Shown: positions 1-44,069 of the stretch, one piece after another | Layout of the letters: each line of letters begins with the position of its first letter | Position numbering within the stretch: the stretch's first letter is position 1 | NCBI GenBank assembly: GCA_035623075.1 | Contig: DASPUC010000035.1 | Location: 1-44,069, forward strand | Reading direction: 5' to 3' | Length of the DNA: 44,069 bases | Origin: Nitrospiraceae bacterium | GTDB lineage: Bacteria > Nitrospirota > Nitrospiria > Nitrospirales > Nitrospiraceae | Notes under the pieces: generated by a model | The model's input: only the letters and a program-made list of their open reading frames with translations | Told to the model about the DNA's origin: nothing | Database searches by the model: none | Program-made: the position numbers and the translations under genes

Positions 1-141
1 GCTCGTGGAGTGCTGGCGGCAGACCTACAACCGGATTCGGCCCCACAGCGCCCTGGGCTATCGTCCGCCGGCACCGGAAGCCATCGCGCCACGGTGCGCG
101 TGAGTCACATTGCAAGTGGTACAACTACAGGGGGCAGGTCA
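1..141 (+). mobile_element. Right end of an IS3-family insertion sequence (truncated by window edge)
   Basis: The segment holds the end of an IS3-type transposase (stop at 101-103), followed by about 38 bases that end in a typical IS3-family terminus. The reverse complement of 122-141 reads TGACCTGCCCCCTGTAGTTG, the style of IS3-family inverted repeats (family knowledge from memory). Immediately after 141 an unrelated coding frame (tyrosine recombinase) begins in mid-gene, so the IS appears to have inserted into it. The left end lies outside the window, so neither the target duplication nor the other inverted repeat can be checked. Confidence 0.75.
2..103 (+). CDS. IS3-family transposase (OrfB), C-terminal fragment
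   Basis: The visible 33 codons encode the C-terminal end of an rve-type (DDE) integrase-core transposase. The diagnostic part is YNRIRPHSALGYRPPAPE, the conserved tail of IS3-family OrfB proteins just after the catalytic glutamate. The frame is open from base 2 and ends in TGA at 101-103. The 5' part is beyond the window edge. The protein would cut and join IS ends during transposition. Whether the full copy is intact cannot be judged. Confidence 0.85.
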   Translation, partial: LVECWRQTYNRIRPHSALGYRPPAPEAIAPRCA

Positions 142-377
142 AGTACATTCAAGAGCAGGCCGGTCATGGTTCCATCCAGGTCACGATGGATACCTATGGG
201 CATCTGTTTCCGAGTGGGGATCGCGGATGGGTTGGTCAGTTGGATGAGACAGGGGGACCGGTCAAATCCGCAACCCAGCCGCAACCTGCAAGGGGTGTGG
301 CGGAGCAGGGGAGTCCTAAGTCGTTGGGTTCATTGGTGGCGGTGACCCGGATCGAACGGGTGACCCGCGGCTTATGA
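142..377 (+). pseudogene. Tyrosine recombinase/phage-type integrase, C-terminal remnant
   Basis: The open frame encodes YIQEQAGHGSIQVTMDTYGH, the C-terminal catalytic box of tyrosine recombinases: the LGH-type histidine motif, then the nucleophilic tyrosine in DTYGH. About 40 residues of poorly conserved tail follow. The N-terminal and middle portions are missing because the IS3 element ends exactly where this frame begins. The last codons run into the 3' end of the tRNA-Met gene on the other strand. That is the usual geometry of an integrase gene beside a tRNA attachment site. It is interpreted as the inactivated integrase of an old integrated element to the left of the window. Confidence 0.8.
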
Positions 378-409
378 GTCCGCTGCTCTACCAACTGAGC
401 TACACCGCC
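334..409 (-). tRNA. tRNA-Met (anticodon CAU), CCA encoded
   Basis: Read on the minus strand, the sequence folds into a cloverleaf. The acceptor arm is GGCGGTG paired with CACCGCC, then T8 A9, a D arm GCTC/GAGC, and an anticodon arm GCGGA-CTCATAA-GCCGC (one A-G mismatch at the loop-closing pair). The T arm is ACCCG-TTCGATC-CGGGT, followed by discriminator A and an encoded CCA. The anticodon is CAU. The first pair G-C and the CTCATAA loop fit elongator tRNA-Met better than initiator tRNA. A lysidine-modified tRNA-Ile2 cannot be fully excluded. The 3' end faces the integrase remnant, so the gene probably served as an attachment site. Confidence 0.93.
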
Positions 410-541
410 ACAGGGAGGGATCTCAACAAAGCGGAAAAGCATGATACTTGAACACTCTTGAACGTGTCCACTGTGGGAGTCCTGTGGTTCGTTTATCCAT
501 GCCTTCGACGACTCACTGGCCGGTTAGCCTATACGTCGGGA

Positions 542-570
542 TTGGTTCTTCGCGCCTATTCCTTTACACT
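542..570 (+). promoter_or_regulatory. Sigma70-like promoter for the ferritin-like gene
   Basis: TTGGTT (542-547) and TACACT (565-570) are separated by 17 bases. The predicted transcription start falls at about 577, the A of the chosen ATG, so the mRNA would be leaderless. This is a motif reading only. Confidence 0.45.
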
Positions 571-576
571 TGGCCC

Positions 577-1182
577 ATGCAGATCATTCTTCCTGAATCC
601 TGCGAGCAGGCATTGCTCGAGCGGTTTCTCAAAGCAGAAGCGATGGCATTGTGGACGGTGCAGTCCGCTCAGGCTCAGCAGATTCATGATGCGCCGCCGT
701 ACGTGCTTCCGTTTCTCCGTCGTCATGAGCAAGATGAAGCGGCTCATTTAGAAGAATTCGAGCGGCGGTTAGCCGCCCCTCCCCGGAAACGGCACCAGCT
801 GCCGCGTGTTCCAAGGCAGTGGCCGGCGCTCGCCGTGCACCTTCTTGGATATGAGGCCTTGGGATTGGAGTTTGCGAAGCTGCTCGCGCAGGTTCAACCT
901 GACCTTGGTGCAATTCTCGAAGACGAGTTGATCCATGTGGGATTTTTTGAAAAGGAGGTCGCACAACTGCTCCTGTCAGGTGGATCTCCGGCAAGAGAAG
1001 CACGGCAGTCGGCGCGAGCCTGGTGGCGCCGGTTGCCTCGCACGGTCGATCGGTATCTGGAAGGAGCGAGTCTGGCCCCATATCGATGCGATCTCCGTGA
1101 CGGGATTCTTGTGGCAATCGGAGGGCGGTTTACCATGGTCGGGCTGTTCGATCCCGATGAAGTTCCCGCTGGTGCATGGTGA
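577..1182 (+). CDS. Ferritin-like diiron-type protein, function unknown
   Basis: A 201-residue protein with the pattern of a four-helix ferritin-like bundle. It has Glu21 in helix 1, an ExxH box at 54-57 (EAAH), a glutamate-rich helix around 93-98 (YEALGLE), and a second ExxH box at 117-120 (ELIH). Two ExxH boxes plus lone glutamates are the usual ligands of a carboxylate-bridged diiron site, so an oxidoreductase or metal-handling role is inferred; the substrate is unknown. No signal peptide or membrane segment is seen. The frame is open upstream to 448, but ATG 577 is preferred because the extra residues look non-coding and a promoter fits just before 577. No Shine-Dalgarno is visible. sixA follows on the same strand after 38 bases. 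Confidence 0.75.
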   Translation: MQIILPESCEQALLERFLKAEAMALWTVQSAQAQQIHDAPPYVLPFLRRHEQDEAAHLEEFERRLAAPPRKRHQLPRVPRQWPALAVHLLGYEALGLEFAKLLAQVQPDLGAILEDELIHVGFFEKEVAQLLLSGGSPAREARQSARAWWRRLPRTVDRYLEGASLAPYRCDLRDGILVAIGGRFTMVGLFDPDEVPAGAW

Positions 1183-1220
1183 GAGGTTACTTCCCGGCCT
1201 GTTGAAGGAGTCTTTGGCTC

Positions 1221-1778
1221 ATGAGTGAGGACAACCGGATCGAAGAGAAACATCTTCTACGGTGCATTCTGTTTCGGCATGGCATTGCTGCAGACCGGGA
1301 GGAGTGGGCGGGAAAAGATGCGGATCGGCCCCTCACTGACAAGGGAAAGCGAAAAGTCAAGCGAGCAGCTATGGGGCTGAAACGATTGGGCGTACGCCCG
1401 ACCCACATAGTGACGAGTCCATTGATTCGTGCGGTCGAAACGGCAAAAGTGTTGCGTGATGTCTTGGCCGGTCGATCGGTATTACAGGTGGCTGACGAAT
1501 TACTCCCTGACGTATCACCGGAGAAGGTCCTTGTTTTGCTCAACAAGCTCTCACCAGGATCATATGCTCTTTGTGTCGGTCATGAACCCCATCTTGGCCT
1601 GACTGCGAGTGTGCTGTTGTCCGGACGACAGACCCCCGCCTTTCCTTTGAAGAAAGCGGGTGCGTGCTTGATCGAATTGCCGCTTTCGGCCAAACTGGGT
1701 CGAGGCCGGCTCGTCTGGTGGCTGACTCCCAGCCAGTTACGAGCGATTGGAAAGGAAAAGAGCAACGCAGAGGATTAA
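1221..1778 (+). CDS. sixA: SixA-type histidine phosphatase family protein
   Basis: 185 residues of the phosphoglycerate-mutase-like histidine phosphatase superfamily. The catalytic RHG is at 19-21 (LFRHGIA), a conserved arginine lies in TSPLIRAVETA near residue 70, and the second catalytic histidine is in VGHEPHL near 121. The short single-domain form and CVGHEPHLG resemble SixA, which dephosphorylates phosphohistidine on HPt domains. In other lineages relatives sit near polyphosphate genes, and here a Ppx-type gene is on the opposite strand nearby. A GAAGGAG ribosome-binding site about 10 bases before ATG 1221 supports the start. The 3' end overlaps the convergent kinase-like gene by four bases. 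The substrate is not proven. Confidence 0.85.
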   Translation: MSEDNRIEEKHLLRCILFRHGIAADREEWAGKDADRPLTDKGKRKVKRAAMGLKRLGVRPTHIVTSPLIRAVETAKVLRDVLAGRSVLQVADELLPDVSPEKVLVLLNKLSPGSYALCVGHEPHLGLTASVLLSGRQTPAFPLKKAGACLIELPLSAKLGRGRLVWWLTPSQLRAIGKEKSNAED

Positions 1779-2518
1779 GTTGTCGGGCTGGGATGGGCTA
1801 CGCTGTCGACCAGTACGGCTGGACTTTCCAAGTGATTCGATAGGAGAGGCCGGATCTTGTTCTGCAGCTCTTCTTGAATCTCTTCCGGCGATTTGCGAGC
1901 GTCGATCACTTCAAAGTTAAATTCCTCAGTCATCTTGTCGAATTCCTCGATCAGCAGCGACTGGTATTTTTTGAAGCTGTCGTAAAGATCTCCTCCGAGA
2001 CGCAGGTCCATTCCGGATTCCCAGAAGTTCATGCCCTTCGATTCGATGACACGCAATACCAAGGTTTCAACGTCGATGCGCAAGTAACAGACAAGATCGG
2101 GCACGAGGGCAAACCCGAAGACATCTCGAACCCATCTACGATCTCCGCTCCGGACAAAATCCCGCGCCAGCGCCGTATAGATGTATCGATCGGCCAGCAC
2201 GATGAACCCAGACCGAAGGGCCGGAATGACCTGATGTTCCAGGCGATCGGCAAAGTCGGTGGCATAGAGCAGCGTGAACGACCAGCGATCGAGGATGTTG
2301 CCTTCTTTCGCCATTTCGATCGTCTTGGACATCAGGTTGGACCGAGTCCAGCCGGTCGTCATGACGCCGTAACCCTGCACCTCGAGCCATTCCTGCAACA
2401 TCTCGATATGGGTGGAGCGGCCCACGCCATCCGTTCCTTCGATGGCGATCAGTTTGCCTTTGAGGTCACTCGGATTTAGGTACGTCAAACCGTCGCCAAA
2501 ATACTGTGCGTCGACCAT
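1775..2518 (-). CDS. Thymidylate kinase-like protein with degenerate Walker A (paralogue 1)
   Basis: A 247-residue P-loop protein of the thymidylate (dTMP) kinase fold. The P-loop at residues 28-36 reads GTDGVGRST: the invariant Walker A lysine is Arg34. The DRY motif (110-112, LADRYIYTALARD) and the C-terminal helical part are retained. Both this protein and its neighbour are longer than typical dTMP kinases (about 210 residues). ATG 2518 is preceded by GAGGA at good spacing and lies inside the 3' end of the upstream paralogue (53-base overlap), indicating translational coupling. Without the lysine, phosphoryl transfer may be weak or absent, so a regulatory or heterodimer-partner role is possible. 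True dTMP kinase activity is uncertain. Confidence 0.8.
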   Translation of the reverse strand: MVDAQYFGDGLTYLNPSDLKGKLIAIEGTDGVGRSTHIEMLQEWLEVQGYGVMTTGWTRSNLMSKTIEMAKEGNILDRWSFTLLYATDFADRLEHQVIPALRSGFIVLADRYIYTALARDFVRSGDRRWVRDVFGFALVPDLVCYLRIDVETLVLRVIESKGMNFWESGMDLRLGGDLYDSFKKYQSLLIEEFDKMTEEFNFEVIDARKSPEEIQEELQNKIRPLLSNHLESPAVLVDSVAHPSPTT

Positions 2519-3215
2519 GGGTTCCTCGTCGTGGTTTGTAGTCTATCAAAGCGGCCTCGACAACGCGGCGCATCTCGTTCTGCTGCTCGGCAATATCTTT
2601 GGTCGCATCCATCGTGATGAGGTCGAACTCATCGACGATCTTGTCATACTGAGCGAGGATACGAGATTGGAAGATACGGAAACTCTCCGTAACGTCCTGG
2701 CTCAGGTTCATGTCCATCCCGGCCTCGTAATACTTGAACTGGCCCCTGGTCCCTCCGAGTAAACGGGAAATCGCGATTTCAATCGGCACCTTGAAATAAA
2801 AGGCCATGTCCGGGCGAATCGCGAAGCTGTAGAGCTTGCGGACCCATTCGGGAGAAACCCCACGAACGACGTCCCGGGCGAACGCGGTGTACATATATCG
2901 GTCGGCGAGCACGAGCATGCCGGCTTTGAGCGGCGGAAGGATGTCATGATACAGCCGGCTGGCAAAGTCGGTCGCATGCAGCAAGCTGAACGTCGTTGGG
3001 GTGAGGCTCTTGGTCTTCTTCCCTCGTTTCGTCGTATCCTTGACCAGGTCGGAAGAATTCCATTCCGTGAAGAAGACTTTGTGCCCTTTGGACTCCAGCC
3101 ATTTGTGCAATAAAAGGAGCTGCGTGCTCTTGCCTGAGCCGTCGATACCCTCGACGATAATCAGCTTCCCAGGGTAAGGATGAGAGGTCGATCTGGCCGC
3201 TGGGTGGTCGCTCAT
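2466..3215 (-). CDS. Thymidylate kinase-like protein with intact P-loop (paralogue 2)
   Basis: 249 residues, clearly homologous to the downstream gene product. The P-loop GIDGSGKST (23-31) has the normal lysine, and the nucleoside-binding DRY (105-107, LADRYMYTAFARD) is present. The family transfers the ATP gamma-phosphate to dTMP. Whether this copy is the cell's essential Tmk cannot be decided from the window. Its ATG overlaps the stop of the Ppx/GppA gene in an ATGA, so the three genes form one translationally coupled operon (ppx, paralogue 2, paralogue 1). The context with an exopolyphosphatase-type protein suggests a link to polyphosphate or (p)ppGpp and nucleotide metabolism; this is inference. 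Confidence 0.8.
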   Translation of the reverse strand: MSDHPAARSTSHPYPGKLIIVEGIDGSGKSTQLLLLHKWLESKGHKVFFTEWNSSDLVKDTTKRGKKTKSLTPTTFSLLHATDFASRLYHDILPPLKAGMLVLADRYMYTAFARDVVRGVSPEWVRKLYSFAIRPDMAFYFKVPIEIAISRLLGGTRGQFKYYEAGMDMNLSQDVTESFRIFQSRILAQYDKIVDEFDLITMDATKDIAEQQNEMRRVVEAALIDYKPRRGTHGRRTVFWRRFDVPKSE

Positions 3216-4765
3216 GCTGCCTCGTCTTCTTCTGTTGATGCCGTAAACTTAACCCGTCGACGGAAGACTTGCTCGAAAAGATCCGCGCGGCCTTTCGCAG
3301 CCCATGTCTCTAGAACGGCATCGCCCGTCACGTGCAGGTGAATGGTGATGGTCTTACCGAGCTTGACGTCGAGAGTACGGACGACGGAAAAGTGTGTTCG
3401 ATCCAGGGCGTCCGCGATTCGAAGAATGGCGGACAGGAGACGAACGACTCGCTTTTTCTTACTCGACAGCAGCTCGAACCCTTCGTGTTTCTGATGTGGA
3501 ACGGCGCGCCGGTGATAGCGGGCGACGTTGGCGACGACGTGAATGTCATCGCTGGAGAGTCCTCCCAACTCGCTATTCACGATCAAGTAGTACGCGTGTT
3601 TATGGTGTTGCCGCTCATTGATGAGATAACCGATATCGTGAAGGATGGCGGCGTACTCGAGCCACGCACGTTCTGTGGAACTGAGTTTATGGAGGCGTTG
3701 CGTTTGATCGAAGAGACGGAGCGCGAGACTTGCGACGTGCAGGCTATGCACTTCGGGTGCTTGGCACCGACGGGCCAGCGCGACGACGTTCCGACGACGA
3801 AGATCGGGAATTTCGGCCTCGGCTTTGAGGCGCTCGCGGTGCCGGTCGATGAAGTCGAAGATGACACCCTCGCGAATTGCCTTATCGCAGAGGGTGAGCT
3901 CGTCTTGTCCGGACAGTTCCATAAGCCTGCGCAAGACCAGCGAGGCCGGTAAAAGGGTATCGGCCCGCTTCGGATCGAGGCCCGGAATAGCCAGGCGCGC
4001 TTTGATGTTCGACTGGGCGAGGTCGGCTTCAATTTCACGGACATCTTTGAGGGAAATCTTCGTCAGGTTCAATTGGATTAAAGGCCGGTTCGTACGGCGC
4101 AAGTGCACGATCTCAGCGAGGTTGCCCGCCATGCCAGAGGTTGCGACTAACGAATCGAAGCGTTTTATTTTGAACGAATTCAAGGCAGCAGTCAGTTGTG
4201 CGGTCACAGTGTCTTCAAGGGAACGGAGAATGTTGATAGCAGGAGGTGTTCGTTGAAGGAACTGATCGACCAGGCGGATTGCGCCGAGTTTCAGGCTTTT
4301 TGCATGGAGGAGTTGGTCCCGATTGCCCGCCATGAGCTCAACAGAGCCTCCTCCGACATCAACTGCGAGAGTCGGCTGATCCGTTAAGGGGATGCTGTTC
4401 TTCACCCCAAGGAAAATCAAACGCGCTTCTTCAATGCCGCTGACGACCCGGACCTTGAGCTGAGTATGTTTCGCGACAAGATCGATGAAATCGCCTCCGT
4501 TTTGGGCTTCCCGAACAGCGCTGGTCGCGACACCGACGATTCGATCGAACCCCTTATTCCTAGCCAATGTGACCAAATTGCGAAGTACATCTAACGCTCG
4601 AGTCATGGCGTCATGGGAGAGATGCCTGGTCGTGAAGGCTCCGTTGCCCAGCCGGGTCATATCTTTGAACCGATCCACAATTCGATAGCTGAAATCAGGC
4701 AGGACTTCGGCCAGGACCATGTGGATGGAGTTCGTTCCGATGTCGATGACGGCAATCTTCGGCAT
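3212..4765 (-). CDS. Ppx/GppA family phosphatase with C-terminal HD domain
   Basis: 517 residues. The N-terminal actin-like ASKHA fold begins at MPKIAVIDIGTNSIHMV. The catalytic-type glutamate lies in SGIEEA (about 110-114), and the phosphate-binding DVGGGSVE is at 137-144. A second half (about 330-500) has HD-domain signatures: LHDIGY (His376-Asp377) and downstream histidines in HHKHAYY and RYHRR. The family releases phosphate from polyphosphate or converts pppGpp to ppGpp; sequence alone does not separate these. The frame extends 37 codons upstream, but ATG 4765 is chosen because the family always starts close to the AVIDIGTNS strand. The product is cytoplasmic. It is the first gene of the operon with the two kinase-like genes, overlapping the next by four bases. 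Confidence 0.88.
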   Translation of the reverse strand: MPKIAVIDIGTNSIHMVLAEVLPDFSYRIVDRFKDMTRLGNGAFTTRHLSHDAMTRALDVLRNLVTLARNKGFDRIVGVATSAVREAQNGGDFIDLVAKHTQLKVRVVSGIEEARLIFLGVKNSIPLTDQPTLAVDVGGGSVELMAGNRDQLLHAKSLKLGAIRLVDQFLQRTPPAINILRSLEDTVTAQLTAALNSFKIKRFDSLVATSGMAGNLAEIVHLRRTNRPLIQLNLTKISLKDVREIEADLAQSNIKARLAIPGLDPKRADTLLPASLVLRRLMELSGQDELTLCDKAIREGVIFDFIDRHRERLKAEAEIPDLRRRNVVALARRCQAPEVHSLHVASLALRLFDQTQRLHKLSSTERAWLEYAAILHDIGYLINERQHHKHAYYLIVNSELGGLSSDDIHVVANVARYHRRAVPHQKHEGFELLSSKKKRVVRLLSAILRIADALDRTHFSVVRTLDVKLGKTITIHLHVTGDAVLETWAAKGRADLFEQVFRRRVKFTASTEEDEAA

Positions 4766-5051
4766 GGCAGATAATAGTATCAATAATTTATAGGGTATTG
4801 CACAGGGAATTTGCGAGTATGAACAAACAGCCACCCGCCCCTTGTTGTGGCGCAGGCGACGTAGCCCAATCCTCATCCGAACGGAGGAGGACCATGGTTA
4901 AACGATCGTGCTCTGTCAAGGCATGAATCTATTAAGTTTGAGTTACATCGATAATCTTTCCCTGTACCCTATGCGCTCGTGCTAGGCTGCTGGAATCTCG
5001 ATCGGAACAAACACTAACCTCTGCTTATAATCTGTGCCAAATCCTTCGACC
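4766..5051. other. Divergent intergenic region between ppx and the SDR gene
   Basis: About 285 bases with no convincing coding frame. It contains A+T-rich stretches next to each gene start. For ppx (minus) there are possible -10 boxes TACTAT (complement of 4774-4779) and TATAAA (complement of 4787-4792), without good -35 boxes. For the SDR gene there is TATAAT at 5026-5031. I see no clear operator, repeat or RNA structure. Confidence 0.4.
5026..5031 (+). promoter_or_regulatory. -10 box (TATAAT) of the SDR gene
   Basis: A perfect TATAAT with no recognisable -35 box. The predicted transcription start is near 5038, after the GTG at 5034 but before ATG 5052. This favours ATG 5052 as the start codon of the SDR gene. 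Confidence 0.45.
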
Positions 5052-5915
5052 ATGCCGGCTGTCGTGATTACCGGTGCCTCAACCGGTATTGGAGCTGCTT
5101 GTGCCGGCTTCTTGGCTGATCATGGTTTCCAGGTGTTTGCCGGCGTGCGCAATCGTGAGGCCGGTGAGGCCTTAGCCAACGGCCGGAGCCTCCGGTTGAT
5201 CCCGATCCCTCTCGACGTAACCGAGGAAGCTTCTATTCGGAACGCAGCGGATCGAGTGACTCACCATCTCGGTCATGCCGGTCTAGCCGGTCTGATCAAC
5301 AACGCCGGAATTGCAGTCGGGAGCCCCCTTGAAGTGATATCGATCGATCAATTACGACGGCAGTTCGAGGTCAATGTATTTGGGCAAATTGCGGTCACGC
5401 AGGCATTCCTGCCGTTGCTTCGGAAAGGACGCGGGCGCATCGTGAACATGGGTTCGATTGCGGGTCGCGCCACGATCCCACTGATGGGACCCTATTCCGC
5501 GTCAAAGTTTGCCTTAGAGGCACTCACGAACGCGTTACGTCTTGAGCTGCAGCAGTGGGGAATACAGGTGTCCGTTATCGAACCGGGAGCCATTGCGACA
5601 CCAATCTGGGAGAAGTCAGTCAACGCTGCGAGGGATCTCGAGGTCGCAGACGATTCATCCGCTGCAATCGGCTATACGGAGCTGATCATGCGGATCAAAG
5701 AAACGGTGGAGAAGGCTGCAGACCGGGCGATCCCGCCTGATGCCGTTGTGCGAGCCGTCGTCCATGCATTGACGGCATCACGCCCGCGCACGCGTTATCT
5801 GGTGGGAACCGATGCGAAAATTCGGGCCTGGATGGTGAAGTGGTTGCCGGATCGCCTGAACGATCGACTGCTGACGTGGATTTTAAAGCTACCTCGTGAG
5901 GGGAGCAGGTTGTGA
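5052..5915 (+). CDS. Short-chain dehydrogenase/reductase (classical SDR)
   Basis: 287 residues with the classical SDR pattern: TGASTGIG cofactor loop near the N-terminus, LDVTEE (acidic adenine-ring contact), NNAG, and the catalytic Ser ... YSASK (Tyr-x-x-x-Lys). PGAIATPIW follows at the substrate side. It would catalyse NAD(P)-dependent oxidation or reduction of an alcohol or carbonyl; the substrate is unknown. The frame is open from GTG 5034, but ATG 5052 starts directly before the first beta strand and fits the promoter. No Shine-Dalgarno is visible. It stands alone, transcribed away from ppx. Confidence 0.88.
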   Translation: MPAVVITGASTGIGAACAGFLADHGFQVFAGVRNREAGEALANGRSLRLIPIPLDVTEEASIRNAADRVTHHLGHAGLAGLINNAGIAVGSPLEVISIDQLRRQFEVNVFGQIAVTQAFLPLLRKGRGRIVNMGSIAGRATIPLMGPYSASKFALEALTNALRLELQQWGIQVSVIEPGAIATPIWEKSVNAARDLEVADDSSAAIGYTELIMRIKETVEKAADRAIPPDAVVRAVVHALTASRPRTRYLVGTDAKIRAWMVKWLPDRLNDRLLTWILKLPREGSRL

Positions 5916-5942
5916 CGAGATCGGGCAAGAGGAAGAGGTGAA

Positions 5943-6338
5943 TCAACCAACTAGATCGGGATTGAGACGGTTCACTGGCTTGATGGATGTGGCCTTGATT
6001 TCGTTGTAGATGATGGTTCGCCCCGCCTGACGAAGACGACTAAACACTCCTTCGACAATCACTTGATCACCTTCTCGTACCTCAGCCTGACCGAGGCTGA
6101 TCACCTTCAGCGTTCCCGCATGATCCTTGAGCAGGAATCCGTAAGCTGGCTGGCCTTGCCGATTTGTCGCCAACTGAAGATTGGTGACTTGGCCCGTCAC
6201 GACAATCTCCTGTCGATCATACTGTTCGGGATGCGCGAGCAACTCGGCAATTTCCAGCAGGCTCGCTGACAGGCCAACTGCCGACATGATGATGAGGAAA
6301 GCGGGAAGAGCAAGAAAGGATATGCGCCAAGAATACAT
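5943..6338 (-). CDS. Exported OB-fold-like small protein
   Basis: 131 residues. The N-terminus (MYSWRISFLALPAFLIIMSA and on) is a hydrophobic segment that could be a signal peptide or anchor. The rest has an OB-fold-like beta pattern: EIVVTGQVTNLQL, YGFLLKDHAGTLKVIS, GDQVIVEGVFSRL. This resembles nucleic-acid-binding OB or CcmE-like folds in outline only; no catalytic residue is evident. Probably periplasmic, role unknown. It is convergent with the SDR gene, with 27 bases between the stops. Confidence 0.65.
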   Translation of the reverse strand: MYSWRISFLALPAFLIIMSAVGLSASLLEIAELLAHPEQYDRQEIVVTGQVTNLQLATNRQGQPAYGFLLKDHAGTLKVISLGQAEVREGDQVIVEGVFSRLRQAGRTIIYNEIKATSIKPVNRLNPDLVG

Positions 6339-6479
6339 ATGGTCGTATTATATCGTCGTTTTGTCGAAATTCAAGGGAACAATTGGAGGAGATCTCGGGG
6401 ACTCCGCCTGAAAGATGAATTCGTCGAGGAGTTGCGATGGGGGGATTAGGGTGGGAACTTCGAAGCCGAGTATGTACGA

Positions 6480-7658
6480 TTATGATCGGCGGCTGCCGTG
6501 GAGGTCCGGGTGGCTCTCGCCGAGCATGCTCCTCAGGACATGTTCTCCCATTTCTCCCAGGACCGGCTCGGCGGGTTTTTCTTCCAAGAGTCCCCCAGAT
6601 TCAGACTTCGCTCTTGGTGCGATACGGGCAAGGAGCGCTTCTTCGAGGGAGGCGGGAGAGCTATCCAGTTCAGCCATGATGGCGGCAAGCCGCTGCAATC
6701 CGAACAGCGAGCGCGCTAATTCGGAATGGACCGCGTTCGAGCTGGCGCTATGCACCAATGACAGCCAGAATTTGGCTTCCACATCCTCGGCGAGATTTCC
6801 CCAAGCCAAGGCCGTCAGTTTCTCGAGCAGCGCCGACTCCGTTCGTTCCAGTCCATCGTATGTCGAGAGGGATCGTTCGATCGGCGACTGAGCGAGAACC
6901 GAAAATGTTTCATTCCAAAGATCGAGGGGGGGTGTTGTCGAACCTTGACCCGGTGCGTCTCGCTCGATCAAGGTCTGCAGCGTCTGGAGATATTGCGCCA
7001 GATACTTGACCTTGCGCGCGGCCAAACTGCCTGCGGGAATTCCCCAAATATGGCCGATTTCGTGATCGTGGATAGGCGTATGGTTCGCGGTGTGGCGCTC
7101 GCGCTCGGCAAGATCCAAACGTTTGCGATACTTTTCCGCAAGCCGCAGGTGAGTTTGTAATTCAATTCCCAGTCGTTGCCGCTGGTACTCCTCGGAAGTG
7201 ATCTCGTCAGCATCCCATCGCCGGTCCAACGCACGGATGGCCGGTTTGGGAAGCGCTGCGCGAGCCTGAGATTTGAGGGCGTCGACTGCCTCCCGGTCCA
7301 GCCCAAAACGAGATCGCAACAGCTCTTCGGCCCGATTGGCCATGGCGTCACGGAGTTGGGCCAGTCGCTTGAGAGATTCGCATTGCAGCCATGTTCGTTC
7401 ACGTGTGAGTCGGGCGTATCTCCGATACTCATCGCGCTTGTCCTGGACGGCCTTGATGGCTTCCTTTGTGATCATGTTATGCGTCGGTTTTGTCCCTGCC
7501 ACACATCGGGGATCCGGACGATCCGCCGCCATGTACTCAATTTCTTCCGTGGTGACGTCGAAGTATTGCAGCAGGATGAGCCGCAGCATGATGCGACCCT
7601 GGATGGGCATCTTCGCGATTGCTGATTCGATTGTGGCAACGGTGAGGGGAGCAGCCAT
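6480..7658 (-). CDS. Conserved-looking hypothetical protein, 392 residues
   Basis: I do not recognise a family. The protein is soluble, rich in Arg, Glu, Leu and Ala, and mostly helical, with probable coiled-coil stretches around residues 75-200 (for example KRDEYRRYARLTRERTWL). A distinctive central HDHEIGHIWGIP at about 196-207 is the only motif-like block; the histidine cluster could bind metal, but this is a guess. The 3' half is a helical array with short-chain repeats of Leu/Ala. It starts 21 bases after the stop of the 70-residue gene upstream, so the two are probably co-transcribed. Confidence 0.65.
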   Translation of the reverse strand: MAAPLTVATIESAIAKMPIQGRIMLRLILLQYFDVTTEEIEYMAADRPDPRCVAGTKPTHNMITKEAIKAVQDKRDEYRRYARLTRERTWLQCESLKRLAQLRDAMANRAEELLRSRFGLDREAVDALKSQARAALPKPAIRALDRRWDADEITSEEYQRQRLGIELQTHLRLAEKYRKRLDLAERERHTANHTPIHDHEIGHIWGIPAGSLAARKVKYLAQYLQTLQTLIERDAPGQGSTTPPLDLWNETFSVLAQSPIERSLSTYDGLERTESALLEKLTALAWGNLAEDVEAKFWLSLVHSASSNAVHSELARSLFGLQRLAAIMAELDSSPASLEEALLARIAPRAKSESGGLLEEKPAEPVLGEMGEHVLRSMLGESHPDLHGSRRS

Positions 7659-7679
7659 GAAGAGGTTCCAATTCTGCGG

Positions 7680-7892
7680 CTAGGCGGTGCCCGACTGTTG
7701 GGCTTCTAAATACGTCGCGACGTATTCGCGGATATCCTGAATGGTTCCAGAACTGAACAATTCGCGAGGAATTTCCACGCGCGTCAGGGTTGCGGGATTT
7801 ACCCCTCGTTCCTTCGCGTATTCCTCGTCGATGTACAGGCTCACCGATCCGTCGGGGAAGCGGATGGCGTATAAGGCATTGTTATCGCTCAT
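7680..7892 (-). CDS. Small hypothetical protein, 70 residues
   Basis: A short acidic protein starting MSDNNALYAIRFPDGSVSLY. Two short beta strands are followed by a helix that ends in TYLEAQQSGTA. No known domain is recognised; it resembles a small standalone recognition or adaptor domain. The coding potential is supported by a plausible composition and by close packing 21 bases upstream of the 392-residue gene on the same strand. Function unknown; it may be a partner of the downstream gene product. Confidence 0.6.
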   Translation of the reverse strand: MSDNNALYAIRFPDGSVSLYIDEEYAKERGVNPATLTRVEIPRELFSSGTIQDIREYVATYLEAQQSGTA

Positions 7893-7953
7893 CGAATCGA
7901 CGGCCTTTGTGACGAACTGCCCTGTCTGCCTCTACAGGTAACACAGGGTTTGT

Positions 7954-8652
7954 TCACCTGTCAAAGCGCCTAGGCCGCTCCAGGTCGGCGGTTTCGTCAA
8001 AACACCGGTGCCGCCACAAGATATACCCAGTGAAGATGGCCAGCGTGATCAGGAGCGTGATACGAACTCGACCTGGGCCAAAGCAGGTCAGGTTCACGAT
8101 CGCGTTGGCCATCCCATAAGCGGCATAGAGAAGATAGAGGAAAAGCGACCAGCGGCGAAGGCGGAGAAAGCCAAGACCCACCGCGGTATGTAACGCGGGA
8201 GAAACGGCCTTGGTGGCAACTCCCACGACCCCGGCCGGTTTTGTGCAAAAGAACGGCAGCAAGTACTCTGGGTTGTTAAGGATGATGATCGAGTCATTGA
8301 CCGCACTCAGGAGAAAGAGCGCGCCTAGAAAACGAATATCATGTCCCCGTTGCCACACTGCACGCCAGGTGCGAAGGAAGCCCCATTGTTGGTCGCTCGG
8401 GCCGAGGTAGGCATCATAGCTTTGGAGGGCCAACCACGGGAGCACCAGCAACATGAAGAAAAAGATCTCGGCAGCGCGGCCGGAAACGTAGCCAAGACCA
8501 CCGCTCGCGGCAGCCAAGGCGAGTGTCATCATCAAACAGGTCAGACCCTGCCTGTATCGCTTCTGGATGAATTGTCCCAAACCGGGGAGGAGCGTGGACA
8601 AGAAAGCAGCGCGAGGATCAACCGGCGATCGGTGGGGAAGCGACACCGTCAT
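7954..8652 (-). CDS. Multi-pass membrane protein with TM2/DUF5683-like N-terminus
   Basis: About 232 residues. An N-terminal cytoplasmic piece leads into LLPGLGQFIQKRYRQG, the Pro-Gly-x-Gly-Gln-x-Tyr/Phe style seen in TM2-like proteins. Roughly six hydrophobic helices follow, for example LTCLMMTLALAAASG and IFFFMLLVLPWLAL, ending in a basic tail RPRRFDR. The function is unknown. The frame opens at TTG 8664, but that codon lies in the T-tract of the preceding terminator, so ATG 8652 is preferred. No Shine-Dalgarno is visible. The promoter, if separate from the upstream gene, is not evident. Confidence 0.7.
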   Translation of the reverse strand: MTVSLPHRSPVDPRAAFLSTLLPGLGQFIQKRYRQGLTCLMMTLALAAASGGLGYVSGRAAEIFFFMLLVLPWLALQSYDAYLGPSDQQWGFLRTWRAVWQRGHDIRFLGALFLLSAVNDSIIILNNPEYLLPFFCTKPAGVVGVATKAVSPALHTAVGLGFLRLRRWSLFLYLLYAAYGMANAIVNLTCFGPGRVRITLLITLAIFTGYILWRHRCFDETADLERPRRFDR

Positions 8653-8694
8653 GTCAAAAAACAAACGGCCTTCGATCGTTCCATCGAAGGCCGT
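8651..8694 (-). terminator. Rho-independent terminator of the chlorite-dismutase-family gene
   Basis: A perfect 12-base inverted repeat (ACGGCCTTCGAT at 8665-8676, its complement at 8683-8694) with a six-base loop. On the minus strand it is followed by TTGTTTTTTGACAT. It lies 24 bases after the stop of the gene ending at 8719. It also runs into the first codons of the next minus-strand frame, so it separates the two genes. Confidence 0.88.
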
Positions 8695-8718
8695 TCGGGA
8701 ATCATAAAGTGAGATTCG

Positions 8719-9432
8719 TCATCCACCGAGCGTATCGAGCGCTTCCTTGAGGCTCCGGCGGATACAAGTAAAGATCGGTGTATCACGAAGTGTATAGCGG
8801 GAGCCTTCAGTCTCGCGCAAGGCCATGACGAGATCGAGAAAGTCTTCCGGCTTGTCGCTCTCGAACGCGACCACCCATTCTTGATCGTCCAACCCGAAGG
8901 AGTAGGTCGTATTCAGCTTGACGGAAGGGAAGCGATGGCCGACTTCGATATGCTCGTCCATCATGCCCTGCCTTGCCGCCTTCGTGAGCAGGAACCATTC
9001 GCGGGTTTTCAGGAACGGGTAGACGAAAATGTATTTTGCCTTGCCGGGGACGACCGTCAGCCGCTTGCTCTCCTGATTCTCATGAGTGTGGTGATCAACG
9101 TAGATGGATCGCTTTGTCATCGACAAGTATGAATAGGGTGTGCTGAGGTATTTGCCGAGTCCTGAGGCCTGGACCTTCGTGCTCATTTCCTGGAAGAGTT
9201 CGAGTTCGTAGCTGATACGCCAGAGCATGATATCGCAGTCTCCGCGGATTCCGACCGTCGAATACGCGATCACGAGTACCTTGCCGCTGTACTCTTCGAT
9301 CGCCCGCACGAATTCTTGCTTGCCTCTGGTGCGCTCGTCCTCTGGAAGGCGGCGCCAAGCCGGATCGATTTTATAGAAGACGAAATTGACGTATTGGCGT
9401 TTGGGGGCTGGAGTCTGCTCAGGGCTCGACAT
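8719..9432 (-). CDS. Chlorite dismutase/HemQ-family heme protein
   Basis: 237 residues of the Cld/Dyp-type dimeric ferredoxin-like fold. Family marks are GDCDIMLWRIS, YIFVYPFLKTREWFLL, the probable proximal heme histidine in MDEHIEVGHRFP, and TYSFGLDDQEWVVAFES. By recall, the residue that is Arg in true chlorite dismutases and Gln in firmicute HemQ falls in the VKL before NTTYSFGLDD and is Leu here. The protein therefore looks more like a coproheme decarboxylase (ChdC, actinobacterial style) than a chlorite-degrading enzyme. No signal peptide, so cytoplasmic. GGAGGAG about six bases before ATG 9432 fixes the start; the longer frame to 9450 would bury this site. A strong terminator follows. 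Confidence 0.8.
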   Translation of the reverse strand: MSSPEQTPAPKRQYVNFVFYKIDPAWRRLPEDERTRGKQEFVRAIEEYSGKVLVIAYSTVGIRGDCDIMLWRISYELELFQEMSTKVQASGLGKYLSTPYSYLSMTKRSIYVDHHTHENQESKRLTVVPGKAKYIFVYPFLKTREWFLLTKAARQGMMDEHIEVGHRFPSVKLNTTYSFGLDDQEWVVAFESDKPEDFLDLVMALRETEGSRYTLRDTPIFTCIRRSLKEALDTLGG

Positions 9433-9579
9433 CGGAACTCCTCCGTGCAACTTCTTGAAAAGGCACGGTAAGTCTAGAGTTCTGTGTTTAGCACTTCATC
9501 TTTCGATTTGTCAACGGGCGAGAGGCTCCAGCGATCTGCGTTGACAGGGCGAAATCGATCTGGTACTGGCATCAACGGA

Positions 9580-9585
9580 TATAAT
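9580..9585 (+). promoter_or_regulatory. -10 box (TATAAT) eight bases before ATG 9594
   Basis: A perfect TATAAT with no good -35 at 17 bases. A transcription start near 9592 would leave a leader of about two bases, so the mRNA would be essentially leaderless; no Shine-Dalgarno is present. Confidence 0.5.
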
Positions 9586-9593
9586 CCCGACAC

Positions 9594-10187
9594 ATGTACC
9601 AAAACACGACCCGCATCGTTACCGCGCTCATTTTAGTTTGCCTGTCTGAAGCGATCGGCTGGACGATCGATGTCCAACCAACTCCTGACCAGATTCAGGC
9701 GGCACTCGATCGGGGTAAGGAAGCAGCTGAAAAGCGAAGCCCGCCGGACTCGTTTTACGCGCGGTTCGGTGCCACGGACGAGCTGCATCCGAACGGGTTT
9801 CTGATCACGAAGATGGGAGGCTTGTCGGTCATGGCGACACACATGGCCTTACGAGGATTGCAACCCACGGAGGCCGACGTATCGCAGGTGTTGGAAGGGA
9901 AGACCATGTTGGTCAGCACGGTGATTTTCGGCAATGTGCCGAACTTCGCGGTGGACAGTTATATGGTGCTTGATCAGGGCGGGAAGACGATCAAGCCTGT
10001 GACCGTGCGATTCGACGGGCAGGCGAACCGCAGCGCCGCTTGGCCTGAAAATCCCCGGTTCAAGGCGAAAGTCGTGGCATCGTTCAACTATGCCGATTTC
10101 GACCCGTTGGCCAAGACGAACATTACGGTCTTTCCGGCCAACGGAGGTGAAGCAACCTTCACGCTGAATTTTTCAGAGATTCATTAG
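9594..10187 (+). CDS. Exported hypothetical protein
   Basis: 197 residues. The N-terminus MYQNTTRIVTALILVCLSEA is a signal peptide with probable cleavage near AIGWT. The mature part has an early helix (TPDQIQAALDRGKEAAEKR) followed by beta-rich sequence ending in EATFTLNFSEIH. I recognise no family. It is probably periplasmic or surface-located. It is transcribed divergently from the Cld-family gene and lies 22 bases before cinA. Confidence 0.7.
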   Translation: MYQNTTRIVTALILVCLSEAIGWTIDVQPTPDQIQAALDRGKEAAEKRSPPDSFYARFGATDELHPNGFLITKMGGLSVMATHMALRGLQPTEADVSQVLEGKTMLVSTVIFGNVPNFAVDSYMVLDQGGKTIKPVTVRFDGQANRSAAWPENPRFKAKVVASFNYADFDPLAKTNITVFPANGGEATFTLNFSEIH

Positions 10188-10209
10188 TTCCTACAACGCT
10201 CTGCCATCC

Positions 10210-11505
10210 ATGCCAACATCCGCAGCCCTGCCACTCATCGCTGAAACCATTGCCATCGGGACTGAGCTTTTGATCGGCGGGAAGTCCGATGCAAACTCCC
10301 TGTTCTTGGCTGAGGAACTCGGCAAGCTAGGCATCGAAGTCCGATTCAAGTCGGTCGTGGGCGATACTCGATCGGATATTGCGCTTACCATCGGGCATGC
10401 AGCAAAGCGTGCCGGAGTGGTCATTATGACCGGCGGCCTTGGTCCTACAATGGATGATTGCACAAGAGAAGCAGTCGCTCACGTAACGGGCCGGCGACTC
10501 GGTAAGCGGAAGGATGCGTTGGACGCTCTAAGAGCCCGCTTGGCCCAGTGGGGTCGAACGCCGAGTAGGGGACAGTTGCGACAAGCGATGATTCCCTCAG
10601 GAGCGACCGTACTGGCCAATCCAGTCGGGTCGGCTCCGGGCTTTTGCCTCACCTGGAAAAACTCTCTGATTGTGTCTTTGCCTGGTGTGCCGAGAGAGAT
10701 GGAGGCGATGATGGTCCAGAAAGTGATGCCGATCCTCACCTCGAGACTCAAGGACACCAAACAGATGGCGACACCGATCGTTCGCCAGGTTTTTCACACA
10801 TTCGGTCTTCCGGAAGCAGATGTCGACGCGAAGTTAAAAGGGCTCGTGCCCGATAGAATGCCGGTCGATCTGGGCTTCCTGGCCTCGCCGATGGGCGTGC
10901 TTGTCTCGCTCACGACCAAATCTGGAGCTCGCAAGAGCAGGATCGCGGAAGACCTTCTTCATCCGCTCGCGCGGCAAGTCCGTGGCCGATTGAGTGAATG
11001 GCTCTTTGCCGAGGGGCGCGAGACCATGGAAGAAATCGTCGGTCGATTGCTGACGAGGCACGCTCTGACTCTGGCTGTGGCTGAATCCTGCACCGGTGGC
11101 TTGATCGGCCATCGGTTGACGCAAGTGCCTGGCTCATCGGCGTATTTTGATCGAGGGGTTGTCTGTTACAGCAATGGGGCAAAGATGGAACTGCTGGGTG
11201 TTCCGACGAGCCTGCTTGAGAAGTATGGAGCGGTAAGCGCGTCCGTGGCAGCCGCCATGGCGAATGGCATACGGGAACGGAGCGGGACTGATATCGGTCT
11301 GAGTGCGACCGGCATCGCCGGTCCCGATGGCGGAACGGCGACCAAGCCGGTGGGCCTGGTCTTTGTTGGCCTGGATGGCGGAGAAGGAGGAACGATTACA
11401 AAAGAATTCCGTTTCCATGGTGACCGCCATGTGATCAAACAACGGTCCTCGCAAGCGGCTCTTGACTTGCTTCGGCGCTGGCTGATTGACAGAGAATCCA
11501 AATGA
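10210..11505 (+). CDS. cinA: CinA-family protein with C-terminal nicotinamide-nucleotide amidase domain
   Basis: 431 residues in the usual two-part layout. The N-terminal MoaB/MogA-like domain (about 8-175) begins ETIAIGTELLIGGKSDANS and has GGLGPTMDDCTREAV. The C-terminal PncC domain (about 280-425) has LAVAESCTGGLIGHRLTQVP and GLSATGIAGPDGGTATKPVG. The PncC part deamidates NMN to NaMN; the N-terminal part is an ADP-ribose/CoA-type pyrophosphatase in characterised members. It acts in the cytoplasm, in pyridine-nucleotide salvage. ATG 10210 has no clear ribosome-binding site. The stop overlaps the next gene in ATGA, so the two are coupled. Confidence 0.93.
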   Translation: MPTSAALPLIAETIAIGTELLIGGKSDANSLFLAEELGKLGIEVRFKSVVGDTRSDIALTIGHAAKRAGVVIMTGGLGPTMDDCTREAVAHVTGRRLGKRKDALDALRARLAQWGRTPSRGQLRQAMIPSGATVLANPVGSAPGFCLTWKNSLIVSLPGVPREMEAMMVQKVMPILTSRLKDTKQMATPIVRQVFHTFGLPEADVDAKLKGLVPDRMPVDLGFLASPMGVLVSLTTKSGARKSRIAEDLLHPLARQVRGRLSEWLFAEGRETMEEIVGRLLTRHALTLAVAESCTGGLIGHRLTQVPGSSAYFDRGVVCYSNGAKMELLGVPTSLLEKYGAVSASVAAAMANGIRERSGTDIGLSATGIAGPDGGTATKPVGLVFVGLDGGEGGTITKEFRFHGDRHVIKQRSSQAALDLLRRWLIDRESK

Positions 11506-12113
11506 TCCGGGCCTTTATCGCGGTCGAGGTCAACGATGACCTCCGCAAGCAGATTGCCCAGGTGCAGCAGGAACTCCGGCAACGACTCAGCAGAGAAGGT
11601 TCGAGAGATGTTCGCATTTCCTGGGTCCAACCAACCGCGATTCATCTTACGATCAAGTTTCTCGGCGACATCGACGAACGGCTTGTCGATGACATGCGAG
11701 CAGCCATCGAGCAGGTCCTGAGAGAACACCGATCGATCCGGATTCCCCTCGAACGATTCGGAGCGTTCCCACGCCCGCACCAACCGAGGGTGCTCTGGGT
11801 TGGTGCGTCAGAACAGTGGGAGCAGAGTGAGGACGCTCAACGATTAGCCTCGCTCCATCGAGGAATCGAGGACTGTTGTGCAACGTTCGACTTTGCCCAC
11901 GACAGTAGACCTTTGAGCCCGCATTTGACGCTGGCTCGGATCAAAGAAGGGGAACGTCACGTTGGGCAGACATTGGCCAAGACTAGCGTGATGGACCGAC
12001 CACTCTCATTGGGATCACTCTTGCTTGAATCCGTCGTGTTGATGAAAAGTGAACTGCGACCAACCGGGCCAGTGTATACAAAGCTGTGGGAGGTTGCCCT
12101 TGCCCGTCCTTGA
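11502..12113 (+). CDS. thpR: RNA 2',3'-cyclic phosphodiesterase (2'-5' RNA ligase family)
   Basis: 203 residues of the 2H phosphoesterase superfamily. Both HxT/Sx catalytic boxes are present: HLTIKFLG near residue 50 and HLTLARIKEG near 140. The start MIRAFIAVEV is typical. Family members hydrolyse 2',3'-cyclic phosphate ends of RNA; the tRNA half-molecule ligase activity is a side reaction in vitro. Its ATG is inside the cinA stop (four-base overlap), a pairing seen in many bacteria. Confidence 0.92.
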   Translation: MIRAFIAVEVNDDLRKQIAQVQQELRQRLSREGSRDVRISWVQPTAIHLTIKFLGDIDERLVDDMRAAIEQVLREHRSIRIPLERFGAFPRPHQPRVLWVGASEQWEQSEDAQRLASLHRGIEDCCATFDFAHDSRPLSPHLTLARIKEGERHVGQTLAKTSVMDRPLSLGSLLLESVVLMKSELRPTGPVYTKLWEVALARP

Positions 12114-12138
12114 CGGCTCGTCGAGGCGTTTATAAGAT
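12110..12138 (+). promoter_or_regulatory. Sigma70-like promoter before the small exported protein gene
   Basis: TTGACG (12110-12115) and TAAGAT (12133-12138) are 17 bases apart; TATAAG at 12131-12136 is an alternative -10. The predicted start at about 12145 coincides with the ATG, so the mRNA would be leaderless. The -35 overlaps the end of thpR. Confidence 0.5.
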
Positions 12139-12144
12139 GTTGCC

Positions 12145-12537
12145 ATGAAGCTCGTTCTTCCGACCGCAGCTCTTCTCATGATGATGACTCTCCCCGTCTG
12201 GGCAGGCAGGTCCGATGAGTTCGATGCCGATCAGCCATTTAATGCGGCGGTGACAAAGCACCTCTTGCGGTCATGGTTGAATCATGCGCTGGATGTTCTC
12301 GACGACTATCTGGAGATCACGGGTACCTTGACTCCTGATCAGCCGAAGGGCGACCGCAGAAGCAGTCTGCGATTTCGGTTCTACCCGGAAGGGAAATCAA
12401 AATCCGATGATTCGATCACCGCTGAGGGGTGGGTTGATCGGTCTCCCGACGGCCACCATCAGGAATTTCATTTCAGATTCACTCTTCCTGAATCCTCTTC
12501 ACGGAACTCCTTCGAGCAGTTCGAGCACGTTCTGTAG
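12145..12537 (+). CDS. Small exported hypothetical protein
   Basis: 130 residues. A clear signal peptide (MKLVLPTAALLMMMTLPVWA) probably ends at VWA-GRS. The mature part is charged, with an early helix (NAAVTKHLLRSWLNHALDVL) and a beta-strand pattern afterwards (SSLRFRFYPEG, EFHFRFTLP). No family is recognised; probably periplasmic. The start is supported by the signal peptide and the adjoining promoter. It stands between thpR and recA with its own promoter. Confidence 0.7.
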   Translation: MKLVLPTAALLMMMTLPVWAGRSDEFDADQPFNAAVTKHLLRSWLNHALDVLDDYLEITGTLTPDQPKGDRRSSLRFRFYPEGKSKSDDSITAEGWVDRSPDGHHQEFHFRFTLPESSSRNSFEQFEHVL

Positions 12538-12688
12538 CCTGCCTTTGACTGGCGGTGTTCCGTTCGATGATGTCTGAGGGTGCCGGCCGTCTTCTGTTGC
12601 GCGCGAAATCCCAGTATTTCGGGGAATTCGGAAAAGATAGACCGTGGCCTGTTGGGAGTCTGGGCTAGGTTTCCCCTTCCCGCTTCGG

Positions 12689-12694
12689 TATAAT
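12689..12694 (+). promoter_or_regulatory. -10 box (TATAAT) of the recA operon
   Basis: TATAAT with a weak -35 region upstream. The expected start is near 12701, giving a leader of about 30 bases with a GGAG ribosome-binding site just before ATG 12731. I see no CTGT-N8-ACAG or GAAC-N4-GTTC LexA-type box in the 190 bases upstream of recA. Confidence 0.5.
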
Positions 12695-12730
12695 CGCCGC
12701 GCCTGATGTTCACTAACGTAGGAGACCTTC

Positions 12731-13804
12731 ATGGCAGAAAAAGACGATAAAAAGCGCGCGCTGGATTTAGCCCTTTCCCAGATCGAAAAACAGTACGGGA
12801 AGGGAGCAATCATGAAACTGGGTGCCGAGGAAAGGCAGGTCGACGTTCCGGCGATTTCGACTGGATCGTTGGGCCTCGATATCGCACTCGGTGTCGGAGG
12901 CTTGCCACGCGGGCGCGTGATTGAGATTTTCGGCCCGGAAGCTTCGGGTAAAACGACGATGACGCTCCACTGCATCGCCGAAGTCCAGAAAACCGGTGGG
13001 GTGGCGGCCTTCATCGATGCGGAGCATGCACTGGACCTGACCTATGCGAAGAAGTTGGGCGTGCAAGCCGACGAATTGTTGGTGTCCCAGCCGGATACTG
13101 GAGAACAGGCTCTGGAAATTGCTGAAACACTCGTGCGCAGCGGGGCGATCGACTTGATCGTCATCGACTCCGTCGCGGCGTTGACCCCTCGGGCTGAGAT
13201 CGAAGGCGAGATGGGCGATGCCCACATGGGTCTTCAAGCGCGGCTCATGTCGCAGGCGTTGCGGAAACTTACGGCGGCGATCGCGAAATCGCTCACGACG
13301 GTGATTTTCATCAATCAAATCAGGATGAAACTCGGTGTAATGTTCGGGAACCCGGAAACGACGACCGGCGGCAATGCGCTCAAATTTTATTCCTCGGTCC
13401 GTCTTGATATTCGCCGGATCGAGTCGATCAAAGAAGGCCAGGATGTCATGGGCAGCCGTGTCCGTGTGAAGGTGGTCAAGAACAAGATGGCACCGCCCTT
13501 CAAGCAGGCGGAGTTCGACATCATGTTTGCGGAGGGCATTTCGAAGACAGGCGAGTTGATCGACGTGGGGGTGGAGAAGCGCCTGATCGAAAAGTCCGGC
13601 GCCTGGTACTCCTATAAAGGGGAGCGGATCGGTCAGGGCCGTGAGGCGGCGCGCGACTATCTCAAGCACAATCCGGGAACGGCTCGGGAGATCGAGGCGA
13701 AGCTCCGCGAACTGGCCGGCATACCGGTGCGTGGGGAGAGGAAAGTCGACGCGAAAGACGAGAAACCGGCCGCCAAGGGTGATGAAAAACGGGGGCACCG
13801 GTAG
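12731..13804 (+). CDS. recA: RecA recombinase
   Basis: 357 residues, full length. Walker [10 protein letters not shown], Walker [11 protein letters not shown], the L1/L2 DNA-binding region with [19 protein letters not shown], and [20 protein letters not shown] are all present. It forms ATP-dependent filaments on single-stranded DNA for homologous recombination and triggers LexA-type autocleavage. No intein interrupts it. The C-terminal tail is Lys/Glu-rich, as usual. GGAG precedes ATG 12731. It heads a tightly packed run: recX overlaps its end, then alaS, ruvX and mltG. Confidence 0.98.
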
Positions 13805-14282
13805 ACGGATCGACCCGTCGCAGCCGAACCAATGGCTGCGCCTTGCGGTGCGGTATCTCGCTCGCTGGGACCGCACCGCAGCTCAGGTCGAGCATTTTCT
13901 CAAGGACAAGGGCGCCACGCCTGCTCAGGTCAAGCAGACCATCAGTCGATTGTCCGAGCTTCGCTATCTCAACGACCGCGCCTATGCGCAACGCTGGATA
14001 GAAGGCTGCTTAGCCAGGAAGCCGATGGGACGGTTGCGGGTCAAGGCTGAATTATTGGCGAAAGGCGTTGCCGAGTCACTTGCCGATCGTACCATTCGCG
14101 AGGTGTTACGAGGGGTTGATGAAGAAACCTTGGCGCGCCGAGCGCTCACGGGCAAGCAGGGACGGGGTGGCCGGCTCGCCCCGATGAGGGCAGCCCGTCT
14201 CCTACGTCAGCGGGGTTTCGAAGAGGAGACGATCAACCGTATTATACGAATTCGCAGTGAGGCCACGGAAATTGATGCATGA
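13782..14282 (+). CDS. recX: Regulatory protein RecX
   Basis: 166 residues made of repeated three-helix units: [20 protein letters not shown], then [20 protein letters not shown] with [16 protein letters not shown], and a last unit [20 protein letters not shown]. RecX binds RecA filaments and limits their growth and ATPase. The frame is open upstream into recA, but ATG 13782, preceded by AAGGGTG, gives the family's usual length and a 23-base overlap with recA. The stop overlaps the alaS ATG by four bases. Confidence 0.9.
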
Positions 14283-16912
14283 AGAATAGCGCCCAACAAC
14301 TCCGACAGGCGTTCGTGCAGTACTTTGAACAACAGGGGCATCAGGCCGTGCCCAGCTCGGCGCTGATTCCCCAGGCCGATCCCACCCTGCTGTTCACGAA
14401 TGCCGGGATGAATCAGTTCAAGCGGGTGTTTCTTGGCGAGGAAACTCGTCCTTATAAACGAGCTGTGACGGTTCAAAAATGTTTGCGGGCGGGCGGGAAG
14501 CATAACGATCTTGAGAACGTCGGCTACACGCGACGTCACCATACGTTTTTCGAAATGCTCGGCAATTTTTCCTTCGGTGACTATTTCAAAGAGGATGCGA
14601 TCAAGTTCGGCTGGGAATTCCTGACGCAGACCGCGGGTTTGGCCAAAGACCGGCTGTGGGTGACGATCTTCCGAGAGGACGATGAAGCGGACCGGTTGTG
14701 GAAACACATCGGGGTTCCGGCCTCGCGCATCGTGCGTTTTGACGAGAAGGATAACTTCTGGCAGATGGCCGATACGGGTCCCTGCGGTCCTTGCTCGGAG
14801 ATCCATTTTGATCAAGGTCCGTCCGTTCCCGGCGATGATAGACCGAACGGCCAGGGCGACCGCGTCATCGAGATCTGGAACCTCGTGTTCATGCAATTCA
14901 ATCGGGATGCGTCGGGGAAGTTGCATCCGCTGCCGAGGCCGAGCATCGATACCGGCATGGGACTGGAACGGTTGACGGCTGTGGCGCAGGGTGTGTTCAG
15001 CAACTACGATAGCGATCTCTTCATGCCGCTGCTGACCGTCATCGCAAAGCGGGCCGGGACGCAGTACGGAAAGAAAGATACGGTCGATCGCTCCATGCGC
15101 GTGATTGCGGACCACCTGCGCGCGATCACCTTCTTGATGGCGGACGGGGTGTTGCCTTCGAACGAGGGCCGTGGCTATGTGTTGCGCAGAATTCTTCGTC
15201 GCGCCGCGAGGCATGGACGGCTTCTCGGCATCGTCGAGCCGTTCTTGCACGAATTGACCGCGACGGTGATCAACCAGATGGCTGGCGCCTATTCAGAGCT
15301 CCGGAGTGCGGCCGGCACAATTATCGAGGCGACGCGGGGCGAAGAAGAGAGGTTTATCGCCACACTCGATCAGGGTCTCCCAATTTTAAACGACATGATC
15401 ACCAAGACTCGGTCTACCGGTCGGAAAGTTTTATCCGGGACCGATGTCTTCAAACTTTACGATACCTATGGGTTTCCGTTGGACTTGATTGGGGAAGCCT
15501 GTCGTGAACAGGACATGAGCGTCGATGAGCAGGGATTCGATCAGGCGATCGAAGAACAACGCAACCGTGCGCGCAAGACCGGCGGGTTCGAGCAGGAAAC
15601 CGCCAGGCCGGCCGTCACCGAGTTGGCGAAACGGGTCGGAGCGACCAAATTTATCGGCTATGACCGTCTCGAAACCGACAGTGTGTTGCACGCCATCCTC
15701 AAGGGTGAGCGGATGGTGAAAGAAGCTGCTGAAGGGGAGGAAGTCGAAGTCGTGTTGGATGTCACTCCATTCTATGCCGAAGGCGGTGGTCAGGTCGGTG
15801 ATCAGGGGGTGCTCATTGGTCCAGAGGGGCGAGTCGAGATCAAGGAGACCACGAGACCGGTACCAACGCTGATCCTCCACAAGGGGATGGTGAGCAAGGG
15901 GCGTATTCGCGAAGGCGAACAACTGCACCTGACAGTCAATGCGACGACAAGACAGGATGCAGCCAGAAACCATACGGCGACCCATCTCGTCCACGCAGCA
16001 TTGCGCGATTTGCTCGGACCTCATGTGAAACAATATGGCTCGCTGGTCGGGCCGAACCGGCTCCGGTTCGACTTCGCGCATTTCAGACCGCTCTCGTCCC
16101 GGGATATCGACGATATCGAAACAATGGTCAACGACGAAGTCCGAAAGAACGAGACGGTGCAGACCGAAGTGATGAGCATTCAGGATGCGGTGGCCAAGGG
16201 CGCGTTGGCGTTCTTCGGAGACAAGTACGGTGAGCAGGTTCGGGTTGTGACCGTCGAGTCCTTCAGCAAGGAGTTGTGTGGAGGGACCCACTGTCGTCAT
16301 ACCGGTGAGATCGGAATGTTCCGCATCGTGTCCGATACGGGTGTTGCAGCCGGTGTGCGGCGCATCGAGGCCCAGACTGGGAGTGGCGCGTTTGCCCTGA
16401 TGAAAAAGCTCGAGGCTGATATTCGTGAGTTGTCCGAGCTATTGAAAGTCAATCAGTCCGAGTTGGTTGCCAAAACCCGCAAGGTCATGTCGCAGCTGAA
16501 GGACAAGGAGCGTGAGCTCGAAGAGCTGAAACTCAAGATGGCCAGCGGCTCAGCCGTGGCCTCAACCGCGAAGACGATCGCTGGTGTGCAAGTTCACGCG
16601 CAACGGACCGACGGATTAGATGTGAACGGCATGCGGGCGCTGGCGGATCAATTGCGAGACAAGCTCAAGAGCGGCGTTGTTGCCCTAGGTGCTGCAACGG
16701 AAGACGGCAAGGTGTCATTGCTCGTGGTCGTGACGAAGGATCTGACCGGTAAACTCAAGGCCGGGGACCTTATAAAGGTCATGGCGGCGGAAGTGGGCGG
16801 CACCGGCGGCGGACGGCCGGAAATGGCCCAAGCCGGGGGCAAGGACCCTTCCCGGTTGGACGCTGCGTTAGAAAAAGTCTTTGGCCTGGTCGAAAACTCC
16901 CTCCAGCGGTAA
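14279..16912 (+). CDS. alaS: Alanyl-tRNA synthetase
   Basis: 877 residues, usual length. It has the class II catalytic domain (LLFTNAGMNQFKRVFLGEE, RHHTFFEMLGNFSFGDYFK, GMGLERL), the editing domain with HTATHLVHAALRDL (HxxxH zinc ligands) and CGGTHCRHTGEIG, then a coiled coil (about 705-755) and a C-terminal DHHA1-type C-Ala domain ending GGGRPEMAQAGGKDP. It charges tRNA-Ala and hydrolyses mischarged Ser/Gly. The ATG sits in the recX stop (ATGA), so translation is coupled. Confidence 0.98.
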   Translation: MKNSAQQLRQAFVQYFEQQGHQAVPSSALIPQADPTLLFTNAGMNQFKRVFLGEETRPYKRAVTVQKCLRAGGKHNDLENVGYTRRHHTFFEMLGNFSFGDYFKEDAIKFGWEFLTQTAGLAKDRLWVTIFREDDEADRLWKHIGVPASRIVRFDEKDNFWQMADTGPCGPCSEIHFDQGPSVPGDDRPNGQGDRVIEIWNLVFMQFNRDASGKLHPLPRPSIDTGMGLERLTAVAQGVFSNYDSDLFMPLLTVIAKRAGTQYGKKDTVDRSMRVIADHLRAITFLMADGVLPSNEGRGYVLRRILRRAARHGRLLGIVEPFLHELTATVINQMAGAYSELRSAAGTIIEATRGEEERFIATLDQGLPILNDMITKTRSTGRKVLSGTDVFKLYDTYGFPLDLIGEACREQDMSVDEQGFDQAIEEQRNRARKTGGFEQETARPAVTELAKRVGATKFIGYDRLETDSVLHAILKGERMVKEAAEGEEVEVVLDVTPFYAEGGGQVGDQGVLIGPEGRVEIKETTRPVPTLILHKGMVSKGRIREGEQLHLTVNATTRQDAARNHTATHLVHAALRDLLGPHVKQYGSLVGPNRLRFDFAHFRPLSSRDIDDIETMVNDEVRKNETVQTEVMSIQDAVAKGALAFFGDKYGEQVRVVTVESFSKELCGGTHCRHTGEIGMFRIVSDTGVAAGVRRIEAQTGSGAFALMKKLEADIRELSELLKVNQSELVAKTRKVMSQLKDKERELEELKLKMASGSAVASTAKTIAGVQVHAQRTDGLDVNGMRALADQLRDKLKSGVVALGAATEDGKVSLLVVVTKDLTGKLKAGDLIKVMAAEVGGTGGGRPEMAQAGGKDPSRLDAALEKVFGLVENSLQR

Positions 16913-16917
16913 ACTGA

Positions 16918-17481
16918 ATGGTGAGCCGCATTCTCGCACTGGACTATGGAACGAAGCGGATCGGTGTTGCTCTGAGCGACGAACTTGGGTGGACGGCACA
17001 GCCGCTTGAGACGTTCGAGCGGCGGACGCTGGATCGCGATATCGCCCACATTGCCTCTTTGGTGAAATCCCACGAGGTAGGAAAGGTGGTGTTGGGTCTG
17101 CCATTGCAATTGGATGGCCGCGAAGGTCCTGCGGTTCAGGCCATGCGCGAGTTCGCAGCAAGACTAGAGGAGGGAATTTCCGTTCCAATTGTCCGCTGGG
17201 ATGAGCGGATGACGACGAAGGCGGCGGAGGACCTTCTGATCGCTGCGGACGTCAGCAGGAAAAAACGGAAGGGGACGGTCGATCGTGTGGCGGCCGCGAT
17301 TCTACTCCAAAGTTATTTGGCCAGCCTCGACTCAACTGCAATGAAGGAGGCCTGGACGGAGAATGATGCAGATTCGGCGCCCCTAGAGACATCCGATGAA
17401 ACTCAAGGTCATTCTAGTTCTTCTGCTCGTCGCGGTCATCGCTCTCGGCATGGCCGCATATCAGGCGATTCGGTGGGCTGA
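16918..17481 (+). CDS. ruvX: Putative pre-16S rRNA nuclease / Holliday junction resolvase-like (YqgF)
   Basis: 187 residues of the RNase H-like YqgF family. The N-terminal strand ILALDYGTKRIGVALSDE carries the first catalytic Asp. VVLGLPLQLDG, WDERMTTKAAE (Glu/Arg) and DRVAAAILLQSYL (last Asp) complete the set. In E. coli the homologue trims pre-16S rRNA. The family core ends near residue 140; the last 45 residues are a poorly conserved tail that overlaps the start of mltG by 86 bases. It begins five bases after alaS. Confidence 0.92.
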   Translation: MVSRILALDYGTKRIGVALSDELGWTAQPLETFERRTLDRDIAHIASLVKSHEVGKVVLGLPLQLDGREGPAVQAMREFAARLEEGISVPIVRWDERMTTKAAEDLLIAADVSRKKRKGTVDRVAAAILLQSYLASLDSTAMKEAWTENDADSAPLETSDETQGHSSSSARRGHRSRHGRISGDSVG

Positions 17482-18430
17482 AGGGCCTGCCGTTTCTCCG
17501 CAAGAACATCCTCCCTCAAAGATCGTCGTCATTCCGGACGGTGCGACGTTCCAACAAGTCGCGGCATTGCTTGAGCGGGAACGTCTGATCAAAAGCCGGT
17601 CGGCGTTCGTCCTGTTCGGTAAGTCGCATTCCGCGGATCGGAAAATTCATGCCGGCGAATATGAATTGAATGCCGGCATGGTTCCGGCGGAAATTCTTTC
17701 CAAGCTCCTGCTCGGCCAGGTGGTGCTCCATCCGCTCACGATTCCCGAAGGGTTGACGGTCTCTCAAATCGCCGATGTCATGGCGCAACGCGGTATCTCG
17801 AACCGTGAAGAGTTCATGCACGCCGCGAACGACAAGGCGCTCATTGCGTCGCTCGGCGTGAAGGCGGACACGCTGGAAGGATATCTGTACCCTGATACCT
17901 ATAAGTTTCCCCGTGAGGTGAAGCCGAAAGAGATTGTCGTCGCAATGGTTGACCACCTTCGCCAGGTGTTCGGTGCGGATCTCCACGCGCGCGCGCAGGA
18001 AGTGAGGATGACGCTGCACGAGGTGCTGACGCTGGCTTCTCTGATCGAGAAAGAAACCGGTTCTGGCAACGAACGTCCCGAGATCTCGGCGGTCTTTCAC
18101 AATCGCTTGAAGAAGCGCATTCCCCTTCAAAGCGACCCGACGGTGATTTACGGCTTGCCGAACTTCGACGGAAATCTTCGGAAGAAGGATCTCTCCAATC
18201 CGAGCCCATACAACACATACCGCTGGGCCGGCTTGCCGCCGGGACCGATCGCGAATCCCGGGATTCAGGCGATTCGCGCGGCACTCTATCCCTCGACTTC
18301 ACGCGCCCTCTATTTTGTTTCGCGCAATGACGGCACGCATCAATTCTCCGTAACGTTGGCGGAGCACAATGAGGCGGTGGAGAAGTATCAAAAACGGCCG
18401 TTCCGACGACCGACGCTTCCCCGGACATAA
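17396..18430 (+). CDS. mltG: Endolytic murein transglycosylase
   Basis: 344 residues. An N-terminal membrane anchor (LKVILVLLLVAVIALGMAAY) is followed by a LysM-like subdomain (ATFQQVAALLERERLIKSR) and the YceG catalytic domain. That domain has LASLIEKETG (catalytic Glu), VFHNRLKKRIPLQSDPTVIYG, and YNTYRWAGLPPGPIANPG. It cleaves nascent glycan strands in the inner-membrane/periplasm space and sets strand length. It starts inside ruvX, so the two are translationally linked. Length and motifs are normal for the family. Confidence 0.95.
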   Translation: MKLKVILVLLLVAVIALGMAAYQAIRWAEGPAVSPQEHPPSKIVVIPDGATFQQVAALLERERLIKSRSAFVLFGKSHSADRKIHAGEYELNAGMVPAEILSKLLLGQVVLHPLTIPEGLTVSQIADVMAQRGISNREEFMHAANDKALIASLGVKADTLEGYLYPDTYKFPREVKPKEIVVAMVDHLRQVFGADLHARAQEVRMTLHEVLTLASLIEKETGSGNERPEISAVFHNRLKKRIPLQSDPTVIYGLPNFDGNLRKKDLSNPSPYNTYRWAGLPPGPIANPGIQAIRAALYPSTSRALYFVSRNDGTHQFSVTLAEHNEAVEKYQKRPFRRPTLPRT

Positions 18431-18482
18431 CCAGACAGTGGCTTCTCGGGCGATTCTGCTTCATCTCTCCGAACAGTCCTGA

Positions 18483-18488
18483 TATAAG
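18483..18488 (+). promoter_or_regulatory. -10 box (TATAAG) before deoC
   Basis: TATAAG lies eight bases before ATG 18497, with only a weak -35 (TTCATC at 18460-18465). The predicted transcript would be nearly leaderless, and no Shine-Dalgarno is seen. Confidence 0.4.
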
Positions 18489-18496
18489 AGATTTCC

Positions 18497-19177
18497 ATGA
18501 TGACCCATGAGTGGAATCTGCCTGCGCTGATCGATCACACCATACTCCGTCCCGACGCAACGAAACAGGATGTGCTGCGCCTGTGTGGCGAGGCGAAGCA
18601 GTTCGGCTTTCTCGTCGTATTTGTTCCGCCCTGTTATGTGGATGAAGCGGTGACGGCTGTCGCCGGATCGGGGATTCGCGTGGGGATCCCGATCGGATTT
18701 CCTTTAGGCGGACACACAACTCAGAGTAAGGTGGCTGAAGCCATCGAAGCCGTCGCGCGCGGCGCCGGGATTCTGGACATGGTCATCAACGTGAGTCGCC
18801 TGAAGTCGGGCGATCACGACTATGTACGACAAGACATTGCCGAGGTTGTGCGAGCGACGCCCACCGTGGAACACAAGGTGATATTGGAGACGTGCTATCT
18901 CACGGGTCAAGAGAAACGAACGGCTTGTCAGCTTGTCATCGAAGCCGGCGCGGAGTACGTCAAGACGTCGACCGGCTTTGCAGCGGGCGGCGCGACGGTC
19001 GAAGACGTGCGGCTCATGAAGCAGGCCGTGGCCGGTAAGGCGAAAGTGAAAGCGTCCGGTGGAATCAGAGATTGGAAGACGACACTGGCAATGCTCGAAG
19101 CGGGGGCAGATCGCATCGGGACGAGCACGAGTCTGAAGATTCTAGAGGAATGGGCGGCTATACGGCGAAAGGGGTAG
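18497..19177 (+). CDS. deoC: Deoxyribose-phosphate aldolase
   Basis: 226 residues of the class I aldolase DeoC family. DHTILRPDATKQDVLRLC is the N-terminal signature. EHKVILETCYLT follows, then EYVKTSTGFAAGGATVEDV with the Schiff-base lysine (VKTSTG), and VKASGGIRDWKT with the second active-site lysine. It splits 2-deoxyribose-5-phosphate into glyceraldehyde-3-phosphate and acetaldehyde in the cytoplasm. The TAG stop at 19175-19177 is followed in the same frame by the PilZ coding sequence. A DeoB-like gene lies further downstream, as in nucleoside catabolic clusters. Confidence 0.96.
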   Translation: MMTHEWNLPALIDHTILRPDATKQDVLRLCGEAKQFGFLVVFVPPCYVDEAVTAVAGSGIRVGIPIGFPLGGHTTQSKVAEAIEAVARGAGILDMVINVSRLKSGDHDYVRQDIAEVVRATPTVEHKVILETCYLTGQEKRTACQLVIEAGAEYVKTSTGFAAGGATVEDVRLMKQAVAGKAKVKASGGIRDWKTTLAMLEAGADRIGTSTSLKILEEWAAIRRKG

Positions 19178-19180
19178 ACC

Positions 19181-19504
19181 ATCTTTACGATACGGCAAGA
19201 CATCCGGTTTGATGTCAAATGTCCCGTGGCCTGTGTGTTGGAGGAACAGGCTGTTCACGGGACGACGTTCAACCTGTCCCGAGGAGGCTGTGCCATCGAG
19301 TGCGGAATCATGGCCACAGAGGGGGAATCCGTGAGTCTCGAAATCACTGTGCCCGGGCAGCCGACACCCATTTTTGTCGAGCTGGGAAGAATCTCTTGGG
19401 CGACCAGACGTGAATTCGGCGTTGAATTCAAGGTTGTGCCCGGAGACTCGAAGCAACGACTGGATGCATTTCTTATTGATGTGGCGAAGCGGAGTGCCTC
19501 GTAA
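19181..19504 (+). CDS. PilZ-domain protein (start codon uncertain)
   Basis: The frame right after the deoC stop encodes a PilZ domain. TIRQDIRFDVKCPVAC contains the RxxxR c-di-GMP contact, and FNLSRGGCAIECG the (D/N)xSxxG motif. Strands EFGVEFKVV and a closing helix follow. Family members bind cyclic di-GMP and modulate a partner. No ATG, GTG or TTG occurs between the deoC stop and GTG 19226, and starting at 19226 would delete the RxxxR motif. The true start may be a rare codon (ATC 19181, or ATA 19190, both with AAAGGGG upstream), or the domain may be made by read-through of the deoC TAG. A conventional gene caller would use GTG 19226. Confidence 0.65.
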   Translation: MFTIRQDIRFDVKCPVACVLEEQAVHGTTFNLSRGGCAIECGIMATEGESVSLEITVPGQPTPIFVELGRISWATRREFGVEFKVVPGDSKQRLDAFLIDVAKRSAS

Positions 19505-19594
19505 TACTCGATTGCGAGCTGACATCACGGCCTGCTCTGAGTTGGTGTGCGGTTTCAGTGTTGATCCGGTCACCGGTTCGATGGAAATGAGTCC

Positions 19595-20752
19595 ATGATG
19601 AATCGTGTCATTCTTATCGTGATCGACGGGTTCGGAATCGGGGCGATGCCGGACGCAGCCGAGTACGGCGATGAGGGCACCAACACGCTCGTGCATCTCG
19701 CCGAGGCCACAGGCAGCCTGCATCTTCCAACGATGGAGGCGCTAGGGCTCGGCCATATTACCGCGATCCCAGGTGTGCAGGTGATGGCTCAGCCGGAAGG
19801 TTGTTTCGGTCGGCTCGGTTTTCTTTCCAGCGATGTCGATTCGTTGGGAGGACATTGGGAGCTGAACGGCTACATGCATGCCGTTGCCAGTCACACATAC
19901 CCGAAGGGATTTCCCCATTCACTCATCGCCGTCCTGGAACAGGTTAGCGGCCGGAAGCTGCTGGGAAATCGTGTGGCCTCGCCCGGGGAAGTGCTTCAGG
20001 ACTATGGTCAGGATCATCTCGCGTCGGGTTCGCCGATCGTCTGGACCGACGGTCGGCGAACCTGTCACCTTGCCGCTCATGAAACTGTGATGCGTCCCGA
20101 CGCATTGCGTCAACTCTGCCGCGAGGCGAGGAAACTTCTTAGAGAGCCTTGGGGCATCATGCGAGTGGTTGCCCACCCACTCACTGGAGAGAAAGGACAA
20201 GTTCGGTTCAGCCATCAACGGAGGGATTTTGTGATCGAGCCGTCCGGCACGACGATGCTTGATGTGCTCAATCGGGCTGGACAAATCCTGACCGGCGTCG
20301 GCAAGGCCGGTGATCTCTTCAACGGCCGCGGGCTGACGCGTACGATTCCGCAATCTCACTGGGCGACGCTTTTCGAGGACGTCAAGGGGATGTTGAAAAA
20401 TGTCCCTCGCGGCTTGATTTATGTCGGACTGGATGTGCTCGAATCCGATGACGTCGGGTCGGCCGGGGCGCTGCACGATTTTGATCGACAGCTTCCCTCT
20501 CTGCTTGAGCAACTGCGGCCCGGGGACTTGTTCGTCGTGACCGGCGACCATGGGCGCGATCCGAAGAAGGTCCATCAGGGTGCTACGCGGGAATACGTGC
20601 CGCTCCTGATGAGTGGTCCGAAGCTCGTTCAAGGGGTGAATCTTGGCACCAGGTCGACCGCCGCGGATCTCGGTCAAACCATCGTGGAGGCGCTGCGTGG
20701 CGAACCGTTGGCGGAGGGGGACAGTTTTCTGGATGCCTTGCGACCGGGATAA
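19595..20752 (+). CDS. DeoB (phosphopentomutase)-family protein lacking key catalytic residues
   Basis: 385 residues, normal DeoB length and fold of the alkaline-phosphatase superfamily. Supporting segments are ILIVIDGFGIGAMPDA, GGHWELNG, the cap-domain RDFVIEPSGTTMLDVLNRAG with GKAGDLFNGRGLT, VVTGDHGRDP and TREYVPLL. In known phosphopentomutases a threonine just before GHWE is phosphorylated; here that position is Gly85 (DSLGGHWE). The usual YGHR and TDH metal ligands are also absent (DVLESDDVG and HQGATRE instead). Asp11, Asp318 and His319 of one metal site remain. Mutase activity on ribose-phosphates is therefore doubtful. It lies close to deoC and the RidA-family gene. Confidence 0.82.
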   Translation: MMNRVILIVIDGFGIGAMPDAAEYGDEGTNTLVHLAEATGSLHLPTMEALGLGHITAIPGVQVMAQPEGCFGRLGFLSSDVDSLGGHWELNGYMHAVASHTYPKGFPHSLIAVLEQVSGRKLLGNRVASPGEVLQDYGQDHLASGSPIVWTDGRRTCHLAAHETVMRPDALRQLCREARKLLREPWGIMRVVAHPLTGEKGQVRFSHQRRDFVIEPSGTTMLDVLNRAGQILTGVGKAGDLFNGRGLTRTIPQSHWATLFEDVKGMLKNVPRGLIYVGLDVLESDDVGSAGALHDFDRQLPSLLEQLRPGDLFVVTGDHGRDPKKVHQGATREYVPLLMSGPKLVQGVNLGTRSTAADLGQTIVEALRGEPLAEGDSFLDALRPG

Positions 20753-20763
20753 GGTTCAGAACA

Positions 20764-21225
20764 ATGATATCGTATGAAGCCAAACTCAAGACGCTTGGTC
20801 TGCAGCTGCCTTCTCCGCCCCAACCGGTCGCAACCTATGTTCCCGCCGTTCGAGCCGGTGATCTCCTGTTCTTGTCCGGCGTTTTGCCGATGCGGGAGGG
20901 TCAACTGGTATTTTCAGGAAAACTGGGACGGGATCTGACAGTGGAAGAAGGGATGGAGGCGGCCAAACTCTGCGTGCTGAACGCCCTCGCTATCGCGAAG
21001 CAGGAGCTGGGAAGTCTTGATCGCATCAACCGTATCGTCAAGGTCGTCGGTCATGTCGCCTCCGAAGAAGGGTTTGTCCAGCAACCACAGGTGGTGAACG
21101 GAGCGTCGGATCTCTTAGTGGCGGTCTTCGGTGAGGCCGGACGTCATGCGCGAGTAGCGGTTGGGGCGGCGGAGTTACCTCGACGTGCCCCCGTCGAGAT
21201 CGAAGTCATTCTTTCCATTACGTGA
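20764..21225 (+). CDS. RidA (YjgF/UK114)-family protein
   Basis: 153 residues of the chorismate-mutase-like trimeric RidA fold. Segments are SYEAKLKTLGLQLPSPP, LLFLSGVLPMREGQL, ALAIAKQELGSLDRINRIVKVVGHVA and HARVAVGAAELPRRAPVEIEV. The conserved Arg of the imine-binding site appears as HARVAVG, where RidA itself has xRxxV. The longer N-terminus and GLQLP start put it in one of the Rid2-7 groups rather than classical RidA, so deaminase activity on enamines is not assured. It begins 11 bases after the DeoB-like gene and ends four bases into the frame that leads to the TIG gene. Confidence 0.85.
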   Translation: MISYEAKLKTLGLQLPSPPQPVATYVPAVRAGDLLFLSGVLPMREGQLVFSGKLGRDLTVEEGMEAAKLCVLNALAIAKQELGSLDRINRIVKVVGHVASEEGFVQQPQVVNGASDLLVAVFGEAGRHARVAVGAAELPRRAPVEIEVILSIT

Positions 21226-21275
21226 TCCAAACACTCGCCTGCCTGCGGATGCTCAGCCGATGTGGTGTGGTCGGC

Positions 21276-21305
21276 TTGACACCTGAAAAAACCGCTTGTT
21301 ATAGT
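21276..21305 (+). promoter_or_regulatory. Strong sigma70-type promoter for the TIG-domain gene
   Basis: A perfect TTGACA (21276-21281) and TATAGT (21300-21305) are 18 bases apart (or TTATAG with 17). The predicted start is near 21312, giving an untranslated leader of about 87 bases before ATG 21399. This also argues that the frame upstream of 21312 is not translated as part of the TIG protein. Confidence 0.7.
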
Positions 21306-21398
21306 CCGAACGTCCCTCGGTTCACGTTATACCCCCGTTTTGCCCTTCCTCAATCCGGTGCGTGGGGTTCTCGTGCCACGCCAGGGTCATTATTCTCG

Positions 21399-23096
21399 AT
21401 GATTTTCATGAGCACAACCATGAAGGCTCTCCTCGGTCTGATGAGTGCTGTTATTCTCTGGGGGAGCATGACCTGCGCAGCGGTGGCTGCCACCTCGACG
21501 GCAATCCAGTTGACGCCGGCGGCGGCAACGCCTGGGGCCACTGTGTCGATCGGCGGAAAGGGGTTCGGATCGTTTCGCTCCGTGCAGTTCAATCGTGTGA
21601 TCTTCGCTGGTGTGCCGGCACTGATTCAACGATGGGAGCCCGATCTGATCGAAGTCAAAGTTCCCTTTCAGGCGCAGTCCGGTCGCGTCGAAATCCACAT
21701 TGGAAAGAAGACATTAGTGGCCGGGACCTTTTCTCTCGTTCGGCCGATGATCACGGCCGTCACTCCTTCCGCAATTGAGCCAGGCCATCAGATCGAGATT
21801 ACCGGTGAACACTTCGGAATAACGGCTGGGGCTCGCGATCCTAACACGATGTTCGGAGTCAACGACGTGGTCATTGGCGGAGTCGTCGTCAGACCTCGCC
21901 GATGGAAAGATGAAAAGATCGAAGTCGAAGTGCCGGCCAACGCCAAATCCGGCGATGTCCTGGTGCGGTTGGCCTCGTCGGACCCGCTTCCGGACGGATC
22001 GTGTTGTGCGCCGGTCCGGTACGTACTCAGCAATACCATGCCGATCACCGTCGTTCCCACCGTACGGATGGATCCGCTCCAGGGCCCGACCGGCACGAAG
22101 GTGGTGTTGTTCGGTGAGGGGTTTGGCGTTTCCAGAGACGCCGCCGATGGTGTCCGCTTCGGCGGGCGTCCCGCTTCCGTGGCTCAGTGGTCCGACAACA
22201 CGATCGTCGTCCATGTGCCGTCCGACGCGGAAACCGGACCGGTAATCCTCACGACTCACGGGCAGGATCGAACCGTTGGCACGTTTACCGTTCAGGTTCC
22301 CAAGGCGACGGGAGTCTCTCCGGCCGGTGCCCCTATCGGAACATTACTCAGAATTAGCGGTGAGCATTTTGGGTCGTATTCTGAAAGCGGGTCCACGCCG
22401 TTCAATTTCATGGACTTCGATACAGGGGACAATCGTGTGGAAATCGGCGGGGTCCCGGCGGTGATCTACCGGTGGCACGATGATCGAATCGATGTGTGGG
22501 TTCCTTTCAGCGCGAAAAGCGGGCCTGTTGTGGTGACCAGAGGAAGTGCCAAACCCAAACCGGACGGAACCTGTTGCGAAGAGAAAGCGCTTGTGTCGAC
22601 GGAAGCGGGAACCTTCACCGTCGTGACGCCGAAAATCGACTCGTATAGCCCTCATTCAGCGGGCCTCGATGAGGTGGTGACGATCCACGGAAGCGGATTT
22701 GGGAACTTTCTTAAAACCACCGAGGCCAGCAAGATGGGCATGACCAAGGACATCTACAAAAGGAATAGTCCGACTCTAGAAGAGAATGTATCACGGACGG
22801 AAGTCCTGTTCAGTAATGTCGCGGCGGTCGTGATTTCATGGACCGATACCGAGATCAAAGTTCGCGTTCCCCGTCGTCATCTCTTCGGGATCGGCAAGCC
22901 GGGTGAGTTCAATCCCGATCTTTCAACCGGCCCCCTCGTCGTACGCCGCGGCTCGTGGGACATTCTGCCCGATGGAACCTGCTGTACGCCGAAGAAATGG
23001 CTGACGATGGAAGCCGGCACCTTTACCATTGAAGCAAAGGGTTTCCCCGACCAAAGTTTTTTCCAGGTCAGACCGGAAGGCAGCACCAACGACTAG
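21399..23096 (+). CDS. Exported protein of five IPT/TIG domains with repeated Cys-Cys loops
   Basis: 565 residues. A signal peptide (MKALLGLMSAVILWGSM with AAVAA cleavage) is followed by five immunoglobulin-like IPT/TIG repeats of about 80-120 residues. Each opens with a Pro-x-x-G-x-x-V-x-I-x-G-x-x-F-G pattern (TPGATVSIGGKGFG, PGHQIEITGEHFG, TGTKVVLFGEGFG, IGTLLRISGEHFG, LDEVVTIHGSGFG). Repeats 2, 4 and 5 carry an inserted PDGSCC or PDGTCC loop. TIG domains are structural or binding modules, so a surface or periplasmic binding role is likely; the ligand is unknown. ATG 21399 is chosen from the signal peptide and the promoter; 21408 or 21420 are possible. A 208-base element starts immediately after the stop. 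Confidence 0.82.
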   Translation: MIFMSTTMKALLGLMSAVILWGSMTCAAVAATSTAIQLTPAAATPGATVSIGGKGFGSFRSVQFNRVIFAGVPALIQRWEPDLIEVKVPFQAQSGRVEIHIGKKTLVAGTFSLVRPMITAVTPSAIEPGHQIEITGEHFGITAGARDPNTMFGVNDVVIGGVVVRPRRWKDEKIEVEVPANAKSGDVLVRLASSDPLPDGSCCAPVRYVLSNTMPITVVPTVRMDPLQGPTGTKVVLFGEGFGVSRDAADGVRFGGRPASVAQWSDNTIVVHVPSDAETGPVILTTHGQDRTVGTFTVQVPKATGVSPAGAPIGTLLRISGEHFGSYSESGSTPFNFMDFDTGDNRVEIGGVPAVIYRWHDDRIDVWVPFSAKSGPVVVTRGSAKPKPDGTCCEEKALVSTEAGTFTVVTPKIDSYSPHSAGLDEVVTIHGSGFGNFLKTTEASKMGMTKDIYKRNSPTLEENVSRTEVLFSNVAAVVISWTDTEIKVRVPRRHLFGIGKPGEFNPDLSTGPLVVRRGSWDILPDGTCCTPKKWLTMEAGTFTIEAKGFPDQSFFQVRPEGSTND

Positions 23097-23304
23097 CCCG
23101 CATTATTCATGAGCGCTTCTACTGCAACTGCCGATACGCAGCTGCGGCAACTCGCATGCTGCCTTGCGGCATACCAGCGGGCGGGCTCGCCCCTCACGAC
23201 TTCAACGTACTGTTGCAAGCACGCCTCGGTCTCTCGGGGCTCCGCACGCCCGTCTCGCTTGGCGTCTCGGCGGTTTCGTCACGAACCGTCATGAATAATG
23301 CGGG
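23097..23304. mobile_element. Candidate non-autonomous element (MITE-like) with 16-base perfect terminal inverted repeats
   Basis: CCCGCATTATTCATGA (23097-23112) is exactly repeated in inverted form as TCATGAATAATGCGGG (23289-23304). The 176 bases between have no convincing gene and contain a short G+C hairpin (GGGCG/CGCCC near 23177-23191). The flanks are CTAG on the left and ATAG on the right, so a target duplication is imperfect at best. The right repeat overlaps ATG 23298 of the next frame. Size, position and perfect ends fit a miniature transposable element; I cannot assign a family without comparison. Confidence 0.65.
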
Positions 23305-23309
23305 ATAGC

Positions 23310-24305
23310 ATGAATGGTTGGGGCCGAAAGTTTTCCGTAGTTGCGGGTCGCGTAAGTGCTGTCGTCTTTGCCTCAGTGATATCTATCCTGCCCGGGCATC
23401 CAGCGGGAGCCGGCGAATCTCCTCTTTCATTTACCGCACAAAAATCCGGAACCGAAGTCACGCTGATGAGTGTGCATTTTCGTAGTCTCAGCGTGGGTTG
23501 GGCCGTCGGATCCGGAGGAACCGTGCTCAAGACTCTCGATGGCGGCCAGAAATGGAAGAAGGTCTCGAGCGGGACCACAGCGCTATTAACGGGAATTCTA
23601 TTTGTCGATGACAAACGAGGATGGCTGGTCGGCGCGAACGGCACGATCCGGCACAGTGTCAATGGTGGAGACACATGGGCGCCACAACCGATCGATACCC
23701 AGGTACCATTGTACGGCATCTCATTCATGTCTCCGACAGAGGGATGGGTGGTCGGCGGAAACGGGACGATCCTTCATACGACCGACGGGGGAGGCCATTG
23801 GATTGATCAGGCGAGCACGACGACCGCGGCCTTGTATGCGGTTCAGTTCGTCACGGAAAAGCGTGGAACGGCTGTGGGTGCTGTCGGCACGGTCCTCGCG
23901 ACAGATGACGGAGGTGCGACATGGGTGGCGCAAGAAACGCAAGGCGCGGTCACCCTCTTCGATGTCTATTTCTCTGATCCTACGACAGGGTGGGTGGTCG
24001 GCAATGCTGGTGCGATGTTTCACACGACCGACGGAGGCGGCCGGTGGGTCGATCGAACGCTTCCCTGCGTGAGGAATTGCACAAAGCTGACGGATTTGCT
24101 GCGTGTCCGTTTCACTGATCCTCGGACCGGGTGGATCGTGGGCGAACGGGGCATGGTGTACCACACGGCGGATAGCGGCTTTACCTGGGTCGAACGGGAG
24201 AGTGTCGCAAAGGTTTCGCTCTTCGGACTTTCGTTCCCCGATGCGCTGCACGGTTGGGCAACCGGCGAGAAAGGCACCATCGTTCGCCTTTCGATCGGTC
24301 GGTAG
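23310..24305 (+). CDS. Exported YCF48-like beta-propeller protein
   Basis: 331 residues. A signal peptide (FSVVAGRVSAVVFASVISIL ending near AGA) is followed by seven repeats of the type GWxVGxxGTxxxTxDGGxxW. Examples are GWAVGSGGTVLKTLDGGQKW, GWLVGANGTIRHS, GWVVGGNGTILHTTDGGGHW, GWVVGNAGAMFHTTDGGGRW and GWIVGERGMVYHTADSGFTW. These form a seven-bladed propeller as in Ycf48/Hcf136 photosystem II assembly factors. Outside phototrophs these proteins have no fixed role, probably assembly or scaffolding in the periplasm. ATG 23310 is preferred; ATG 23298 lies within the inverted repeat of the upstream element. It converges on rsmE nine bases later. Confidence 0.85.
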   Translation: MNGWGRKFSVVAGRVSAVVFASVISILPGHPAGAGESPLSFTAQKSGTEVTLMSVHFRSLSVGWAVGSGGTVLKTLDGGQKWKKVSSGTTALLTGILFVDDKRGWLVGANGTIRHSVNGGDTWAPQPIDTQVPLYGISFMSPTEGWVVGGNGTILHTTDGGGHWIDQASTTTAALYAVQFVTEKRGTAVGAVGTVLATDDGGATWVAQETQGAVTLFDVYFSDPTTGWVVGNAGAMFHTTDGGGRWVDRTLPCVRNCTKLTDLLRVRFTDPRTGWIVGERGMVYHTADSGFTWVERESVAKVSLFGLSFPDALHGWATGEKGTIVRLSIGR

Positions 24306-24314
24306 GTCTCGTTC

Positions 24315-25055
24315 CTATCCTAATGCACCCAGTCTCGATTGGAGAATGCTGAGCGCGGCGAGTGCCGCCGTCTCTGCTCGGAGAATGCGTCCCCCTAGCG
24401 TGAGCGAGACGAATCCGAGGTCTTGAGCCAATCGCTGTTCCCCCGGTGTCCATCCCCCTTCCGGTCCAATCAGAAGAACGATCACGTGATGGGGCTCACG
24501 CGGAAGCGCGAGGGAAGCGAGAGAGCTGCCCTTGGACCGTTCCGACAGGATCCCTTTCATCGTTGCTCCTGACTGCCGATCGCAAAATCGCTCGAGCCCT
24601 GTCGGATCCAATACCGTCGGGATTGTCCATCGTTCCGATTGCTGTGCCGCCTCCAACACAATGCGACTCCATCTGGTCCGTTGACGTTCGACCCGTTCTG
24701 GGATTGGCTTTACGACGCTGTGATGAGTTTCGAGCGGAACAATCGTGTCAACACCGAGCTCAGTCGCTTTCTGCAACACCCAGTCCATCTTTTCACCCTT
24801 CAACAGGGCCTGGCCGAGCACGATCTGAGGGGTCGAGCGAGGCGGGGCCGTTTCCTGCTTGAGAACACGAGTATTGATTGCGCGAGGTGAAGTCTCCGTC
24901 ACCTCCACGTGATATCTGCTGCCGTGATGATCCGTCAGTGTCAACGATTCACCCTGATGGAGTCGGAGACTCTCGCGCAAATGGTGCAGCAACGGACCGG
25001 ATATGTGGATGGTCGGTAAAGTAATGGCCTCGGGCCCAATGAAGAACGTTGGCAT
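24315..25055 (-). CDS. rsmE: 16S rRNA (uracil1498-N3)-methyltransferase
   Basis: 246 residues of the SPOUT RsmE family. An N-terminal PUA-like part (MPTFFIGPEAITLPTIHISG, HHLRESLRLHQGESLTLTD) is followed by the knotted methyltransferase domain. That domain has DWVLQKATELGVDTIVPLETHHSV, the SAM-binding LLIGPEGGWTPGEQRLA, and LTLGGRILRAETAALAALS. It methylates U1498 in the small-subunit rRNA with S-adenosylmethionine. It lies 42 bases after dnaJ on the same strand and probably belongs to the end of the chaperone operon. Confidence 0.95.
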   Translation of the reverse strand: MPTFFIGPEAITLPTIHISGPLLHHLRESLRLHQGESLTLTDHHGSRYHVEVTETSPRAINTRVLKQETAPPRSTPQIVLGQALLKGEKMDWVLQKATELGVDTIVPLETHHSVVKPIPERVERQRTRWSRIVLEAAQQSERWTIPTVLDPTGLERFCDRQSGATMKGILSERSKGSSLASLALPREPHHVIVLLIGPEGGWTPGEQRLAQDLGFVSLTLGGRILRAETAALAALSILQSRLGALG

Positions 25056-25097
25056 GGCTGGCGGTGGCTGTCCGTGAGAGACGACGAAGGAAGACGA

Positions 25098-26216
25098 CTA
25101 TTCGAAGAACGTTTTCATATTGTCGAAGAACCCGTCCCCCTCGGCATCCATCGACATGCCGCTTTCTTTAGCAAACTCCGTGAGTAATTCCTTCTGGCGT
25201 GCGGTCATCTTCGTGGGGATCTGCACCTTGATGATGAACTGCTGATCGCCAGTGCTATGCCCTTTGAGACTGGGGACGCCGAGTCCTTTGAGGCGGAGAA
25301 TCTTGTCGTGTTGTGTGCCGGGAGGAATCTTGATCACGGTATTGCCCTTGAGCGTAGGAACATCGACTTTGCCGCCCATCACAGCGGTCACAAAGTGGAC
25401 GGGGACTTCGCAGACGATGTCGTGGCCTTTTCGCTGAAACACGGGATGCGGTTTGACGGTGATCGCGACGTAGAGGTCACCGGAAGGGCCATTGTTGACG
25501 CCGGATTCGCCTTCGTTTGCGAGACGTAGCCGCATGCCCGATTCGATTCCGGCCGGAATGTGAACTGCGATGGTGCGTTCGCGGTAGGTCTGTTGCCGCC
25601 CTTGGCAGGCAGAACAAGGCTCCGTCACGATCCGTCCAGATCCTTCGCATTGTCCACACGGACGGCTGATACTGAAGAAACCCTGCTGGAGACGGATCTG
25701 CCCCGCGCCTTTGCAACTCGGACAGGTTTTAATGGCGGCAGCGGATTTGGCGCCGCTTCCCCGGCATTCGCCACAGGTTTCCCACCGAGGAATTTTAAGC
25801 TTGGCTTCCTTGCCGTAGACGGATTCCTCGAAGGTGAGTTCGAGGTTGTATTGGAGGTCGTTGCCCCGTTCCGCCCGACTGCTGCTGCGATGTCCCCCAA
25901 AAAAGTCGTCGAAGATATCGTTGAAAACGTCTCCGAATCCGCTCCCACCGAAGCCGCTGGAACCCTCAAAACCGGCTCCTTGTTGGGCACCGGCATGTCC
26001 GAACATGTCATATCGCCGCCGCTTCTCTTGATCGCTGAGTGTTTCGTAAGCTTCGTTGATCTCTTTGAACTTTTCTTCGGCGCGCTTCTTCTGTTGATCG
26101 CCGGTATGCAGATCAGGATGATGCTCGCGGGCCAGCTTGCGGTAGGCTTTCTTCAGCTCGTCTTCGGACGCAGTCCGATCGACGCCAAGGGTTTCGTAGT
26201 AATCGCGTTTGCTCAC
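25098..26216 (-). CDS. dnaJ: Chaperone DnaJ (Hsp40)
   Basis: 372 residues. The J domain ([17 protein letters not shown]) is followed by a Gly/Phe-rich linker and a zinc domain with [24 protein letters not shown] and CSACQGRQ. The substrate-binding C-terminal domains include [19 protein letters not shown]. The last zinc motif departs from CxxCxGxG in its final glycine but keeps both cysteines. It stimulates the DnaK ATPase and delivers clients. The frame is open upstream to 26285, but GTG 26216 places the start right before the J domain; upstream codons overlap a hairpin. It follows dnaK, and rsmE follows it. Confidence 0.95.
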
Positions 26217-26248
26217 TGCTGTCACGGTGCTCAATGAAACGTGCAGAA

Positions 26249-26282
26249 AGACCGAGTCCCGTTCATCAACGAAACTCGGTCT
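26249..26282 (-). terminator. Intercistronic hairpin between dnaK and dnaJ
   Basis: A nine-base inverted repeat AGACCGAGT (26249-26257) and ACTCGGTCT (26274-26282), with an additional inner GTT/AAC pairing in the loop region. The T-run after it on the minus strand is short (TTTCT). It may be a partial terminator or RNA-stability element that makes dnaK mRNA more abundant than dnaJ. Confidence 0.5.
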
Positions 26283-26300
26283 CACCGCCCGTATTGTAGC

Positions 26301-28220
26301 TTACTTCTTGTCTTTGTCTACTTCTTCGAACTCTGCGTCGACGACCTTTTCGTCGGTCTTCGTTTCGCCGGCCCCGTTGCTATCTGCTGAGGAGGTGCCG
26401 GCCCCCGACGTCGCAGAGGCTTTCTTATACATCTCCTCAGCGAGTTTATGGGAGGCCGTCATCAGGGTCTGTGTCGCGGACTCGATGGCGGCGGTATCGG
26501 TGCCTTCCATCGCTTTCTTGAGCGCTGCGACCGCTTCTTGAATCTTCGTTTTCTCCTCGGCGGGCACCTTATCGCCATGTTCAGTCAGGTTTTTCTCCGT
26601 CTGATAGATCAGGTTGTCCGCCTGATTCTTGGCCTCCGCCGCTTTCCGGCGCTTCTTGTCGTCTTCAGTGTGCGACTGGGCGTCTTTGACGAGCTTCTCG
26701 ACTTCTTCCTTGCTTAATCCGCTGGACGCGGTGATCTTGATTGACTGTTCCTTTTGCGTCGCCATGTCTTTCGCCGATACGTGCACGATGCCGTTCGCAT
26801 CGATGTCGAAGGCGACTTCGATCTGTGGCATGCCGCGAGGAGCTGGCGGAATACCGACGAGATCAAACTGACCGAGCAGTTTGTTGTCGTTCGCCATTTC
26901 CCGTTCGCCCTGGAAGACACGGATCGTGACGGCCGTTTGATTGTCCGCCGCTGTCGAAAAGATCTGGCTCTTCTTGGTCGGCACAGTAGTGTTGCGCTCA
27001 ATCAGCTTCGTGAAGACGCCGCCGAGCGTTTCGATGCCCAGGGAGAGGGGAGTGACGTCGAGCAGGAGGACGTCCTTCACATCACCCTTGAGCACGCCAC
27101 CTTGGATCGCAGCCCCGATCGCCACCACTTCGTCCGGATTCACACCACGATGTGGCTCTTTGGAGAAAAACTCCTTTACGACTTGGATGACCTTTGGCAT
27201 GCGGGTCATGCCGCCGACCAGCACTACTTCATTGATGTCACGGCCTGAGACCCCGGCGTCCCCCAAGGCCTTCCTGCAGGGCTCGACAGTGCGTTGGATC
27301 AAATCGTCAACCAACTGTTCCAGTTTGGCACGGGTGAGTTTCGTGACCATATGTTTCGGACCGCTGGCATCAGCCGTAATGAACGGAAGGTTGATCTCTG
27401 TTTCCTGCGAAGAGGACAACTCAATCTTGGCCCGTTCGGCTGATTCCTTCAGACGCTGGAGAGCCATTCGATCTTTACGGAGATCGATACCTTGATCCTT
27501 CCTGAATTCGTCGACCAACCAGTCCATGACGCGTAGGTCGAAGTCGTCACCGCCGAGATAGGTATCACCGTTTGTCGACTTCACCTCAAACACGCCTTCG
27601 CCGATTTCCAGGACCGAGATGTCGAATGTCCCGCCCCCCAGATCGTAGACGGAGATCCGCTCGTCCTTTTTCTTGTCGAGGCCGTAAGCCAAGGAAGCGG
27701 CGGTGGGCTCGTTGATGATCCGCAGGACGTTGAGACCGGCGATTTGACCCGCGTCTTTAGTCGCTTGGCGCTGGCTGTCGTCAAAATAGGCTGGAACGGT
27801 GACGACCGCTTCCGTGACTTTTTCGCCAAGATAATCCTCCGCCGTCTGCCGCATCTTCTGCAGAATCATCGCGGAAATCTCAGGCGGACTGTATCGTTTG
27901 CCACGTAACTCAACGTGCGCATCGCCATTGTCGGCTTCGACCACTTTATAGGGCAGACGTTTGATAGCTTCCTGTACCTCGCGGCTCTTGAACTTGCGAC
28001 CCATCAGACGTTTGACGGAAAAGATGGTGTTTTCCGGATTGGTGATAGCCTGCCGCTTCGCGATTTGACCGACCAGACGTTCTCCTTTGTCCGTAATCGC
28101 GACAACGGACGGTGTCGTCCGGCTTCCTTCCGCATTTGCAATGACGACAGGATCTCCTCCGCTCATAATGGCGACGCAGGAGTTGGTCGTTCCCAGGTCG
28201 ATGCCGATTACTTTCCCCAT
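26301..28220 (-). CDS. dnaK: Chaperone DnaK (Hsp70)
   Basis: 639 residues, full length. The ATPase domain starts [18 protein letters not shown] and has [51 protein letters not shown] and [13 protein letters not shown]. The substrate-binding domain includes [17 protein letters not shown] and a helical lid, with an acidic C-terminal tail ending EEVDKDKK. It folds and protects proteins in the cytoplasm together with DnaJ and GrpE. A very strong AGGAGG-type ribosome-binding site (GGAGGAAGGAGC) precedes ATG 28220, and grpE ends 24 bases upstream. Confidence 0.98.
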
Positions 28221-28244
28221 GTGTATGCTCCTTCCTCCATGCGA

Positions 28245-28868
28245 TCAATTGCTCAAACTGTGACCTTCCGTACTCGTCGTCGTAGTCTCACCGTTCGTCG
28301 AATCCTGTCCCGTTCCCGTCGACACGCTGACCATGGCGGCCCGCAAGATGCGGTCATGGAGCCGGTAACCACGCTGGAACTCTTCCACCACATGGTTCTC
28401 GGCAATCTGAAGGGATGCCACTGACGTGACCGCGTGGTGCGCGGCGGGATCAAAAGGTTGACCAACGGTGGCAACAGGCTGAACCCCGAATTTCGTCAAG
28501 ACTCCCATCAACTGTTTGAGGGTCAGGTCCACCCCCTGGACGAGACTTTCGCTCGTTCCGTTTTCCTTGGCGGCCTTCACAGCCCGCTCGAGATTGTCGA
28601 CAACGAGTAAGAGCTCCTTGAGAATCTGTTCGTTGCTATATCGAATATGCTCACGCTGGTCCCGCTGGGCCAGTCGCTTGTAATTCTCGAACTCAGCAGC
28701 CAGACGGAGATACCGGTCATTCAGTCCCTGGCATTCCTCGGTTTTGGCAGTCAGAGCTTGCTGAAGTTCTGCCGCCTGAGTCGTCTCCTCGGCGCTGGCA
28801 GAGGCTGTCTCAGAAGGTCGGACTTCTAAGTTCTCGATTGTATTGATGTTCTTCTTTTCTTTTGACAC
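28245..28868 (-). CDS. grpE: Nucleotide exchange factor GrpE
   Basis: 207 residues. An acidic, low-complexity N-terminus precedes a long dimerisation coiled coil (LQQALTAKTEECQGLNDRYLR through FENYKRL). A compact C-terminal beta domain follows with VLTKFGVQPVATVGQPFDPA, HHAVTSV and EEFQRGYRLHDRILRAAMV, the family signature. It releases ADP from DnaK. The start is GTG 28868, close after the predicted promoter. No hrcA gene precedes it and I see no CIRCE repeat, so regulation by HrcA at this spot is not supported. Confidence 0.95.
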   Translation of the reverse strand: MSKEKKNINTIENLEVRPSETASASAEETTQAAELQQALTAKTEECQGLNDRYLRLAAEFENYKRLAQRDQREHIRYSNEQILKELLLVVDNLERAVKAAKENGTSESLVQGVDLTLKQLMGVLTKFGVQPVATVGQPFDPAAHHAVTSVASLQIAENHVVEEFQRGYRLHDRILRAAMVSVSTGTGQDSTNGETTTTSTEGHSLSN

Positions 28869-28889
28869 GAAATGAACCCGTTGGACAGG

Positions 28890-28917
28890 CAGATAGCCAC
28901 CTGACTCGGTATGTCAA
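28890..28917 (-). promoter_or_regulatory. Candidate promoter of the grpE-dnaK-dnaJ operon
   Basis: On the minus strand TTGACA (complement of 28912-28917) is followed after 16 bases by TATCTG (complement of 28890-28895). The start would be near 28883, about 15 bases before GTG 28868. The -35 is perfect, the -10 weak. No sigma32-like CTTGAA/CCCCAT pair is obvious. Confidence 0.45.
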
Positions 28918-28961
28918 CAGGGCCTAGAAAAATTAATTACTTATGCACGGAAGGAAGGAGC

Positions 28962-29753
28962 TTAGGTCCATAAGGTCGGACCTGGTTCGCCGGTCGTTCG
29001 GCGGTATAGCAATTCGAGTCCCTCGAGGGTCAAAAGCGGCTCAATTTTTTGGATAGTTGTTGTCTCAGCAGCGAGGATTGAACTGAGGCCCCCCGTTGCA
29101 ATGACAAGAGCGGACCCTCCTAGTTCTTGCTCCATTCGGCGAACCAATGAGTCGACCAAACCGGCATATCCGAATAACAGCCCGGACTGGATACTGCTCG
29201 CGGTATCGGTGCCGATAACGGTTTTGGGGCGAACGAATTCAACTTTGGCCAGCTTAGCGGCTCTGGTGAATAGGGCTTCCGCTGATATACCCAGACCCGG
29301 AGCGATGACTCCCCCGAGGTACTGGCCGTCTTTCGTGACGGCGCAAAACGTCGTGGCGGTGCCGAAATCGACGATGATGAGGTCGCGGCGGTATTTGTGG
29401 TACGCCGCAGCCGCATTCACTAATCGATCACTCCCAATCTCCTTGGGGTTGGCATAGGTCAACGTCAGTCCTGTATCTGTTTCAGATGTCACGAGGAGGG
29501 CATGTCGGCCAAAGGATCCTTCTACCATTTCCTCGAAAGTGGGTGTGAGAACAGGAACGACGCTAGAAATGATCGCTCCGGAGACACGTTGAGGGAGAAT
29601 TCCCGCTGCGGCGAGGAGATTGGAGAAGAGAATACCATACTCATCCGCTGTTCGCTTCGTATCTGTCGCCAAGCGCCAGTGAGCGAGGAGGGTGCGGTTG
29701 TCGTAGATGCCCCAGACGATGTTCGTGTTCCCGATATCAACGACCAGCAACAT
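28962..29753 (-). CDS. coaX: Type III pantothenate kinase
   Basis: 263 residues of the ASKHA fold. Marks are MLLVVDIGNTNIVWGIYD (phosphate loop), IIVDFGTATTFCAV, GGVIAPGLGISAEALFTRAAKL and SGLLFGYAGLVDSLV. It phosphorylates pantothenate in the first step of CoA synthesis; type III enzymes are not feedback-inhibited by CoA and often need a monovalent cation. The frame is open 69 codons further upstream, into the end of birA, but ATG 29753 starts precisely at the family N-terminus. It ends the valS-nadC-birA-coaX series. Confidence 0.95.
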   Translation of the reverse strand: MLLVVDIGNTNIVWGIYDNRTLLAHWRLATDTKRTADEYGILFSNLLAAAGILPQRVSGAIISSVVPVLTPTFEEMVEGSFGRHALLVTSETDTGLTLTYANPKEIGSDRLVNAAAAYHKYRRDLIIVDFGTATTFCAVTKDGQYLGGVIAPGLGISAEALFTRAAKLAKVEFVRPKTVIGTDTASSIQSGLLFGYAGLVDSLVRRMEQELGGSALVIATGGLSSILAAETTTIQKIEPLLTLEGLELLYRRTTGEPGPTLWT

Positions 29754-29785
29754 GTTCGTATTGTACTGGGCAGAAAAGGAAATCG

Positions 29786-30616
29786 CTAGGATCTGAGGTG
29801 AATGATGTCTGCGGCACGGAGCTCGACGGTTCTGTTCGGCCCGCTTCCTGGGACGGTTGAAACTAGGAGCGAGCCATCTTGGCTGATCGATTCGGCGCAT
29901 CCGGTGAGTTCCGAGCCGTCTGCCAGACTCGCTTGTACCTTCCGTCCAAGGGTTGAACAACGCCGTTGGTATGCGAGCGCCAGTTGTTGTGGTCCGTGTT
30001 CGGTGAGCTCCTCGACGCAGTGCTCCAGCTCGAGTAATAGTTGTGCGATGAGCCTATTCCGATCGACAACAGCATGAGTCTGGTTCCACAGGGAGGTCGC
30101 TGATGCGCGGAGCTCTTCGGGAAAATCCTCAGGCTTCGTGTTCACATTGATGCCGATCCCAACGATTTGAAACGGGCCCGATGGTGAAGCTTGGACATTC
30201 TCGCAGAGGATTCCACCGACTTTTCGATCGGATAGTAGAAGATCATTGGGCCACTTAAGAGAGATCGATGCCGACGTCACGGACTCGATTGCCTCAGCGG
30301 CGGCGAGAGCGGTGATCAATGGAAGCCATGAGAGCCAGTCCGACAAACGATTGGAAGGAAGCGAGGCTCTTAACACCAGAGAACAATAGACGTTGGTGAC
30401 GCCCGGCGAAAACCAGGTTCGCCCCAGACGACCTCGACCGGCTGTTTGGCGGTCGGCGATGACCACCGTCCCATGCTCAACACCGGATTCGCCCAGCGTA
30501 GTCGCTTCAAGATTTGTCGAGGGGAGTTGTTCGAACAATTCGATCCGGCGGCCTAAGATCTGGGTCGCCAGGGTGCTACGGATCGAATCCACACTAATGG
30601 CGTGAGGGATCTGCAT
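29786..30616 (-). CDS. birA: Biotin--[acetyl-CoA-carboxylase] ligase (no DNA-binding domain)
   Basis: 276 residues, the monofunctional class of biotin protein ligase. The catalytic domain has IELFEQLPSTNLEA, ADRQTAGRGRLGRTWFSP (biotinyl-AMP loop), SLKWPNDLLLSDRKVGGIL and the C-terminal cap ending in ELRAADIIHL. It activates biotin with ATP and attaches it to carrier-protein lysine. The N-terminal winged-helix repressor domain of E. coli BirA is absent, so it cannot act as the bio repressor in that way. It starts three bases after nadC and is followed by coaX after 32 bases. Confidence 0.93.
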   Translation of the reverse strand: MQIPHAISVDSIRSTLATQILGRRIELFEQLPSTNLEATTLGESGVEHGTVVIADRQTAGRGRLGRTWFSPGVTNVYCSLVLRASLPSNRLSDWLSWLPLITALAAAEAIESVTSASISLKWPNDLLLSDRKVGGILCENVQASPSGPFQIVGIGINVNTKPEDFPEELRASATSLWNQTHAVVDRNRLIAQLLLELEHCVEELTEHGPQQLALAYQRRCSTLGRKVQASLADGSELTGCAESISQDGSLLVSTVPGSGPNRTVELRAADIIHLRS

Positions 30617-30619
30617 GGA

Positions 30620-31501
30620 TTAGTGCCGTTTTCGTGGCCTGTGTGGAAGCGGCTCGAGTTCGAGACTGAGGGTGGCGGCCGGCGCGGAATGAGTCAAGGC
30701 GCCGATGGAGATAAAGTCAGGCCCGGCCGCGGCCATCTCCTGCACATTGTCCAGGGTGATGCCCCCGGAAACTTCGACTAGTGCGCGTTCCTTGATGAGG
30801 GTCACGGCCTGACGAACCATTCGCGGGGTCATGTTGTCGAGCAGAATCACATCCGCCTTCCCTGCCAGGGCCTGGCGGACGTCTGCGAGAGATTCAACCT
30901 CCACGATGACCGTGAGTGTATCCAACGCTTTCTTGCGGGCGCGACGACAGGCTTCGCGCACACCTTGCTTCTGTGCCTTCAGGAGGGAGAGATGGTTGTC
31001 TTTAATCAAAATACCGTCTCCCAACGACCGGCGGTGGTTCTGTCCACCGCCGAGTGTGACCGCCCACTTTTCAAGGGCCCGCAAGCCGGGAAGGGTTTTT
31101 CGCGTGTCGAGGATGGTGACGGGATAGTCCTTCACTGCGTCACGAAACTTCCTGGTCAATGTGGCGATGCCGGAGAGATGCTGGAGAAAATTGAGGGCGA
31201 CTCGCTCAGCCATGAGGATGGATCGGCCATCTCCTTCGACCCCCATCAACGACTGACCCGAAAGTAGCAGATCACCTTCCTTGCACAAGGGTGTGACGCT
31301 CAGCGAGGGGTCAACGGCGAGGAAAGTCTGAACGGCGGCGGTTAAGCCTGCGGAGACCAAGTCCTGCTGTGCGGTAATCGTGGCGCGTCCTGGCGTTCTA
31401 TGAGGGAAAAGCGTGCTGGTGGTGACGTCTCCCAAGGCGAGATCCTCCTCAAGCGCGATACGAACGGCGCGCCTGATCTCGGCGGCAGGAAACTGTCGCA
31501 T
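30620..31501 (-). CDS. nadC: Nicotinate-nucleotide pyrophosphorylase (quinolinate phosphoribosyltransferase)
   Basis: 293 residues. ALEEDLALGDVTTSTLFP, LNFLQHLSGIATLTRKF, ILDTRKTLPGLRALEKWAVT, GGGQNHRRSLGDGILIKDNH and VSGGITLDNVQEMAAAGPDF are the usual NadC signatures. It converts quinolinate and PRPP to nicotinate mononucleotide, CO2 and pyrophosphate in de novo NAD synthesis. It starts three bases after valS and stops three bases before birA, so these are surely one transcript. NadA and NadB are not in the window. Confidence 0.96.
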   Translation of the reverse strand: MRQFPAAEIRRAVRIALEEDLALGDVTTSTLFPHRTPGRATITAQQDLVSAGLTAAVQTFLAVDPSLSVTPLCKEGDLLLSGQSLMGVEGDGRSILMAERVALNFLQHLSGIATLTRKFRDAVKDYPVTILDTRKTLPGLRALEKWAVTLGGGQNHRRSLGDGILIKDNHLSLLKAQKQGVREACRRARKKALDTLTVIVEVESLADVRQALAGKADVILLDNMTPRMVRQAVTLIKERALVEVSGGITLDNVQEMAAAGPDFISIGALTHSAPAATLSLELEPLPHRPRKRH

Positions 31502-31504
31502 GCG

Positions 31505-34264
31505 CTAGGCTCCTAACATGGCCCGCAGTTGTTGTTCGCTGCTCGCGAGCATAGCCTGATCGTGTTGGAGGCTTCGCGCACGTTCCTGATGGTCCGTGAT
31601 GACCTCCGGCGGAGCCTTGGAGACAAAGTCGCTGTTACGAAGCTTGCTCTCGAGACGCTCGATTTCCTTGGCCTGCTCGGACTTCTGCTTGACGATCCGT
31701 TCCAGCGCTTTTTTTAGGTCGACATCGCCAGTTACACCAACTCCAACGGACAGGTTTTTGGCCACGAGACGGAGCAGTCGGGAGGTCGGCCACTGTGTGG
31801 TTGGAGCAAAGTCGGCTGTCCCGCGACCAAGGTGACTGAGATAACTGCTGAGTTGGTTCAGCTGCTGTCGCCGTTTGGGTTCATCTTGTGACACAGAGAA
31901 CTGAATCTGCTGTCCGGGTGGATAATTCAAGAGAACACGGGCCGTGCGAACCAGCCCGACGGTTTGTTCAAGAAGAGCGAACACGTCTTCTGCTTCTGAA
32001 TCCCTGTAAGCTGCGTCTGCCGCTGGATATGGCCGCACCACAATACTCCCCCCTTCATGCGGCAGGTGCTGCCAAATGTCTTCGGTGAGAAAGGGCATAA
32101 AGGGATGAAGCAACCGCAGGGTGGTTTCGAGGGTTTCGATCAGTGTATGTCTGGTGCTTGCGCTATCCTGATGAGTAGAATCCTGAAGGACGGGTTTGAT
32201 CAACTCCAAGTACCAGTCACAGTATTCATGCCAGATAAAATGGTATAGAGCGTTGGCGGCACGGTCAAAACGATAGGCTTCCAGCTCATTTGTCACAGTG
32301 GCAATGGTGTGGTGGAGACGACTTAGAATCCAGCGGTCCGGGAATGCGCGTTCGGCCCGCGGCAACGAGGTGCGCGGACCATCGAGATACATCAAGCTGA
32401 ACCGGGCGGCATTCCAGATCTTGTTGGCGAAATTTCGGTAGCCTTCGATTCGCTCCTCGGCGAGCTTGATGTCACGTCCCGGGGAAGCCATCGAGGCCAG
32501 GGTAAATCGCAGCGCGTCAGTGCCGAATTCCTCCATGACGTGGAGCGGATCGATCACGTTGCCTTTGGACTTGCTCATCTTTTGGCCTTCCGCATCCCGC
32601 ACGAGGGCGTGGATATAAACATCTCGGAAGGGTACCTCGCCCATAAACCTCAGCCCGAGCATGATCATACGGGCGACCCAAAAGAAGAGAATGTCCAGTC
32701 CGGTCACGAGCGTTGAAGTTGGGTAGTAGGTTTTGAGTTCTGGTGTCTGCTCCGGCCAGCCTAATGTGGAGAAAGGCCAAAGACCGGATGAGAACCAGGT
32801 GTCGAGCACGTCCGGATCAAGGATGAAGTCAGTCTTCCCGCAGGTCGGACAGGAGAGAGGCGCAACCTTTCCGACAATGGCTTTAGCTCCCTGTAGAATA
32901 GTGAAGCGCGGGCAGGAAGGCATCGAACTTTTCTTTTCGACGATCAAGTGTCCATTGCATGTGCGACAGTACCAGGCGGGAATCTGGTGTCCCCACCAAA
33001 TCTGGCGCGAGATGCACCAGTCTTTAATTTCCCTCATCCAACCGAGATAATTATTTACCCATCCTTCTGGAATAATCCTGATCCGTCCGTCCTCCACCGC
33101 CTTTATGGCCGGCTCGGCCAGGGGTTTGATCTTTACAAACCACTGAGGCGACAGGTACGGCTCCACGACGGTTTTGCAACGGTAACACTTTCCGATCGAC
33201 ATCTTATGATCGTCGACTTTTGTGAGGAGGCCGCGATCTTTCAGGAACTGCTCGATCCTCGGACGAGCCTTGATGACCGGGGTCGTGGCAACGGCGTCAA
33301 TGACGGCCGGTTCCACGCCAGCGGCGTGCAGACCGGTTCGATCAAGCAGCGCTTGATGATCCAAGATGGGTAGTCGTGGCAGGTGATGCCGTTCGCCTGC
33401 TTCAAAGTCGTTGAAGTCATGCGCCGGTGTGATCTTCACCGCGCCGGTGCCGAACTCTAGGTCTACTAAGATCGAATCACCTACGATTGGAATCTCGCGT
33501 GTTGTAAGCGGCAGACGGACTTTTTTGCCGATGAGGTGGCGATAACGTGGATCTTCAGGGTGCACCGCCACGGCGGTATCGCCCAGCATTGTTTCAGGAC
33601 GGGTTGTGGCAACAGTCAAAAACGTAGCCGGATCGTCTGCGAGTGGATACCGAATATGGTACAGCTTCCCCTTGACCTCCTCATGCTCGACTTCGATGTC
33701 GGACAGCGCGGTCAGGCAGCGGGGGCACCAGTTGATCAGCCGTTCACCCCGATAAATGAGGCCGTCCTCGTAGAGCCGGACGAAGACTTCGAGGACCGCT
33801 TTCGACAAGCCCCCATCCATGGTGAAGCGGAGCCGAGCCCAATCGCAGGAGGCCCCTAACCGCTTGAGCTGCTGGATAATGGTGCCGCCAGATTGAGCTT
33901 TCCATGCCCACACCCGTTCGACAAATTTCTCCCTGCCGAGCTGTTCACGCGACGTCCCTTCCGCAGCGAGTTGCCGCTCGACGACGTTCTGGGTGGCGAT
34001 GCCGGCGTGGTCCATCCCTGGCATCCACAAGACGTTCCGTCCTTGCATGCGACGCCAGCGGATCAGAATGTCCTGGATCGAGTTGTTGAGCGCATGACCG
34101 ACGTGCAAAGAGCCGGTAACGTTTGGGGGCGGGATGACGATGCAGTACGGCTGGCCCGGGTGGGTGACCGACGCGTGAAAATACCCGTGTTGTTCCCAAA
34201 GCTGATACCAGCGTGTTTCAACCGATTTCGGATCGTAGGTCTTGTCGAGCTGCGGGGTTGCCAT
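31505..34264 (-). CDS. valS: Valyl-tRNA synthetase
   Basis: 919 residues of class I. HIGH-type motif in PPPNVTGSLHVGHALNN, editing domain (TVATTRPETMLGDTAVAVHP), zinc-type cysteine pairs (CPRC, CYRC, CRTC, CPTC), KMSKSKGNVIDP, anticodon-binding helices, and the ValS-specific C-terminal coiled coil (KKALERIVKQKSEQAKEIER and on). It charges tRNA-Val and edits Thr. The frame is open to 34369, but ATG 34264 gives MATPQLDKTYDPKSVE, the normal N-terminus. First gene of the valS-nadC-birA-coaX run. Confidence 0.97.
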   Translation of the reverse strand: MATPQLDKTYDPKSVETRWYQLWEQHGYFHASVTHPGQPYCIVIPPPNVTGSLHVGHALNNSIQDILIRWRRMQGRNVLWMPGMDHAGIATQNVVERQLAAEGTSREQLGREKFVERVWAWKAQSGGTIIQQLKRLGASCDWARLRFTMDGGLSKAVLEVFVRLYEDGLIYRGERLINWCPRCLTALSDIEVEHEEVKGKLYHIRYPLADDPATFLTVATTRPETMLGDTAVAVHPEDPRYRHLIGKKVRLPLTTREIPIVGDSILVDLEFGTGAVKITPAHDFNDFEAGERHHLPRLPILDHQALLDRTGLHAAGVEPAVIDAVATTPVIKARPRIEQFLKDRGLLTKVDDHKMSIGKCYRCKTVVEPYLSPQWFVKIKPLAEPAIKAVEDGRIRIIPEGWVNNYLGWMREIKDWCISRQIWWGHQIPAWYCRTCNGHLIVEKKSSMPSCPRFTILQGAKAIVGKVAPLSCPTCGKTDFILDPDVLDTWFSSGLWPFSTLGWPEQTPELKTYYPTSTLVTGLDILFFWVARMIMLGLRFMGEVPFRDVYIHALVRDAEGQKMSKSKGNVIDPLHVMEEFGTDALRFTLASMASPGRDIKLAEERIEGYRNFANKIWNAARFSLMYLDGPRTSLPRAERAFPDRWILSRLHHTIATVTNELEAYRFDRAANALYHFIWHEYCDWYLELIKPVLQDSTHQDSASTRHTLIETLETTLRLLHPFMPFLTEDIWQHLPHEGGSIVVRPYPAADAAYRDSEAEDVFALLEQTVGLVRTARVLLNYPPGQQIQFSVSQDEPKRRQQLNQLSSYLSHLGRGTADFAPTTQWPTSRLLRLVAKNLSVGVGVTGDVDLKKALERIVKQKSEQAKEIERLESKLRNSDFVSKAPPEVITDHQERARSLQHDQAMLASSEQQLRAMLGA

Positions 34265-34339
34265 GGTCCGCCAACGAGGGTTGGGCGGCGCGCATCTTAA
34301 CATGGAGGGTGCAGGCTCACAAGCGAACGGCGGCGCGGC

Positions 34340-34371
34340 TTGTGGGCCCTTGTAGCTTGTGTTATACAAGC
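34340..34371 (+). promoter_or_regulatory. Promoter with overlapping inverted repeat before the small basic protein gene
   Basis: TTGTGG (34340-34345) and TATACA (34363-34368) are 17 bases apart. The -10 lies inside an inverted repeat GCTTGT-GTTAT-ACAAGC (34355-34371) that could be an operator or fold at the transcript start. The transcription start would be near 34375, leaving a leader of about 50 bases. Confidence 0.4.
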
Positions 34372-34426
34372 GTGCGCATGGTTGGGAAGGCGCGGATTAT
34401 CTTATTCACACCAGGATGGAGCAAGT

Positions 34427-34540
34427 ATGGCGACGGGACGGCTCAAAGATAAAAAAACGCGAAAAAAGCACCGGAAGAATATCAAGCGCATGAAGGCGCT
34501 GGCGAAGGCTCGTCGGAGCAAGAAGGGAAAGAAAGGGTAA
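34427..34540 (+). CDS. Very small, extremely basic protein (37 residues)
   Basis: The peptide begins MATGRLKDKKTRKKHRKNIK and ends KKGKKG; 21 of its 37 residues are Lys, Arg or His. A GGAG ribosome-binding site seven to ten bases before ATG 34427 and a fitting promoter support translation. Such peptides bind RNA, ribosomes or DNA; it does not match the ribosomal protein Thx or L36 as I know them. The frame is open to 34340, but the upstream part is non-basic and probably untranslated. It lies alone between valS (divergent) and the receiver-domain gene (convergent). Confidence 0.65.
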   Translation: MATGRLKDKKTRKKHRKNIKRMKALAKARRSKKGKKG

Positions 34541-34560
34541 ATCCTCTCAACGGTCGTTCC

Positions 34561-35715
34561 CTACTCAAGGGCGGTGAGACGTTTGAGCTCGGCTTTGATC
34601 TGTTCCTCGGCGATGCCTGGGACAAGCCGCTGAACAGCCTGTTCGACTTGCTCTTTAACTGCTGCCCGCACGATCTCATCGGCGATCTGTGTGGCCTGTT
34701 TGACCGCGGCCTGCTGAATCTCATCCCGCACCAGCACGTCGATCGATCCAATTTGATCATGGACGACATCGGGTAGTGTTTTCTTGACCGTCTCTGCCTG
34801 TTCCCGCGCGAGTCCATCGATGCTGTCTTTTACGAGCGGGGTTGCGATCTCAAAGATGCTGTGTCGGATGATCGGTTCCAGGACCGGCATTTCGCGGGAC
34901 AATACGTTGGACAGCTCCTTGCCCAGGAGCGGTTCGATCATATGCGCCAGCCGTTCTTGCGAAAGGGTGGCACCCAACTGGGTTTGCACTTCATCTTGGA
35001 CCGCTTTGGCTACTTGCGAGGCAAGTTCTTTCCCGATGACGTGCGGGAGCATGGTTGAGATTTTTTCTTCGGTGCGTTCCGTCATTGTCTCTAAGAGTTG
35101 GCCGAACAGGCCCTTCATGGCGTCCTCGGGTTCGCCCGTCGCTTTCGGAGCGGTTGAACCAGCTGGTTTTGATGGAGGCGGGGGGGGCGATTTTTTTAAA
35201 ATCTTCGGCGGAGGTATCTGGGCAGCCGCAATCTGGCCCGTATCCTCTTCAGACAGTTCGGTCTCATCTTCCTGATCAACCAGCGAGGGATCTTCGTCCG
35301 AATCAGTGGAACTCGATGCCGGAGGCCAGGAACGGCGTTTCTTCGATCCGTTGGATCCGAGATCTTTAATGACTTCCAACAGGTTGTCAGACTGAAACGG
35401 CTTCTTGAGGAACGCTTTAACCCCTAACGAGCGGAGATGCTTTTCGTCTAGACGATCGGACGGGCTGATCAAGGAGACAATATACGTGTCAGCTAGGTTG
35501 TCGATCCTTTGGACTTCCTTGCAGAAGCCGGAAAACGTCATGTTGTCTAAGTGGTAGTCGACAATGATCAGATGGGGGCTCCTCTTGCGGGCTGCCTCTA
35601 ACGCGGTGGGTCCGTCCTGAAAGCCGACGACCTCGAAGCCTTCAGGAGTTGAGATCTGTTCGACCATCCGGCGAACAGCCGGACTGCTGTCGATCACAAA
35701 AATGGTTGAAGGCAC
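34561..35715 (-). CDS. Response-regulator receiver protein with long helical C-terminal region
   Basis: 384 residues. The receiver domain (1-120) has Asp9 (FVIDSSPAVRR), phosphoacceptor Asp53 (IIVDYHLD), Ser84 in LISPSD, and Lys105 (FLKKPF). The second acidic residue of the usual Asp-Asp pair is Ser. An acidic Ser/Asp/Glu linker and a proline stretch (PPPKILKKSPPPPPSKP) lead to about 180 residues of amphipathic helices with repeated Leu-Pro/Leu-x-x-Glu spacing. No DNA-binding or enzyme output domain is seen, so it may act through protein or membrane interaction. The gene contains a run of eight G (35180-35187) and seven T (35191-35197). No histidine kinase is nearby. Confidence 0.8.
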   Translation of the reverse strand: MPSTIFVIDSSPAVRRMVEQISTPEGFEVVGFQDGPTALEAARKRSPHLIIVDYHLDNMTFSGFCKEVQRIDNLADTYIVSLISPSDRLDEKHLRSLGVKAFLKKPFQSDNLLEVIKDLGSNGSKKRRSWPPASSSTDSDEDPSLVDQEDETELSEEDTGQIAAAQIPPPKILKKSPPPPPSKPAGSTAPKATGEPEDAMKGLFGQLLETMTERTEEKISTMLPHVIGKELASQVAKAVQDEVQTQLGATLSQERLAHMIEPLLGKELSNVLSREMPVLEPIIRHSIFEIATPLVKDSIDGLAREQAETVKKTLPDVVHDQIGSIDVLVRDEIQQAAVKQATQIADEIVRAAVKEQVEQAVQRLVPGIAEEQIKAELKRLTALE

Positions 35716-35798
35716 CTAACCCTCCAATTTTATTGAACTAAGTCGAAGCTAACAGCGAGGGTATTCTTTGTCAAGAAAACCACTAATTCATGTCGGCT

Positions 35799-35828
35799 TT
35801 GACGTCGTTCGTTTGGGGTGACTAGAAT
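35799..35828 (+). promoter_or_regulatory. Sigma70-type promoter of the HAD hydrolase gene
   Basis: TTGACG (35799-35804) and TAGAAT (35823-35828) with an 18-base spacer. The predicted start near 35835 gives a leader of about 20 bases before ATG 35855. Confidence 0.6.
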
Positions 35829-35854
35829 CCGTCCGACTCGGGGACCTCCGATCC

Positions 35855-36577
35855 ATGAAGACACCAATCCAGCTCATCCTGTTCGATGCGGCTGAAACCC
35901 TTTTCCACGTCAATGGGTCGGTCGCGGAGATTTATCTCCGTTATGCGGTCAAGCAGGGGTTTCAGCAAAAACCAGACTCGCTCGAAGCCATTACGCAATC
36001 GTTCAAACGGGCCTTTCGGGAAGCGCCTCCGCCAGCCTTTGTCGAGATGGTTCCTGCGAAACTCAAACAATGTGAGCGGCTCTGGTGGTTTGATATCGTC
36101 CACAGTGTCTTTTATCGGGTCGGGATGTTCGAACGGTTTGATGAGTTCTTTGAAGAGGTGTTCCGGGTTTTCGAAGATGCCCGTTCCTGGGTGTTGTACC
36201 CGGAAACAGAACGAGTCCTCGCGCAGCTTCGTGATCAGGGGTTCGAACTCGGGATCGTGTCCAATTTTGACTCGCGTCTTTTTACGATCCTTCGGGGATT
36301 AGGTATTGAGTCGTACTTCAATTCGGTGACGATCTCCAGCTTGGCGCAAGCGGCCAAGCCAGCAGCGAGAATCTTCGAACTTGCGGTGGAAAAACATGCC
36401 ATGGATCCTGAGGAGGCGGTCCATATCGGAGACAGTTTGCGAGACGATGTCGAAGGAGCGCAGAAGGCTGGGCTTACCGGTATCCTGTTGGATCGCAAAC
36501 GGGTTGTGCGGGATAGCAGCGTACTGGTCATTCATGCGCTCGATGAATTGCTCTCTCTCGTAACCCGTTCACAGTAG
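35855..36577 (+). CDS. HAD-superfamily hydrolase (subfamily IA)
   Basis: 240 residues with a helical C1 cap. Motif I is LFDAAETLF (nucleophile Asp; the usual second Asp is Ala), motif II IVSNFDSR, motif III Lys in AAKPAARIF, motif IV GDSLRDDVEGAQKAG. Loss of the second Asp, the general acid for phosphatases, is known in some HAD branches and in haloacid dehalogenases. The reaction, phosphatase or other, therefore remains open. Cytoplasmic. The 3' end overlaps the convergent cobB gene by nine bases. Confidence 0.85.
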   Translation: MKTPIQLILFDAAETLFHVNGSVAEIYLRYAVKQGFQQKPDSLEAITQSFKRAFREAPPPAFVEMVPAKLKQCERLWWFDIVHSVFYRVGMFERFDEFFEEVFRVFEDARSWVLYPETERVLAQLRDQGFELGIVSNFDSRLFTILRGLGIESYFNSVTISSLAQAAKPAARIFELAVEKHAMDPEEAVHIGDSLRDDVEGAQKAGLTGILLDRKRVVRDSSVLVIHALDELLSLVTRSQ

Positions 36578-37297
36578 TTGAGGTACGAGGTCCTTCGCTC
36601 TTCCCCGAAGCGTCAGATCGACCATGTCCGACTGAGGAGTCTCATCGAGATTGATTTCAATGACCGTCGCGCCGGCCTGTTTGGCGACTGAAGCGAAGCC
36701 TGCGGCGGGATAAACCACGCCGGAAGTGCCGATAACCAACAACAAGTCACACGTTTGGAGCACCTCGCTGCAACGACGGAGATCTGTGGGATCGAGCGGT
36801 TCACCGAACCAGACGATGTGCGGGCGTACGAGTACCCCACAGACATCACATGCCGGAAGGATTGGGATCGGGACGCGATGATCCTCGGTCACGACGCCGC
36901 ACGCAGTGCAGCGGACCATCCAAATGTTGCCGTGAATCTCTGATAGTCGACGTGAACCGGCGGCGCGATGCAGCCCGTCGACATTCTGGGTGATTAACCA
37001 CATTCGATGGTTCACGCGCCGCTCGAGTTCGGCAAGCGCGACGTGCGCAGGATTCGGCGATGTGGTCGCGATCAGTTCTCGCCGCCAGTTGTACCATTCC
37101 CATACGAGGCGCGGATCACGTTCAAACGCTTCCGGCGTCGCGAGATCCTCCGCCCGAAAATTCCGCCACAAGCCGTCCGCACCACGAAAAGTCGGCACAC
37201 CACTGTCGGCAGAGATTCCCGCCCCGGTCAGGATCGTGATCGACTGAGCCGAAGCCAGGTGCGCCTGGGCGAGGCGAATTTGATCGTCGAGTAACAT
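36569..37297 (-). CDS. cobB: Sirtuin-type NAD-dependent protein deacylase
   Basis: 242 residues of SIR2 class III/bacterial type. ILTGAGISADSGVPTFRG (NAD loop), WEWYNWRRELI, TQNVDGLHRAAGS with the catalytic histidine in SEIHGN, zinc ligands CTACG and CDVCG, HIVWFGEPLD, and VIGTSGVVYPAAGF are all present. It removes acetyl or other acyl groups from lysine using NAD. The YxxR pattern that marks desuccinylases is represented by Tyr-Asn-Trp-Arg-Arg (YNWRR), so acyl preference is not certain. It is divergent from the PanE-fusion gene. Confidence 0.93.
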   Translation of the reverse strand: MLLDDQIRLAQAHLASAQSITILTGAGISADSGVPTFRGADGLWRNFRAEDLATPEAFERDPRLVWEWYNWRRELIATTSPNPAHVALAELERRVNHRMWLITQNVDGLHRAAGSRRLSEIHGNIWMVRCTACGVVTEDHRVPIPILPACDVCGVLVRPHIVWFGEPLDPTDLRRCSEVLQTCDLLLVIGTSGVVYPAAGFASVAKQAGATVIEINLDETPQSDMVDLTLRGRAKDLVPQLL

Positions 37298-37343
37298 CGG
37301 AAGTGGAGTGCATTGTACACGACTTCAGTCCAACAAGGGCGCG

Positions 37344-37352
37344 TGGTATAGT
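37344..37352 (+). promoter_or_regulatory. Extended -10 promoter of the PanE-fusion gene
   Basis: TGGTATAGT, an extended -10 (TGn plus TATAGT at 37347-37352), with no clear -35. The start near 37359 gives a 23-base leader containing GGAAGA about six bases before ATG 37382. Confidence 0.5.
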
Positions 37353-37381
37353 TACGCTCCAGTTATCTCTGGAAGACCTCT

Positions 37382-38722
37382 ATGCAACACATTTTGATGG
37401 TTGGGGCCGGCTCTGTAGGCGGATTCTTCGGCGCGCACCTTGCGAAGAGTAATCCTGACGTCTCGTTCTTACTGCGACCCACAACGTTAGCAGCGGTGAA
37501 GCGAAACGGCCTAACAATCCGCAGCGCGAGTGGGTCATTTACCGTACGCCCGCGTGTTGCGTCCGATCCGCGAGAACTGCCGACCCCTGATCTGGTAATC
37601 CTTTCCGTCAAGGCCTATGACATCGAGGAGGTGATGACCCAACTCGATCCGGTCATGGATGAACACACGGTCGTCCTCACTTTGCAAAATGGCGTGGACA
37701 CGGAGGATCGTCTGATCGCACGACTGAGACGCGATTGTGTCGTCGGCGGAGTGGCGTTCATCTATTCTAAAATTGCGGCGCCGGGCGTCATCGATCACTA
37801 CAAGAAAGGTTCTGTGGCGATTGGAGAAATGATGGGGCATACGAGCCCCCGTGTATTGTCCATTGTGGAGCTTTTCAAACAGGCGGGCATTCCATGTCAA
37901 CTCACGGATGATGTGCGTCGCAGCAAGTGGGAAAAGATGTGTTGGAACTGCGTGTTCAATCCCCTTACCGTCATCATCGACGATAAAGTGGCCAAGGCGC
38001 TCGACCATCCGGAGATGCTGCGCGTCATCCCTCAGATTGTCGAAGAAGTAGCGGCAGTGGCGGCAGCCGTAAAAGTTCCGTTGGCGTCCGATATGGCTGG
38101 GAAAGTCCTTCGCTGGACACAAGAGATTCGAGACATTCATACGTCGATGTTCGATGATTGGAAGGCTGGACGACCCACGGAGATCGACTATCTCAACGGG
38201 TACGTGGCAAAACTCGGGCGTGAACTGGGGATTCCGACACCGCTCAATGACGCGTTGACGGCGATGGTCAAGACGATTACTGAACGTGACCGGACTGGAC
38301 CTGGCGTGCTGCGGATTGAGGGGGCGGTGGTGCAGCCCGTGACGTTTGATCATGCATCGATCTCAAAGCTTCCCACACAGCATCACGTGGATGTGTCGAC
38401 CGTCATGCCGAACATGCGAGGGAAGGGGGTTAGGCTCAAGGGCTTGCTCGATGTACCGGCGCTCGCGGTCCAAGCCGACCACGTGACGTTTCACTCCGGA
38501 GACGGAAAGTATGCAGCCAGTCTCACGCTGCAACAGGCCAATGAATTTGGCATCCTGCTCTATGAACTCGATGGGCAATCCCTGCCGCCAGAAAAGGGTG
38601 GCCCGTTTCGCTTGATTACTCCAGGTCTCGGCGATCTTTGCGCAAATGTAAAGGGTGTAGTGCGGGTTGAAGTCACCAAAGGCGTAGGAGCGGATACGAG
38701 ACCATCACTCAAAAACTGCTAG
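37382..38722 (+). CDS. Ketopantoate reductase (PanE/ApbA)-like protein fused to a molybdopterin-oxidoreductase-like domain
   Basis: 446 residues against about 300 for PanE. Residues 1-305 are a complete PanE: GAGSVGGFFGAHLA dinucleotide loop, LQNGVDTEDRL, SKWEKMCWNCVFNP (catalytic Lys), and RPTEIDYLNGYVAKLG. The extra 130 residues resemble the sulfite-oxidase-type molybdopterin fold: KGVRLKGLLDVPALAV, DHVTFHSGDGKYAASLTL, GGPFRLITPGLGDLC and NVKGVVRVEV. The cofactor cysteine of sulfite oxidases is not evident, so this part may be a binding module. The first half would reduce 2-dehydropantoate with NADPH for CoA synthesis. Convergent with the MATE gene (14-base overlap). Confidence 0.85.
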   Translation: MQHILMVGAGSVGGFFGAHLAKSNPDVSFLLRPTTLAAVKRNGLTIRSASGSFTVRPRVASDPRELPTPDLVILSVKAYDIEEVMTQLDPVMDEHTVVLTLQNGVDTEDRLIARLRRDCVVGGVAFIYSKIAAPGVIDHYKKGSVAIGEMMGHTSPRVLSIVELFKQAGIPCQLTDDVRRSKWEKMCWNCVFNPLTVIIDDKVAKALDHPEMLRVIPQIVEEVAAVAAAVKVPLASDMAGKVLRWTQEIRDIHTSMFDDWKAGRPTEIDYLNGYVAKLGRELGIPTPLNDALTAMVKTITERDRTGPGVLRIEGAVVQPVTFDHASISKLPTQHHVDVSTVMPNMRGKGVRLKGLLDVPALAVQADHVTFHSGDGKYAASLTLQQANEFGILLYELDGQSLPPEKGGPFRLITPGLGDLCANVKGVVRVEVTKGVGADTRPSLKNC

Positions 38723-40061
38723 CGCCTTTCTTGCTCCCCTGCCCGATCACTTGAATCGTCCTCCAACGTTCCGATCGGTAGCGCCACAAGAGTAATCCCA
38801 TCCGTACGGTCCAATCCGCTATCATGGCGCTCCAGACGACTAGTATATCCAGCTTCAGAACAAATCCGGTGACGACGGCCCACGGTACCCGGATACCCCA
38901 CATCCCGATGGTGGTTGCCCACATGATAAAAGGAGTGTCGCCGGCTCCTCTGAGGGAGCCAGCTAGGACCATCGTCAGCGCAAGCGGGATTTGCAGGAGC
39001 GCGACAATACGCAGGAAGGTCGTGCCAAGCTCGATGACGGATGCATCGCTCGTAAACGTGCGAAGCAGGACGTAAGGGAAGAAGAAAAAGACCATCCCCA
39101 TTGTTGCCATCGCACCAGCCGCCAGCCGGTTGGCCTCCCAGTTCTCCATCTTTGCGCGCACATACTTTCCTGCGCCGATGCTCTGCCCCACCATGGTGGC
39201 GGCGGCGATGGCGAATCCATATCCGGGAAGAAAGGACAAGGACTCGATCGACAAGCCGACCTGATGTGCAGCATAGGTAACCGTGCCGTAGAGAAGGACG
39301 ATTTTCGTGTAGACCATGACGCCGGCTTGCTGGAAGATACGTTCGCCTGACACCGATGCGCCGATCCGCCAGGTTGCGTGGAGGAGATCCCGGCGAACGG
39401 TGGAGGGGATACGAAACAGACGGCGGCAAGCCCACAGCAAATATAGGAACCCGGTGCCTTCCGCAGCTCCCACGGCCACCGCCGCCCCCGTTATGCCCCA
39501 CGCAGGAAAGCCCCAGAGGCCATAGATCAGTGGATAGGCCAGAGCAAGATGGAGAAGATTGACGACGATCAATGCAAACATCGGTGTTCGGGTGTCGCCG
39601 GTGCCTTGAAGGATCGAGGTGAGCGTATGAAGCAAGACGGTAAAGGGAATGACGAGAAAAATGAGGTCGGAGTAGGGCTCGGCTTGGTTGATGAGATCGG
39701 TATCCGCTCCCAACAAGACCATGGCCTCACGATTGAACGCAATGCCGGCTGCCATGAGGACCAATGAAACGACAAGACCAAAAATCAACAGATGTGTCGC
39801 GGCATCTTCACCGTCGCGGGTACGTCGAGCGCCCCAGAGTTGTGCGATGAGAACATTGGCTCCCACTGAAAGGCCCGAGAGTAGCGTCGCAGCGATAAAT
39901 GCCAGTAGTTGTCCCAACCCTACGGCGGCGATCGAGGTGGCCCCCAGTCCTCCGACAAGGAAGACAGCAACAATGCCCTCGGCTCGCTGCAGCAAACTGC
40001 TGACCGTGACAGGCAGAGCCAATGTGAGCACAGATTTTCGGATCCGAGGAAGTGGTCCCAC
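38709..40061 (-). CDS. MATE-family multidrug/metabolite efflux transporter
   Basis: About 450 residues and 12 hydrophobic helices of the MatE (NorM/DinF-like) family, with two repeated halves. The first begins ALPVTVSSLLQRAEGIVAV, and the family-type GLSVGANVLIAQLWGARR follows TM2. The second half has IGASVSGERIFQQAG and AAATMVGQSIGAGKYVRAK. It exports cationic or other organic molecules by Na+ or H+ antiport. The open frame begins at 40190, but that would overlap the divergent nuclease gene. GTG 40061, with GGATAGG upstream, gives the family's normal N-terminus, and is chosen with moderate certainty. Confidence 0.9.
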   Translation of the reverse strand: MGPLPRIRKSVLTLALPVTVSSLLQRAEGIVAVFLVGGLGATSIAAVGLGQLLAFIAATLLSGLSVGANVLIAQLWGARRTRDGEDAATHLLIFGLVVSLVLMAAGIAFNREAMVLLGADTDLINQAEPYSDLIFLVIPFTVLLHTLTSILQGTGDTRTPMFALIVVNLLHLALAYPLIYGLWGFPAWGITGAAVAVGAAEGTGFLYLLWACRRLFRIPSTVRRDLLHATWRIGASVSGERIFQQAGVMVYTKIVLLYGTVTYAAHQVGLSIESLSFLPGYGFAIAAATMVGQSIGAGKYVRAKMENWEANRLAAGAMATMGMVFFFFPYVLLRTFTSDASVIELGTTFLRIVALLQIPLALTMVLAGSLRGAGDTPFIMWATTIGMWGIRVPWAVVTGFVLKLDILVVWSAMIADWTVRMGLLLWRYRSERWRTIQVIGQGSKKGASSF

Positions 40062-40134
40062 AGGGCCTATCCTAGCAGAAGCGAGACCCTGCCTTGGTAG
40101 ACAAATGGGGTAAGTGTTCGATAGGGTCTGTTCT

Positions 40135-41652
40135 ATGATGACGGAACCGGGCGCATCTTCTTCTGCTACGATTGCCCCCCGTTTGTCCAAGTCGAAATTC
40201 CTGGCCGGATTGCAGTGTCTGAAACGTGTGTATCTCGAAGTGCATCATCCTCAGTTGGCCAGTGCACCGGATGCGTCAACACAGGCGATGCTCGACATGG
40301 GAACCGAGATCGGCGAACGTGCCAGAAGTCTGTTTCCCGGGGGCATGCTCATCGGGGAAACCCATCGTCAGCGGGAGGCGGCGCTCGCCCATACTGCCTC
40401 AGCCGTCAACAATCTCTCGGTCCCGGTGATTTTTGAAGGAGCCTTCGAGTACGACAGCGTCCTGGTTCGCGTAGATATCCTTCAGCGCGTCGAGGGTGAT
40501 ATGGCAGGACAGAGTGCCTGGCGCTTAATCGAAGTGAAGTCCTCGTCTCGTGTCAAAGACGTTCATCTCGATGACCTGGCGATTCAACGATATGTCTTGC
40601 AGGGTGCGGGCCTGCATGTGGCGACCACGTGCCTCATGCATATCAATACGCAGTATCTGTACGACGGTGGCGAGATCGATCTTCAAGGGCTCTTTACCAT
40701 CGAGGACGTCTCAGAGTTAGTTGCGGGACGAGGACTCCAGGTCCTGGACAGACTTGCGGCCATGAAAACCGCCGTGATGCAATCGGTCGTTCCGTCGATC
40801 GAGCCGGACCGCCATTGCCATAGTCCCTACGAGTGTCCGTTTTGGGCTCATTGCACCGCAGACAAGCCGTCTCGATGGGTGTATTACCTGCCGGGATCGA
40901 AACAAGCTGTCAGTCAATTGATGGAGCAGGGCATCTCAACGATCGACGAGATTCCAGAGAACGCGAAGCTCACGCCGGTACAGCGACGAATGAAAGACAA
41001 CGTGGAGTGGGTATCTCGCAAGCTTGGGACGGTGCTTGAGTCAGTCCGTTATCCGGTTCACCATCTGGACTTTGAAACAGTGATGTTAGCGATTCCACGG
41101 TTTCCGTCCACGAGACCGTATCAAGCCCTTCCGGTGCAATGGTCGAATCACATCGAACTGGAATCCGGAGAACTTCGTCATGAAGAATTCCTGCACGGAG
41201 AAGCGAGTGATCCCCGTGCCAGGTTGGCGGAAGCATTGATCGAGTCACTCGGAGAGCAGGGACACATTTGCGTGTATTCACCGTATGAACGATCGGTCCT
41301 CGAGCAACTGACTGAGGTCTTGCCGCAGTGGCGATCGGAGTTGAAGCAGATCATCGGGAGAATCTGGGATTTGTACGAGGTGATCAAAGAGTATTACTAC
41401 CATCCCGGATTTCTCGGTCGCTATTCAATCAAAGACGTGCTGCCTGCGGTGGTACCCTCGCTCGGTTATGATGACCTCATCATCAAAGAGGGAGGGCAGG
41501 CAGCCAGTGAGTACTACCGGATGGTCTTCCTGGAATCCGATTGGATCGAGCGAGCGAAGATCCAGGAGGCTCTCCTCCAATACTGTAAACGCGATACGCT
41601 CGCTATGGTGGAATTGAGGAGAGCGTTAAAGGAGAAAGCGAGGATCACGTGA
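40135..41652 (+). CDS. DUF2779/TM0106-like RecB-type nuclease fused to a DEDD exonuclease-like domain
   Basis: 505 residues. The N-terminal half is a PD-(D/E)xK nuclease: LVRVDILQ (Asp), WRLIEVKSSS (Glu-x-Lys) and LAIQRYVLQ (Gln-x-x-x-Tyr type). Four cysteines (about 28, 228, 234, 240; GLQCLKR and CHSPYECPFWAHC) would hold a 4Fe-4S cluster as in AddB and Cas4. The C-terminal half has VHHLDFETVMLA (Asp-x-Glu) and YCKRDTLAMVEL, the first and last motifs of DnaQ-like 3'-5' exonucleases. It probably processes DNA ends; the pathway is unknown. No CRISPR or cas gene is near. ATG 40135 is chosen; GTG 40114 is possible. Confidence 0.82.
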   Translation: MMTEPGASSSATIAPRLSKSKFLAGLQCLKRVYLEVHHPQLASAPDASTQAMLDMGTEIGERARSLFPGGMLIGETHRQREAALAHTASAVNNLSVPVIFEGAFEYDSVLVRVDILQRVEGDMAGQSAWRLIEVKSSSRVKDVHLDDLAIQRYVLQGAGLHVATTCLMHINTQYLYDGGEIDLQGLFTIEDVSELVAGRGLQVLDRLAAMKTAVMQSVVPSIEPDRHCHSPYECPFWAHCTADKPSRWVYYLPGSKQAVSQLMEQGISTIDEIPENAKLTPVQRRMKDNVEWVSRKLGTVLESVRYPVHHLDFETVMLAIPRFPSTRPYQALPVQWSNHIELESGELRHEEFLHGEASDPRARLAEALIESLGEQGHICVYSPYERSVLEQLTEVLPQWRSELKQIIGRIWDLYEVIKEYYYHPGFLGRYSIKDVLPAVVPSLGYDDLIIKEGGQAASEYYRMVFLESDWIERAKIQEALLQYCKRDTLAMVELRRALKEKARIT

Positions 41653-41706
41653 GGTATTTTTCCCGTCGCCACCACATGTGAGGCTCTGCGTCAAGCAAGC
41701 TCTGTC

Positions 41707-41796
41707 TGGCGGAGAGGGTGGGATTTGAACCCACGGTCCCCTTACGAGGACACTCGCTTTCGAGGCGAGCCCATTCGGCCGCTCTGGCACCTCTCC
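41707..41796 (-). tRNA. tRNA-Ser (anticodon CGA), CCA encoded
   Basis: On the minus strand the acceptor GGAGAGG pairs with CCTCTCC. The anticodon arm CTCGC-CTCGAAA-GCGAG gives CGA, reading UCG codons. A long variable arm (TGTCCTCGTAAGGGGACCG) as in class II tRNAs precedes a T arm with GTTCAAATC, discriminator G and CCA. Length 90 with CCA. Confidence 0.96.
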
Positions 41797-41957
41797 GGAG
41801 TAACAGTGCATCGCGCTCTCTGAATCGTGAGCAGGTAGGAAGACAAAAGCATCACGACTTGAAACGGAGCTTACCGTGAGAGTGGTGTTTTTGCAATGCC
41901 CCGACGGAAGGAAACCAGGGCACTCCTCCTGCATCGGCTACGATTTGTAGGTCAAAG

Positions 41958-42707
41958 ATGCTGACTTTTCGACCGCTTGAAAAGCCCCCGTGGCCCACCG
42001 ATAAAGCTAATGTAGATGAGAGTGCTATTCATATCTGGGGTGTCTCACTGGAGGCGGAGGCGGACACAATTGAGCAATGCTGGCATTGTCTTTCACCAGA
42101 GGAATCGATGCGCGCGGCTCGCATCACGTCGGAACAACAGCGACGTCACTTCGTAGCGGCACATGGCGCCTTACGGATGGTGCTGAGTCGCTATTGTGAC
42201 TGCGGGCCAGAGGATCTGTCTTTCCAGAAAATGGCTTCCGGGAAACCCATGCTACAGGGAACCGATGAAAGGACAAACATGATCCGGTTCAATCTCAGCC
42301 ACTCCCACGGACGAGCGTTAATTGCGGTCTCGAAGGAGCGCGAAGTGGGTGTCGACTTGGAAAAAGTTCTGATTGACCGCGATGTCACCGCTCTCGCAGC
42401 GCGATTCTTTGCGCCTCAAGAGCAGGTAGCCATCGGACGTGCCGCGCCGACGGCAAAACACGTAACCTTTTCTCGTATCTGGGTTGCCAAGGAGGCGGTC
42501 TTGAAAGCGCGCGGGAGTGGCCTCACATTTCCCCTCGATCGTCATCGCATTGAATTGTCCTGTGGGGGAACGACAGGCCATCTCGTCAGCGAAGGGAATC
42601 CGCCGGAGAACACTCCGCTAGCCATTCAATTTCTCTCGCTGGAAGCGGGTTGGGTTGGAGCAGTGGCCGCAGAGGGCAGTGGATGGAAAGTGACGCTCTG
42701 CACGTAA
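41958..42707 (+). CDS. 4'-phosphopantetheinyl transferase (Sfp-type)
   Basis: 249 residues of the Sfp class. FNLSHSHGRALIAVS, GVDLEKV (Mg-binding Asp-x-Glu), RFFAPQEQ and FSRIWVAKEAVLKARGSGL (W-x-x-K-E-A-x-x-K motif) are present. It moves phosphopantetheine from CoA to acyl- or peptidyl-carrier protein serines in lipid or secondary-metabolite systems; the target is not visible here. ATG 41958 lies about 160 bases from the tRNA-Ser 5' end. It ends 12 bases before the convergent tadA. Confidence 0.92.
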   Translation: MLTFRPLEKPPWPTDKANVDESAIHIWGVSLEAEADTIEQCWHCLSPEESMRAARITSEQQRRHFVAAHGALRMVLSRYCDCGPEDLSFQKMASGKPMLQGTDERTNMIRFNLSHSHGRALIAVSKEREVGVDLEKVLIDRDVTALAARFFAPQEQVAIGRAAPTAKHVTFSRIWVAKEAVLKARGSGLTFPLDRHRIELSCGGTTGHLVSEGNPPENTPLAIQFLSLEAGWVGAVAAEGSGWKVTLCT

Positions 42708-42719
42708 GACTCACTGCGG

Positions 42720-43214
42720 TTACGTCGAAGGATCGCTTGTCTGAACCGATTCGGTTCGAAGTCGTCGGAAGAATTCTTGCAAGAGAGATTGGCATTCTTC
42801 CTCGAGCACTCCGCTCGTGATCAAAACCTGATGATTGAGCGGGGAATCTGTCGCCAGATCAAAGACTGAACCGCACGCGCCGGCCTTCGGATCACGTGCA
42901 CCAAACACGAGCCGCGGAATTCTGGCAAGAATAATTGCGCCGATGCACATGGCGCAAGGCTCAACCGTGACGTACAAAGTCGTATCAGTCAGCCGCCATG
43001 AGCCGAGTGCGGACGCAGCAGTCCGGATCGCCACGACTTCCGCGTGAGCTGTCGGGTCCTGCCAGATTTCACGGTAATTGTGTGACATCGAAAGAATCTC
43101 ACCCTCACGAACAATGACAGCTCCAATCGGGATTTCCCCCAAGGATGGAGCCTTGGCGGCTTCCTCCAGAGCGATTTTCATCCAGTGCGTGTCTTGTGCT
43201 GAATACGTGGCCAT
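42720..43214 (-). CDS. tadA: tRNA-specific adenosine deaminase
   Basis: 164 residues from ATG 43214. The zinc deaminase motifs TAHAEVVAI (His-Ala-Glu) and EPCAMCIGA (Pro-Cys-x-x-Cys) are intact, with PIGAVIV and LVFGARDPKAGACGS typical of TadA. It converts A34 to inosine in tRNA-Arg(ACG) at the wobble position. The frame is open to 43262, but an extended -10 box at 43237-43245 would start transcription near 43230, so ATG 43214 is chosen; the N-terminus then is MATYSAQDTHWMKIALEEA. Confidence 0.92.
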   Translation of the reverse strand: MATYSAQDTHWMKIALEEAAKAPSLGEIPIGAVIVREGEILSMSHNYREIWQDPTAHAEVVAIRTAASALGSWRLTDTTLYVTVEPCAMCIGAIILARIPRLVFGARDPKAGACGSVFDLATDSPLNHQVLITSGVLEEECQSLLQEFFRRLRTESVQTSDPST

Positions 43215-43236
43215 CAGGGAACGGGCGAGCGATGCG

Positions 43237-43245
43237 ATAATACCA
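43237..43245 (-). promoter_or_regulatory. Extended -10 promoter of tadA
   Basis: On the minus strand TGGTATTAT (TATTAT complement of 43237-43242, TG at 43245-43244) with a weak -35. The start is expected near 43230, about 16 bases before ATG 43214. This decides against the longer frame. Confidence 0.5.
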
Positions 43246-43543
43246 GATTGCCGGAGCGTCATCTTAGCACGGCTGTTTCAACCGGGAGAAGTCTGAGGCT
43301 ACTGATGGCGTGATGCAGGGACAGTGCTGGGGCTGCTGGACGATTGCTGTTTGGAGAAGCTGGTGACGAGGTAGTCCGTATCAATAGATGCATTTTTTCC
43401 GATCCGCCATCGCCCTCAAAGAGCGGTTCATTTCTCACTCATTTTCAGCTATTCTTGATCGACGTTAGTGACCGATGCCCTCTGTATGGATTGAGACATT
43501 TGTTGTGAAATCTAACCTCGTCACAGACACGCGCAGCCTCCTC

Positions 43544-43972
43544 ATGGACCGAGCAGTTGCCTCGTTAGGAGATCGGCGCTTCGGAATATTGCTCGTCATT
43601 GCCCTGACAATGTTCGGTTGGTTCGAGTCGAGTGGATGCACGTCCGCTCCCAAAGAACTGCCTATGCCTTCTCCTACACAGAAAGCGCTAATCGGTAAGA
43701 GCAGACAAGAACTCATGGCTTGTGCCGCAGTCCAACCTCAAGAGAGTCTAGTAGGCGATCTGACGGTGCTGAGATACTACAAAGAAGCTTCTATCCTGGA
43801 AGAATCGTTTGTCGCATCGAAAAGCAGCGTCGCACGTATTCACCACGGCTATTGGGCCACCCTCGGACTCAAAAATGATCACGTCGAAGGTGTTCAGTAC
43901 GACTCGGTACCCTCTTCTTACAAGGACGACGACCATTGCGACGAAATCTTTGAGAATTGCTTAGGGAAGTGA
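43544..43972 (+). CDS. Small exported (possible lipo-) protein of unknown function
   Basis: 142 residues from ATG 43544. Charged MDRAVASLGDRR is followed by hydrophobic FGILLVIALTMFGWF and a cysteine (SSGCTS); the lipobox is imperfect. The mature part has MPSPTQKALIGKSRQELMAC, VGDLTVLRYYKEA and a Asp/Cys-rich end (DDDHCDEIFENCLGK). The family is not recognised; the two closing cysteines may form a disulfide. The frame is open from ATG 43475, but the later start puts the signal peptide at the N-terminus. No promoter is convincing in the roughly 280 bases upstream. Confidence 0.65.
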   Translation: MDRAVASLGDRRFGILLVIALTMFGWFESSGCTSAPKELPMPSPTQKALIGKSRQELMACAAVQPQESLVGDLTVLRYYKEASILEESFVASKSSVARIHHGYWATLGLKNDHVEGVQYDSVPSSYKDDDHCDEIFENCLGK

Positions 43973-44069
43973 GTGTGAGCCCACCAAGACACTCCCGCCA
44001 AACTGATAGCCCGTGAGGTTCGGAGCATTGACTACCTGGAGACAATTTTCTTCAGGGCATCTCGAACCT
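43961..44069 (-). CDS. 3' end of an unrecognised minus-strand gene (partial)
   Basis: An open minus-strand frame enters from the right edge and ends at TAA (complement of 43961-43963). The 35 visible residues include RCPEENCLQVVNAPNLTGYQ and end FGGSVLVGSHSLP, with protein-like composition and two cysteines. The coding sequence is otherwise outside the window, and its end overlaps the end of the small exported-protein gene by 12 bases. The family is unknown. Confidence 0.45.
   Translation of the reverse strand, partial: GSRCPEENCLQVVNAPNLTGYQFGGSVLVGSHSLP

Follow-up and report, generated by a model that had tools for sequence, protein, structure and literature searches.

A DeoB orthologue of Nitrospira-type bacteria that lacks metal site 1 and is probably no longer a phosphopentomutase

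The stretch of DNA analysed here (44,069 nucleotides of contig DASPUC010000035.1 from a Nitrospiraceae bacterium; hereafter the window) carries, at positions 19595–20752 of the forward strand, an intact open reading frame of 385 amino acids, the length of DeoB, which encodes a DeoB orthologue without metal site 1 (referred to as DeoB*). On the same strand, deoC (18497–19177; TIGR00126, 245 bits) lies upstream and is, by synteny, a conserved neighbour of DeoB* throughout the clade, and a RidA-family gene (20764–21225, forward strand; PF14588 and PF01042) lies downstream and is by synteny a neighbour in most of the family. Between deoC and DeoB*, a PilZ open reading frame (19175–19504, forward strand) follows the TAG stop of deoC without a change of frame. 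To include the whole RQDIR...NLSRGG motif, translation must start upstream of the GTG at 19226, and no in-frame ATG, GTG or TTG was found upstream of that GTG, where two relatives (L033 and L145) have an ATG; this arrangement could come from a rare start codon, from read-through or from a mutated start. A sequence-only reading of the locus had linked DeoB* to all three neighbours. The link to deoC stands (the gene neighbourhood is conserved, often with short intergenic distances) and the RidA-family gene stays nearby, whereas the PilZ gene, which occurs in only some relatives, is rejected as part of a module. DeoC accompanies DeoB* and also occurs without any DeoB in three genomes (G161, G286 and G302), of which G161, a small genome, has lost DeoB* and kept deoC.

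Profile searches relate DeoB* to the phosphopentomutases (PPMs). The NCBIfam equivalog model NF003766 (‘phosphopentomutase’) matches it at 308.6 bits, above the cut-off of 256, and TIGR01696 at 280.7 bits, below the cut-off of 341.2; the NCBIfam matches are mainly DeoB models, and PF01676 (72 bits) is the sole Pfam match. The best solved relative is the PPM of Bacillus cereus, and a confident AF2 model built from 46 aligned sequences (pLDDT 93.5, pTM 0.91) matches its structure (3m8w) over 382 residues with a Z score of 49.6. The earlier assignment to DeoB, made from the length, the cap domain and the DHGRDP motif, the last of which is present, is thus confirmed by family profile and by fold, and DeoB* is a true DeoB orthologue. 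It is also the only copy: a search of the host genome (G000, 99.9% complete) found no second DeoB, and the idea of a canonical deoB elsewhere in that genome is rejected.

To place the active-site residues, we aligned DeoB* to B. cereus PPM by the residue numbers of the catalytic residues of the latter, and in this register each of D13, D286, H291, D327, H328 and H339 matches the expected amino acid. The residue counts given below compare 78 distinct non-canonical sequences (that is, DeoB*) with 76 canonical DeoBs and, because these sequences come from related genomes, do not represent independent events. With the six catalytic residues in register, B. cereus T85 (that is, the nucleophile and phosphorylation position) is the threonine directly after K-D in KDTMTGHWE and aligns with Ser83 of DeoB* (19841–19843, forward strand), which sits at the N terminus of model helix 83–90 and is a serine in 78/78 clade sequences. 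A deposited chain titled ‘T85Q variant’ (PDB 3un2) reads KDQMTGHWE and differs exactly at the position aligned to Ser83. The sequence-only reading had instead taken Gly85 (19847–19849, forward strand) for the position of the TGHWE phosphothreonine and had concluded that the latter was missing; the residue numbering and the T85Q chain rule this out, and the claim was wrong. Gly85 corresponds to B. cereus T87, a column that holds threonine in 57/76 canonical DeoBs and mostly V, I, S, A or M in the others. The Ser/Thr nucleophile that characterizes the DeoB family is therefore present as Ser83, at a position that equals Ser62 of cofactor-independent phosphoglycerate mutase (S-x-x-G-H). Eight of the 76 canonical DeoBs also have serine rather than threonine here and, as the nearest canonical relatives of the clade are among those with serine (L196, L199, L121 and L205), the T85S change probably preceded the loss of metal site 1.

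The two metal sites differ in their fate. The metal-2 ligands of DeoB are present as Asp11 (D13; 19625–19627, forward strand), kept in 75/78 clade sequences, and as Asp318–His319 (D327–H328; 20546–20551, forward strand), kept in 74/78 and 78/78, respectively; together with Ser83 these four ligands are all intact in 71 of the 78, and several sublineages have lost one by D13G, D13E, D327N or D327S. Metal site 1 of DeoB (D286, H291 and H339) is absent from DeoB*. A shortened loop, GLDVLESDDV (20426–20455, forward strand), replaces the motif VDFDxxYGHRxD, such that D286 aligns with E283 and H291 falls in the deleted stretch, and H339 (of TDH) is replaced by Ala330 (20582–20584, forward strand). 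Across the clade, H291 is deleted in all 78 sequences, D286 is generally replaced and H339 is retained in 20. The earlier statement that the YGHR and TDH ligands, and with them the second metal site, are gone was right, and the alignment extends it to the whole clade, with a single origin on the tree.

The substrate pocket has changed as well. In place of B. cereus Y152, S154, D156 and V158, DeoB* has W150, D152, R154 and T156 (W150 to T156 at 20042–20062, forward strand). The switch is nearly fixed in the clade (Y152W in 77/78, S154D in 77/78 and V158T in 76/78), against Y152, S154 and V158 in 76/76 canonical DeoBs. According to a paper that cites 3M8Z (PMC11641776), ribose-5-phosphate contacts either Thr85, Arg193 and Asp286, or Thr85 and Ser154. 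Other residues persist, namely Arg190 (R193; 20162–20164, forward strand; 78/78), Lys237 (K240; 20303–20305, forward strand; 76/78) and Arg332–Glu333 (R341–E342; 20588–20593, forward strand; 78/78). Ten residues that are invariant in 76/76 canonical sequences are lost or variable in the clade (K83, D84, H89, S154, D156, V158, R208, D286, H291 and H339). Parsimony changes, counted within the DeoB* clade at columns invariant in canonical DeoB plus position 85, number zero at positions 85, 328, 193, 341, 342, 90 and 91 and two each at D13, D327 and K240, as compared with 15 at D286, 11 at H339, 12 at K83, 11 at D156 and 15 at R208. Taken together, these counts show constraint on the metal-2 half along with R193 and K240, freedom to vary in the metal-1 half, and a sugar side that was rebuilt and then fixed.

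Among 295 genomes searched across the phylum, a DeoB homologue is present in nearly all of those in the host family, with scattered homologues elsewhere, and the DeoB* form occurs in named database entries (for example, Nitrospira sp. and Nitrospiraceae bacterium). Within the family, canonical and DeoB* forms share the locus alaS-ruvX-mltG-deoC-..-deoB-ridA-TIG-YCF48-rsmE-dnaJ, and more distant members of the phylum show the order mltG-deoC-deoB. A maximum-likelihood tree requires a single change separating the canonical form from DeoB* (the split has 99% SH-aLRT support) and one further change, leading to two ‘dead’ sequences. The switch to DeoB* has a single origin followed by vertical descent at a conserved locus; paralogy or horizontal transfer as the origin of DeoB* is unsupported, given the synteny shared with canonical relatives and the single change on the tree. 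Stepwise intermediates persist, in that L127 retains H339, K83 and S154, and genus g3 retains H339. In some genera with canonical DeoB, an open reading frame of ~820 amino acids lies between deoC and deoB (L105, L113, L115 and L122) or between mltG and deoB (L121). A Pfam search with the L113 copy gave no match at E 0.01, and by eye one part of the reading frame looks like a nucleotide cyclase domain; given its size and the lack of a Pfam match, the notion that a nucleoside phosphorylase separates deoC and deoB in canonical relatives is rejected. One genome (G299) has two DeoB* copies (L198 and L214), each in its own deoC-deoB* pair, a finding that may reflect a mixed assembly as its contamination is 5%.

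The metabolic surroundings bear on why the old activity may have become dispensable. In the genome that carries the window, PF01048 matches two proteins, MTAP (TIGR01694, 337 bits) and one that is HpnG-like, and the weaker PF00591 protein is TrpD-like; among these families, no ribose-1-phosphate-forming phosphorylase other than MTAP was recognized. Of 147 family genomes, nine (G060, G218, G292, G313, G143, G298, G302, G306 and G311) have a strong match to PunA-type purine nucleoside phosphorylase (E below 1e-100), and their DeoB is canonical or, in G302, was not found. Weaker PunA matches in other family genomes look like MTAP, and no genome with DeoB* among the 147 has a true purine-nucleoside-phosphorylase match. 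This distribution makes the loss of ribose-1-phosphate supply a plausible reason that DeoB was freed; however, six canonical genomes also lack PunA (G236, G305, G304, G301, G300 and G295), so the link is loose and PunA is rejected as a strict correlate of canonical DeoB. In two canonical relatives (L178 and L179), punA and the MTAP gene lie ~3.5 kb apart, on either side of a sugar-kinase-like open reading frame, which suggests a nucleoside-salvage cluster; no such punA turned up in DeoB* genomes. Outside the family, a pyrimidine-nucleoside phosphorylase was confirmed in G032, and other genomes there have open reading frames of the same size. Another mutase may have taken over: the window genome has three proteins of the PGM/PMM family, candidates by family membership.

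Given that one metal site has been lost, the substrate pocket rebuilt and the reactive residue kept, we conclude that DeoB* has ceased to be a phosphopentomutase and probably does a new job under a misleading label, either as a one-metal phosphoester enzyme (its site resembling that found in LtaS or in phosphonate monoester hydrolase (PMH)) or as a phosphate-binding pseudoenzyme. The sequence-only reading had proposed a repurposed phosphatase, phosphodiesterase or binding protein; this class of explanation remains the best, even though its basis in a lost phosphothreonine was mistaken. We give a probability of roughly 45% to the explanation that, as a whole, we consider the best, namely that an ex-mutase DeoB orthologue may have been kept for a new phosphate-related task as a one-metal phosphoester enzyme. 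The sequences show that metal site 1 disappeared a single time, in the clade's ancestor, that the metal-2 ligands, the serine at the nucleophile position and the basic residues R190 and K237 stayed under constraint, and that the sugar-side pocket switched to W/D/T and then became fixed. On the proposed explanation, the resulting protein would have a PPM-like fold that binds one divalent metal at D11/S83/D318/H319, with Ser83 attacking, or accepting a phosphoryl group from, a ligand other than (deoxy)ribose phosphate, and would act as a one-metal phosphoester hydrolase or transferase. In two-metal enzymes, metal 1 helps to form and break the phosphoenzyme, so in DeoB* either another residue would have to substitute or the phosphoserine may be long-lived. 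In favour of a one-metal enzyme is that the metal-2 quartet was selectively retained; against it count the failure to identify any residue in DeoB* that replaces the role of metal 1, and the sublineages considered below, a few of which later lost even the metal-2 site and would have to use the protein without that chemistry. A more specific version seems to us doubtful: a new activity that arose from DeoB, as a one-metal Ser-nucleophile phosphoester enzyme (or a phosphoserine switch in which the absence of metal 1 leaves the phosphate trapped), with a ligand set by W150, D152 and T156, and acting with DeoC in Nitrospira-type bacteria.

The strongest rival, a serious contender that we would nevertheless bet against, is that DeoB* may be a non-catalytic pseudoenzyme in which the PPM fold serves as a binder or regulator (such as a DeoC partner, or a sensor of sugar phosphates or nucleotides) and the metal site is only structural. 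The natural losses of metal ligands favour it, as sublineages without D13 or D327 are still under purifying selection: dN/dS is 0.05–0.14 for comparisons inside the D13G group and inside the D327N group, and for the pair that includes the D327S sequence. Two sequences of the same family (L104 and L212, from genomes G248 and G303) have proline or alanine at the nucleophile position and asparagine at D13, and have lost more besides, yet are still full-length, with 49% identity between the two and 39% between L104 and the DeoB* of the window; they are candidates for clear pseudoenzymes, in which the original catalysis can no longer be the role. A precedent also exists in PbgA/YejM, an alkaline-phosphatase-superfamily domain without typical catalytic residues (PMC7018646). 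What speaks against a pseudoenzyme is that exactly the metal-2 quartet and Ser83 are retained while other active-site residues vary freely.

Returning to a protein kept for a new task, two further alternatives weigh little. A gene on its way out, with its function lost along with nucleoside salvage and slowly decaying, seems improbable: two sequences are frameshifted or truncated (L063 and L044), a 91-amino-acid remnant lies in G105 (C45) and the gene was absent from four family genomes in a first survey, and some of the decay cases may be assembly errors, but open reading frames are full-length in nearly all genomes, new residues have become fixed, and pairwise dN/dS within the clade has a median of 0.114 and a maximum of 0.22. 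These values are in the range of those of neighbouring genes in the same genome pairs (deoC 0.081, ridA 0.078, mltG 0.095 and ruvX 0.160), and the possibility that DeoB* is a pseudogene is rejected. Least credible, and very improbable, is that DeoB* has remained a phosphopentomutase, running on a single metal ion with equivalent residues from elsewhere: the nucleophile and metal-2 site are present and the genome has no other DeoB, but the ten canonical invariants are lost or variable and the genome offers no recognized ribose-1-phosphate-forming phosphorylase except MTAP.

In summary, DeoB* represents a real and clade-wide change, maintained by strong selection, in an orthologue that annotation pipelines would call phosphopentomutase. 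As it scores above the NCBI equivalog cut-off, metabolic models may credit Nitrospira-type bacteria with a salvage step that they probably lack; a search of the accessible literature on Nitrospira DeoB or DeoC found nothing relevant. At a single locus, the clade runs from active mutase, by way of forms without one metal site, to forms in which nearly all catalytic residues are lost, and it provides a good natural experiment on functional change in an enzyme of the alkaline-phosphatase superfamily.

Among known systems, DeoB* is closest to the DeoB phosphopentomutases (B. cereus PPM, 3M8W/3TWZ; Streptococcus mutans, 4N7T), with which it shares fold, length, nucleophile position, metal-2 ligands, R193, K240 and locus, and from which it differs by the absence of metal 1, D156 and R208 and by the change of Y152/S154/V158 to W/D/T. 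Cofactor-independent phosphoglycerate mutase, which needs two metals, has a similar core fold (Z about 22) and the S-x-x-G-H nucleophile motif, but another cap domain and a distant sequence. PbgA/YejM has a periplasmic domain of the same superfamily fold and offers precedent for a non-catalytic role, but is a membrane protein of other ancestry, whereas DeoB* has retained one metal site for the most part. The superfamily has established members with a single metal, PMH and arylsulfatases among them (PMC12421950), and LtaS binds its single metal by Glu, (phospho-)Thr, Asp and His (E263, T307, D481 and H482; PMC4192460), which indicates that a one-metal site of such composition can be active. In the alignment, DeoB* has the corresponding acid, Ser/Thr nucleophile, Asp and His residues, a comparison limited to the composition of a putative site, and it has the superfamily fold; Pfam and NCBIfam profile searches did not place it in LtaS- or PMH-type families, and those single-metal members are membrane-anchored or have a different cap, and act on different substrates.
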